Virus record (IMG/VR): IMGVR_UViG_3300048597_000092 | Location: 1 to 35,644 of that record | DNA length: 35,644 nucleotides | Reading direction: 5' to 3' (one strand) | Source: a virus | Shown here: positions 1 to 35,644 of the stretch, piece by piece | How positions within the stretch are numbered: the stretch's first letter is position 1 | How the letters are laid out: each line of letters begins with the position of its first letter | Position numbers and translations under genes: made by a program | Notes under the pieces: generated by a model | What the model was told of the DNA's origin: nothing | Databases searched by the model: none | Seen by the model: the letters and a program-made list of their open reading frames with translations, nothing else

Positions 1-406
1 GATCGACTGGGCTGAAGTCCGCCAGATCGTCTGGCATGGGCTGATCGCGTTTGCGGTCGGCGTGTACCTGGCCGGGGAGTTCACCGGCCGCTGGGTGCAT
101 CGCACTTCGGCGCAGTTGGCCCGGCTGTGGGTGCGGCTGTGGGTGCCGGCGCCCGTGACTCGGCGCGCCACCGTTGAGGAGATCACCACCGAGCTGGTCC
201 AGCCCGCCCCGGCTCCTGCGGCGCTGCTGGTGATGGCACAGGCCGCCGCCGCGGTGGTCCCGGCCAACATGGCACCGCCTGCCCGGCCGACCGACCCCAT
301 GGAGCGCGCCATCCACCTGGTGCGAGTCGAGCGGCGGTCCCAGCGCCTTGCCGCCAGCCTGTGTGGCGTCAGCCGGTCGTCCCTGCAGCGGGCGCTGAAG
401 AGGTGA
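1..406 (+). CDS. Small membrane protein with C-terminal HTH-like tail, probably 5'-truncated
   Basis: The reading frame is open from base 2, so the start is probably lost outside the window; a GTG at 62 would remove most of the membrane segment. The visible protein begins IDWAEVRQIV and has one hydrophobic stretch (WHGLIAFAVGVYLAG) followed by aromatic and basic residues, which suggests a single-pass inner-membrane protein with the rest in the cytoplasm. A Pro/Ala-rich linker leads to a basic C-terminus (RSQRLAASLCGVSRSSLQRA) that looks like a short helix-turn-helix. A membrane anchor joined to an HTH-like end is uncommon. The family is not recognised. The stop at 404-406 is followed 12 nt later by the first leader hairpin. 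Confidence 0.6.
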   Translation, partial: IDWAEVRQIVWHGLIAFAVGVYLAGEFTGRWVHRTSAQLARLWVRLWVPAPVTRRATVEEITTELVQPAPAPAALLVMAQAAAAVVPANMAPPARPTDPMERAIHLVRVERRSQRLAASLCGVSRSSLQRALKR

Positions 407-418
407 CCACCACGGCCC

Positions 419-441
419 GCCGGAGCCGTCTCCAATCCGGC
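419..441 (+). promoter_or_regulatory. Recurring leader hairpin, copy 1
   Basis: Arms GCCGGA (419-424) and TCCGGC (436-441) enclose an 11-nt loop, preceded by CGGCCC. It lies between the stop of the upstream gene and the ATG at 466 (24 nt spacing). Copies 2 to 4 share the GGCCC/GCGCC-GCCGG lead-in and have base changes on both sides of the stem. There is no T-tract, so it is not a standard terminator; an RNA-level leader element is more likely. Confidence 0.5.
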
Positions 442-465
442 AGTCTTTCTCACAACGCAACAACC

Positions 466-816
466 ATGGCCAAACCCCAAAAAACAACTCAATCGACAGC
501 AGCTCCCAGCAGGTGGGCGCAGCCGCAGCAGGTCAGTGACGTTCAAGTAGCATTCCCTGCAACTGTTGTCGGCACCTTGCTGCCACCAATGGATGAGATC
601 CCCGAAGAGTTTCATTCTGGCAATCATCCCTGGTGCCGGTTTGTAAGCAAGCTGTTCTTCTCCGGCGGTCATCTTCCGGTGTCACGTGAGGATGTTGATC
701 GTGCAAATGCTGCAAGGCATCTCAAATGTGTGCTGGGTTCATTTGAGCCAAAGCATGAGCACAAGGAAGCAGGTGCCGCTTATCTCATGTCTTTGTGGTA
801 CGAACTTCCGCAGTGA
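466..816 (+). CDS. Conserved-looking small phage protein, unknown function
   Basis: This encodes 116 residues from ATG 466, chosen because it follows the leader hairpin at the spacing seen for neighbouring genes; the longer frame upstream would overlap gene 1. After a Ser/Thr/Gln-rich N-terminus of about 30 residues comes a compact segment: TLLPPMDEIPEEF, then HPWCRFVSKLFFSGG, then a helical C-terminus containing ARHLKCVLGSFEPKHEHKEA and ending AYLMSLWYELPQ. The pattern P-x-D-x-I-P-x-E-F, an aromatic FF/WFF segment and a His-rich KHEHKEA turn resembles small accessory proteins of temperate phages, but I cannot name the family. It has no signal peptide or membrane segment and is probably cytosolic and non-structural. 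Confidence 0.7.
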   Translation: MAKPQKTTQSTAAPSRWAQPQQVSDVQVAFPATVVGTLLPPMDEIPEEFHSGNHPWCRFVSKLFFSGGHLPVSREDVDRANAARHLKCVLGSFEPKHEHKEAGAAYLMSLWYELPQ

Positions 817-826
817 CTTACGGCCC

Positions 827-845
827 GCCGGGGGCCTACCCCGGC
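827..845 (+). promoter_or_regulatory. Recurring leader hairpin, copy 2
   Basis: A perfect 7-bp stem, GCCGGGG (827-833) with CCCCGGC (839-845), has a 5-nt loop and is preceded by CGGCCC. It begins 11 nt after the stop at 816 and ends 25 nt before ATG 871. Compared with copies 1 and 3 the stem changes from A-T to G-C at one pair and gains a pair, which is compensatory change. Confidence 0.55.
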
Positions 846-870
846 AGCACCATCACCCCCACCTCACACC

Positions 871-1080
871 ATGGAAAAGACCGAAATCATTGAACGGCTC
901 AAGCACGGTTGGGATCTGGCCAACCGCGGCTCCGGCTGGTGGCTCTCTGCTCCGCGGATCCCCTATCGCGCTTCGGAGAAATACCAGATTGATGATGCTG
1001 TGGTTGAACAGATGAAAAAAGAGGGCTTGGTCAAGATCGAGCTGCCTTACAAAACCATCTTCGCCCGGCTTGTTGACTGA
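871..1080 (+). CDS. Small cytosolic phage protein, unknown function
   Basis: A 69-residue protein from ATG 871, which lies 25 nt after leader hairpin 2. The sequence is compact and charged: an N-terminal helix (EKTEIIERLKHGWDLA), a central WWLSAPRIPYRASEKYQ segment, and a second helix (DDAVVEQMKKEGLVKIEL) ending in LPYKTIFARLVD. The layout resembles small winged-helix-like domains in which a helix-turn-helix is followed by a beta hairpin, but no family is recognised. GC is lower than in the surrounding DNA. Its position in a run of separately led small genes suggests an early accessory or host-interaction role, which is inference. Confidence 0.7.
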   Translation: MEKTEIIERLKHGWDLANRGSGWWLSAPRIPYRASEKYQIDDAVVEQMKKEGLVKIELPYKTIFARLVD

Positions 1081-1094
1081 GCACGCCGCGGCCC

Positions 1095-1111
1095 GCCGGA
1101 GCCCATCCGGC
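1095..1111 (+). promoter_or_regulatory. Recurring leader hairpin, copy 3
   Basis: GCCGGA (1095-1100) and TCCGGC (1106-1111) form a 6-bp stem with a 5-nt loop, preceded by GCGGCCC. It lies 15 nt after the stop at 1080 and 30 nt before ATG 1142. It is nearly identical to copy 1 except for the shorter loop. Confidence 0.55.
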
Positions 1112-1141
1112 ATTCGTTCTCATCGGCACGACACGAACGCC

Positions 1142-1495
1142 ATGGCCTACAAGGACTATCGAGACGGAAACTGGGAAGAACACTTATGGGATCACGCCAG
1201 CGACTCTCCATATCTTGACGATCCTGACGAAGATGTAGACCATTTGCTGCGGACCCGAGCGCAAGAAGTTGAAGAAAGGCAAATGGCCTACGACGCATTT
1301 CTGCGATCGGACTACTGGGAGCAAGTGAAAAGTGCCGTTCATGCACGCGCAAAGGGCTGCTGCGAGGGATGTGGCACTCATTGCGATTCGCTGGAAGTTC
1401 ACCACAAGCAATACCCGATGCGCGGCACTGAGCTTGAAAATCTGCACATGCTCGAAGCACTGTGCCGCAAATGCCACCACGCGTCCCATTCATGA
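1142..1495 (+). CDS. Small HNH endonuclease-like protein
   Basis: A 117-residue protein from ATG 1142. The N-terminal half is acidic (YLDDPDEDVDHLL). The C-terminal half carries a compact HNH/zinc module: CEGCG around residue 79, the catalytic-type LEVHHKQY, an N in TELENLHML, and a final CRKCHHASHS. Two CxxC pairs can bind a structural zinc, and the HH pair with the downstream Asn matches the beta-beta-alpha metal fold. Phage HNH proteins of this size nick or cut DNA in packaging, recombination or homing; this one lies far from the terminase genes, so an accessory role is more likely. It overlaps the next gene by ATGA. A second, larger HNH gene is at 14407. Confidence 0.8.
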   Translation: MAYKDYRDGNWEEHLWDHASDSPYLDDPDEDVDHLLRTRAQEVEERQMAYDAFLRSDYWEQVKSAVHARAKGCCEGCGTHCDSLEVHHKQYPMRGTELENLHMLEALCRKCHHASHS

Positions 1496-1683
1496 CCATC
1501 CGCCAGCCCACGCGCCTGCGCCACCCGTCCTGGCCGACGCCAGCGGGCCCGTGGGACGTGGTGACGACGAACGGCACCCACCAGGTCATGGCGGTGACGG
1601 CAGCGGCTGCGATCCTGTCGGCCCTCGAGCTGGCCGGCCGGGGCGCGCGGCTGGTCCGGTGCGTCAGGGTGGGGGAGTGGTAA
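1492..1683 (+). CDS. Hypothetical small protein coupled to the HNH gene
   Basis: A 63-residue frame whose ATG at 1492 overlaps the stop of the HNH gene in the ATGA arrangement used throughout this genome, which is the main reason to accept it. The sequence contains GPWDVVTTNGTHQVMAV and then an Ala/Leu-rich helix (AAAAILSALELAGRG) ending in RLVRCVRVGEW. The layout suggests a small beta-helix-beta domain. It has no signal peptide and the helix is only weakly hydrophobic. No function is assigned. It is the last gene before a long non-coding stretch. Confidence 0.5.
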   Translation: MTIRQPTRLRHPSWPTPAGPWDVVTTNGTHQVMAVTAAAAILSALELAGRGARLVRCVRVGEW

Positions 1684-1784
1684 TACAGACGCACCACTTA
1701 TCACCCGGATCGACTGCAGCGCAGCGGATCTAAGCGGTAGTACATCCGCTCAGGCCTGATTGCGACTGAATGTGAAGCGCAACT

Positions 1785-2000
1785 GGCACACCCCTGTGGA
1801 AACACGATTTCTCCACAGGTACGCTCGTACTGTTTCGCCCGGGAGCATTGCGCTGGAATGTATTTCAGCAGTAATGCACCTGTACTGATTGCGCCGTTTT
1901 GGTGTAATAGCGGCACACATTTTCGAGCGCAATGTGCCGGTTGGCTGTGACAGTTCTGTGCCACTTCGTGCTTATGTGTGCCACAACGTCACCGGCACAC
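1785..2000. repeat. Array of GGCACA/TGTGCC hexamers
   Basis: The hexamer GGCACA or its complement TGTGCC occurs at 1785, 1912, 1933, 1957, 1977 and 1994. Three copies extend to GGCACAC and one to GTGTGCC. The 1912 and 1933 copies form an inverted pair with starts 21 bp apart (two helical turns). Copies from 1933 to 1977 are same-direction and 20-24 bp apart. Such spacing suits a DNA-binding protein on one helix face. Confidence 0.4.
1793..1819. promoter_or_regulatory. 8-bp inverted repeat, possible operator or hairpin
   Basis: CCTGTGGA (1793-1800) and TCCACAGG (1812-1819) are perfect complements separated by 11 nt. There is no T-run after it. It could be an operator with half-sites 19 bp apart, or a transcript hairpin after the gene ending at 1683. 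Confidence 0.4.
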
Positions 2001-2197
2001 GTCGGCCAAACCCGTTGCAGCGCAGTCGATCCCGCCGAAAACAGTACGGATGCACCACTCGGCCACCCGCTCTATCTAGTGACGATCTGGCGCACACTGA
2101 ACGGAGGGGGAGCAACCCCAAGGACCTCGACATAGCCGGGCAACCGGCGCGGGCGGTCGGCCCGATCCCGGTGGTGGTCCATCCCCTGGCACCCCAC

Positions 2198-2215
2198 TGA
2201 GTCCGCCAGGACTCA
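2198..2215 (+). promoter_or_regulatory. Leader hairpin, divergent copy 5
   Basis: TGAGTCC (2198-2204) and GGACTCA (2209-2215) form a perfect 7-bp stem with a GCCA tetraloop, ending 19 nt before ATG 2235. The stem sequence differs from copies 1-4, but the position before a small gene is the same. Confidence 0.45.
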
Positions 2216-2234
2216 CCACACACCGGAGATCGAC

Positions 2235-2432
2235 ATGACCGACCAGACCCGCTCCCTCCGCCAGGAGGACGCCACCGAGGCACTCATTGCTGAGGCCGAG
2301 GCGGCACTCGTGGCGTACGGGGCCTCCATCGATCGGGGGCTGGCGCTGGCTGCAGACATGCAGCTGGTGGCCGACTCGATCGACGCCGGCATGGGTGATG
2401 CCCACGCCGAGCTGATGGAGTGGCTCCCCTGA
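2235..2432 (+). CDS. Small acidic helical protein, unknown
   Basis: A 65-residue protein from ATG 2235, with CGGAG about 6 nt upstream acting as one of the few clear ribosome binding sites in the window. It is acidic and almost entirely helical, rich in Ala, Glu and Asp (LIAEAEAALVAYGASIDRGL), with a hydrophobic periodicity typical of a two-helix hairpin or small coiled-coil dimer. There is no Cys, no membrane segment and no recognisable motif. It follows the non-coding control region and precedes another small helical protein of the same size (2484), and the two may be expressed together. No function is proposed. Confidence 0.7.
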   Translation: MTDQTRSLRQEDATEALIAEAEAALVAYGASIDRGLALAADMQLVADSIDAGMGDAHAELMEWLP

Positions 2433-2440
2433 GGGCGCCC

Positions 2441-2460
2441 GCCGGGGGCGTCACCCCGGC
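2441..2460 (+). promoter_or_regulatory. Recurring leader hairpin, copy 4
   Basis: GCCGGGG (2441-2447) and CCCCGGC (2454-2460) form a perfect 7-bp stem with a 6-nt loop, preceded by GGCGCCC. It begins 9 nt after the stop at 2432 and ends 23 nt before ATG 2484. It has the same stem as copy 2 with a different loop. Confidence 0.55.
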
Positions 2461-2483
2461 ACCTCACTTCACGGACACACCCC

Positions 2484-2687
2484 ATGGACACCACGACGAT
2501 CACGGCCGCCTGGCGCAACGACATGGAGGAGGCCCACGACAACGCCACCGATGCGCTAAACGCCATCGAGGCACTGCAGGCCACCGACACTTGGCACGCC
2601 CTGCCCCGCTCGGTGCAGCGCACCCTCTGCGCCTCCCACGCCGCCCTGGGCGGCATCACCGCCGGCCTGATCGAGGCGGGCGTCTGA
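2484..2687 (+). CDS. Small helical protein, unknown
   Basis: A 67-residue protein from ATG 2484, 23 nt after leader hairpin 4. It is acidic and helical in the first half (NDMEEAHDNATDALNAIEAL) and less charged in the second (ASHAALGGITAGLIEAGV). No known motif, signal peptide or clear membrane segment is seen. It shares size and Ala-rich helical character with the product of 2235-2432, but the sequences do not align well enough to call them paralogues. Its stop overlaps the next start by one base (TGATG), so the following zinc-ribbon-like protein is probably translated from the same message by re-initiation. Confidence 0.7.
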   Translation: MDTTTITAAWRNDMEEAHDNATDALNAIEALQATDTWHALPRSVQRTLCASHAALGGITAGLIEAGV

Positions 2688-3013
2688 TGGCCACCAGCGC
2701 CGCCCGCACCCGCCGCTATCGGGCCCGTCTGGCCGGCCTGCCTGATCCAGCAGCACCACAGCCCTGCGCCATGTGCAGCCGCCTGGTGCGCTCCACACGC
2801 ACCGCGCCGCTGTGCTCGAGGTGCTGGAAGCGCTCACCACCCGGGCGCGAGGCCAACCGGCTCCGGATGCAGGCCAGGCGGGCCGAGATCAGTTCCACAC
2901 CTGCGAGCAGCCGCCCACCCCGGGCACCAGCACCCGCTGCCCCGCCCGCACCGCCCGCAGCTGCGCCGTCGTCATCGGCAGGCAGTACGGGTCGGCCGGT
3001 GGCTGCTGGGTGA
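2687..3013 (+). CDS. Small basic zinc-ribbon-like protein
   Basis: A 108-residue protein from ATG 2687, coupled to the gene before it by TGATG. The N-terminus is Arg-rich (SAARTRRYRARLAG). Residues 27-47 hold two CxxC-type pairs (CAMCSRL and LCSRCWKR) spaced like a zinc ribbon, followed by a basic helix (GREANRLRMQARRAE). This suggests a small nucleic-acid-binding protein. The last 40 residues are a Pro/Ala/Ser-rich tail, and that part lies antisense to the leftward gene at 2889-3131, so its composition may be imposed by the other strand. The zinc ribbon is the reason to accept the gene; the length of the tail is less certain. Confidence 0.6.
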   Translation: MATSAARTRRYRARLAGLPDPAAPQPCAMCSRLVRSTRTAPLCSRCWKRSPPGREANRLRMQARRAEISSTPASSRPPRAPAPAAPPAPPAAAPSSSAGSTGRPVAAG

Positions 3014-3131
3014 GCTCCAGCCGGCAGCGCGCCTGGTCGGCGGGGGAGGGGAACAGCGCGCACCGGTCGGCCTGCGCATAGGCAGAGGTGGTGATGGTGG
3101 CGGCAGCAGCCGCAAGCAGAAGGCTCCTCAT
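2889..3131 (-). CDS. Small exported protein with four cysteines
   Basis: An 80-residue leftward gene from ATG 3131; an in-frame ATG at 3155 would add 8 residues before the signal peptide. The N-terminus is a classic Sec signal: MRSLLL, then an Ala-rich core, then TSAYAQA with cleavage near residue 21. The mature part has four Cys (at about 24, 36, 50 and 75) that could form two disulfides in the periplasm, and contains LFPSPADQARCRLEL and VLVPGVGGCSQVW. It is the last gene of the leftward cluster, 40-64 nt after the RHH gene, and overlaps the zinc-ribbon gene tail to tail. A role at the cell envelope (exclusion or lysis control) is possible but not shown. Confidence 0.65.
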   Translation of the reverse strand: MRSLLLAAAAATITTSAYAQADRCALFPSPADQARCRLELTQQPPADPYCLPMTTAQLRAVRAGQRVLVPGVGGCSQVWN

Positions 3132-3195
3132 GGGGTGGTCGGCACTGGCCGTCATCCTCCCCCGGCGGCGCCGTGCTGGGTGTTGCAACCGATTC

Positions 3196-3423
3196 TCAGG
3201 AGCGCCCCGCCGCCTGATCCTCCAGGTCCGACGCCATGAACGCCGCGGACCGCAGCAGCTGCGACAGCGGCACCGGCTTCGCGTCACGCCTTGCGCATGA
3301 CCGCAGCGCCCGCCGGATCCCCGCCGCCGCCGACCCGCTGCCCAGCTCGCGGGCAATCTCCATCAGCTCCGGATCCAACCGGATCGAGTAGCTGAAACCG
3401 CTCGGGATCTTCCGGCCTTTCAT
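3196..3423 (-). CDS. Ribbon-helix-helix DNA-binding protein
   Basis: A 75-residue leftward gene from ATG 3423, overlapping the previous stop by ATGA. Residues 10-45 fit an RHH fold: a strand (FSYSIRLDPEL), helix A (MEIARELG), a Gly/Ser turn, and helix B (SAAAGIRRALRSC), which matches the S-x-x-x-G-I-R-x-A-L pattern of phage and plasmid RHH repressors. RHH proteins dimerise and insert the paired strand into the major groove. The remaining 30 residues are a mixed tail (VPLSQLLRSAAFMAS). With the divergent RHH gene at 4442 it is a good candidate for the ligand of the dyad at 4394-4422, though which protein binds there cannot be told from sequence. Confidence 0.75.
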   Translation of the reverse strand: MKGRKIPSGFSYSIRLDPELMEIARELGSGSAAAGIRRALRSCARRDAKPVPLSQLLRSAAFMASDLEDQAAGRS

Positions 3424-3716
3424 CGCACGAACGCCGAGCATTCACAGGCGGCCTGGATCACCCCCACGTCTTCCGGGTCAGGGAAATCAAGCGTGCAGTG
3501 GCCTTGGGGGAAGTGCCGGCACTGGTCACAGCTGCGCGTCCACCTGGGCAGATCAGGCCGCACTCCCTTGTGGTTCGCGCCGCGGCGGATGTTGCCGATG
3601 CAGGAGCCTGAGACGCCGAACTCGTCCCCGATGTGCCGCTCAGGGATCCCCCAGCTTGTCAGCGCCCGGGTGACCATCGTCTCCAGCAGCTGGGGCTGGA
3701 ATGTGCGGGACGCCAT
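3420..3716 (-). CDS. HTH protein with C-terminal cysteine cluster
   Basis: A 98-residue leftward gene from ATG 3716, overlapping the previous stop by one base (TGATG). The N-terminal part is helical and holds a helix-turn-helix of the form ERHIGDEFGVSGSCIGNIRRG followed by NHKGVRPDLPR, similar to HTH units that recognise DNA next to an Arg-rich wing. The C-terminal part is a Cys/His cluster (SCDQCRHFPQGHC, then PDPED, then CECSAF) of the kind often found in small phage proteins and expected to bind zinc. It probably regulates or marks DNA. It sits between the gene at 3716-4204 and the RHH gene, in one translationally coupled leftward operon. Confidence 0.7.
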   Translation of the reverse strand: MASRTFQPQLLETMVTRALTSWGIPERHIGDEFGVSGSCIGNIRRGANHKGVRPDLPRWTRSCDQCRHFPQGHCTLDFPDPEDVGVIQAACECSAFVR

Positions 3717-4204
3717 CAGCTCCACGCCCCCTCGAGGCACTTCCTGCTCCGCCCTGGCCTGACCTTCGGCTTGTCCTGCACCTGGTCCACCAGCGGGAAC
3801 ACCGTGCCGCTCACCGCGATCGGCTCCTCGACATCGGCCGCGGCGATCGTCTCCAGCAGCTGCTGGCGCTCCTGGTCGGTGAGCATGCCCACCGGCTCGA
3901 CGATCTGCGCCGCCGGGCCCTTCCCCCAGTCGTCCCGCTCGCACCCACGCCACCAGCTGCAGGGCTTCAACGCCTCAGGGCAGCACGCCTCCTGAACGGT
4001 GAGATCACCATCCACCCACGACAGCAGCAGCCGCCACACGCCGAAGCTCGCCCACACGCTGCCGGTGCGCAGCTGGGGCGGGTCGGTGTCCAGCACCAGG
4101 CGGTGCGGGCGGCTGATCACGTCCCGCAGGATCCGCGCCAGCGTCTCGGCGGTGCACCGCACCGGCAGGTCGTCCGTCTCGGCAGAGGGAGGGATGGTGG
4201 TCAT
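3716..4204 (-). CDS. Conserved-looking phage protein, unknown
   Basis: A 162-residue leftward gene from ATG 4204, coupled to the gene before it by TGATG. The first 110 residues look like one folded domain: a helix (ETLARILRDVISR), strands around SVWASFGVWRLLLSWVDGDLT, a Cys-containing segment (QEACCPEALKPCSWWRGCERDDW) and a final helix (LTDQERQQLLETIAAAD). A charged tail (VQDKPKVRPGRSRK) follows. The layout of an N-terminal helix, central strands with an aromatic D/W cluster and a C-terminal LTDQE helix recalls small domains of unknown function in phage and Pseudomonas genomes, but I cannot make a firm match. It has no membrane segment. Confidence 0.65.
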   Translation of the reverse strand: MTTIPPSAETDDLPVRCTAETLARILRDVISRPHRLVLDTDPPQLRTGSVWASFGVWRLLLSWVDGDLTVQEACCPEALKPCSWWRGCERDDWGKGPAAQIVEPVGMLTDQERQQLLETIAAADVEEPIAVSGTVFPLVDQVQDKPKVRPGRSRKCLEGAWS

Positions 4205-4359
4205 CACTGGCAGAGGGCAGCGTGAACATCGGCCGCGGCCTGCGTCACGATCGGCGCAGGCCGCAGCGCATCCAGACCCTCCACACGCAGCTGGTGGCCC
4301 AGATGCACACCAGCCGCCAACGCCGCCGGCGCCAGCAGGAACAACAGGAGGCGTTTCAC
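4204..4359 (-). CDS. 51-residue membrane or exported peptide
   Basis: GTG at 4359 opens a 51-codon leftward gene whose stop overlaps the next start by one base. The product begins VKRLLLFLLAPAALAAG, either a signal peptide or a single membrane helix, followed by a soluble tail (HLGHQLRVEGLDALRPAP) ending in VHAALCQ. It is the first gene of the leftward operon, starting 35 nt from the divergent dyad. No strong SD sequence precedes the GTG. The coupled stop and the hydrophobic N-terminus directly after basic residues support it. Confidence 0.5.
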   Translation of the reverse strand: MKRLLLFLLAPAALAAGVHLGHQLRVEGLDALRPAPIVTQAAADVHAALCQ

Positions 4360-4393
4360 AGTGGAGACAGATCGGGAACGTGCATGACCATAG

Positions 4394-4422
4394 CACTTCG
4401 TAGAGGGATGGTCTACTTTGTG
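4394..4422. promoter_or_regulatory. 29-bp dyad operator between divergent genes
   Basis: CAC-N3-GTAGA (4394-4404) and TCTAC-N3-GTG (4412-4422) are inverted copies around a 7-bp centre. The dyad lies between the start of the leftward operon (4359) and the rightward RHH gene (4442), so one site could control both directions. A TTGACC just to its right may be part of a promoter. RHH repressors commonly bind such paired sites next to their own genes. Confidence 0.6.
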
Positions 4423-4441
4423 TTGACCAATCCGACCCCAC

Positions 4442-4636
4442 ATGCTCCACCGCAACCCCATCCCCTGCCGCCTCACCGAGCAGCAGATCGCCTGGCTGGA
4501 CGCCCAGCGCGTCGGTGCTGTCTGCTCACGCTCTGAGGCCATCCGCCACGCCGTCCAGTACGCCATGGAGCACCAGCAACGCATCAACCAGCGCGCCATC
4601 CGCCGCGCGCAGCGCAACGACGCCACAGCCCAGTGA
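4442..4636 (+). CDS. Ribbon-helix-helix regulator
   Basis: A 64-residue protein from ATG 4442, 19 nt after the dyad, with no SD sequence. Residues 5-42 match an RHH domain: strand (NPIPCRLTEQQ), helix A (IAWLDAQR), a turn, and helix B (SRSEAIRHAVQYAMEHQ) with the S-R-S-E-A-I-R signature. The last 20 residues are a basic helix (NQRAIRRAQRNDAT). It is predicted to be a dimeric DNA-binding repressor. It heads the rightward replication transcript and overlaps the next gene by GTGA. Autoregulation at the adjacent dyad is the natural inference. Confidence 0.8.
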   Translation: MLHRNPIPCRLTEQQIAWLDAQRVGAVCSRSEAIRHAVQYAMEHQQRINQRAIRRAQRNDATAQ

Positions 4637-4959
4637 GCACCTTCCTCACACGCTGGGGCCGCCTCACCGGGCCCGAGTGGATCCGCCGCCGCTTCGATGA
4701 AGCCTCCCGCGAATGGCTCACCCCCGAGGTGCTCCATCACGCCTTCCTTCGCCTGCCCTACCACGACAGCAACGGTCAGGAGATCGTCGACCTCGACTTC
4801 ATCCGCATGTTCAGCGACGATCCCGCCGCCGCCCACCAGCAGCTGGAGCACGAGTGCACCGCCTACCTGAACCACCTCGCCGTCTGTGATCGCCGCCGCG
4901 CTGAACAGCAGGCACGCCAGCACCAGCAGACCACCGCCACGCAGCACTCCCTCCTCTGA
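4633..4959 (+). CDS. Unknown protein in the replication operon
   Basis: A 108-residue protein with a GTG start at 4633 that overlaps the RHH stop (GTGA); its own stop overlaps the primase-helicase start by one base. The sequence is aromatic and charged (FLTRWGRLTGPEWIRRRFDEA, then LTPEVLHHAFLRLPYHD), followed by acidic helices and a Gln/Arg-rich tail (RRRAEQQARQHQQTT). There is no Cys cluster, membrane segment or known motif. Tight coupling on both sides suggests it is made in fixed ratio with the replication protein, possibly as an accessory factor, but this is inference from position only. Confidence 0.65.
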   Translation: MSTFLTRWGRLTGPEWIRRRFDEASREWLTPEVLHHAFLRLPYHDSNGQEIVDLDFIRMFSDDPAAAHQQLEHECTAYLNHLAVCDRRRAEQQARQHQQTTATQHSLL

Positions 4960-7541
4960 TGCCTGCACCATCCCTGCCCCTCGACGAGGCGCAGGTCACA
5001 CGCTTCATGGCGCTGCTCGGCAAAACCCCGGACACCGCCCGCTTCCGTGCCTTCCCGCACGCCGAAAACCCCCACCGGGTCACCATCGGCCCGCGCAAAG
5101 GACCCTACGACCTCAAGGCCTTCGGCTTCTGGCAGGCCCAGGGCCGCGGCGTCTACATGGTCGTCAACGACGGCGGCGACACCAAGGCCTCGATCACCGT
5201 CTGCCGGGCCTTCTTCTGCGAATGGGACGATCGCCCCATCACCGACCAGCTCACCGCTTGGAAGGCCCTCGGCTACGGCGAGCCGACCTTCATCGTCCTC
5301 ACCGGCGGTAAGTCCGCTCACCTCTACTGGGTGCTCGCCGATCCCATCGCCCCCGACCAGTGGGAGCCGGTGCAGTCGGCACTCGTCGATCACGCCGGCG
5401 CCGACCCGAAGTGCAAAGACCTCCCCCGCGTCATGCGCCTCCCCGGCGGCCGCTACATCGGTCCCGATGGCACCCCCCAAGGTGAGACCGTCATCACCTC
5501 GGCCGCCGGCCGCCGCTACACCCTCGAGGAGGTCCTCAGCTGGCTTCCGGCCACCCCCACCCCACCACTGCAGCGCCAGGGCATCGACATCAGCGACCCC
5601 CGGCCGCTGGTGGTGGATCGCCCCCGCCCCCTCGATCAGGTGCGCGAGGCGCTCGCCGCCATCCCGCCCATCCTGCCTAAGACCGGACAGCGCGAGACCT
5701 TTCGCGCCATCGCCTGGGGGCTCCTCGGCGCCGTGCGTGAAGCCGGTGGGTCCGATGCCCTCGCCCTCCAGCTGCTACAGGCCCACAGCCCCGCGGTGAC
5801 CGACGCCGCCGAGTACCTGCAGAGCGAACCCCACACCATACGACCCAGCACTCTCTGGTATCACGCCAGGCAGCACGGCTGGCGCCCTCAGGAGGAGCGC
5901 ACCACCAGCGCCACCCCGGCACCGCCCCGGCACCACCCCGCCGCCACCCCGGCCGAACAGCCCGCCACCCCGCCGCTGCTCACCATCCACCAGGTGCGCA
6001 GCCAGCTGGCCGCGGCCGTCGCCGGCGGCGCTTCCGAAACCGATCTCGAGGTCTTGAAAATCGAGCTGGCCATGGCCAGTGACATGAACCCCGCCGCCCT
6101 CGGCGGGCTCCTTCGCTCCATCGCCAAGGAGCACGAGGCCGCCCAGTCCATCGCCGTCGAGACCCGTGGCCTCCGCGACGCTGCCGACTGGAAGGATGTC
6201 GGCGCCGCCATCACCCTGGAGGCCATCCTCCCGCCATCCATCGCCGCTGCCCTCCGCTGCCGTTGCAAGGCCCTCCCCACCGACGATGTGTCGGCGCTCA
6301 TGCCCTTCCTCGTCACTATCTCCAGCGCCCTGAAGCTCGGCAGCGAGGTGGTCGCCTCTGAAGCCGCCGACTACCGCGTGCCGCCCAACCTCTACGCCGC
6401 CTTGGTCGCCCGCTCCGGCGCCAAGAAGTCCCCCGTCTCCCGCCTCCTCGTCACCGCTCCCACCACCACCATTCGCCGCGAGCTCGCCAAGGCCCACACC
6501 CGCGCCCTTCAGGACTGGACCGAGCAGAACCGCAACGTCAAACCATCCGAACGCCCCGACCCGCCCCGGGCGGTGTTCATGTCCATCAGCGACACCACCG
6601 CCGAGGCCCTCGCCTCACAGCTGCAGGCCCAGGAGGTGCGCGGCCTTTCACTCCTCCTCCACCGCGATGAACTCGCCGGCATGTTCGGCTCCCTCAACGC
6701 CTACCGCTCCGGCCGCGGTGGTGATGAGGAGCAGCTGCTCGAAGCCTACGACGGCAGCGGCTTTCACTCCCTTCGCGTGGCGGCCACCGGCGGCGGACGC
6801 TTCTACGAACGCTGCCAGCTCTCCGTCTGGGGCACCATCCAGCCGGCCATCCTCGAGCGCCTGGTGGCCAATGGTGACGCCTCCGGCCTCTGGGCCCGCT
6901 TCATGTTCATCCCCCTTCCCGAGAAGGTCGTGCCGATCGCAGCCACTGAATCCACCAGCGAACGCGATGCCGCCGCCGATGCTGCCCTGCGCCTCAGCAA
7001 GATCTGCCAGCTGATCTACAAGCTCCCCCGCGCCTCCCTTTCCCTCACCGACGAGGCCCGGCGGGTGTTCTTCGACTACGAGGCCCGCTGCCAGGCCGAT
7101 GCCCTCGCCGCCCTTATCCCCGCCCAGGGCGCGCTGTGGGGGAAGGCCCCCGGCAAAGCACTACGCCTCGCCGGCCTGCTCCACACCATCCACCAGGTCG
7201 CTGGTGATGGTGATCACTCGCCACTGATCGAGGAGCAGATCATCCGGAACGCCGCCACCCTCGTCGATCACGTCAACAGCTGGACGATGAGCCTCCACGC
7301 TTCCGTCGAGCAGGGCCCCGCTACTCAGCTGATGCGCACCGTCCATCGGATTGCGCAGTCGCATGGTGGCTTCGTCAGCTCCCGCGACATCTGGTCGGCC
7401 ATGAGCCGTCAGCAGAGGAAGGAGATCGACTCGGCGGCCATCACCCAGGCGATGGAGGCACTGCAGGAACTGGGTTCTGGTGAGATTGAGCAGAGCCGGC
7501 GTGGCTCCATCCGGTACCAGGCGAACGGCGTTCTCCCGTGA
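4959..7541 (+). CDS. Replication primase-helicase (AEP-like plus DUF3987-type)
   Basis: An 860-residue protein from ATG 4959 (TGATG coupling). Residues 1-200 look like an archaeo-eukaryotic-type primase: an acidic metal motif in AFFCEWD (about 85-90), the s-x-H motif in GKSAHLYWVL (His121), and KDLPRVMRLPGG (about 153-164). A linker with the segment GQRETFRAIAWGLLGAV and a Pro-rich hinge (about 318-340) leads to a DUF3987-type ATPase core (about 415-830). The core has a degenerate P-loop RSGAKKSP (485-492), a Walker-B-like LLHRDELAG (570-571), a sensor segment LSVWGTIQP and a likely arginine finger in LWARF (Arg647). The protein should prime and unwind DNA at the phage origin. The iteron array directly after the gene is the probable target. 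The P-loop lacks the usual second glycine, a variation I believe also occurs in this family. Confidence 0.85.
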   Translation: MPAPSLPLDEAQVTRFMALLGKTPDTARFRAFPHAENPHRVTIGPRKGPYDLKAFGFWQAQGRGVYMVVNDGGDTKASITVCRAFFCEWDDRPITDQLTAWKALGYGEPTFIVLTGGKSAHLYWVLADPIAPDQWEPVQSALVDHAGADPKCKDLPRVMRLPGGRYIGPDGTPQGETVITSAAGRRYTLEEVLSWLPATPTPPLQRQGIDISDPRPLVVDRPRPLDQVREALAAIPPILPKTGQRETFRAIAWGLLGAVREAGGSDALALQLLQAHSPAVTDAAEYLQSEPHTIRPSTLWYHARQHGWRPQEERTTSATPAPPRHHPAATPAEQPATPPLLTIHQVRSQLAAAVAGGASETDLEVLKIELAMASDMNPAALGGLLRSIAKEHEAAQSIAVETRGLRDAADWKDVGAAITLEAILPPSIAAALRCRCKALPTDDVSALMPFLVTISSALKLGSEVVASEAADYRVPPNLYAALVARSGAKKSPVSRLLVTAPTTTIRRELAKAHTRALQDWTEQNRNVKPSERPDPPRAVFMSISDTTAEALASQLQAQEVRGLSLLLHRDELAGMFGSLNAYRSGRGGDEEQLLEAYDGSGFHSLRVAATGGGRFYERCQLSVWGTIQPAILERLVANGDASGLWARFMFIPLPEKVVPIAATESTSERDAAADAALRLSKICQLIYKLPRASLSLTDEARRVFFDYEARCQADALAALIPAQGALWGKAPGKALRLAGLLHTIHQVAGDGDHSPLIEEQIIRNAATLVDHVNSWTMSLHASVEQGPATQLMRTVHRIAQSHGGFVSSRDIWSAMSRQQRKEIDSAAITQAMEALQELGSGEIEQSRRGSIRYQANGVLP

Positions 7542-7593
7542 CCTCGCGCGCGGTGTGCTGAGTGTTGCGATCGGCTCTCAACTGGCCGACATA

Positions 7594-7874
7594 CGTGGGC
7601 GAATGTGGGCTGTGTGGGCTTCTGTGGGCTGGCGAGCCTACATTCACTTCCCTTCCGGCGCAGCGGGTTTCGGCAAAAAATGGCCGTTTGTGGGTTTGTG
7701 GGCTGCTTCGAGCGTGGGCGCGTTCGCGTGGCCCCTGAAAAGGGGAAAAAGAGAGGGCGAAAAGAGAAGGGGAACCCACAAACCCACACATATATATATT
7801 TCTTTCTAATCCCTTCCAGGGCAACGGATCTGACTGTGGGCTGCCCAGCCCACACATCGCCCACAGAACCCACA
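7594..7874. repeat. Iteron-rich, origin-like region
   Basis: Thirteen copies of an 8-mer near TGTGGGCT lie in 281 bp. Forward copies start at 7594, 7604, 7613, 7623, 7689, 7697, 7713 and 7835; reverse copies start at 7773, 7781, 7847, 7858 and 7867. The first four are 9-10 bp apart (one helical turn each). The 7835 and 7847 copies form a 20-bp dyad with 9-bp arms. Between the blocks is an A/T-rich tract (about 7788-7810) containing ATATATATATTTCTTTCTAA, the longest such run nearby, flanked by purine-rich DNA. Iterons plus an AT-rich unwinding element directly after the primase-helicase gene fit a theta-type replication origin. Frames across it are repetitive shadows. Confidence 0.65.
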
Positions 7875-7894
7875 CTCACCAGCCAGTGCCACCC

Positions 7895-8578
7895 ATGCTC
7901 CGCCGCCACCCCACCGACTGGCTCCCGCGACTTCCTGGCCTCTGCCGAGACGCAGAACACCGCTACCACCTGATCGATCGGTACGACGAAGGCGAAGCCT
8001 TCACCTTCCCGGTGTCGGTCACCGGCGTGCTCGCCGCCGGCAAGTCCACCTACGCCATGAAGGCCATCGAGGCCACGCGTGAGCAGTGGGAACCCCGCGG
8101 CAACACCGTGCACCGCGCCCTGGAGCTGGCCTGCACCGACCCGGCCTTCCACCCCGACCACTGGGGCCCGTGCTGGCGGTGGATCGACTGGGTGTGGCCG
8201 CTGCTCACCCACCCGCTCTGGGATGGCGTGGAGATCATCGCCAGCGAGATGGGGCTCTACGCCACCGACGGCAGCGTGGCGGGGACGTTCGACGGCGCCT
8301 ACCAGCTGCCCGGCGGCGAGCGGATCCTGTTCGACCTGAAGACCCAGGCGCGCGCGGATGCCGGCGCCTACGACACCCGCCCGCAGCTCGGCGGGTACCT
8401 GTGGATGGCGGCGCAACACGGCATCACCTTCGACGGGGCCGCAACGCTCTGGGCACGGCCCGGGAAGACCACCCCGCAGTGCTTCGGGGTGGATGAGTGC
8501 CTGGAGGCATGGGCGGCCGCCTGGGGGGCGTACAGGGCCCTCTCGCGGGGTGGGCGCCAGCCCCTGCTTATTGGCTGA
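7895..8578 (+). CDS. RecB/Cas4-like PD-(D/E)XK nuclease
   Basis: A 227-residue protein from ATG 7895; a GTG at 7886 is possible. All RecB-type nuclease motifs are visible: GNTVHRALE (His73), a Glu in SEMGLY (118), GTFDG (Asp133), FDLKTQ (Asp147-x-Lys149) and QLGGYLW (Gln164-x3-Tyr168). There is no C-terminal Cys cluster, so it is not an iron-sulfur Cas4. Phage enzymes of this type act as exonucleases that resect DNA ends for recombination and concatemer processing. No single-strand annealing protein was recognised beside it. Trp-rich stretches (WGPCWRWIDWVWP) between motifs I and II are unusual but keep the frame. It follows the origin-like region and is probably co-expressed with replication. 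Confidence 0.85.
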   Translation: MLRRHPTDWLPRLPGLCRDAEHRYHLIDRYDEGEAFTFPVSVTGVLAAGKSTYAMKAIEATREQWEPRGNTVHRALELACTDPAFHPDHWGPCWRWIDWVWPLLTHPLWDGVEIIASEMGLYATDGSVAGTFDGAYQLPGGERILFDLKTQARADAGAYDTRPQLGGYLWMAAQHGITFDGAATLWARPGKTTPQCFGVDECLEAWAAAWGAYRALSRGGRQPLLIG

Positions 8579-8630
8579 GGCTGGTAACCAGTAAGTCTCA
8601 GGAGACGTACAGTAGGCATCGTTCAGGAGC

Positions 8631-8652
8631 GGAGCCGGCTGCAACCGGCTCC
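8631..8652 (+). terminator. Strong hairpin after the nuclease gene
   Basis: GGAGCCGG (8631-8638) and CCGGCTCC (8645-8652) form a perfect 8-bp GC-rich stem with a 6-nt loop, 53 nt after the stop at 8578. No T-tract follows, so termination would be atypical, but the position and stability suit a transcript 3' end. Two smaller dyads precede it: CTGGT-A-ACCAG (8581-8591) and GTCTC-AG-GAGAC (8595-8606). Confidence 0.4.
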
Positions 8653-8710
8653 TCAACAGCTCCCGCCAGCAGTGGTATGACCCCACGCTGCTGGTGTACT
8701 CAGTCTCTGC

Positions 8711-8727
8711 GCATTGACCGTCAATGC
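8711..8727. promoter_or_regulatory. Perfect 17-bp operator-like dyad
   Basis: GCATTGACCGTCAATGC is a perfect inverted repeat with 8-bp arms and a single central base. It lies 36 bp before ATG 8763; an alternative in-frame ATG at 8724 falls inside it. A 12-bp palindrome, CTGGGATCCCAG, follows at 8736-8747. Such a compact dyad is typical of a dimeric repressor site. Confidence 0.5.
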
Positions 8728-8762
8728 CTAGTTGGCTGGGATCCCAGGGGTGCATCCGCACC

Positions 8763-9656
8763 ATGCAGATCGAACTCTTCAACACCGACCGCTATGGCAC
8801 CCTTGGCCATGCGTGGAGGCGACGACTAAAGGCCCGGGGCTTGCCTGCGTTGGCAGAGCTTGTTCAGGGAGAAGACATTTGGATAGGCGAGCTTTGCGCG
8901 ATGGAGGACGAAGCGCATCAAGCTGGCGAGCCAGAAAGCTTCGACCGGTTCATGAAGGATCTTGAGATTCAAAACTTTCCTGTCTCCTTGTTCCGGAGTT
9001 GGATGCCAGCTTGGCGATGCCGCCACAATCCATTGACCGGCACGAAGGTCTCGCATTTGCCAATGCTGTGTCAGGTCAAAGGCAAGATTGATTCAGAGCA
9101 GCTGGCTCCGGTTTCCACACAGGTACAGATGCTGGCAGAACCCACGACGCCCAACCGTCTCGCTGCCCCAATCAATTTCACCGACTTGTCCCAAGGCGGC
9201 CGCCTTGCGCCGCACATCTCTGGCCAGATCGGGGAAGACAGCGTTGAGTCAGTTCTTAAACGGCTAGGTATCCAGTATCAGACACAGTTTATCGCTCCGT
9301 TTATCGGATGGGGAAAGTCGCGCCAGTCACGGGTTGATTTCAAGGTGGCGCCCTTCAATGACGAGCCACTTGAGCGAGGCTTTTACCTGGAGGTTAAGTG
9401 GCGCAATAGATCAATTAGTGCCGACGACAACCTTACCGCGCTACTCCATAACATTGAGGCGTGGTACGACCTGCCGTGCATCGTGCTATATGACGGGGAA
9501 GGCGCTGTTGGCGAAGCTTATGAAACAGTTCGCCACCAAATGGAGCAAAAGAGAAGGAAACTAACCGACAAGCTGCTGGCGGTGATGACGTTTAATCAGT
9601 TCGTGTTGTTCGCTCAGACTCAGCTGGGGCAGCAACGTGTTGAGGCGGTGGCGTGA
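8763..9656 (+). CDS. Restriction-enzyme-like PD-(D/E)XK nuclease
   Basis: A 297-residue protein from ATG 8763, chosen because the upstream ATG (8724) lies within the operator-like dyad. The N-terminal half is helical with Trp/Cys/His residues (FRSWMPAWRCRHNP). The catalytic core is in residues 154-245: GQIGEDSVESVL (Glu), SRVDFKV (Asp192), and YLEVKWR (Glu210-x-Lys212), followed by a helix and LPCIVLYDGEG, the strand order of type II restriction-like folds. The family is not identified. GC is clearly lower than in neighbouring genes, suggesting separate acquisition. The stop overlaps the next gene by one base. No methyltransferase is nearby, so it is either a solitary phage nuclease acting on host or rival DNA or a recombination enzyme. 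Confidence 0.65.
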   Translation: MQIELFNTDRYGTLGHAWRRRLKARGLPALAELVQGEDIWIGELCAMEDEAHQAGEPESFDRFMKDLEIQNFPVSLFRSWMPAWRCRHNPLTGTKVSHLPMLCQVKGKIDSEQLAPVSTQVQMLAEPTTPNRLAAPINFTDLSQGGRLAPHISGQIGEDSVESVLKRLGIQYQTQFIAPFIGWGKSRQSRVDFKVAPFNDEPLERGFYLEVKWRNRSISADDNLTALLHNIEAWYDLPCIVLYDGEGAVGEAYETVRHQMEQKRRKLTDKLLAVMTFNQFVLFAQTQLGQQRVEAVA

Positions 9657-10591
9657 TGGACACCGCAATCGTTGACGTGCAGGCCATGTCGCAGGGGCCC
9701 TCAGATGGCTTCGACTATGACCGGATGATCTCTGATCCTGTGGCCCGTGACTGGGCCGAGTCAGCGGCAGGTTTCATCACCTTCGGACTCGGCAAGGCGG
9801 TGGTAAAGGTGCTGGAGGCTGGCAACCTGCTGGCGGAGGCGAAACGCCGACTGTCTCATGGGGAGTACCTGCCCTGGGTACAGCAGGCGTGTGGCTTGAG
9901 GCCGCAGCATGCGAGCCAGCTGATCAAGGCGGCTGAATGGGTGAATGTTGGACGTGTCCAACATTTGGAAGGCGTGACGGACGTGAAGACGCTGTTCCTA
10001 CTCTCCGCCGACGCCACTCCGGAGGACGTGCGGGAGTGGTTCATGGAACGCGCGGCTGCTGGCGACGTGCCCAGCCGGGCGGAAGTGGCAGAGAGGAAGC
10101 GCCGAGCCGCCGGCAAGCCTGCCGCTCCTCGTCCTGTTGAGTTGCAGGCGCTATCCCTGGTGCGCCGTCAGCAGATCGGCGAGATGGAAGCGGCCCTGGC
10201 CATTGCTCGGCAGATCACCACTGTCACCGAGGCCCAGCTGCTGGCAGAGTTGGGACTTCGCGAACTCCCGAAGGCAAAGGTGCTGGCTGCCACTTCTGCC
10301 GATTTTCACCGGCGCCCTGATGGCAGTGGATGGGATCGAATCCCGCACGCCGGCCGCATTGAGGTTTCCTGCCAGGCGAACCAATGCGATCTCGCGCCGC
10401 CCGCTTCTAGCGGCGCCGAGGTGGTGGACCGCGCCGCGGCTGCTGCTCGTATCGGCATGACCCCCAACGCATTAAGCGTTCAGCTCAACCCCAAGAAGAA
10501 CCCTTCTGGTGTTGTGCGCGGGGGCCTTCGTCTCACTCGCGTCGGCCGCGGCCTGGTTCAGGTCGAACCGGTAGCCCATACGGCTACGTAG
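9656..10591 (+). CDS. DUF3102-like DNA-binding protein
   Basis: A 311-residue protein from ATG 9656, coupled by TGATG to the nuclease gene. Residues 40-100 match the DUF3102 pattern: AGNLLAEAKRRLSHGEYLPW, then QACGLRPQHASQLIKAAEW, a helix-turn-helix-like unit found in phage and plasmid proteins. The middle (about 135-230) is helical and charged (AEVAERKRRAAGKP, then QIGEMEAALAIARQITTVTEAQLL). Near the C-terminus VDRAAAAARIGMTPNALSVQ looks like a second HTH before a basic end (GVVRGGLRLTRVGRGLVQVE). It probably binds DNA and may regulate the pair through the dyads upstream of 8763, or direct the nuclease. Both ideas are inference from linkage. Confidence 0.65.
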   Translation: MDTAIVDVQAMSQGPSDGFDYDRMISDPVARDWAESAAGFITFGLGKAVVKVLEAGNLLAEAKRRLSHGEYLPWVQQACGLRPQHASQLIKAAEWVNVGRVQHLEGVTDVKTLFLLSADATPEDVREWFMERAAAGDVPSRAEVAERKRRAAGKPAAPRPVELQALSLVRRQQIGEMEAALAIARQITTVTEAQLLAELGLRELPKAKVLAATSADFHRRPDGSGWDRIPHAGRIEVSCQANQCDLAPPASSGAEVVDRAAAAARIGMTPNALSVQLNPKKNPSGVVRGGLRLTRVGRGLVQVEPVAHTAT

Positions 10592-10773
10592 TGCTATCGT
10601 TCCGTCGTGGCACGGCGAAGAGACCCGCCGCGCCTGCCCTCCCCTCTGATGCCATGCACTGTCCGGACCACACGGTGTTCTCCACGCGTGTAGGAGCGCG
10701 TGGGATGGCCTCTTAGAAGCAGCGGGACCCGTCGAGGTCTGCCGGTGGCTCCAGGGTTCGAAAGGCTCCTCGC

Positions 10774-10923
10774 ATGGCCGGCAGCAAGGGCAGCAGCCAC
10801 ACCAACCCCACCCCATCACCTCCTGATCAGCACATGCGATCGCTCCTCACCCACCCCGACGCCCCGGCGTGGTTCCTGTTCCTCTTCGTCTTCGCCGCGG
10901 TGGTCTCCCATGTCGGTCGCTGA
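10774..10923 (+). CDS. 49-residue single-pass membrane microprotein
   Basis: ATG 10774 follows an AAAGG at a suitable distance and opens 49 codons, too short for most gene finders. The first 20 residues are polar (GSKGSSHTNPTPSPPDQH). A basic/polar joint (MRSLLTHPDAP) leads into a clear membrane helix (AWFLFLFVFAAVVSHVG), ending at Arg. An internal ATG at 10834 would give a 29-residue version with the same helix. The stop at 10923 lies 14 nt inside the next gene. Small phage membrane peptides of this type include holins, antiholins and exclusion proteins. Nothing here decides between them. Confidence 0.5.
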   Translation: MAGSKGSSHTNPTPSPPDQHMRSLLTHPDAPAWFLFLFVFAAVVSHVGR

Positions 10924-11260
10924 CGCACCCCGCCCCCACATGGATGCGGTCATCGAGTCGCTCATCGATGTCCAGCGGAAGATCGCCAACCTCGAAGACT
11001 TCAAGGGCAAGCTCCTCGCCGAGCTCACCGACGCCCACGACCTGGGCCTGATCGCCGACAAGATCACCACCCACGACGGTTGGACCATCTCCCACTCCCC
11101 CGGCCGCAAGCTCTACGACTACCCAGACGATGTGCTGGCTCTGGAGACCAGTCTCAAGTCCGCCAAGGAGGCTGCCGTTGCCACCAAGCGCGCCACCCTC
11201 AAGCCCTCCACCCCCTACTGGTCGGTGCGCGCGCCCAGACCGCCGAAGGAGGCACCGTGA
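10910..11260 (+). CDS. Small phage protein with coiled-coil ends, unknown
   Basis: A 116-residue protein from ATG 10910; a longer frame upstream is a low-complexity shadow of the membrane microprotein. It begins with a long helix (MDAVIESLIDVQRKIANLED, then FKGKLLAELTDA), has a beta segment around THDGWTISHSPGRKLYDYPD, then a helix (DVLALETSLKSAKEAAVA) and finishes TPYWSVRAPRPPKEAP. The order helix, short beta hairpin with a Lys-Tyr-x-Tyr-Pro turn, helix ending in a YWSV strand is seen in many small early phage proteins of unknown function, often near recombination genes. It is cytosolic. AAGGAGG near its 3' end serves as the ribosome binding site of the next gene. Confidence 0.7.
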   Translation: MSVADAPRPHMDAVIESLIDVQRKIANLEDFKGKLLAELTDAHDLGLIADKITTHDGWTISHSPGRKLYDYPDDVLALETSLKSAKEAAVATKRATLKPSTPYWSVRAPRPPKEAP

Positions 11261-11472
11261 AGCCCTCCCTCCATCGCGCGCAGGCTGAACTTCTCCGCCG
11301 CTACGAACACCAGCCCGCCGCCGAATCAGCCCCCGTCTCTGCCGCCCAGGCCGAACGCGATCGCATCCTCGCCCTCCTCCGCATCCGTCGCACCACCCTT
11401 CAATCCCTCGGCCAAGGCTGGACCGCTCGCCTTCGTGAAGTGCAGACCATTATCGACATGATCCAGCCATGA
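11257..11472 (+). CDS. Small helical protein, unknown
   Basis: A 71-residue protein with a GTG start at 11257 in the GTGA overlap, preceded by AAGGAGG, the best ribosome binding site in this part of the window. The sequence is helical and basic: PSLHRAQAELLRRYEHQP, an Ala/Ser/Pro hinge, and a long helix (QAERDRILALLRIRRTTLQS, then LGQGWTARLREVQTIIDMI). The heptad-like Leu/Ile spacing suggests a coiled coil. No motif gives a function. It overlaps the following gene by ATGA, so five consecutive genes from 10910 to 12537 are linked by overlapping codons. Confidence 0.65.
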   Translation: MKPSLHRAQAELLRRYEHQPAAESAPVSAAQAERDRILALLRIRRTTLQSLGQGWTARLREVQTIIDMIQP

Positions 11473-11705
11473 CGAAGTTCGTCCCCAACTACAACCTCGC
11501 CCCCACCGACTTCGACCGGCCCCTGGAATCAGGCGAGGGCATCACCCGTACCAGCGCACCACACGCCCGGCACTTCCGCTTCATCATCACCTTCACCCAC
11601 GCGCGCCCATTGCGCACCACCATCCTCGCCACCTCACGATCGGAAGCCGAGAAGTTCGCCCGGGCCCGCCATCCAACCCTCATCAGCCTGCACCCCGCCG
11701 ACTGA
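11469..11705 (+). CDS. Small beta-rich protein, unknown
   Basis: A 78-residue protein from ATG 11469 (ATGA overlap). After an unstructured start (MTKFVPNYNLAPTDFDRPLE) it has two strands (ARHFRFIITFTHARP and LRTTILATSRSEAE) and a helix (AEKFARARHPTLISLHPAD), a beta-beta-alpha layout in which the helix follows SRSEAE. This is typical of small phage proteins that modify or bind another protein or DNA, but no family is recognised. The stop overlaps the next start by one base. Confidence 0.65.
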   Translation: MTKFVPNYNLAPTDFDRPLESGEGITRTSAPHARHFRFIITFTHARPLRTTILATSRSEAEKFARARHPTLISLHPAD

Positions 11706-12040
11706 TGAGCAACCCGCAGAAGCGAAAGGGTGACGCCGCCGAACTCGAGGCCGCCCGCCTCATCCACGACCTCACCGGCTTCCCGGCACGTCGCAAGCTC
11801 GGCGCCGGCCGCACCGATGACACCGGCGACATCGACGGCATCCCCTCCACCGTCATTCAGGTCGCCAACTGGCGCGACGTGACGGCAGCCCTGCGGGCTA
11901 AACCCCTCGGCGCTGAGGCCCAGCGCCTCAACGACCAGGCCACCTTCGCCGCCACCTTCCTTCGCCTCCGCGGCGGCCTCTGGCGCGTCGCCCTCACCCC
12001 CGAGCAATGGGCCGTCTACGTCCGCGAATCCCTTCCATGA
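11705..12040 (+). CDS. Holliday-junction-resolvase-like protein with altered active site
   Basis: A 111-residue protein from ATG 11705 (TGATG coupling). The N-terminus KRKGDAAELEAARLIHDLTG followed by FPARRKLGAGRTDDTGDIDG is the start of an archaeal-type (Hjc-like) or phage PD-(D/E)XK resolvase: an early Glu and the GDIDG strand with the metal-binding Asp. The expected next strand would carry E-x-K, but here it reads STVIQVANW, with Gln and Asn in place of Glu and Lys. The rest (QRLNDQATFAATFLRLRGG, then WRVALTPEQWAVYV) forms a helix and final strands. The fold is probably kept, but cleavage by the usual mechanism is doubtful. It may bind junctions or partner an active nuclease. It overlaps the next gene by ATGA. 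Confidence 0.55.
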   Translation: MSNPQKRKGDAAELEAARLIHDLTGFPARRKLGAGRTDDTGDIDGIPSTVIQVANWRDVTAALRAKPLGAEAQRLNDQATFAATFLRLRGGLWRVALTPEQWAVYVRESLP

Positions 12041-12537
12041 AACGCTGCCTCACGCTTCTCAGTCTCAGCAGCCTGATGGCCTGCCAGACGCTCCCCGCCC
12101 ACGCCGACGCGCCACCCCCCGGCGCACACCCCGGCCGGGTCTTCCCCGGTGAGCAGTACGCCCCGCCGGCCAGCATCACCCGCACCGACCCCCTGGGTTA
12201 CCTCCCGGCACCCGTCCGGCGCATTCCCGGGGGATCCTCGGCGAGCCGCATCTTCGACGCTCCCCTCACCGGCGGGGGCCGCTACAGCCCACCGCCCTGG
12301 GCCCCGGGCCGCGGCTCGCTGGTGAGCTTCGTGGTGCCTGGCCTCGATCTGCCGCCCGGTGACGGCGGCGGCGACGACGGCGGCGGCGACGGTGAGCCGC
12401 CCTACAACCCGCCGCCGCACCCCGAGCCCCCCTCGCCTCCCGATCACCAGCCGGCTGTGCCCGGCCCGCTGCCTCTGGCCGGTGTGGCTGCAGCCTGGGG
12501 GTGGGCAAGACGGCTTCGGAGAAGGGTGGGGAAGTGA
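12037..12537 (+). CDS. Exported protein with PEP-CTERM-like C-terminal sorting tail
   Basis: A 166-residue protein from ATG 12037 (ATGA overlap). The N-terminus MKRCLTLLSLSSLMACQT is a signal peptide; SLMAC could be a lipobox (Cys16), or cleavage may occur after AHADA. The mature part is Pro/Gly-rich with an Asp-Gly repeat (about 113-127) and PYNPPPHPEPPSPP, so it is probably extended. The C-terminus reads VPGPLPLAGVAAAWGW then ARRLRRRVGK: a VPGPLP motif, a hydrophobic helix and a basic end. This is the layout of the cyanobacterial variant of PEP-CTERM signals, which an exosortase cuts and which send proteins to the outer surface. It would act outside the inner membrane. A role in lysis or surface alteration is possible. 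Confidence 0.65.
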   Translation: MKRCLTLLSLSSLMACQTLPAHADAPPPGAHPGRVFPGEQYAPPASITRTDPLGYLPAPVRRIPGGSSASRIFDAPLTGGGRYSPPPWAPGRGSLVSFVVPGLDLPPGDGGGDDGGGDGEPPYNPPPHPEPPSPPDHQPAVPGPLPLAGVAAAWGWARRLRRRVGK

Positions 12538-12758
12538 ACGTGCGGATCGACTTTGGAGCGCTGATCCCGCCGATCGGTGAGCAGCTTCAGGATCAGGGCC
12601 TAAAGCTCGACATGGACCCTCTCGAGCGGCAGCACCTGCAGCGTGATGCGGATGAAGTGTCACGGCTCAGGGTTCGTGGTGTGCTCACAGAATCCGAATC
12701 CGACAAAGCCCGGAAGCGCATTATGCAAGTCATCAAGAAACAAGCGAGGCCGTTATGA
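12534..12758 (+). CDS. Small charged helical protein, unknown
   Basis: A 74-residue protein from the GTG at 12534 (GTGA overlap with the previous stop); a second GTG at 12540 is also possible. GGGTGGGG just upstream is a weak purine-rich binding site. The protein begins VNVRIDFGALIPPIGEQLQDQ and continues as charged helices (LDMDPLERQHLQRDADEVSRL, then RVRGVLTESESDKARKRIMQ). The form suggests a small dimeric coiled coil. No function is assigned. It overlaps the next start by ATGA. Confidence 0.6.
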   Translation: MNVRIDFGALIPPIGEQLQDQGLKLDMDPLERQHLQRDADEVSRLRVRGVLTESESDKARKRIMQVIKKQARPL

Positions 12759-12868
12759 CCCGCCTTGCATCCGTCGCCTTTGCCGTGCTCATTGCTTTCA
12801 GCGGCGGCACTGGCGGCATCATCATCGCTTCTGCATACGCCCAACTCGTAACAACTCATGATCGCTGA
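12755..12868 (+). CDS. 37-residue membrane or exported microprotein
   Basis: ATG 12755 overlaps the preceding stop (ATGA), and the 37-codon frame ends at 12868, 11 nt inside the next gene. The product starts MTRLASVAFAVLIAFSGG and continues TGGIIIASAYAQLVTTHDR. It can be read as one membrane helix or as a signal peptide ending at AYA with a 10-residue mature part. Coupling on both sides makes chance unlikely. It is too short for the usual length cut-offs. Confidence 0.5.
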   Translation: MTRLASVAFAVLIAFSGGTGGIIIASAYAQLVTTHDR

Positions 12869-13175
12869 TCTTTACCCACCTCGGGAGCTGCAGCGACTGT
12901 GGGGCTACGAGTCTCACCAGCACCCCAACCCAGAGCTTTACATGCGCAAGCGGATTGCCGCATGGTGCGCTGAACATGCAGGAAAATCGGCTGCTGCTGC
13001 ATGGCCCGAGCCAATCACCCATCGGCCGCCGACAGAAATGGATGCCGATCACCTTGGTTACGTTCAATATCTTGACGAAAGAGGATTCTGGTCCATTCGC
13101 TACTGGTACAACGTGGCTCTGCACGGCCAGCCTTGGCTTCACACGCTGAGCTTCACTACGGACGGCCACGCGTGA
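12858..13175 (+). CDS. Aromatic-rich small protein, unknown
   Basis: A 105-residue protein from ATG 12858, overlapping the microprotein gene by 11 nt. It is rich in Trp, Tyr and His: YPPRELQRLWGYESHQHPN, then LYMRKRIAAWCAEHAGKSAA, and YLDERGFWSIRYWYNVALH, ending QPWLHTLSFTTDGHA. The content suggests a compact beta-rich domain, possibly binding a partner through exposed aromatics. There is no signal peptide or membrane segment. GC is lower than in the genes on its left. The function is not recognised. Confidence 0.6.
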   Translation: MIADLYPPRELQRLWGYESHQHPNPELYMRKRIAAWCAEHAGKSAAAAWPEPITHRPPTEMDADHLGYVQYLDERGFWSIRYWYNVALHGQPWLHTLSFTTDGHA

Positions 13176-13231
13176 GGCTTCCTCTCTACTGGCTCGCCAT
13201 CCTCGCTGTCATCCTCATGGCCTGCATCTGA
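13172..13231 (+). CDS. 19-residue membrane microprotein
   Basis: GTG 13172 overlaps the previous stop (GTGA), and the stop at 13229-13231 overlaps the next ATG by one base (TGATG), so the 20-codon frame exactly bridges two genes. The product VRLPLYWLAILAVILMACI is a single hydrophobic helix. Both junctions use the coupling seen elsewhere in this genome. It may be a real membrane peptide, or a coupling device whose product is incidental. Confidence 0.45.
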   Translation: MRLPLYWLAILAVILMACI

Positions 13232-13419
13232 TGGACGCCGATTATCGGGAGTACCTCGTCACCGTTCGGCACGATGAACACCGAACCCAAGACTTCCCGA
13301 TCATCTCCCATTGCGCCTGGGCCGCTGGTGCCCAGCTCCTGCAGAAGCGCCCCGGCTCGCGCATCGTTGCCATCCGCCGCCGCTACCGTGACATCAGCAC
13401 CGCTCGGGATCAGGGCTGA
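13231..13419 (+). CDS. Small protein, unknown
   Basis: A 62-residue protein from ATG 13231, coupled on both sides by TGATG. It reads as a strand (YREYLVTVRHDEHRT), a helix (DFPIISHCAWAAGAQLLQ) and a strand (GSRIVAIRRRYRDIST), a beta-alpha-beta unit often seen in small phage proteins. The pattern W-A-A-G-A-Q-L-L-Q-K-R-P-G before the last strand is regular for such units. No function is assigned. It precedes the tail-completion-like gene. Confidence 0.6.
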   Translation: MDADYREYLVTVRHDEHRTQDFPIISHCAWAAGAQLLQKRPGSRIVAIRRRYRDISTARDQG

Positions 13420-14177
13420 TGGCTGACATCACCTTCGAGGTCGACACCAGCCAGCTCACTGCCCTCCAGGGCGCCTTGCTGACCCTGAGCGGCAAGATAA
13501 ACCGCGTCACGGCCGTCGCCATGACGCGATCCGCCAAGGCAGCCCAGGCCGAGCTCCGCCGGCGCACCCCCGATTACATCGACAGGCCCACGCCCTGGAC
13601 CCTCAACGGCACATTCGTCAGGCCAGCCACTGAGGCCAGGCTGGTAACCACCGTGGGCTTCAAGGACTACGCCTCCTCTGGAACACCAGCGGCCAAGTAC
13701 CTCCAGCTCCAAGTATCCGGGGGGCAGGCGCGCAGAAAGGGATTTGAGAACCTCCTCCAGAGGCGTGGCCTTCTTCGGGCGGGGGAGTTCGCCATCCCCT
13801 CCGGCAACGCGCCACTGTCCTTCAACCGCTTCGGCAACATCTCGGGCGCGCAGTACACCCAGGTGCTGTCCAGGCTGTCTGCCCTGCGCGAGGCGGGCTT
13901 CACGGGGAACCGCACCGGGTCGGGCAGATCCCGGGCTGCCCGGCGCAAGGAGGACTACTTCGTGGCCACTATCAATGGGCACCGCGCTATATGGGCCCGG
14001 GTCGGGCAAGACAGGCGGGACATCCGCCCGGTGTTCCACTTTGTGACCGCCCCACCCCAGTTCAGCCCGCGCTTCCCTGTGCCCAGCATCGTGACCAAGG
14101 CATTCAACAGAGCATTCCTTGGAGAGCTGACAAAAGCTGTTGATGAGCAGATCAGATATAATCGTAGACTCAGATAG
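13419..14177 (+). CDS. Minor tail / tail-completion protein, lambda Z-like
   Basis: A 252-residue protein from ATG 13419 (TGATG coupling). The N-terminus is a beta strand and helices with RVTAVAMTRSAKAAQAELRR, followed by a conserved-looking TPDYIDRPTPWTLNG and a strand (LVTTVGFKDYASSGTPAAKY). The middle has a basic helix (GQARRKGFENLLQRRG), then GEFAIPSGN, and the C-terminus a hydrophobic segment (RPVFHFVTAPP) before IVTKAFNRAFLGELTKAVDE. This order matches lambda Z-like minor tail proteins that complete the tail top before joining to the head. Its place left of the terminase genes is unusual; in lambda it lies between the connector and the tail terminator. GC falls sharply just after its stop. 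Confidence 0.5.
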   Translation: MADITFEVDTSQLTALQGALLTLSGKINRVTAVAMTRSAKAAQAELRRRTPDYIDRPTPWTLNGTFVRPATEARLVTTVGFKDYASSGTPAAKYLQLQVSGGQARRKGFENLLQRRGLLRAGEFAIPSGNAPLSFNRFGNISGAQYTQVLSRLSALREAGFTGNRTGSGRSRAARRKEDYFVATINGHRAIWARVGQDRRDIRPVFHFVTAPPQFSPRFPVPSIVTKAFNRAFLGELTKAVDEQIRYNRRLR

Positions 14178-14406
14178 TATAACGAACTAAGGCTAACCCT
14201 TGGCCATTGTGTGATATTTGCAACTGGCATCTCTTGACAGCCCAAATATATTTAGGGTCCTGGGTGGTGTATATTTTGTGAGGATTATTTGGACCCCGAC
14301 GTATAACTTCAGAAAGGCTCGTGCAAAGGTTGCATCTTGCTGTAAATTGGGGAGGCCAGCGCTGCGCTAACAGCCTGGCCCGTGATCAACCTGAGAGGAC
14401 AGGCCG
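14178..14406. other. AT-rich intergenic region with hairpin
   Basis: This 229-bp stretch between the tail-completion gene and the HNH gene is the most AT-rich in the window and has no gene. It holds TTGACA at 14234, TATATT at 14247 and 14270 (spacings do not make a standard promoter), a small dyad TGCAA-AGG-TTGCA (14332-14344), and a hairpin at 14354-14380 with arms GGCCAG-C-GCTG and CAGC-CTGGCC (10 bp with one bulge). A promoter for the packaging genes or part of a cos region could lie here. Confidence 0.45.
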
Positions 14407-15303
14407 ATGGAAGGAGTTTACGCCTTGCTGCCAGGCAGGCCGCATTTTGACGAAAGTCGCTTCAGGCTGGGCCGGCTGTGCAAGCGCAAGCATGACTGGA
14501 TAGGCAGTGGCCAAAGCCTGCGCCGAATCAATGGCAACTGCTGCATTGATTGTGAGCGAGATAGAAACGGCTTGCGCGCCGACTATCGTCGCGAACGGTA
14601 TGAGCGAAACATTGATGAAGAGCGCCGAAAGGCTCGCGAGCGCGCGGCCGCCCTACGGCAGGATCCAGTGATGCGAGAGATTCTTAACAAGCGCACCGTG
14701 GATTGCTACCTACGCAATGGCAGGGCAAGCCGAAGCAAGCGCAACCCATCGCCCGAGAAGGTCCCTTATGGGAGCCTTGGGGCGGCACGTCGGCAGCGAG
14801 CGGAAGATCGTCGAGCGGCTGAAGCGGAACGCAAAGCCAGGGCTAAAGCGAGGCGAGAGGCGCGGCAGGCGGAGCGGCAAACTCCTGAGTGGAAGGAAGA
14901 CCAGGCGGCTCTTCGCCGTATTCGTTATGCGTTGAACGAGAGCATCAGGCTTTATAACCGTGAGAAATCAAAGCGGCGTAAAGCGATGATCAAAGAGCGG
15001 CACTACGTCAAGGTCTCGCCGCTTGCTATCCGCACCAGATACGAAGAGTTTGGGGGCAAATGCGCATACTGCGGCGCGGCTGGGGAGATGCAGATGGATC
15101 ACTTCGTGCCGTTGGCCAAGGGCGGCACTCATGCACTGGGCAATCTGGTGCCGGCGTGTCCGAGCTGCAACTACAGCAAGAGCGATCACGACGCAGAAAC
15201 CTGGTATAGATCAATGTCGTACTTCTCCGCAAAGAGATGGCGCAAGATCTCGCGGGTTCTAGGCATCAAGAAAGGATCGCCGAACCAGCTGACCCTGATC
15301 TGA
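14407..15303 (+). CDS. HNH endonuclease next to terminase
   Basis: A 298-residue protein from ATG 14407, with GAGG about 10 nt upstream. The N-terminus carries a Cys/His unit (LCKRKHDWIGSGQSLRR, then CCIDCERDRN) that probably binds zinc. The middle is a very basic helical linker (about 60-200). The C-terminal HNH domain (about 214-262) has FGGKCAYCG, MQMDHFVPLAKGG with the catalytic-type Asp-His, the Asn in LGNLVPACPSCN, and the last CxxC. HNH proteins beside terminases are known in many long-tailed phages and assist cos cleavage. A mobile homing enzyme is the alternative, supported by the lower GC, the AT-rich DNA before it and the long linker. The neighbouring genes are not interrupted. Confidence 0.85.
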   Translation: MEGVYALLPGRPHFDESRFRLGRLCKRKHDWIGSGQSLRRINGNCCIDCERDRNGLRADYRRERYERNIDEERRKARERAAALRQDPVMREILNKRTVDCYLRNGRASRSKRNPSPEKVPYGSLGAARRQRAEDRRAAEAERKARAKARREARQAERQTPEWKEDQAALRRIRYALNESIRLYNREKSKRRKAMIKERHYVKVSPLAIRTRYEEFGGKCAYCGAAGEMQMDHFVPLAKGGTHALGNLVPACPSCNYSKSDHDAETWYRSMSYFSAKRWRKISRVLGIKKGSPNQLTLI

Positions 15304-15310
15304 CTCGCCC

Positions 15311-15336
15311 GCAACCGCCCTGCAACCGGCGGTTGC
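15311..15336. other. Inverted repeat before terminase; cos or terminator candidate
   Basis: GCAACCGC (15311-15318) and GCGGTTGC (15329-15336) are perfect 8-bp complements separated by 10 nt, and the spacer holds a further GCAACCG (15322-15328). The element lies between the HNH stop and the TerS start, the place of cos or TerS-binding sites in lambda-like phages. No T-tract is present. Confidence 0.4.
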
Positions 15337-15357
15337 AAGCGGCCCTAAGCTGCGCAG

Positions 15358-15918
15358 ATGGCAGTGGTGAACAGCACAGACGCCTCTGAGCTGATCAGAG
15401 AGCAAACGGGGCGACCGTGCAGCAGGCAGAACCTGGAGAAGCATGTCCGAGCCGGAAGGCTGCCGGGAAGCACGGTGTCAGTGAAGCCAATCCGTCTCGA
15501 CAGCGAAAAGGTGGTGGCGGAGTTCGTGGCGATGGTGTCTCCACACCAGAGCGAAAGCTGGCCACGGCCTGCCTCAGGCAGTACCGCACCAGCTGCGCGC
15601 CACCCGCCACAGCGCCCACCCAATGAGCCAGGGCAGACGCCGCCTGACTTCAACATCAGTCGAGCTCGGCACGAATTCGAGAAGGCCAACCTCGCCGAGC
15701 TGGAGAGGAAGCAGAAGGAAGGGATGCTGCTTCCTACTGATCAGGTGGAGAAGGTCTGGGCGGAAGCTGTGACGATCGCCAAAACCAAGCTGCTGGCGGT
15801 CCCCACCCGAGCGCGTCAGCGGATCCCCCACCTGACGCTGGAAGAGGTGGCGATCGTTGAGGAGCTGGTTCGGGAGGCCCTTGAGGAGCTCTCTGGGGGT
15901 GGTGGCGATGGCGAGTGA
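15358..15918 (+). CDS. Terminase small subunit (Nu1/DUF1441-like)
   Basis: A 186-residue protein from ATG 15358. The N-terminal part (about 5-50) is a winged-helix DNA-binding unit: DASELIREQTGRPCSRQNLE, then KHVRAGRLPGS. A Pro/Ser-rich hinge follows, and the C-terminal half has FNISRARHEFEKANLAELER and a helix before VPTRARQRIPHLTLEEVAIV, the pattern of Nu1-like and DUF1441-like small terminases. It recognises the packaging site and hands DNA to the large subunit. Its last 11 nt overlap the large-subunit gene, so the two are made together. The dyad at 15311-15336 is a candidate target. Confidence 0.8.
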   Translation: MAVVNSTDASELIREQTGRPCSRQNLEKHVRAGRLPGSTVSVKPIRLDSEKVVAEFVAMVSPHQSESWPRPASGSTAPAARHPPQRPPNEPGQTPPDFNISRARHEFEKANLAELERKQKEGMLLPTDQVEKVWAEAVTIAKTKLLAVPTRARQRIPHLTLEEVAIVEELVREALEELSGGGGDGE

Positions 15919-17785
15919 TCAGGAGTTGATGGCCAGGGCGCTGGGCTTCTGGAAGCCCCCAGCGAAACTCACCTTGAGTGAATGGGCCGATCGACACGCC
16001 TACCTCTCGGCAGAGTCAGCGGCTGAGGCTGGCCGGTGGAAGACCCTCCCCTACCAGAAGGGGATCATGGATAGCTTCACCGACCCGCGAGTGGAAACGG
16101 TGGTGTGGATGAAATCAGCCCGGGTGGGCGCGACGAAGATCTTCAACCACCTGGTCGGGTACCACATGCATCAGGATCCGTGCCCGCTGATGGTGGTCCA
16201 GCCCACTGTTGAAGATGCTGAGGGGTACAGCAAGGATGAAATTGCCCCGATGATCCGCGACACGCCGGTGCTGCGTGGGTTGGTTGGTGACGCGAAGCAG
16301 AAGGACGGCAACAACACCATCTTGGCGAAGGCGTTCCCGGGCGGAACGCTGGGGATGGTCGGGGCAAACAGTGCGCGGGGCTTCAGGCGGGTGAGCCGGC
16401 GGGTGGTGCTGTTCGACGAGGTGGACGGCTACCCGGCCAGCACCAACGAAGGCGACCAGATCAAGCTCGGTATTCGTCGATCGGAGTATTACTGGAATCG
16501 GAAGATTGGGATCGCCAGCACACCGACGACGAAAGATTTCAGTCGGATTGAAAGGTGGTTCCTGCGCACCGACCAGCGGCGATACTTCGTGCCCTGCCCG
16601 CATTGTGGGCACCACCAGGTGCTGCGATGGCAGCAGATGAAGTGGGAACCTGATCGACCGGAGACGGTGGCCTACGAGTGCGAGATGTGCGCGGAGAAAA
16701 TCCCGCACAGCATGAAGAGGTGGATGGTGGAGCGGGGCGAGTGGCGGGCGACCGCTACGGCTGACAGCCCAGGGCTGGTGGGCTTCCACCTGTGGGCGGC
16801 CTACAGCTACAGCCCGAATGCGACATGGGAACAGCTGGTGCGTGAGTTTCTCGAGGTGAAGGGCGACAGGGACCAGCTGCGCACCTTTGTGAACACGGTG
16901 CTGGGCGAGACTTTTGAGGATGACTTCACGGCGAAGCTCTCGGCAGATGGGCTGTTGGCACGGCGGGAAAAGTACGGACCTGGGTCGTGCCCGCCGGGCG
17001 TGCTGGTATTGACGGCTGGTGTGGACGTGCAGGACAACCGGCTGGCGGTGAGTGTCTGGGGTTGGGGGCGCGGCGAGGAGGCCTGGCATGTCTGGCATCA
17101 AGAGATCTATGGCGATCCGGTGGAGCCAGAGGTGTGGGAGCAGCTCGACACGGTGCTGGCTGCCGGATGGCCGATGGCCGACGGCGGTGAGATGAAGGTG
17201 TCAGTGATGGGTGTCGACACCGGCGGGCACTGCACTCACGAGGCCTACGCCTTCGCTAGAGAACGTCGCGGTCGGGGCGTGCTGGCGCTGAAAGGCTCGA
17301 ATCAGCGTGGCGCGGTGGTGATCGGCAAGGGCCGGAAGGTGGACGTGAACCGCCGTGGAGAGCTGATTCGGAAAGGGGTGACGCTGTACATGGTCGGGAC
17401 AGACACGGCGAAGGTGACGCTGTTCGGGCGGCTACGGCACGCGGTGCCGGGTGCTGGCTTCATGCACTTCGGGATCAGTGCTGATGAGGAGTTCTTCCAG
17501 CAGCTGACAGCAGAGAAGCAGCAGGTACGGATGGTGAAAGGCTTCCCGGTCAAAGAATGGGTGAAGAAGTCGAGTGACCGGAACGAGGCGCTGGACTGCC
17601 TGGTGTACGCCTACGCGGCGCTGCAGTGGCTGGCGCGTCGCTACAACCGGGCAACGATGTGGGACCAGATGGAGAAGGCCGCTCAGGCCCGGTTACTGGC
17701 GGCTCCAGTAGTCCAGCAGCCAGCGCCGGAAGGCAAGCGGAAGGCGCGGCGAAGGCCCGCGATCAACCCCGTAACGACTTGGTGA
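15908..17785 (+). CDS. Terminase large subunit (GpA family)
   Basis: A 625-residue protein from ATG 15908, the usual GpA length. Its first domain is the packaging ATPase: deviant Walker A KSARVGATK (69-77), Walker B VVLFDEVD (166-173) and the coupling motif GIASTPTT. A zinc-type pair follows (CPHC at 230-233 and CEMC at 258-261). The second half is the nuclease: GVDVQDNR (Asp373), VMGVDTGG, and a C-terminal RNEALDCLVYAYAALQWL. It cuts and pumps phage DNA through the portal at the capsid vertex. GpA-type enzymes usually make cohesive ends, so cos packaging is expected. The stop is followed immediately by dyad copy A. Confidence 0.95.
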   Translation: MASDQELMARALGFWKPPAKLTLSEWADRHAYLSAESAAEAGRWKTLPYQKGIMDSFTDPRVETVVWMKSARVGATKIFNHLVGYHMHQDPCPLMVVQPTVEDAEGYSKDEIAPMIRDTPVLRGLVGDAKQKDGNNTILAKAFPGGTLGMVGANSARGFRRVSRRVVLFDEVDGYPASTNEGDQIKLGIRRSEYYWNRKIGIASTPTTKDFSRIERWFLRTDQRRYFVPCPHCGHHQVLRWQQMKWEPDRPETVAYECEMCAEKIPHSMKRWMVERGEWRATATADSPGLVGFHLWAAYSYSPNATWEQLVREFLEVKGDRDQLRTFVNTVLGETFEDDFTAKLSADGLLARREKYGPGSCPPGVLVLTAGVDVQDNRLAVSVWGWGRGEEAWHVWHQEIYGDPVEPEVWEQLDTVLAAGWPMADGGEMKVSVMGVDTGGHCTHEAYAFARERRGRGVLALKGSNQRGAVVIGKGRKVDVNRRGELIRKGVTLYMVGTDTAKVTLFGRLRHAVPGAGFMHFGISADEEFFQQLTAEKQQVRMVKGFPVKEWVKKSSDRNEALDCLVYAYAALQWLARRYNRATMWDQMEKAAQARLLAAPVVQQPAPEGKRKARRRPAINPVTTW

Positions 17786-17800
17786 GAACGATTATCACTC
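17786..17800. promoter_or_regulatory. GAAYG-N5-CAYTC dyad, copy A
   Basis: GAACG-ATTAT-CACTC is one of three related 15-bp imperfect dyads next to virion genes. It begins directly after the terminase stop; TAGACT, a possible -10 (TANNNT), starts 2 bp after it, and the W-like gene starts at 17832. The core resembles a Fur-type box, which may be coincidence. Confidence 0.35.
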
Positions 17801-17831
17801 CGTAGACTGAGGGGAAGCACGGATAAGGCAG

Positions 17832-18410
17832 GTGAACATCCCCAGATCCATCACGAGCGGCGACTCGTTGGTGTGGAACGACCCGCCCGGCGTGGATGGC
17901 CAGGGCAACCCGATCGCGTCGACGGGAGGCTGGGTTCTCACCTACTTCCTGCGGTTCAACGCCAGCGGCGAGGGCGCCACGGTGATCGGCACCGCGGATG
18001 GTGTGGGCGGCTGGGACTTCGAGATCAGCGGTACCACCAGCGCAGCGTTCGACGCTGGGGTGTGGAGCTGGATGGCACGGGCGACGAACGGCGCGCAGGC
18101 GATGACGCGCGGACGGGGGACGCTGCAGGTTCTGCCGTCGCTGAGCTACAGCTCCACCCCGGCGGCGTTCGATGGCCGCAGCGACGCGGAGAAGGACCTC
18201 GAGGCGGTGCAGACCGCGATCCGGACGATCGTGGCTGGCGGGGTGAGCCAGTACGCGATCGGGAGCCGGCAGGTAACGAAGCTCGATCTCTCGGCGCTCT
18301 ACAAGCGGGAGGCCTACCTGAAGGGCATCGTCGCCCGGGAGAAGGCGGCGGAGAAGATCGCCGCCGGCATGGGTGACCCGCGGAACCTGTTCGTGAGGTT
18401 CGGGCGATGA
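17832..18410 (+). CDS. gpW-like head-tail joining protein with extra N-terminal domain
   Basis: A 192-residue protein with a GTG start at 17832 preceded by AAGG. The C-terminal 70 residues resemble lambda gpW and related joining proteins that sit beside the portal: DAEKDLEAVQTAIRTIVAGG, then VSQYAIGSRQVTKLDLSALY, and LKGIVAREKAAEKIA. The first 110 residues form a separate beta-rich domain (SGDSLVWNDPPGVDG, WVLTYFLRFNASG, VWSWMARATNG) that lambda gpW lacks; comparable N-terminal domains exist in related phage proteins upstream of portals. It closes the capsid after packaging. It overlaps the portal start by ATGA. Confidence 0.7.
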   Translation: MNIPRSITSGDSLVWNDPPGVDGQGNPIASTGGWVLTYFLRFNASGEGATVIGTADGVGGWDFEISGTTSAAFDAGVWSWMARATNGAQAMTRGRGTLQVLPSLSYSSTPAAFDGRSDAEKDLEAVQTAIRTIVAGGVSQYAIGSRQVTKLDLSALYKREAYLKGIVAREKAAEKIAAGMGDPRNLFVRFGR

Positions 18411-19987
18411 ACGACACCGAGAAGCAGCTGCAGGAGAGGCAGCTTCGGGCGCTCCGGCTGCAGATGAAGCGGCTGTACGAGGGGGCGAAGTTCGATCGGC
18501 TCACCGCCGACTGGCTGGCTGGCGGCACCAGCGCCGACGCGGAGATCCGCAGCAGCATGGCCCGGCTGCGGAACCGCGCGCGGCAGGTGATCCGCGATTC
18601 GGATCACGCCAAGGCGGCGAAGCGCATGATCGTGAACAACGTGATCGGCACCGGCGTGCGGATGCAGGCCCAGCTGCTGATGGCTCGCTCGCGGGATGGG
18701 AAGCCCCGGCTGGACAAGACGAAGAACGCGACGATCGAGCGGAAGTTCGCCGCCTGGTGTGCCGCCGAGGTGTGCCACACCGGGGGGACGCTGGCGTTTC
18801 AGGACATCGAGGAGCAGGTGGTGGGGGCGCCGGCGGAAAGCGGCGAGGTGTTCGTGCGGCTGGTGCCGGAGGCCTTCGGCGGCGGGCGCATTCCCCTGGC
18901 GCTGGAGCTGATCGAGGCCGACCAGCTGGACGAGACGGTGGACGGCTACGCCAGTGTGCCCGGGCAGATGGTGCCCGGCGGCGAGTGGCGGCTGGGGGTG
19001 CATGTGAACGAGTGGGGGCGGCCGATCGAATACGCCTTCCTCACCCGCCACCCGGGCGACGTGCGTGGCGGCGGGCCCATGGCGGGCCAGCGGGTGATCG
19101 TGCCGGCGGAGCAGATCATCCACTGCTTCATCCCCGAGCGCCCCGGGCAGACGCGCGGGGTGACGTGGTTTGCGTCGGCCCTGAAGCAGCTTCACCACCT
19201 GGTGGGCTACCAGGAGGCGGAGGTGGTGCGAGCCCGGGCGGCGTCGCAGCTGATGGGCTTCATCGTCACCGACAGTGGCGCCGGCGAGGAGCTGGGCGAG
19301 GAGGTGGTCGACGGCGAGCACGTCACCACGTTCGAGGCGGGGGTCTACAAGACCCTGTTCGCTGGGCAGCGGGTGGAGGTGCCCGACCTGAAGGCGCCGA
19401 ACGGGCAGTTCGAACCCTTCGTGCGGGTGATGCTGCGGGCCATGGCCGCCGGCTTGGGGGTGAGCTACGAGAGCATCAGCCGGGACTTCAGCCAGACGAA
19501 CTACAGCTCCAGCCGGCTGGCACTGCTGGAGGATCGGGAGAACTGGCGGGCGCTGCAGCAGCGGACCATCCGCACCTTCCACCAGCGAGTCTTCCGCGCC
19601 TGGCTGCGAGCGGCCGTGAGCGTGGGCGAGGTGTCGCTGCCGGGCTACCAGCAGGAGCCGGAGCGGTATGAGACGGCGATCCGGTGGGTGGCCCGGGGCT
19701 GGGAGTGGGTGGATCCGGAGAAGGAGGGCAAGGCCTACCGCGACGCAGTGCGCGACGGCTTCATGACCCAGGCCGAGGTGGTGATGTCCCGCGGCGCGGA
19801 CTACCACGAGCTGATCGAGCAGCGGGCCGCCGAGCTCGAGGAGCAGGAGCGGCTGGGCCTGGTGTTCGACACCAACCCGTCGAAGGTGGACCAGCGCGGG
19901 GCGGACAACACCCCGCCGGCGCCCGAGCCGCCACCGGCCGAGGATCCGCCGCCTGATCCGCCATCTGACCCGCCGCCGGCGGAGTGA
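18407..19987 (+). CDS. Portal protein, lambda type
   Basis: A 526-residue protein from ATG 18407 (ATGA overlap). It shows the order of the lambda portal family: an N-terminal helix (LRALRLQMKRLYEGAKFDRL), IRSSMARLRNRARQVIRDSD, NNVIGTGVRMQAQ, the wing region with GEVFVRLVPE and IEADQLDE, PGQTRGVTWFASALKQL, the stem region, and GLGVSYESISRDFSQTNYSS followed by ALLEDRENWRALQ. Twelve copies form the ring at the capsid vertex through which DNA passes. The C-terminus is a Pro/Asp-rich tail (about 500-526) beyond the usual crown, likely flexible. It precedes the protease-capsid gene. Confidence 0.92.
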   Translation: MNDTEKQLQERQLRALRLQMKRLYEGAKFDRLTADWLAGGTSADAEIRSSMARLRNRARQVIRDSDHAKAAKRMIVNNVIGTGVRMQAQLLMARSRDGKPRLDKTKNATIERKFAAWCAAEVCHTGGTLAFQDIEEQVVGAPAESGEVFVRLVPEAFGGGRIPLALELIEADQLDETVDGYASVPGQMVPGGEWRLGVHVNEWGRPIEYAFLTRHPGDVRGGGPMAGQRVIVPAEQIIHCFIPERPGQTRGVTWFASALKQLHHLVGYQEAEVVRARAASQLMGFIVTDSGAGEELGEEVVDGEHVTTFEAGVYKTLFAGQRVEVPDLKAPNGQFEPFVRVMLRAMAAGLGVSYESISRDFSQTNYSSSRLALLEDRENWRALQQRTIRTFHQRVFRAWLRAAVSVGEVSLPGYQQEPERYETAIRWVARGWEWVDPEKEGKAYRDAVRDGFMTQAEVVMSRGADYHELIEQRAAELEEQERLGLVFDTNPSKVDQRGADNTPPAPEPPPAEDPPPDPPSDPPPAE

Positions 19988-20031
19988 TCCATCCGTCTGC
20001 TGAGAGTGGCGAGCGGCTGTAGCATGGGTGG

Positions 20032-20046
20032 GAATGGTTCTCATTC
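20032..20046. promoter_or_regulatory. GAAYG-N5-CAYTC dyad, copy B
   Basis: GAATG-GTTCT-CATTC overlaps the ATG at 20034 of the protease-capsid gene. TAGCAT, a possible -10, ends 6 bp before it. It is the most symmetrical of the three copies (5-bp perfect arms). If functional it acts at the gene start, so either the true start is downstream or the site is read as RNA. Confidence 0.35.
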
Positions 20047-21881
20047 CCTTGCCTCACACTGCCCACGACCTGCGCGACATCGCCGGCAAGGAGCTTCGCC
20101 GCTTCGAGCCGACCGAGTTCCGCGCCCAGGACGAGGAGCGCACGATCGAGTTTCCCTTCTCCAGCGAGCTGCCGGTCGCCCGGTGGTTCGGTGAGGAGAT
20201 TCTCGATCATTCGCGTGAGGCGGTGAACCTGTCGCGTCTGAATGACGGCGCCCCGCTGTTGTTCAACCACGACCCCGACCGCGTGATCGGTGTGGTGGAG
20301 CGCGCATGGGTGGACGAGGAGAAGCGGCGCGGCATGGCCCGGGTCCGGTTCTCCCGCAACGACTTCGCCCAGCAGGTGCTGGCCGACATCACCGACGGGA
20401 TTCTCCGGAACGTGAGCGTCGGCTATGCGATCGGCGATGCAGAGAACCGTGGGGATTCGATCGTCGTCACGTCGTGGGAACCCCACGAGGTGTCGGTGGT
20501 CTCGATTCCTGCAGACCCCACTGTCGGCATCGGGCGATCGCTCGACGCTGGCGTCCCGGCCCCGGCCAACACCCCCACCCCCTCTCCCAAGATGGACGAG
20601 AACACTCCCAACCTCGACGAGGTGCGGGCTCAGGCCATGGCCGAAGAGCGCGCCCGCGTCGCCAGCATCACCGACCTTTGCCGCACCCACAAGGTGGAGG
20701 ACAAGGCCCAGAACTTCATCGAGCGCGGCGCCAGCGTCACCGAGGCCCAGGCCGAAGTGCTCGCCGAGCTCGCCCAACGCGCCAAGGCGCCCCAGCACGC
20801 CGCCCCCGCCCAGCGCGCGGTGCCCATCGCCGGCGCCGCCCCGATGTCCGCCGACATCGGCATGAGCGACAAGGAGATCCGCTCCTACAGCTTCCTGCGG
20901 GCCATGCGCGCGCAGCTGATGCCCAACGACCCGACCGTGCGGGAGGAGGCCGGCTTCGAGCGTGAGGTGTCCCAGGCGGTGGCCCAGCGGATGGGCATCT
21001 CGCCCAAGGGGATGCTGATCGCCCACGACGTGCTCAGCGCCCGGACACTGACCGTCGGCAGCCCCACGTCCGCCGGCGATCTGGTGTTCCCCGATGCCCG
21101 GCCGGAGAGCTTCATTGAGCTCCTGCGGAAGCGGAACGTCCTGACCAGCCTCGGCGTGCAGATGCTCACCGGCCTGGTGGGTCCTGTGCCGATCCCTCGC
21201 CAGACCGGTGCTGCCACCGCCTACTGGGTGGGTGAAGCGGTGGAAGCCACCGAGTCCGAGATGACGGTGGATCAGGTCAACCTGACCCCCAAGACGCTCA
21301 GCGCCTGGACCCGCTTCAGCCGGCTGCTGATGATGCAGTCCAGCCTCGATGTGGAGACCCTGGTCCGCCAGGACCTGGTGACCGTGATGGCGCTGGAGAT
21401 GGCCCGCGCCGCGCTCTACGGCACCGGCTCCAGCTCCCAGCCCCAGGGCCTGAAGTTCATCACCGGCATCAACACCGAGGACTTCGGCGCCGCGCAGCCG
21501 ACCTACGCCGAGCTGGTGAGCATGGAGACGAAGATCGCCGCCGACGATGCCGACATCGGCGCCATGGGCTACGCCACCAACGCCACCGTGTTCGGTGGGT
21601 TCAAGACCACGGAGAAGGCGGCCAACACCGCCCAGTTCGTACTCGAGCCCGGCGGCACGGTGAACAGCTACGGCGTGGTTCGCTCCAACCAGGTGGAATC
21701 CGGCGACGTGTTCTTCGGGGTCTGGAACCAGATGCTGATCGGCATGTGGGGCGCCCTGGATCTGCAGGTCAACCCCTACTCGGAAGACAAGGCCGGAAAC
21801 ATCCGGGTGGTGACTCACCAATCCTGTGATGTGGCGGTGCGCCATCCCGAGTCCTTCTGCCGCGGCAACAACACCCTCTGA
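20034..21881 (+). CDS. Fused prohead protease and major capsid protein (HK97 fold)
   Basis: A 615-residue protein from ATG 20034; a GTG at 20028 adds two residues. Residues 30-170 are an S78-type prohead protease: His79 in LLFNHDPDRVIG, Ser128 in RNVSVGYAIG, and the closing strand HEVSVVSIPADP. A helical, charged region (about 185-275: RAQAMAEERARVASITDLCR and QAEVLAELAQRAKAP) takes the place of the scaffold. The capsid domain (about 280-615) has FLRAMRAQLMPND, TVGSPTSAGDLVFPD, PRQTGAATAYWVGEA, LTPKTLSAWTRFSRLLM and a P-domain ending VAVRHPESFCRG. Protease, scaffold and shell are thus one chain that must be cut during maturation. No separate scaffold or protease gene is present. Confidence 0.9.
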   Translation: MVLIPLPHTAHDLRDIAGKELRRFEPTEFRAQDEERTIEFPFSSELPVARWFGEEILDHSREAVNLSRLNDGAPLLFNHDPDRVIGVVERAWVDEEKRRGMARVRFSRNDFAQQVLADITDGILRNVSVGYAIGDAENRGDSIVVTSWEPHEVSVVSIPADPTVGIGRSLDAGVPAPANTPTPSPKMDENTPNLDEVRAQAMAEERARVASITDLCRTHKVEDKAQNFIERGASVTEAQAEVLAELAQRAKAPQHAAPAQRAVPIAGAAPMSADIGMSDKEIRSYSFLRAMRAQLMPNDPTVREEAGFEREVSQAVAQRMGISPKGMLIAHDVLSARTLTVGSPTSAGDLVFPDARPESFIELLRKRNVLTSLGVQMLTGLVGPVPIPRQTGAATAYWVGEAVEATESEMTVDQVNLTPKTLSAWTRFSRLLMMQSSLDVETLVRQDLVTVMALEMARAALYGTGSSSQPQGLKFITGINTEDFGAAQPTYAELVSMETKIAADDADIGAMGYATNATVFGGFKTTEKAANTAQFVLEPGGTVNSYGVVRSNQVESGDVFFGVWNQMLIGMWGALDLQVNPYSEDKAGNIRVVTHQSCDVAVRHPESFCRGNNTL

Positions 21882-21892
21882 ACGGTGACGTG

Positions 21893-22096
21893 ATGCTGAT
21901 CGAGATCCTCCGAGACACCTCCATCGCCGGGAAGGCTGCCCTGATCGGTGAGGTGGTGGATGCTGACGAACCCACAGCCCGGTACTTCCTGGCTACGGGG
22001 AAGGCGCGGAAGGTGATCGATCAGCCCCCGGCGATGGAGCCGGCGCCTGAGGCGCGAAAGCCTCGCCCCCGTCGTAACCCATCCGCCAAGGATTGA
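21893..22096 (+). CDS. Small head protein, FI-position
   Basis: A 67-residue protein from ATG 21893 (a GTG at 21890 is in frame). It begins MLIEILRDTSIAGKAALIGE, then VVDADEPTARYFLATGKARK, and ends in a Pro/Arg/Lys-rich tail. The pattern of a short beta unit with a G-x-V-V-D turn followed by a helix ending in G-K-A-R is common in small proteins encoded after capsid genes of lambda-like phages. A packaging-accessory or decoration role is plausible from position. The basic tail could bind DNA. Confidence 0.6.
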   Translation: MLIEILRDTSIAGKAALIGEVVDADEPTARYFLATGKARKVIDQPPAMEPAPEARKPRPRRNPSAKD

Positions 22097-22101
22097 CCGC
22101 C

Positions 22102-22479
22102 ATGATGCACCAGTACGCGCTGGAGAAACTCCAGCACTTCACCCTCCTCGCCACCACCACGATCACCGCCATCGGTGACCAGACCGGTGTGGATCTCGCC
22201 GGCTACGAAGGCGACATCCAGATCATCCTCAACGCCACCGCCGCCGGCTCTGGCGCCACCTTCGACTGCCGGATCGAGGAAGCCGACACCCTGGGCGGCA
22301 GCTACACCGCCGTCACCGGTGGTGGCTTCACCCAGATCGGCAACGCCGCTGCGAAGCAGGTGATCACCCTGAACTCCGACAACCTGAAGCGGTTCATCCG
22401 GTTCAGCGTGACGGCCGAGGGTGGCACCGCCTCGAGCGCCATCACCGTGAACGGCTACGGCCTGCTGAAGTACGGCTGA
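22102..22479 (+). CDS. Virion structural protein, beta-rich
   Basis: A 125-residue protein from ATG 22102; ATG 22105 is also possible. It is almost entirely beta, with alternating small and hydrophobic residues: LEKLQHFTLLATTTITAIGDQ, IQIILNATAAGSGATFDCRI, SYTAVTGGGFTQIGN, and ITLNSDNLKRFIRFSVTAEG, ending NGYGLLKYG. Similar proteins with a GTYTDV-type strand followed by a final L-K-R-F/Y-I/V-R strand lie after capsid genes in many phages and are thought to be decoration or neck parts. It is coupled by TGATG to the connector-fusion gene. Confidence 0.65.
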   Translation: MMHQYALEKLQHFTLLATTTITAIGDQTGVDLAGYEGDIQIILNATAAGSGATFDCRIEEADTLGGSYTAVTGGGFTQIGNAAAKQVITLNSDNLKRFIRFSVTAEGGTASSAITVNGYGLLKYG

Positions 22480-25400
22480 TGATCGAGGAGGATCTCACGG
22501 TCTTCCTTGCCGATTTCGGCGTCAGCATCACCGCTGGCGCCGTTTCTGGTTTGTGCCTCCTCGACATGCCGGGCGAGGTGGTGTTCGACGGCGTGCGGGA
22601 AACGTACACCGGGGCGCTGTCGACGATGTACAGCATCACCTGCCGGACGGATGAGTTCGGGCAGCTGGGCTACGGCGATTCGGTGACGGTGGATGGCGAG
22701 GTGTACACCGTGCAGGAGGCGCCGCTGTTGATCACCGATGGGGTGTTCTGTCGGATCAACTTGGAGAGAAGTGCCGTGGTTCAGTCTTCGTTGCCGGCGG
22801 TGTCGGTTGCCGTGTCGCCCAGCTCGACCGCAGAGGACGGCACCACCAACCTGGTGTTCACCTTCACCAGGACGCTCACCGCCGGAACGCTGTCGGTGAA
22901 CTACAGCATCGGCGGCACCGCGACGAACGGCACCGACTACGCCACGATTGGCACTTCGGTCACGATCCCTTCTGGCCAATCCTCAGGTACCGTCACGATC
23001 GATCCGACCACGGACGCAACCCTCGAGGGCAACGAGACTGTGATCCTGACGCTGGCTCCTGATGCCAGCTACACCATCGGCTCGCCTAACAGTGCGACCG
23101 GTCGGATCATGAACGACGAGGCAGGCACCAACGTGTTCGCGTTCGCCAGCGGGGATACCGTCATCGTCAGCGAGGCCGCCGGGGTGGCCGAGGTGGCGGT
23201 CATCCGTTCGGGCTCGACCGCAGCAGCGGCGACCTTGGAGTACACCGTCACGGCGATTCCTGCCGGCGCCACGGCCGGCGCCGATTACACGGTCCCGACC
23301 GAGCTTGGAGCGAACCTGGGCCAGGTCGTGTTTGGTGTCAGCCAAGCCTCTCAGGTGATCCAGGTGCCGGTCGTCAACGACGGCAGCACCGAAGGCAACG
23401 AGCTGTTCGCGGTGGCGATCCAGAACCCCAGCAGCGGCAGCCTGGGCGCCCCCAGGACGGCGCGGGTGCTGGTCGTGGACAACGACGGTGCGGCCCGGGT
23501 GTCCTACCTCTCAGCTGACCTGGAGGTGGCCCACGATGCCGGCGATCTCACGGTCACCCTGATTCGGGCCGGCTCCAGCGCATTTTCTGCCTCTGTGCTG
23601 CTGACGGCTGTTGCGGGTACGGCCGAGGCGGGCGTCCACTTCACTGCCACGTCCGAAACGGTGACCTTTCCGATCGGGAATGTCGTGCAGACGGTCAACG
23701 TGCCGATCTTGGCGACGGCGGCGCCGTTCAACTTCGCGGACTTCACGCTGACCATCGACAGCCCGACCGGGGCGTCGATCGAAGGCAGCGCCACCGCCGC
23801 GGTGCGGATCCTTGGCCCTGGTGTCGACTTGGGCTCCCTGAGTCGGTCGGTGTTCGTTGACGGCCTCACCGAACCGACCACGTTCGACTGGATCCCCGGC
23901 GATCCCGACACGATGCTGGTGGCACAGAAGCGCGGGCAGGTGCGGGTCGTCGAAGCCGGTGTCCTGCGCACGGAACCGCTGGTTGATCGAGCGTCGATCG
24001 TCAACATCGCCAACGATCGCGGCTTGATCGGCATGGCGATCCACCCGGATTTCCCCGCCAGCCCCTACGTCTACATCGGCTATAACTACGATCCACCGGA
24101 AACGATCGGCGCATCCGGTAACTCTGCGCCTGACGGGAACGGCAACCGGCCCGTGCGCGTCGAGCGGCTGACGGTCAACCCTGCGACCCTGCTGGCCACT
24201 GATTCCGTCGTCCTGGTTGGCACGAACAGCACCTGGGCCTTTACCAGCCGCCCTGACCTCAACTCCACGGGCGACCTCGGGATCCTGCCTTCCGGCATCG
24301 TCAACGGCACGACGATCACGGCATCCCCCGAGGACATCAGCACCGGCTACCAGGACAACAGCCCCGGGCAGAGCGGAACCCAGAACGAGAACATCCGTGA
24401 TTACATCGCCTGCGATTCGTTATCCCACGGTGTCGGCAACCTGGAGTTCGGCCCTGATGGCTACCTTTACCTGGCGGTGGGCGATGGCACGTCCTACAAC
24501 TTCATCGATGACCGTGCCGTCAGGGTGCAGGACATCGCCAACCTGTCGGGCAAGCTGCTGCGCTTCGACCCGCTGACGGGTGCTGGCGTGCCGAGCAACC
24601 CTTACTACGACGAGGACAGCGGGACGCCTGCTGGCACCAGCAACCAGTCCAAGGTCTTCTACTACGGCCTGCGCAACCCTTATCGCTTCACCTTCGATCC
24701 TGTCACCGAGCTGCCGGTGCTCGGCGACGTTGGCTATACGCAGCGCGAGAGCATCTACACGGGCCCACCAGGATCCAACTTCGGCTGGCCTTACGTCGAA
24801 GGCGACATCACGACACCCGGCTACGGAGAGCTCCCGCAGGCCGTCGCTTTCTTCGCCAATGGCAACATCAACGCAGGCAGCCCCAACCCGCTGCCGAATG
24901 TGCCGCCCCTGCGTGCCCTCACCCACGGCTCCCCCGACAGCTTTGAGTCGCTGACGATGGGACAGTTCTTCACGAACAACTCTTTCACGTATGCAGACCT
25001 GATTGATGGTCGAGTGTTCGCCGCCACCCTGGATGAAAACCGCGAAATCGTTAGCACCACGCAGTTCGATAGCGGTGTCAACTATCTAACCGATATTCGC
25101 ACAGGCCCTGACGGCAATATCTACGCCTGTCAAATTTACGGTCCCGGTTTTGGTCCCGGCAGAATTGTTCGCTGGGTTCCAGAAGACACGGGGCCGCCAC
25201 CCGCTGTTTCCGCCACCCTGTATCTGCCGTTCGCCTCCGACCTTCTGGATGCCAGCGGAAATAATTTTACAAACTTACACACAGCGAATCCCCCGACATT
25301 TGATCCTCTTGCCGAAACTCCAATAGGGTTCGGCGCAGCCGTATTTAACGGCACAAGTCAACACCTTGATTTCGGTGAATATCCTGAGTTCTTTAACCCC

Positions 25401-25865
25401 GGAACAGGCGATTTCTGTATAGCCTTCTGGGCACTGATGGATCCTATCGACAATCCCAACAGCTATCCAGCCGTCATTAGTAAGGGCTCCTATCAATCCT
25501 CAGCCGGAGCATGGGTTGTCTTTTTCGATCGGCCTAACAGCACAGCGATAAACTTTTCATACGGGAACCCATGGGTAGAACAATTAAAGTCGAATACTAC
25601 CGCGCACCCCAGCGGCGTGTTCCGCCACAACTACATACAGCGAAGCGGCAATACAATGACACTTCGTGTAAACAATGTTCTAGTCGATACACACGATGTA
25701 ACTGGGGTTGATTTCACCAGCAGCCACATATTGCTAGTAGGCAGAAGCCTTGTCAGTGATAACTGGAAAGGCGCTATCCGTGATCTGGTCTACATCGTAG
25801 GCGGCATCCTGACGCCAGAGCAGGTCACCGCGCTGCAAACTGCACCGTTTTCGGAGCTGCCTTAA
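22479..25865 (+). CDS. Head-tail connector fused to Calx-beta, sugar-dehydrogenase propeller and LamG
   Basis: An uninterrupted 1128-residue frame from ATG 22479 (TGATG coupling). Residues 1-97 match a lambda FII-like connector (EEDLTVFLADFGVSI, VVFDGVRETYTG, DSVTVDGEVYTVQEAPLL), the whole length of that protein. Three Calx-beta domains follow (about 105-215, 216-338, 339-447), with markers such as GTATNGTDY, TLEGNETVILTL and VVDND. Residues about 455-902 are a glucose/sorbosone dehydrogenase propeller: RGLIGMAIHPDFPAS, SHGVGNLEFGPDGYLYLAVG (His650), YYGLRNPYRFTFDP (Arg732-Asn733) and NFGWPYVEG. Residues about 913-1120 are a LamG lectin domain (GAAVFNGTSQHLDFG, FCIAFWALMD, RVNNVLVDTHDV). GC drops across LamG. 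It should form the neck ring with long glycan-binding arms. Confidence 0.85.
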   Translation: MIEEDLTVFLADFGVSITAGAVSGLCLLDMPGEVVFDGVRETYTGALSTMYSITCRTDEFGQLGYGDSVTVDGEVYTVQEAPLLITDGVFCRINLERSAVVQSSLPAVSVAVSPSSTAEDGTTNLVFTFTRTLTAGTLSVNYSIGGTATNGTDYATIGTSVTIPSGQSSGTVTIDPTTDATLEGNETVILTLAPDASYTIGSPNSATGRIMNDEAGTNVFAFASGDTVIVSEAAGVAEVAVIRSGSTAAAATLEYTVTAIPAGATAGADYTVPTELGANLGQVVFGVSQASQVIQVPVVNDGSTEGNELFAVAIQNPSSGSLGAPRTARVLVVDNDGAARVSYLSADLEVAHDAGDLTVTLIRAGSSAFSASVLLTAVAGTAEAGVHFTATSETVTFPIGNVVQTVNVPILATAAPFNFADFTLTIDSPTGASIEGSATAAVRILGPGVDLGSLSRSVFVDGLTEPTTFDWIPGDPDTMLVAQKRGQVRVVEAGVLRTEPLVDRASIVNIANDRGLIGMAIHPDFPASPYVYIGYNYDPPETIGASGNSAPDGNGNRPVRVERLTVNPATLLATDSVVLVGTNSTWAFTSRPDLNSTGDLGILPSGIVNGTTITASPEDISTGYQDNSPGQSGTQNENIRDYIACDSLSHGVGNLEFGPDGYLYLAVGDGTSYNFIDDRAVRVQDIANLSGKLLRFDPLTGAGVPSNPYYDEDSGTPAGTSNQSKVFYYGLRNPYRFTFDPVTELPVLGDVGYTQRESIYTGPPGSNFGWPYVEGDITTPGYGELPQAVAFFANGNINAGSPNPLPNVPPLRALTHGSPDSFESLTMGQFFTNNSFTYADLIDGRVFAATLDENREIVSTTQFDSGVNYLTDIRTGPDGNIYACQIYGPGFGPGRIVRWVPEDTGPPPAVSATLYLPFASDLLDASGNNFTNLHTANPPTFDPLAETPIGFGAAVFNGTSQHLDFGEYPEFFNPGTGDFCIAFWALMDPIDNPNSYPAVISKGSYQSSAGAWVVFFDRPNSTAINFSYGNPWVEQLKSNTTAHPSGVFRHNYIQRSGNTMTLRVNNVLVDTHDVTGVDFTSSHILLVGRSLVSDNWKGAIRDLVYIVGGILTPEQVTALQTAPFSELP

Positions 25866-26160
25866 CCCCTCCCTGAGCGCGATCGACTGGCGGCTGGGGC
25901 AGGGGGATCAGCCTGCCGCCTTTGCAGGATCGGCGGCGAGGCAACTTCTGCCGATCCCCATATTGCAGGATCCAGCTTGCTGCTGCCTTTCTGGATACCC
26001 ATAGTTCCCACCGTTCATTATGCGTCAGCAACAGTTCGTCTAGCCGATTCTGCGCTGCTTCCCACGTCGGGCACTGTTCTAAGGTTTGTGTGAAGCCATT
26101 GCGGTACTTGCCGTTGATGCAGCGCATGGCGGGGTGCTGCGTCAGACTCAGTAGAAGCAT
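25825..26160 (-). CDS. Leftward moron-like gene between neck and tail genes
   Basis: A 111-residue leftward frame from ATG 26160 (alternative ATG 26127), in a gap of more than 300 bp that has no rightward gene. It contains HPAMRCINGKYRNGFTQTLE, then QCPTWEAAQNRLDELLLTHN, and ERWELWVSRKAAASWILQYG, with balanced composition, unlike most antisense shadows, and a basic tail (KLPRRRSCKGGRLIPLPQPP). The last 41 nt lie antisense to the end of the connector fusion. An inverted repeat inside it (25927-25934 with 25950-25957) could be a hairpin. Single opposite-strand genes among structural genes are typical morons. No function is recognised. Confidence 0.45.
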   Translation of the reverse strand: MLLLSLTQHPAMRCINGKYRNGFTQTLEQCPTWEAAQNRLDELLLTHNERWELWVSRKAAASWILQYGDRQKLPRRRSCKGGRLIPLPQPPVDRAQGGVKAAPKTVQFAAR

Positions 26161-26183
26161 GAGTCAGGTTTGCAGGGTGCGCC

Positions 26184-26612
26184 ATGGTGATGAAACGCGA
26201 ATCCATCCTCGAGGCGATCCGCACCGCGCTGGCAGGAACGGTGCAGGTGGGCAGCAGGATCTACCGCAGCCGGGTGGAGGCGATTGCCCGGAATGAGGCG
26301 CCGGCGCTGATCGTCGAGCCCACCGACGACAACGCGCGTCAGGACCCGGTGAGCCAGTGCTGGATCGACTGGTCGCTGGGGGTGGATGTGATCGTGCACA
26401 CCCGCGGGCAGGTGCCGGAGCAGATGTCGGCCGCGATCCAGGTGGACGTGCACGAGAAGATCATGGCCGACCGCACCCTGGGCGGGCTGGCGATGGATGT
26501 GTGGCCGGCGCGGGTGCAGTACCTGCGGGACCAGGCGGACCAGACGGCAGGCTGGGCGATCATGAGCTACAGCGTCAGGTACCGCACGCGGGTGGCTGAT
26601 CTGGAGTCATAG
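26184..26612 (+). CDS. Tail terminator, lambda U-like
   Basis: A 142-residue protein from ATG 26184; ATG 26190 is also possible. It opens with a helix (KRESILEAIRTALAGTVQVG), then SRIYRSRVEAIARNEAPALI, a strand with WIDWSLGVDVIVHTRGQ, a helix (SAAIQVDVHEKIMADRTLGG) and closing strands (AGWAIMSYSVRYRTRVADLE). This alpha/beta order and the position before the tail tube match tail terminator proteins, which cap the tail tube and bind the connector. It is followed by a 54-bp gap containing dyad copy C. Confidence 0.7.
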   Translation: MVMKRESILEAIRTALAGTVQVGSRIYRSRVEAIARNEAPALIVEPTDDNARQDPVSQCWIDWSLGVDVIVHTRGQVPEQMSAAIQVDVHEKIMADRTLGGLAMDVWPARVQYLRDQADQTAGWAIMSYSVRYRTRVADLES

Positions 26613-26640
26613 CCCTGCAGAGACGCACGGGATAGACTGA

Positions 26641-26655
26641 GAACGATTCCCATTC
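26641..26655. promoter_or_regulatory. GAAYG-N5-CAYTC dyad, copy C
   Basis: GAACG-ATTCC-CATTC lies 12 bp before GTG 26667. TAGACT, a possible -10, ends 2 bp before it. The string TAGACTGA also follows copy A, which supports a shared promoter-operator unit. Confidence 0.35.
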
Positions 26656-26666
26656 GTCTGCCGATC

Positions 26667-26885
26667 GTGAGCAAGAAGGCGCCCGCGCCACCTCCGAAGC
26701 TCCCGAAGGCCGGTGGCAGCTACGTGCTGAGCGCCGACGGGAAGGCCTGGCTCCCTGAGCCCACCACCAGCACCGACCCCACCGCCCTGATCGAGGCCCC
26801 GACCGATGGCACTTTGGCGCAACCGAATGATCTTGGCGAAAGCCGAGACGACCTACGGGACGAGCGCAGCCCCGACCGGGACTGA
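26667..26885 (+). CDS. Small Pro-rich protein before the tail tube
   Basis: A 72-residue protein with a GTG start at 26667. It is Pro/Ala/Lys-rich at first (SKKAPAPPPKLPKAGGSYVL), has one beta-like unit (SYVLSADGKAWLPEPTTST), and ends in a charged stretch that overlaps the first 80 nt of the tail tube gene. The overlap makes the exact role of the C-terminus uncertain. No family is recognised. Its place suggests a small tail or tail-assembly component. Confidence 0.5.
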   Translation: MSKKAPAPPPKLPKAGGSYVLSADGKAWLPEPTTSTDPTALIEAPTDGTLAQPNDLGESRDDLRDERSPDRD

Positions 26886-27747
26886 CGCGATCCGGGTCGG
26901 CACCGACCTGAACCTAGCGCCGCTCCAGATGGAGCTGGTGGACCGGGAGCTGCTGTACGGCTGGATCGGGAACATGCCGCGAGCCGTGGTGCAGCGGCTG
27001 GCGCAGATCAGCTTCAGCTTTGAGCTCGCCGGCTCGGGAACGGCCGGCACGGCCCCGAAGCCGGGTGTGTTCCTGCGGGCCGCCGGCTACAGCCAGACAA
27101 TCGTGGCCGACACCAGCGTTACCTACGCTCCGATCGGCACTGGCTACGAGGGCATCACCATCAACTGCCGCCACGGCGGGAAGCAGCACCTCCTGACCGG
27201 CGTGCGGGGGAATGTGAGCTTCAACGGCTTCACGGTGAACGGCCTGCCGATGCTGCAGTTTGAGGGCCTGGGCATCTACAACACCCCGAGCGATCAGGCC
27301 GATCCGACGCCCACCTACGACAACCAGGCGGACGCCGTGGTGGTCAACTCCGACAACACCCCCACGGTGAGCGTCGGCGGCTTCGCGGCCTGCATGGAGA
27401 GCTTCACCTTCGGCGCCGGCCGCTCGCCGATCTTCCGCCAGCTGGCCGGCTGCAGCAAGCAGATTCGCATCGACCAGGAGCGGACGCCCGAGGGCGAGAT
27501 CGTGATCGAGACCCCTACCATCACCGCGAAGAACTTCTTCGCCGATGCCGTCGCTCAGACCGCGACGGAGATCGAATGGGTTCACGGCACCACCGCGGGG
27601 AACATCGTCACCTTCAACGCCCCGACCTGCAGCCTGGGTGATCCCACCTACGGCGACAGTGACGGCATCGAGATGCTCACCCTGCCGTTCCGGCCGATCC
27701 CCTCGCTGGATGACGGCTACGACGACCACACCATTGTTTTCACCTGA
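26806..27747 (+). CDS. Major tail tube protein
   Basis: A 313-residue protein from ATG 26806; the opening LWRNRMILAKAETTYGTSAA is typical of tail tube proteins of siphoviruses. It is beta-rich: ELVDRELLYGWIGNMPRAVV, RLAQISFSFELAGSGTAGT, VTYAPIGTGYEGITINCRHG, VRGNVSFNGFTVNGLPML, FTFGAGRSPIFRQL and PTITAKNFFADAVAQTATEI. Copies stack in rings to form the tail tube around the tape measure. There is no Ig-like C-terminal domain as in lambda gpV; the protein ends soon after MLTLPFRPIPSLDDGYDDHT. The stop overlaps the next start by one base. Confidence 0.8.
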   Translation: MALWRNRMILAKAETTYGTSAAPTGTDAIRVGTDLNLAPLQMELVDRELLYGWIGNMPRAVVQRLAQISFSFELAGSGTAGTAPKPGVFLRAAGYSQTIVADTSVTYAPIGTGYEGITINCRHGGKQHLLTGVRGNVSFNGFTVNGLPMLQFEGLGIYNTPSDQADPTPTYDNQADAVVVNSDNTPTVSVGGFAACMESFTFGAGRSPIFRQLAGCSKQIRIDQERTPEGEIVIETPTITAKNFFADAVAQTATEIEWVHGTTAGNIVTFNAPTCSLGDPTYGDSDGIEMLTLPFRPIPSLDDGYDDHTIVFT

Positions 27748-28118
27748 TGGCATTCGTTCTCAGCAAATCGGCCACCTACGTCTGGCCGGTGAAGATCAGC
27801 CTCGCCACCGACGGCGGGAAGAAGACGGTGGAGACTCTCGATGTGGAGTTCCGCCGGCTGCCGCAGTCGCGGATCACTGAACTGGTCCGCAAGGCGCGCG
27901 CCGCCGAGCGCAATCGCGGCGACGACGATGAGCAGGTGGATGATCGTGAAGCCGCCCGGGAGATCATCGCCGGCTGGGATGGCGTGACCGATGACGCCGG
28001 CAAGGCGATCCCCTTCAGTGAGGCGGCCTTGGGCCAGCTGCTGGAGATCCCCACCGTCGCCGGGCAGATCGTGCAGGCGTGGTTCGAGAGCCTGAAGGAG
28101 GGCAAGCGAAAAAACTGA
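27747..28118 (+). CDS. Tail assembly chaperone, G-like
   Basis: A 123-residue protein from ATG 27747. It begins with beta strands (KSATYVWPVKISLATDG, then KKTVETLDVEFRRLPQSRIT), continues with charged helices (ELVRKARAAERNRGDDDEQV, then EAAREIIAGWDGVTDDAGKA) and ends FESLKEGKRKN. This matches G-like chaperones that coat the tape measure before tube assembly. A slippery A AAA AAC directly before the stop lets a fraction of ribosomes continue in the -1 frame, making the longer GT protein (about 236 residues). Both products are normally needed in a fixed ratio. Confidence 0.8.
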   Translation: MAFVLSKSATYVWPVKISLATDGGKKTVETLDVEFRRLPQSRITELVRKARAAERNRGDDDEQVDDREAAREIIAGWDGVTDDAGKAIPFSEAALGQLLEIPTVAGQIVQAWFESLKEGKRKN

Positions 28119-28148
28119 TCGACGCCGTGGAACACTGGTTCCATGGCG
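28109..28148 (+). promoter_or_regulatory. -1 programmed frameshift signal (slippery site and stem)
   Basis: The heptamer AAAAAAC at 28109-28115 is read in the zero frame as A-AAA-AAC, with the TGA stop next. After a 7-nt spacer an 11-bp stem forms between 28123-28133 and 28138-28148, with an ACTG loop and one G-T pair. Frames agree: G is in the 27747 frame and T lies in the -1 frame. Confidence 0.85.
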
Positions 28149-28456
28149 ATGGTCGACCTGATGCGGAACTGCTGGCCGATGCGAAGGCCTTCGGTGTGAT
28201 CCTGGCTGAGCCCGAGCCGGTTCAGTTCGTCGTCTGGCCGGAGAATGTCGCAGCGGTGCAGCTTTTCATCGACTGCCAGACGCAGTGGCGCACCACCGGC
28301 GCCGGTGTGATCGGGCTGGACTACTCGGTGGTGTTGGCCGTCGCTACCCTGAGTGGAGCTTCTGACCCTCTCAGTCTCCTGAGAGACATCCAGGTGATGG
28401 AGACGCGAGCGGTGGAACTGATCAACGCCGAGGCGAAGGAGGCGACGAAGGCATGA
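28115..28456 (+). CDS. T part of GT chaperone (made by -1 frameshift)
   Basis: This is 113 residues read after the slip, beginning LIDAVEHWFHGDGRPDAELL. The frame is open further upstream (from 28079), but no natural start is evident and the slippery site explains it. It contains AKAFGVILAEPEPVQF, VVWPENVAAVQLFIDCQTQW, GAGVIGLDYSVVLAVA and a last helix (METRAVELINAEAKEATK). The W-P-E-N and Q-W-R-x5-G-x-x-G-L-D-Y patterns resemble DUF1799-like proteins at this position in lambda-like phages. As part of GT it would recruit tail tube subunits to the tape measure. It overlaps the tape measure gene by ATGA. Confidence 0.8.
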   Translation: MIDAVEHWFHGDGRPDAELLADAKAFGVILAEPEPVQFVVWPENVAAVQLFIDCQTQWRTTGAGVIGLDYSVVLAVATLSGASDPLSLLRDIQVMETRAVELINAEAKEATKA

Positions 28457-31173
28457 ACCTCGACGCCGTTCTGCGCATCGCCGCGAAGGTCACCGGCACC
28501 GGTGCCGTCGAGCAGCTGAACAAGGCCCTGGGATCCGCCGAGCGCACGGCCGACCGGGCTAAGGGTGCGTTCAAGTCGGTCATCAGCTCCTCGTCGTGGC
28601 AAGCAGCAGCGGCCGCGGCCGCAGGCATCGGCACGGCGCTGGCGCTCAGCGCCAAGGCGGCAATCGACTTCGAGAGCTCGGTGGCGGAGGTGCGGAAGGT
28701 GATGGAGGGTCTGGATGACCCTCGGGCCCTGAGCGAGATCCGCGAGGAGATCCTGCAGCTGTCGCGGGAGATGCCGATCACGGCGCAGGGCTTTGCGCAG
28801 ATCTATGCCGCCGCCGGCCAGGCCGGCATCGCCCGGGGTGAGGTGCAGGCCTTCGCGCGGGATGTGGCGCGGATGTCGATCGCGTTCGGCATGACGGCAG
28901 AGGAGGCCGGCCGGTCGATGGCGGCCATGCGATCGGCCCTCGGCCTCACCCAGCCGGAGGTGGTGAGCCTTGCTGATGCGATCAACTTCCTGGGCAACAA
29001 CATGGGGGCGACCGAGCCCCAGATCGTCGAGTTCCTCGAGCGGGCTGGTGCCATGGGGCGCCTGGCGGGCATGGCGGCGGAACAGACCGCGGCTTTCGGC
29101 GCCACGATGCTGAGCATGGGGACGGGGGCGGAGGTGGCCGCCACCAGCTTCAACAACCTCATCCGCGGCCTCTCCCGGGGCGCGAGCATGACGGACCGGC
29201 AGGAATCGGCTCTGCAGCGGCTGGGGCTGGCGTCGCGCACCGTGGCCAGCGGCCAGGCCGAGCTCACCGCCGCCATTCAGCGGGGCAGCGACCGGCGACT
29301 GGAGATCATCCAGGACGAGAGCGACCGGCAGCAGGATGAGCTGCGCCGCCGTTACCGCCGCCAGCTGCAGCTGTTCGAGGATCAGTGGGACGACGAGACC
29401 GAGGCCTACACCGACGCCCTGCGCGACCAGGCGGATGCGCAGATCAAGGCGCTGCAGCGGCAGGCGGAGGATCGGATCAAGATCCTGCAGAAACAGGCTG
29501 GTGATAATGACGAATGGCTGGACGCGCAGACTGATGCCGTGCGTGATCAGCTTGAGGTTGAGATCGATTTGATTCGTGATGCGACCGACCGCCGGCTGAA
29601 GCTGCAGCAACGCGCCGATCGAGATCGAAGGCAGCAGGTACGCGATGGCCTTGACGCTCAGATGGACGACGAATTGAAGGCGCTGGAGCGGATGAATAAA
29701 CAGCGGGTGGAGGCAGAGAAGGCCGGCACCAAGGAAGCACTGGATGCAGCGAAGGCGGTAGCGGAGCAGGGCGGCAGTGAGGCAGGACGCAACCTGGCGA
29801 AGCGACTGCAGGATGATGCACTCGGCACGATCCGCGACGTGTTCGCCCGGATTCGTGGCCTGGCGGCGGAGGAGCGGATCAGCGTCATCTCCGACCTGTT
29901 CGGTGATGAGACCCGGGGACTGGCGCCGCTGATCAACAACATGGGCGAGCTCGAGCGGGCCCTGGGGCTGGTGGGCGACAAGACGAAGTACGCCGGCTCG
30001 ATGCAGCAGGAGTTCGAGCGGCGGGCGGCGACGACGGCGAACAGGATCCAGCTCCTGAAGAACAGCGTGGTGCCGCTGCAGGTGGCGATCGGTGAAGGGC
30101 TGCTGCCGGTCATCAATGGCCTGACGGCTGCCATGCCTCCGCTCATTGGGGCGATCACCAAGTGGCTGGCGGCGAACCCTGCGTTGGCTCAGGGGCTGTC
30201 GTTGGTGGCCGCTGCGATCGCTGGCCTTGTCGCTGCTTTGCCGGCCATCTCCAGCATCGCCACCATCCTTGCGGCCCCCGGCGTGGCGGCTGGGCTGACG
30301 GCGATGGCGGCCGGCTTTGCCCTGATCGCCGTGAAGGCGGTGATCGTGGCCGGTGCCGTGGCCGGCATCTCCTACGCCTTCATGCGCGCCTGGGAGAGCT
30401 TCGCCTGGTTCCGCGACAACATCATCGCTGGGCTGGGGAGTCTGGGCGAGGCGTGGAAAGGATTCTTCCTGATGATCAGCGGTATCCTTCAGGGTGATGG
30501 AGCGAAGATTCAGCAGGGCTTCATTGATATGTGGTTCAACATCGGGAAGTCGATGCGGGCCGCGTTGAACATCCTGGTGAATGTGATGCGGGAGACGTTC
30601 AACTGGGTGGTGCGGCAGGTGGCTGAAATGCCCCGCAGGGTGGCCAGCGGTGCGCTTGCGATCGGCCGAGGGATCGGCAATGGCATCGCCAGCGCGGTGC
30701 GAAGCATCTTCGGCGGGATGATGCGGTGGATGGCGGACCGCATCAACTGGATGGCGGAGCAGGTGAACCGGCTGATTCGGAAAATCAATCGCACGACCGG
30801 ATCGAAAATCGGTGAGCTCGGCCAGATTCAAGTCCCCGCCTTCGCCCAGGGCGGTTTCGTCACTGGCCCCACGGTGGGCCTGATCGGCGAGGCGGGCCGG
30901 GAGTACGTGGTGCCGGAGGCGAAGGCGCCCCAGTTCGCCAACAACATCATCGCCGGCCGCCGCGGGGCCGCGGCGATCCCCACCGGCACCAGCGGCGGAT
31001 CGGGTGGGGGGTCGGTGTCGATCAACATCACCACCGGCCCGGTGATGCAAGACGCCAGCGGCCAGCGGTGGATGACGATCGAAGACGGCGAGCGGATGGT
31101 GCGCGAGGCGGCGGCCCAGGTGCTGCGAACCCAGCGAACGCCGGGCGGGCGGTACGCCTCGGGGGTGCGATAG
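28453..31173 (+). CDS. Tape measure protein (TP901 type)
   Basis: A 906-residue protein from ATG 28453 (ATGA overlap). Residues about 60-260 match the TP901 core: AAIDFESSVAEVRKVMEGLD, MPITAQGFAQIYAAAGQAGI, AFGMTAEEAGRSMAAMRSAL, and LEGAGAMGR-like FLERAGAMGRLAGMAAEQ. A charged coiled coil (about 275-440: DELRRRYRRQLQLFEDQWDD, DAQIKALQRQAEDRIKILQK) splits the family segment, which resumes with RISVISDLFGDETRGLAPLI. Hydrophobic helices (about 575-650) and a C-terminal region with GGFVTGPTVGLIGEAGREYV follow, the motif that closes many tape measures. At about 1.5 angstrom per residue it would set a tail near 130-140 nm. The membrane-like helices may form a channel at injection. Confidence 0.9.
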   Translation: MNLDAVLRIAAKVTGTGAVEQLNKALGSAERTADRAKGAFKSVISSSSWQAAAAAAAGIGTALALSAKAAIDFESSVAEVRKVMEGLDDPRALSEIREEILQLSREMPITAQGFAQIYAAAGQAGIARGEVQAFARDVARMSIAFGMTAEEAGRSMAAMRSALGLTQPEVVSLADAINFLGNNMGATEPQIVEFLERAGAMGRLAGMAAEQTAAFGATMLSMGTGAEVAATSFNNLIRGLSRGASMTDRQESALQRLGLASRTVASGQAELTAAIQRGSDRRLEIIQDESDRQQDELRRRYRRQLQLFEDQWDDETEAYTDALRDQADAQIKALQRQAEDRIKILQKQAGDNDEWLDAQTDAVRDQLEVEIDLIRDATDRRLKLQQRADRDRRQQVRDGLDAQMDDELKALERMNKQRVEAEKAGTKEALDAAKAVAEQGGSEAGRNLAKRLQDDALGTIRDVFARIRGLAAEERISVISDLFGDETRGLAPLINNMGELERALGLVGDKTKYAGSMQQEFERRAATTANRIQLLKNSVVPLQVAIGEGLLPVINGLTAAMPPLIGAITKWLAANPALAQGLSLVAAAIAGLVAALPAISSIATILAAPGVAAGLTAMAAGFALIAVKAVIVAGAVAGISYAFMRAWESFAWFRDNIIAGLGSLGEAWKGFFLMISGILQGDGAKIQQGFIDMWFNIGKSMRAALNILVNVMRETFNWVVRQVAEMPRRVASGALAIGRGIGNGIASAVRSIFGGMMRWMADRINWMAEQVNRLIRKINRTTGSKIGELGQIQVPAFAQGGFVTGPTVGLIGEAGREYVVPEAKAPQFANNIIAGRRGAAAIPTGTSGGSGGGSVSINITTGPVMQDASGQRWMTIEDGERMVREAAAQVLRTQRTPGGRYASGVR

Positions 31174-31638
31174 GTGGCACGCGGTCAGGCCCAGTACCTG
31201 CGGATCTTCGATGAGGCCGCCGGCACGCTGCAGCGGTGGCAGAACTACTACATCAACGCCACCGTCACCTTCGATGGTGCTGCCTGGGCGTTCATGGGCT
31301 TCGACGTGGATGGCTTCACCGCCGGCCAGACCGGTGATGAGGGCGGCGTGTCGGTGACGCTGCCGGCCACGGCTTTCGTGGTGGACGTGGTGGCCGAAGC
31401 GCTGCGCAATGCCCGGCTGGTCGAGCTGACCATGTACGAGTTCGACACGCTGGACGGCAACAATGCACCGCAGGATGGCCAGGACCTGATCGCCAGCTAC
31501 GTGGGCGAAGTGGTGGCAGCGGGCGGGCCGTTTGAGTCGGTGAACCTGGAGCTCGGTAGCAGCCTGTCGCCGGTGGGTGCGCAGGTGCCGCCGCGGAAGT
31601 TCACCAGCCGCCTGGTCGGGGTGCCCTGCAAGCTATGA
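31174..31638 (+). CDS. Minor tail protein (M/L position)
   Basis: A 154-residue protein with a GTG start at 31174, immediately after the tape measure stop. It is mostly beta: QAQYLRIFDEAAGTLQRWQN, YYINATVTFDGAAWAFMGFD, a helix (FVVDVVAEALRNARLVELTM), YEFDTLDGNNAPQDGQDLIA, and SVNLELGSSLSPVGAQVPPR before a final Cys (VPCKL). Position and composition fit a distal tail or hub protein of the lambda M/L group. It has only one Cys, so it lacks the L-type iron-sulfur cluster. It overlaps the J-like gene by ATGA. Confidence 0.6.
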   Translation: MARGQAQYLRIFDEAAGTLQRWQNYYINATVTFDGAAWAFMGFDVDGFTAGQTGDEGGVSVTLPATAFVVDVVAEALRNARLVELTMYEFDTLDGNNAPQDGQDLIASYVGEVVAAGGPFESVNLELGSSLSPVGAQVPPRKFTSRLVGVPCKL

Positions 31639-33788
31639 GCATCCTCGGCAGCGACCCGTTCGACACGCTCCTGTATCAGCAGGGGCTGATTGGCCCGCCA
31701 CTGGTTGAGGGTGGCGCGAGTGGTGCGGATGATCTGGATGTAGCGCAACGGTCGCTGACGATCGGTGAGGTGGTGCCGATCGTGTTCTGCCGCCGGGTGG
31801 GTGAGATCGGTGGGGTGCTGATCAGTCCACCGGCAAGCGAGGCGCGGTTCGAGAATGACACCAGCAATGCGGTGACCGCCAGCTACCACGTGGTGCTGAG
31901 CGAAGGCCAGCTGCCTGGGATCCAGGTGCGCGATGTGTTCCAGCGGTCGTGCCGGGTGGGGTCGTTCATGCAGACCTACGGGCGTCGTGCTGGGCCGTGG
32001 CTGCCTGGGAACTTCATCGTGCCGAGGGCAGGCTTCACCAAGCCGGAATGCCCGTACTACTGCGGCACCGGCGGCACCTACGAGGACCTGACCACCGGCA
32101 GCTATGTGATCGCTGGTGTGCCCGATGGCGACACCCGATGGGACCGTCAGATCCACCTGTTCTGCCGCGGTGGGATGCAGGTCACCCGGCTGCTGGATGC
32201 CACCTATGGGCCCAGCAACAACGTGGCCGACCTGGTGCTCTACCTGCTGCGGAAGACCAGCCGGATTCCTGAAGCGTTGATTGATCTGGATTCGCTCGAG
32301 GCCGCGGCTGCGTTCACCGATGGGCTGGGCCTGTGGTTCAACGGTGAGCTGAAGGAGTCCACCAACATGGAGGACTTCCTGGCCAGCTACGGGCGGGACT
32401 TCCTGCTGACCAAGACCAAGCGCGACGGGAAGACCGGCGTGCGTCCGCTGCTGCCGGTGACTGCAGAGAACGAGATCGACGTGGGGCCGATTGTGCCGGT
32501 GTACCGGTTCACCGAGAACCACATCATCCCTGGGTCGTTCGAGATCAGCTTCGTCCCGCTGGCAGACCGGAAGCCGTTCGTCGCGCTCATGCTGTGGCGG
32601 CAGCAGCCGACTGACGACATCGGCATCATCCGCACGACCGAGGTGCGCTACGCCGGCACCGCACCTGATGGGCCGTTCGAGCAGCACGACCTGTCGAAGT
32701 TCTGCGCCTCGGAGAACCACGCCGTGAAGGCCGGCGCGTACCGGGTGGCGAAGCGCCGCTACGTGAGCCACACGCTGCGCATCAAGGTGCGCCCCGGGTC
32801 GTTCAACACGACTCTGGCCCAGGGTGATGTGGTGCAGGTGAGGTTGCAGCGGATCGCGTCCAACGCTCCCGCGGGAGAGCACAACTACCTGTACGAGGTG
32901 GACCGGATCGGGAAATCGAGGACGGGTGAGGTGAGCCTCGACCTGATCCACTTCCCGGTGGACGATCAGGGCCGCAGCCTAGTGGCGCTGGATGTTGCTG
33001 CAGCAGTGGGTGGCGGGATCCTGCTGAGCACCGGGAAGAGCGGCACCAGCTGTGATGTGAACAGCAGCACGGACGAGACGGTGCCGGCAGACGACAGCCT
33101 GGACCCGAGCGAATGGGATCTGCCTGGTGATGATGCGTTCGATGTGACGCTGCCTGATACGGACTTCGGCACTGGAGGCTTTGACGATGGTGGTGGTGGC
33201 GATGGTGGCGGCGAAGGCAACCCGAGCGAGCCGCTGGATGATCAGGATGATGCGCCGCCGCATGAAACGACGCCCCCCGGTGAGGTGCCACGGACTGGGG
33301 TGGGACTCAACCCCGGCGCCGGCCCTTGCGGCGGCGATCCGAAAACCGTCAAGTGGTACAAGAACGGCCAGCTCCTCAGCACGCACACCTACCCAGGTGG
33401 TGGTGGCAGCCCGGTCGTCACCTACGAATCTGGGGCATCACGGCCGACTTGGCTTGGCCCAATTCGTGATGCCGTGCCGATCATCACCGACGAAGACACC
33501 GGCGACACTTACACATCGGAGGTTGAGTGTGAAGATGGTAGGCTGTTTGGCCGCCAGAGTTTCGTTCAGCCTGATGTGTTGGAGCGCAGATACATTTTCA
33601 GTTACGACAGGGGCCCCGGCACGCCAACAGAAGACGGAAGATACGTGAGTGTTGGTCGTCCCCCTTACTTTGGGATCGGACCGGACGGGGCCACTCTTAT
33701 ATTTGTGTACGACGGATCAAGATACTTTGTCGGTGCTGGAGGACCTGTTATTGAAAACTTGTCGGTCGATATTGAGCCAACACCATGA
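31635..33788 (+). CDS. Tail tip / host-specificity protein, J-like
   Basis: A 717-residue protein from ATG 31635 (ATGA overlap). The first about 480 residues fit the J/TipJ region: SLTIGEVVPIVFCRRVGEIG, VVLSEGQLPGIQVRDVFQRS, NMEDFLASYGRDFLLTKTKR, GSFEISFVPLADRKP, and AYRVAKRRYVSHTLRIKVRP then TLAQGDVVQVRLQ. An acidic, Gly-rich linker (about 495-560: FGTGGFDDGGGGDGGGEG) leads to a beta-rich C-terminus (TVKWYKNGQLLSTHTYPGGG, then RRYIFSYDRGPGTPTEDGRY) with lower GC in the last 300 bases. The hub and exposed receptor part are thus joined by a flexible linker. It is shorter than lambda J (1132). Confidence 0.75.
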   Translation: MSILGSDPFDTLLYQQGLIGPPLVEGGASGADDLDVAQRSLTIGEVVPIVFCRRVGEIGGVLISPPASEARFENDTSNAVTASYHVVLSEGQLPGIQVRDVFQRSCRVGSFMQTYGRRAGPWLPGNFIVPRAGFTKPECPYYCGTGGTYEDLTTGSYVIAGVPDGDTRWDRQIHLFCRGGMQVTRLLDATYGPSNNVADLVLYLLRKTSRIPEALIDLDSLEAAAAFTDGLGLWFNGELKESTNMEDFLASYGRDFLLTKTKRDGKTGVRPLLPVTAENEIDVGPIVPVYRFTENHIIPGSFEISFVPLADRKPFVALMLWRQQPTDDIGIIRTTEVRYAGTAPDGPFEQHDLSKFCASENHAVKAGAYRVAKRRYVSHTLRIKVRPGSFNTTLAQGDVVQVRLQRIASNAPAGEHNYLYEVDRIGKSRTGEVSLDLIHFPVDDQGRSLVALDVAAAVGGGILLSTGKSGTSCDVNSSTDETVPADDSLDPSEWDLPGDDAFDVTLPDTDFGTGGFDDGGGGDGGGEGNPSEPLDDQDDAPPHETTPPGEVPRTGVGLNPGAGPCGGDPKTVKWYKNGQLLSTHTYPGGGGSPVVTYESGASRPTWLGPIRDAVPIITDEDTGDTYTSEVECEDGRLFGRQSFVQPDVLERRYIFSYDRGPGTPTEDGRYVSVGRPPYFGIGPDGATLIFVYDGSRYFVGAGGPVIENLSVDIEPTP

Positions 33789-34804
33789 CGACATTCCCCG
33801 CGCTCATCCCATCCACCCGCACCTATTCGGCTGGCGAGTATCCGAACACGGCGCATCCGTTGCTGAGCGGTTCGGAGATTCGAGTGCGACACTCCAATAC
33901 CGTGCTCGGCGTGCGGCTGCGTCTGACATTTGTGGCAGTCACGTCGGAGGATCTGCTGGCAGTGCGGAACCACTACAACGGTCGCCGGGGTGGGTTCCTG
34001 CCATTTGCCATCCCTGACGAGATCCTCAGCGGTGTTGAGACGCCGGCCGACTTCACGCCAGCAGAACATCAGTGGCGCTACGCCAGTCGGCCACGGGTGG
34101 TAGACGTGCCCATCGCTGGGGCCACGCCGACGAACCGGCATGACCTAGTGGTGGAGCTGGAGACAGTGCCGCCGGAGAACACGATTGTGGCAGGCGCGCG
34201 AATCACAGTGCAGTCATTACTACAAGCGGGCAGCCCAGATCGTGGGGCACTGATTAGTGCATTCGCCTACATTGAATCAGGGTTGGCGGCGGCGGTGGAT
34301 GAAGCCTATGCGCTAGGCGCGCTGCTGGATGCTGATGTGACGCTTCAGGCTGGGGATGCAACCGCAGAATCGGCTAGCAGCATTGATGTTTCTGCCATTA
34401 CATACACTCAGAGCAGTGTGTTCCCTGGCAACGCGGCTGCAACAAATGCCGGCATGACCAACGGAGTTTTTGCAGAGACCACGCAAACTGGAACCAACAT
34501 CACCGCCCCTGCTTGGGTCCAGATGGATCTGGGCGACGTTTTTCCTGTTGCTACCATCTACGTGGGGACAGACTTTAGCAACACATTGGCCGGGGGCTGG
34601 GGCACTATCTACACCGAAGGCGCGGTCATTGAACACTCTATGGACGCATCAACGTGGACATCTGTCGCCACTGTTGGCACATTCACAACAGGGATCCAGA
34701 CGTTCTCGGTTTCGTTCAACGCAAGATACATAAGAATCCGCAGAGGCACTAATTTTATCTCTGATTACGTTTGCGTCACCGAGTTCTACGCCACCTCGGC
34801 GTAG
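33785..34804 (+). CDS. Tail protein with C-terminal discoidin (F5/8C-like) domain
   Basis: A 339-residue protein from ATG 33785 (ATGA overlap). Residues 1-120 (TFPALIPSTRTYSAGEYPN, then LLAVRNHYNGRRGGFLPFAI) are a tail domain that recurs in the gene at 35263. A middle region (about 150-195) holds a helix (RGALISAFAYIESGLAAAVD). Residues 205-339 look like a discoidin lectin: SSVFPGNAAATNAGMTNGVF, PAWVQMDLGDVFPVATIYVG, AVIEHSMDASTWTSVATVG and FSVSFNARYIRIRRGTN. Discoidin domains bind carbohydrates or lipids, so this is a likely receptor-binding or surface-docking part. GC falls in the lectin part. Confidence 0.7.
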   Translation: MTTFPALIPSTRTYSAGEYPNTAHPLLSGSEIRVRHSNTVLGVRLRLTFVAVTSEDLLAVRNHYNGRRGGFLPFAIPDEILSGVETPADFTPAEHQWRYASRPRVVDVPIAGATPTNRHDLVVELETVPPENTIVAGARITVQSLLQAGSPDRGALISAFAYIESGLAAAVDEAYALGALLDADVTLQAGDATAESASSIDVSAITYTQSSVFPGNAAATNAGMTNGVFAETTQTGTNITAPAWVQMDLGDVFPVATIYVGTDFSNTLAGGWGTIYTEGAVIEHSMDASTWTSVATVGTFTTGIQTFSVSFNARYIRIRRGTNFISDYVCVTEFYATSA

Positions 34805-34835
34805 GTACACAGACTGACCCTATCGCTCTCGCTCT

Positions 34836-35261
34836 ATGGCCTCCTTTATCTACCTGTCGTTCTTCGAGGATCAGGCCAAGGGCCAGATCGATACCGACAC
34901 TGACACCTACAGAATGATGTTGGTGTCGAGCAGCTACACACCGAACCAAGACACGCACACCAGGCGGTCGGACATCACCAACGAGATCAGCGGCACCGGA
35001 TACACGGCAGGGGGCCCCACCTGTACCGTCACGCTGACGAAGAACGCCACGACCAACCGGATCGTCTACACCTTCGGCGGCATTGCTCTGCCCACCTCAA
35101 CGCTGACCGGTCGCCGTGGCATCGTGTACAAGTCCCGAGGCGGCGCCAGCAGCGCCGATGAGCTGGTGTTCTGCAATGACTTCGGGGCCAACATTGTCAC
35201 CTCGGCGCAGACGTTCACCGTGGCGCCGAGCGTGATCGAGATCGCTGTGCCGGCGCCCTGA
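34836..35261 (+). CDS. Tail-associated beta-rich protein
   Basis: A 141-residue protein from ATG 34836, 31 bp after the preceding gene. The sequence FIYLSFFEDQAKGQIDTDTD, then YRMMLVSSSYTPNQDTHTRR, SDITNEISGTGYTAGGPTCT, a strand (RIVYTFGGIALPTSTL), GRRGIVYKSRGGASSADELV and FCNDFGANIVTSAQTFTV is typical of a common family of distal tail proteins with the THTRRSD and SGTGYTAGG turns. Beta-only content suggests a trimeric or ring-forming spike or baseplate part. The two flanking genes share an N-terminal domain, so this gene is set between paralogues. Confidence 0.65.
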   Translation: MASFIYLSFFEDQAKGQIDTDTDTYRMMLVSSSYTPNQDTHTRRSDITNEISGTGYTAGGPTCTVTLTKNATTNRIVYTFGGIALPTSTLTGRRGIVYKSRGGASSADELVFCNDFGANIVTSAQTFTVAPSVIEIAVPAP

Positions 35262-35262
35262 C

Positions 35263-35644
35263 GTGGCCATCTTCCCCACCCTCGAACCCAGCACCCGCAC
35301 TTATGACCTGGGGGACTTCACCATGTCCCGGGCCGATGGCTTTGGGGGTGGTGGTGTCCGTTTCCTCCATGGCGGTGATGATCCGATCGGCCATGACGCC
35401 ACGCTGACCTTTGAGCTCATCAGCGGCGCTGAGCTGGCCCTGATCCGCGACCACTACCGCGGCCAGGACGGCAGCCATGTCAGCTTCACCCTGCCGGCGA
35501 TCATCTGGCAGGGGCATCCCGAAGGCGGCATCCTCCCTGAGTTTGGCCGGTGGCGGTACACCGGGCCACCCGACGAGACGCACCTGAGCGGCGACATTTA
35601 CAACGTGAGCGTGGCGCTGCAGTACGTGGGCGCCAGCTTCACAT
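35263..35644 (+). CDS. Tail protein, paralogue of 33785, 3'-truncated by window
   Basis: A GTG at 35263, one base after the preceding stop, opens a frame still open at the window end. The visible 127 residues start VAIFPTLEPSTRTYDLGDF and continue GAELALIRDHYRGQDGSHVS, FTLPAIIWQGHPEGG and FGRWRYTGPPDETHL. This matches the first 120 residues of the product of 33785 (FP-x-L-x-PSTRTY, L-x-x-x-R-x-HY-x-G, WRY), so the two arose by duplication. A different C-terminal domain may follow beyond the window. Confidence 0.65.
   Translation, partial: MAIFPTLEPSTRTYDLGDFTMSRADGFGGGGVRFLHGGDDPIGHDATLTFELISGAELALIRDHYRGQDGSHVSFTLPAIIWQGHPEGGILPEFGRWRYTGPPDETHLSGDIYNVSVALQYVGASFT

Follow-up and report, generated by a model that had tools for sequence, protein, structure and literature searches.

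A candidate replication origin of mirrored iterons beside a PrimPol–DUF3987 gene in a viral genome, and related arrays beside DUF3987 genes on cyanobacterial plasmids

The stretch of DNA analysed here – the window, a virus record of 35,644 bp – carries on its plus strand an open reading frame (4959–7541) for an 860-residue primase-helicase, a candidate initiator of replication. Its N-terminal part is an AEP PrimPol like that of cyanophage S-2L (6zp9, E 3e-25, residues 4–166; 35% identity by tblastn), followed at residues 446–770 by a DUF3987 domain (PF13148, E 3e-38, 132 bits against a gathering cut-off of 27). DUF3987 is a predicted helicase of mobile-element replication proteins (PMC5862659). 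At the protein's end, encoded at 7281–7538 (plus strand), AlphaFold2 predicts a winged helix of about 75 residues, a candidate reader of the repeats that follow: the model of the 86 C-terminal residues has a mean pLDDT of 81 and the element order H-H-H-H-E-E, and its best VIA Z scores (about 10–11) are to winged-helix regulators such as Fur, Zur, PerR and BlaI, with no PDB initiator protein prominent among the structure matches. The model of the helicase core is poor (mean pLDDT 47) and unusable, and a phmmer search of the 860 residues against PDB sequences returned the S-2L PrimPol only. The next gene (7895–8578, plus strand) encodes a PD-(D/E)XK exonuclease-like protein (phrog_298 exonuclease, E 8e-12). 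The terminase makes a picocyanobacterial host likely, its nearest match being the one from Synechococcus phage S-LBS1 (52%). Elsewhere in the window, a phage protein of 1,128 residues (22479–25865, plus strand) begins like a phage head-tail attachment protein and also contains Calx-beta repeats and a glucose/sorbosone dehydrogenase domain, a combination that is uncommon in structural genes.

Between the primase-helicase and exonuclease-like genes, at 7594–7874, the initial annotation had reported thirteen iterons in the arrangement of an origin. All sites were found again: 13 near-copies of TGTGGGCT, eight forward (7594, 7604, 7613, 7623, 7689, 7697, 7713 and 7835) and five reverse (7773, 7781, 7847, 7858 and 7867). 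Exact TGTGGG occurs in 11 of the 13; the forward copies at 7594 and 7713 read CGTGGGCG, with two mismatches against the consensus. The left outer block (7594–7630, plus strand) is the phased quartet of the annotation, its four forward iterons spaced 10, 9 and 10 bp. Its last member also begins an imperfect dyad that had gone unnoticed (TGTGGGCTGGCGAGCCTACA, 7623–7642), with a reverse iteron, TGTAGGCT (minus strand), at 7635. The left inner pair (7689–7704, plus strand, spacing 8) starts 66 bp past the last left outer iteron and precedes the degenerate forward copy at 7713–7720. In the central region, a 37-bp purine tract (7738–7774, plus strand, 97% purine) runs up to the right inner pair of reverse iterons, TGTGGGTT (7773–7788, minus strand, spacing 8). 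The adjoining stretch at 7789–7834, a candidate unwinding element, is 61% AT in a genome of 35% AT and contains ATATATATATTT, the tract that had been noted between the blocks; the interval between the inner pairs, at 40% AT against 35% for the window, is only slightly AT-richer. The right outer block (7835–7874, minus strand) consists of the 20-bp dyad already annotated, which is perfect (7835–7854), and the reverse iterons at 7847, 7858 and 7867. Written as spacings in bp, the layout is 9,10 / 66 / 8 / core 78 / 8 / 52 / 14,11,9.

With one mismatch allowed, TGTGGGCT occurs 40 times in the whole window against 37.6 expected by chance, so it is the clustering of the iterons, not their number, that is unusual. 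TGTGGG is found 11 times in 7542–7885; 2,000 dinucleotide shuffles averaged 0.36 copies and never gave more than 4. Clusters of 6-, 7- or 8-mers of such density arose in none of 100 shuffles of the whole window, and TGTGGG forms no further cluster elsewhere in it. These clustered, near-identical short repeats lie beside the gene of the putative initiator, starting 53–63 bp past its stop codon and thus directly downstream, the place of the origin in SaPI-type Rep/ori systems. In L003, a 97%-identical relative, 1 of 112 iteron bases has changed against 16 of 246 elsewhere in the intergenic stretch (Fisher two-sided P 0.028), and the sole iteron change brings that copy to the consensus. GC skew goes from about −0.24 at 4.5–7 kb to +0.09 at 9–10.5 kb, a local change of sign near 8 kb; its genome-wide cumulative minimum is near 14 kb, and skew does not single out the place of the array. 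A search for DnaA boxes gave no match. Away from the origin candidate, the contig of L003 (here L098) has a further repeat cluster, 14 CTGGCCC within 350 bp (7756–8104).

An array in this position could serve transcription instead. It ends 21 bp before the ATG of the exonuclease-like gene, and many regulators contain a winged helix of this fold, both of which would suit an operator array for the downstream exonuclease operon, bound by a repressor or activator – perhaps by Rep itself, in autoregulation – and not an origin. Against this, a promoter and terminator scan found none, including no sigma-70-like promoter at 7400–8100 (non-canonical promoters fall outside such a scan), and 11–14 sites in mirrored halves over 270–300 bp are more than operators usually have.

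Scanning the collection for three closely spaced iterons returned 27 contigs, among which only two, judged by eye, have arrays of the window's type: L069, the contig of L003, and L070. The other 25 were rejected, also by eye, mostly as simple tandem repeats, and they could be taken as a sign that the window's array, too, is accidental low-complexity or peptide-repeat DNA without function. We find this hardly credible, given the mirrored layout on two strands, the conservation of iteron bases relative to their neighbours and the recurrence of arrays beside the same protein.

In the phage L070, a protein of 724 residues matches residues 331–860 of the window protein (48% identity over 535 aligned positions), with a Zn-ribbon primase as its N-terminus in place of the PrimPol. 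From about 70 bp past its stop codon follow five forward and five reverse TGTGGG, spaced 11,11 / 66 / 9 / 84 / 9,9 / 65 / 15, with an AT-rich stretch in their midst (67% AT, where the locus as a whole has 36%). A third phage, L079, found by protein search (47% identity), has no TGTGGG array; its record contains 14 TGTCGG-type iterons (the TGTCGGCT array), one base off TGTGGG, in a gap 4.4 kb downstream of the rep gene. This array supports a pairing of the protein with a kind of iteron. Adjacency is not absolute, since the L079 array is so far removed and the AGTAGAC array of the Picosynechococcus plasmid L112 lies about 1 kb upstream of rep. On an unrelated viral contig (L059, 761–799), four tandem TGTGGG precede a RecT gene by about 300 bp.

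A second set of relatives shares the PrimPol half and has other helicases – D5_N/DUF5906 in L004, L006, L009 and L038, VapE in L028. These loci show no TGTGGG clusters and carry TTGCGTCCG, TTGCCTTCG, TTGCCTCCG and GGTTGGACA iterons at the equivalent place. At least six copies of another iteron follow the stop codon in 29 of 41 PrimPol loci (44 minus three cut off at the stop), many of the 29 being near-duplicates, and the 12 loci without such an array there are mostly low-GC or other-helicase contigs; as background, 60 of 753 tiles of 850 bp reach six copies, mostly at these same array places. Sequence comparison therefore indicates that the iteron follows the helicase/winged-helix half and not the primase half, since L070 keeps TGTGGG and, among the PrimPol relatives, a different helicase comes with a different iteron. 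The initial annotation had proposed searching relatives for conserved iterons; arrays were found, and an absence of repeats from relatives with the same primase was not borne out.

Among isolated phages, S-LBS1 (L117) has 11 CCTAACC directly past its PrimPol–VapE gene, a count reached in none of 500 shuffles; the covered parts of the S-LBS1 paper contain neither 'iteron' nor 'repeat'. The CCTAACC-type array lies at the end of the S-LBS1 record (34236–34641), where a stretch of roughly 110 bp is present twice, and the record end or the assembly may need a look. For S-2L (L115), GTGCC copies seen by eye in the 360-bp gap past the gene were rejected as a shared array, the 5-mer count being reached by 22 of 500 shuffles and the 6-mer count by 246 of 500. 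In L013, about a dozen GAGAATCATTCTCA-like palindrome halves, which we take to resemble a Fur box, occur within 230 bp (7436–7662), 2.7 kb downstream of the PrimPol gene.

Searched against the phage collection, the helicase half found no record at E 1e-5; it matches 38 plasmids, nearly all cyanobacterial, and by sequence the closest other relatives are DUF3987 proteins of cyanobacterial plasmids. We compared the densest 7-mer cluster, without a preset motif, with 20 shuffles in 30 loci: 24 cyanobacterial plasmid DUF3987 loci, one Priestia plasmid (truncated by the end of its record), S-2L, the window, L003, L070 and L079. It is denser than in any of the shuffles in 26 of the 30, the loci without a significant one being L079 (as a fetched 9.6-kb locus), L106, S-2L and Priestia. 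In 20 of the 30, the start of the strongest cluster falls in a range from about 1,000 bp upstream of the rep stop codon to 265 bp downstream of it, which corresponds to the C-terminal tail behind the winged helix or to the DNA immediately beyond the gene. Closely related loci are included in this count (the window and L003; the Planktothrix loci L089, L104 and L108), and for the unannotated L105 the end of the protein match served as gene end. The top cluster lies elsewhere in L101, L103, L107, L112 and L113; L088 also has a stronger cluster elsewhere, and eight AAAGGTG copies follow its C-terminal region. The cluster past the helicase in L103, with its 87-bp period and the look of a peptide repeat, was excluded from the iteron arrays. 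Second, unrelated repeat clusters (L103 2506–2882, L088 1350–1728, L113 6973–7372 and the first 1.7 kb of L099 and L104), upstream of or away from rep, are possibly partition sites or control iterons, and in L081 a DUF3987/RepB-primase gene is followed, at a distance of about 1.9 kb, by eight CTTGTCC (7217–7589).

Most of the plasmid arrays lie within the rep reading frame, where they occupy both strands and, in several plasmids, several reading frames, which indicates selection on the DNA and not on the peptide; many of the related arrays belong to a few clades, so the loci are not independent. Such in-frame positions, and the gap of 4.4 kb between gene and array in L079, are at odds with an operator for a downstream operon, and we regard that explanation as unlikely, while an origin array may double as a regulator. 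Sites of parC and terminase, too, are marked by arrays of repeats, and ParM/ParA genes are found nearby on some of the plasmids, so that a centromere-like partition site or a cos/pac packaging site has to be considered. Some 8 kb, however, separate the window's array from the gene of the large terminase, and in phages as in plasmids such arrays are found again next to or within primase-helicase genes, whatever the neighbours, which makes a partition or packaging site very improbable.

After manual alignment of the frames, [TA]GTNRRC[TA] describes most of the iterons associated with DUF3987 – TGTGGGCT, TGTCGGCT, TGTCAGCA, TGTAGACA, TGTGGACT, AGTGGACT, AGTAGACA and AGTTGACA – with a sequence that differs between replicons; exceptions to the pattern include AGTGTAAT and TTAGGGAT. 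Many arrays also share a plan, in which an outer block of 3–4 iterons, a gap, an inner pair 8–9 bp apart and a core are followed by their mirror image, as in L102 (9,12,12 / 66 / 9,9 / 140 / 9,9 / 69 / 12,12,9); L082, L105, L111 and L113 are less regular. Gaps between same-strand blocks bunch near 42, 55, 66 and 79 bp, with a best period of 12.2 bp (R 0.69; 38 gaps, 18 loci) that was reached by none of 5,000 uniform and none of 5,000 multiple-of-3 nulls (P about 1.5e-4 with one gap per locus), where seeds and gap ranges were picked after seeing the data and the loci are related. At 10.5 bp, R is 0.20 (53 gaps, PrimPol loci included); as the best period is 12.2 and not 10.5, simple helical phasing is not established. 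Duplicates and weak arrays (L003, L101, L103, L104, L106, L107, L108, L110, L112 and L113) were left out of this test and of a Mantel test of winged-helix against iteron distance, which gave no simple recognition code (r 0.09, P 0.23, n = 18 loci). Nor is a purine-rich core general: the relatives' cores are mostly near 50–60% top-strand purine. For this figure the core was equated with the longest strand switch, a choice that misplaces the interval where an array changes strand more than once. Three co-resident plasmids of Crinalium PCC 9333 carry three different iterons, although two of the Rep proteins share 84% identity in their C-termini.

We consider it highly probable that the array at 7594–7874 is the phage's replication origin; the comparison supports the origin architecture first proposed for it. 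Four lines point this way: the same iteron is kept beside a 48%-identical helicase with an unrelated primase half, arrays of the same general plan lie at the ends of DUF3987 rep genes on cyanobacterial plasmids, arrays of other iterons follow PrimPol relatives with other helicases, and a winged helix is predicted at the protein's C-terminus. At such an origin, this C-terminal domain would bind the 8-bp iterons, and the forward half-array (outer block and inner pair) and the reverse half-array would each seat helicase subunits. Two helicase rings would then face outward around the central 80–100 bp, as in SaPI Rep/ori, the DNA would open in its AT-rich part – the place of melting and the direction being our supposition – and the fused PrimPol would make the first primers.

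Whether phages have in common with cyanobacterial plasmids a self-contained replicon of a kind not yet described is, in our judgement, evenly balanced. Such a replicon would encode a modular primase-helicase ending in a winged helix, with the origin directly past or within the tail of its own gene and built on one plan with gap steps of about 12 bp; iterons would drift within [TA]GTNRRC[TA], and primase and helicase modules would be exchanged, the origin travelling with the helicase/winged-helix end. Drift within a fixed frame would mean that co-resident replicons, such as the three Crinalium PCC 9333 plasmids, do not read each other's origins.

DUF3987, which occurs on many mobile elements and is labelled as of 'unknown function', would gain a testable role as an origin-binding initiator helicase. 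Candidate origins can be placed on about twenty named cyanobacterial plasmids, in a group with few origins and few compatible vectors; related winged helices with differing iterons beside them, those of the Crinalium plasmids included, make a protein–DNA recognition code directly testable, and S-LBS1, an isolated phage with an array past its own PrimPol gene, offers a culturable system.

Several known systems invite comparison. Searches of the open PMC literature, with subscription journals mostly outside it, found no description of iterons beside DUF3987 proteins. AEP–DUF3987 fusions were covered by Kazlauskas et al. 2018, the source of the helicase prediction for DUF3987 given above (PMC5862659); the main text does not mention iterons. 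The S-2L PrimPol–VirE protein has the same PrimPol half, but its helicase, unlike that of the window protein, is VapE-type, and no significant array follows its gene. CyRepA1/CyRepA2 replicons resemble the window's system as cyanobacterial replicons with a primase-helicase Rep protein; CyRepA combines DUF3854 with DEXDc (PMC10079941), and Pfam found DUF3987 and no DUF3854 in the window protein, L070, L079, L081 and L082. The word 'iteron' is absent from the main texts of PMC10079941, PMC9978351 and PMC10899382. Iteron plasmids, with theta origins and rep-proximal direct repeats, share the clustered repeats near a putative initiator gene and, with the candidate unwinding element at 7789–7834, an AT-rich stretch, but not the two mirrored half-arrays, nor a putative initiator that is itself primase and helicase – for which reason loading of a host helicase may not be needed.

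Precedents are SaPI Rep/ori and SCCmec Cch2 with its putative ori, in which a C-terminal domain of the helicase binds short iterons and the origin is directly downstream of its own gene, binding of two hexamers being proposed (PMC7581432). The window likewise pairs a candidate initiator helicase, with a predicted C-terminal winged helix, with an array directly downstream. Unlike SaPI Rep, its helicase is DUF3987 with a fused PrimPol, the likeness noted here between the helicases being one of architecture, and unlike the SaPI ori, the iterons are 8-bp [TA]GTNRRC[TA] elements in outer and inner blocks with stepped gaps, lying mostly inside the rep frame on plasmids. The initiator helicase with an iteron origin beside its own gene is a known kind, and what would be new here is its DUF3987/PrimPol version.

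Follow-up and report, generated by a model that had tools for sequence, protein, structure and literature searches.

A head-tail connector continuous with an adhesin-like arm in a probable cyanophage suggests that related siphophages hang exchangeable fibers on the neck

The stretch of DNA analyzed here (the window) is a whole virus record of 35,644 bases, although the record may be a fragment. Its virion genes follow a lambda-like order, namely, terminase, head-tail joining protein, portal, protease-capsid fusion, two small genes, connector, tail terminator, tube, chaperones, and tape measure, so that the connector stands ahead of the tail terminator. On the plus strand, the portal protein (18407 to 19987; PF05136, E = 9e-94), the protease-major capsid fusion (20028 to 21881; PF04586 and PF05065), and a small virion-operon protein (22093 to 22479; PHROG 5707, E = 3e-30) lie upstream of the connector, and a gpU-like tail terminator (26184 to 26612; PHROG 4204, E = 6e-35) and the tail tube protein (26806 to 27747; PF18906) lie downstream of it.

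Between the small protein and the terminator, a single plus-strand frame of 1,128 codons runs from 22479 to 25865 with no stop. An earlier note on this DNA had read the frame as a whole FII-like connector (residues 1 to 97) that continues into three Calx-beta domains, a glucose/sorbosone dehydrogenase (GSDH) propeller, and a LamG domain. That reading was confirmed, with Pfam matches to all three parts of the arm. The frame is real as sequenced, because homology is present on both sides of the joint; the open frame alone would be weak evidence at ~63% GC. The connector domain (22479 to 22769) ends roughly where it had been placed, with a small correction: divergence from other connectors begins at about residue 98, and residues 97 to 106 form a short linker (SAVVQSSLP; 22770 to 22793) at the position occupied in relatives by a C-terminal tail and a stop. 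In a DNA alignment with two close relatives (L006 and L007), the window is alignable up to the codons for ...INLER and divergent beyond them; from there, the relatives proceed to a tail ending in ...GSVEIELNGDFL and a stop, whereas the window proceeds to SAVVQSSLPAVSVAVSPSS. The joint also contains an in-frame GTG at 22776, with a GGAG at 22763, 9 bases ahead of it. We considered whether two adjacent genes had been misread as one, which the record, having no stop, rules out.

The identity of the first domain is supported by sequence and by predicted structure. Residues 12 to 88 matched Phage_attach (PF05354) with an E value of 9e-5 and 23.4 bits, just below the 26-bit cutoff; the connector matched the NCBIfam model for head-tail joining protein FII at an E value of 7e-4, also below the model cutoff; and residues 3 to 104 matched PHROG 24448 (E = 1.6e-27). 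The domain thus belongs to the gpFII/Hc1 sequence family, by matches that are significant yet subthreshold in the curated models. When an AlphaFold model of residues 1 to 109 (pLDDT 64, moderate) was searched with Foldseek, the best PDB match was lambda gpFII (8k37_M; E = 5e-4, TM score 0.59), and gpFII chains held the top of the ranking (E = 5e-4 and 7e-4, the second being 8xow_f). The R4C stopper came third (E = 0.014), and all non-gpFII stoppers had E values above 0.01. The domain is therefore predicted to adopt a stopper fold, which bears out the claim that residues 1 to 97 are a whole FII-like connector. In a full-length AlphaFold model, the best connector blocks reached a pLDDT of 87 to 92 with a mean of 44 overall; the distal arm is of low confidence, and the model is uninformative beyond the connector. 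The window connector shares with the lambda gpFII/Hc1 stopper family (PF05354; 1K0H, 8K37) its fold, its conserved core, and a gene placed after the capsid and before the tail terminator. In lambda, six gpFII copies form the stopper ring, and each chain stops at residue 117, its C-terminal loop lying on the terminator side in contact with gpU (PMC10721106), whereas the window chain runs on for ~1,030 more residues.

The arm begins with three Calx-beta domains that would form a stalk (approximately residues 106 to 447; 22794 to 23819; PF03160, three stretches, E = 4e-29), the first and third boundaries being approximate and set by alignment. The GSDH propeller follows (approximately residues 454 to 905; 23838 to 25193; PF07995, E = 5e-25). 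In an alignment to soluble glucose dehydrogenases, its His650 aligns with His144 and its Arg732-Asn733 with the Arg-Asn pair, both catalytic/PQQ positions. These residues and the propeller match together indicate a probable GSDH family member, and the domain may bind or oxidize sugar; noncatalytic propellers, such as hedgehog-interacting protein, match it too. The C-terminal part is a LamG/concanavalin-like lectin domain (approximately residues 958 to 1116; 25350 to 25826; Laminin_G_3, PF13385, E = 2e-11). GC3 is 0.86 in the connector, 0.84 in the Calx-beta part, and 0.78 to 0.86 across the frame outside LamG, compared to 0.51 in the LamG domain, a low value consistent with its separate acquisition. 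Elsewhere in the window, a tail gene at 33785 to 34804 carries an F5/8 type C domain, a second possible binding domain.

The fusion is known from one record. Among ~150 related connector loci (some contigs having been fetched twice), none has such an arm; their connectors end at ~90 to 155 residues, apart from four with two tandem connector copies that reach 216 to 217. The exact joint is absent from all other viral contigs searched, a set from which near-identical records may be missing. In genome contigs, two standalone connectors were present, one in a Planctomycetota MAG and one in Ideonella paludis. We found no description of a stopper-arm fusion in the open-access literature searched, in line with the earlier statement that no described connector is known to have such an extension. 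A search of related phages for the same fusion, as the earlier note had proposed, gave no second instance; the relatives carry separate fiber genes.

Three IMG/VR contigs (L006 to L008) encode the closest connectors, which are 75 to 81% identical to that of the window, standalone, and 113 residues long, with separate genes of 390, 152, and 303 residues between connector and terminator. Both flanks of the fusion come from the L006 lineage (connector 81% and terminator 71% identical), which rules out a chimera of two unrelated phages. The arm itself has a homolog in L089 (IMG/VR 3300032322_001232), in which a standalone 148-residue connector is followed by a 105-residue gene and then by an 1,826-residue protein that is 64% identical to window residues 105 to 917 over 818 aligned columns, the Calx-beta/GSDH stretch. 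This homologous adhesin occupies the corresponding locus but, unlike the window arm, is a separate gene with six Calx-beta stretches, and it carries an NPCBM sugar-binding domain and other C-terminal domains in place of LamG. Because L089 has the adhesin separate and with NPCBM for LamG, the arm appears to be native to this locus, a gene of its own elsewhere, and exchangeable at its tip. L089 and a second contig, L090, were reached in IMG/VR only by a Calx-beta scan and a two-sequence profile; single-sequence IMG/VR scans with the GSDH or LamG part alone returned no relatives. Isolated phages yielded standalone connectors only, with the best matches in the Synechococcus phages S-LBS1, S-CBS1, and S-CBS3. 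They share with the window the gene order, a homologous connector, and fiber genes at the corresponding place, but their tailed connectors (111 to 141 residues) are standalone, the fiber genes are separate, and they lack Calx-beta/GSDH cargo. Since these nearest isolates infect Synechococcus, the window virus probably infects cyanobacteria, in line with the cyanophage setting proposed earlier.

In related phages, the interval between connector and terminator is either empty, with the terminator within ~50 bases, or filled by one to several fiber-type genes. In a nonredundant set of 28 loci with a measurable interval, which are related to one another, 11 had both a connector tail and a downstream cargo gene, 11 had cargo without a tail, and 6 had neither (Fisher P = 0.055). 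Every tailed connector was thus followed by cargo (11/11) and every cargo-less connector was tailless (6/6), a contingency that is weak taken alone. Two loci with near-identical connector cores, L047 and L056, illustrate the pattern, one having a tail and a 481-residue fiber gene and the other neither. Judging from these gene contents, the connector-terminator interval in this phage group is a locus of exchangeable fiber genes.

The kind of tail, moreover, goes with the kind of fiber. Tails of the ITTLxGxxLxTL type precede genes whose products begin with TITGLPNAxxLTGTERVPMDQ, LLLEDGxxLLLE tails precede KLSxLTAA...VYxVQ, and DGDF tails precede LFSTLAxxTAxNPVLLEGEVWTEKDASTG. FQAGV tails are paired with LTAADHDGN, also in the isolate S-LBS1, and FQIVM tails with FTPGAANAGT, while DGG tails are followed by Mtd_N domains (IRRDTAAAWTAANPVLLSGE...KIGDG). 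Across 47 nonredundant tailed loci, tail similarity correlated with similarity of the next protein's N terminus when the connector core was held constant (partial Mantel r = 0.77, 0/5,000 permutations), the similarities being unsupervised and the loci related sequences. Along the next protein, the correlation with the tail fell from 0.78 over residues 1 to 50 to 0.26 over residues 81 to 130 and 0.20 over the last 70 residues, and the match does not extend to the connector core (0.21). The window has neither a connector tag nor a separate matching fiber domain; its relatives have both.

The DGG pairing extends beyond this group. In other phages with Mtd_N-type fibers, a DGG tag ends the immediately upstream protein in 7 of the 10 examined, and these upstream proteins differ in kind, being a tail endopeptidase in Javan450 and small proteins in Nandita and phiST. 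Among 1,102 gene neighbors in the loci collected, DGG ends tend to accompany Mtd_N starts, with 20 having both, 8 the tag only, 28 Mtd_N only, and 1,046 neither; this set overlaps the loci where the pattern was first noticed, so its P value is descriptive. The KLSQLTAA N-terminal domain had no match among isolated phages. The TITGLPNA domain is matched in one other phage (MW202545), over the first 31 residues, and there the upstream protein has no matching tag, which counts against the generality of that pairing.

These observations point to the connector C-terminal tail as a docking tag for the N terminus of the next protein. We lean, by a little, toward the view that a group of siphophages, most of them uncultured, decorates the neck by a tag code, in which several stopper C-terminal tags each have a matching N-terminal domain on a swappable adjacent fiber. 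Under such a code, the DGG tag would mark other mounting points in other phages, and the window would represent the covalent form, with six enzyme-lectin arms on the head-tail joint. Tail and fiber N terminus are, however, adjacent segments of DNA. Phages swap modules as blocks, neighboring sequences often travel together, and the tail-fiber match could be partly linkage. That it is linkage only, with tail and fiber swapped as one block, no contact between them, and the fibers located elsewhere, such as at the tail tip, seems to us possible but rather unlikely. Linkage of adjacent DNA is not obviously enough to explain so steep a fall of the match inside one fiber gene, from 0.78 to 0.26, nor the failure of the connector core to follow. 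It also sits poorly with the pairing of DGG tag and Mtd_N in other phages, where the upstream proteins are unrelated, and with the window fusion, which itself places such cargo on a connector.

For the window, we consider it fairly probable that an FII-type stopper was fused to a neck adhesin within this exchangeable fiber locus, because the nearest relatives and L089 have standalone connectors with separate fiber or adhesin genes. In the relatives, a short, strand-like tag at the connector C terminus would dock the matching N-terminal domain of the neighboring fiber and hold it at the terminator side of the stopper ring. In the window, the tag, docking domain, and stop codon are all missing, and translation would run straight from the connector into the adhesin. 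If, by analogy, the ring has the six connectors of lambda, the neck would bear six arms of ~1,030 residues, each with a stalk of Calx-beta domains, a propeller of the sugar-oxidoreductase type, and a ligand-binding LamG tip. Our best guess is that the arms help to hold the virion on polysaccharide at the host surface. Assembly into the virion, outward orientation, and host binding are likewise predictions; the neck position would follow from the arm's covalent attachment to the connector, and the copy number of six from lambda. By the same analogy, an arm at the position of the gpFII C terminus would have to exit the joint in a way that still lets the tail attach, given that the lambda loop contacts gpU (PMC10721106).

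A fusion seen once invites the suspicion of a sequencing or assembly artifact, or of a rare defective variant, in which two real genes appear as one after a stop-bearing stretch was lost from the record. The ~150 unfused relatives, the absence of the joint from other viral contigs, and the ~1.6 kb that would be missing relative to L089 all lend weight to this suspicion. Yet such a loss would have had to keep the frame exactly over the joint and ~1,030 further codons, GC3 agrees between the connector and Calx-beta parts, both flanks lie in one lineage, and the alignment with relatives shows no shared word at the joint. We therefore regard an artifact as improbable. We give similarly little credence to a fused frame with two products, in which an internal start at the GTG, or proteolysis, releases the adhesin on its own and leaves only some of the connectors armed. 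Phage structural proteins are often processed, and the GGAG stands 9 bases from the GTG; the GGAG derives, however, from conserved connector codons that are also present in unfused relatives, and the start peptide found in L089 would be missing from an adhesin made on its own. A promoter scan of the region found no promoter-like site pointing to a separate adhesin transcript, and with no stop in the frame, every full translation bears the arm.

With the fusion in the fiber locus as the preferred reading, its origin is explained, because relatives hold separate fiber genes at that place with matched connector tails. These comparisons suggest that the virus family hangs swappable fibers on the neck and that the window fiber has become permanently joined. 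The natural stopper-adhesin fusion would serve as "Rosetta stone" evidence that the separate fiber genes beside the connector mount on the connector, and the match between tail and N terminus across the 47 loci names a candidate stopper-fiber contact. If true, both would give a rule for predicting the position of phage fibers from sequence.

The proposal that the arm is a new class of neck appendage was too strong, since neck fibers are known from T4 (whiskers), TP901-1/936 (NPS), XM1 (spikes), and A-1(L) (PMC10966104, PMC6669499, PMC10491603). In the cases described, the fibers are distinct proteins seated on a collar or a neck ring (PMC10966104, PMC6669499, PMC10491603, PMC10747895); the novelty here is the covalent link of the arm to the stopper. 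The NPS of lactococcal TP901-1/936 resembles the window arm in being a proposed, accessory neck fiber that ends in carbohydrate-binding modules, but it forms a protein by itself, with an N-terminal collar domain (PMC6669499, PMC10747895), whereas in the window the stopper chain includes the arm. According to a 2023 study, the precise molecular attachment of the TP901-1 neck fibers is not known (PMC10747895). A location at the neck does not by itself imply binding, as the neck-fiber module of cyanophage A-1(L), the fiber tip, failed to bind cells of the host (PMC10966104). The A-1(L) fibers share with the window arm a cyanobacterial host and a distal carbohydrate-binding module; unlike the window virus, A-1(L) is a myophage, and its five fibers, built from gp82, gp81, and gp80, are held noncovalently by a pentadecameric gp5 (PMC10966104).

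The LamG part of the fused protein (window 25200-25865) has a GC content of 0.47-0.55 and a GC3 of 0.51, and because both values are far below those of the remaining frame, they suggest that this tip was acquired separately. Besides the fused arm, a second candidate for a host-binding module is the F5/8 type C (galactose-binding-like) domain of a tail gene at window 33785-34804.

A stretch of SCRM01_123c, a 201-residue protein of the T4-like Synechococcus phage S-CRM01 (L005:4695-5300), is 60.6% identical to the window protein's first Calx-beta domain. The viral protein at L090:3020-5860, which differs in its N-terminal region and then continues into Calx-beta repeats, has the start MPPIYLGSVLISG, as in L089, the contig where connector and Calx-beta/GSDH protein are separate. 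This short start peptide seems to be common to exchangeable cargo.

Standalone FII-type connectors of the window connector's family also occur in a Planctomycetota MAG (L093, 54% identity) and in Ideonella paludis (L094, 33% identity), both probably derived from prophages or phage contigs. Four loci (L117, at 2164-2808, L120, L121 and L143) encode two FII-type copies in tandem within a single frame of 216-217 residues, followed by a fibre-type gene wherever the sequence extends to the next gene.

Among L168-L177, loci with Mtd_N-type genes, the DGG tag is not seen upstream of that gene in P-RSM6, S-SSM5 and Ranunculus, where 75-230 bases separate the gene from its upstream neighbour. In phiST, Javan450, PSS2, Nandita, Huffy, Roman and Epa5, the tag ends the protein encoded directly upstream of the Mtd_N-type fibre or hyaluronate-lyase gene, regardless of what kind of protein that is.
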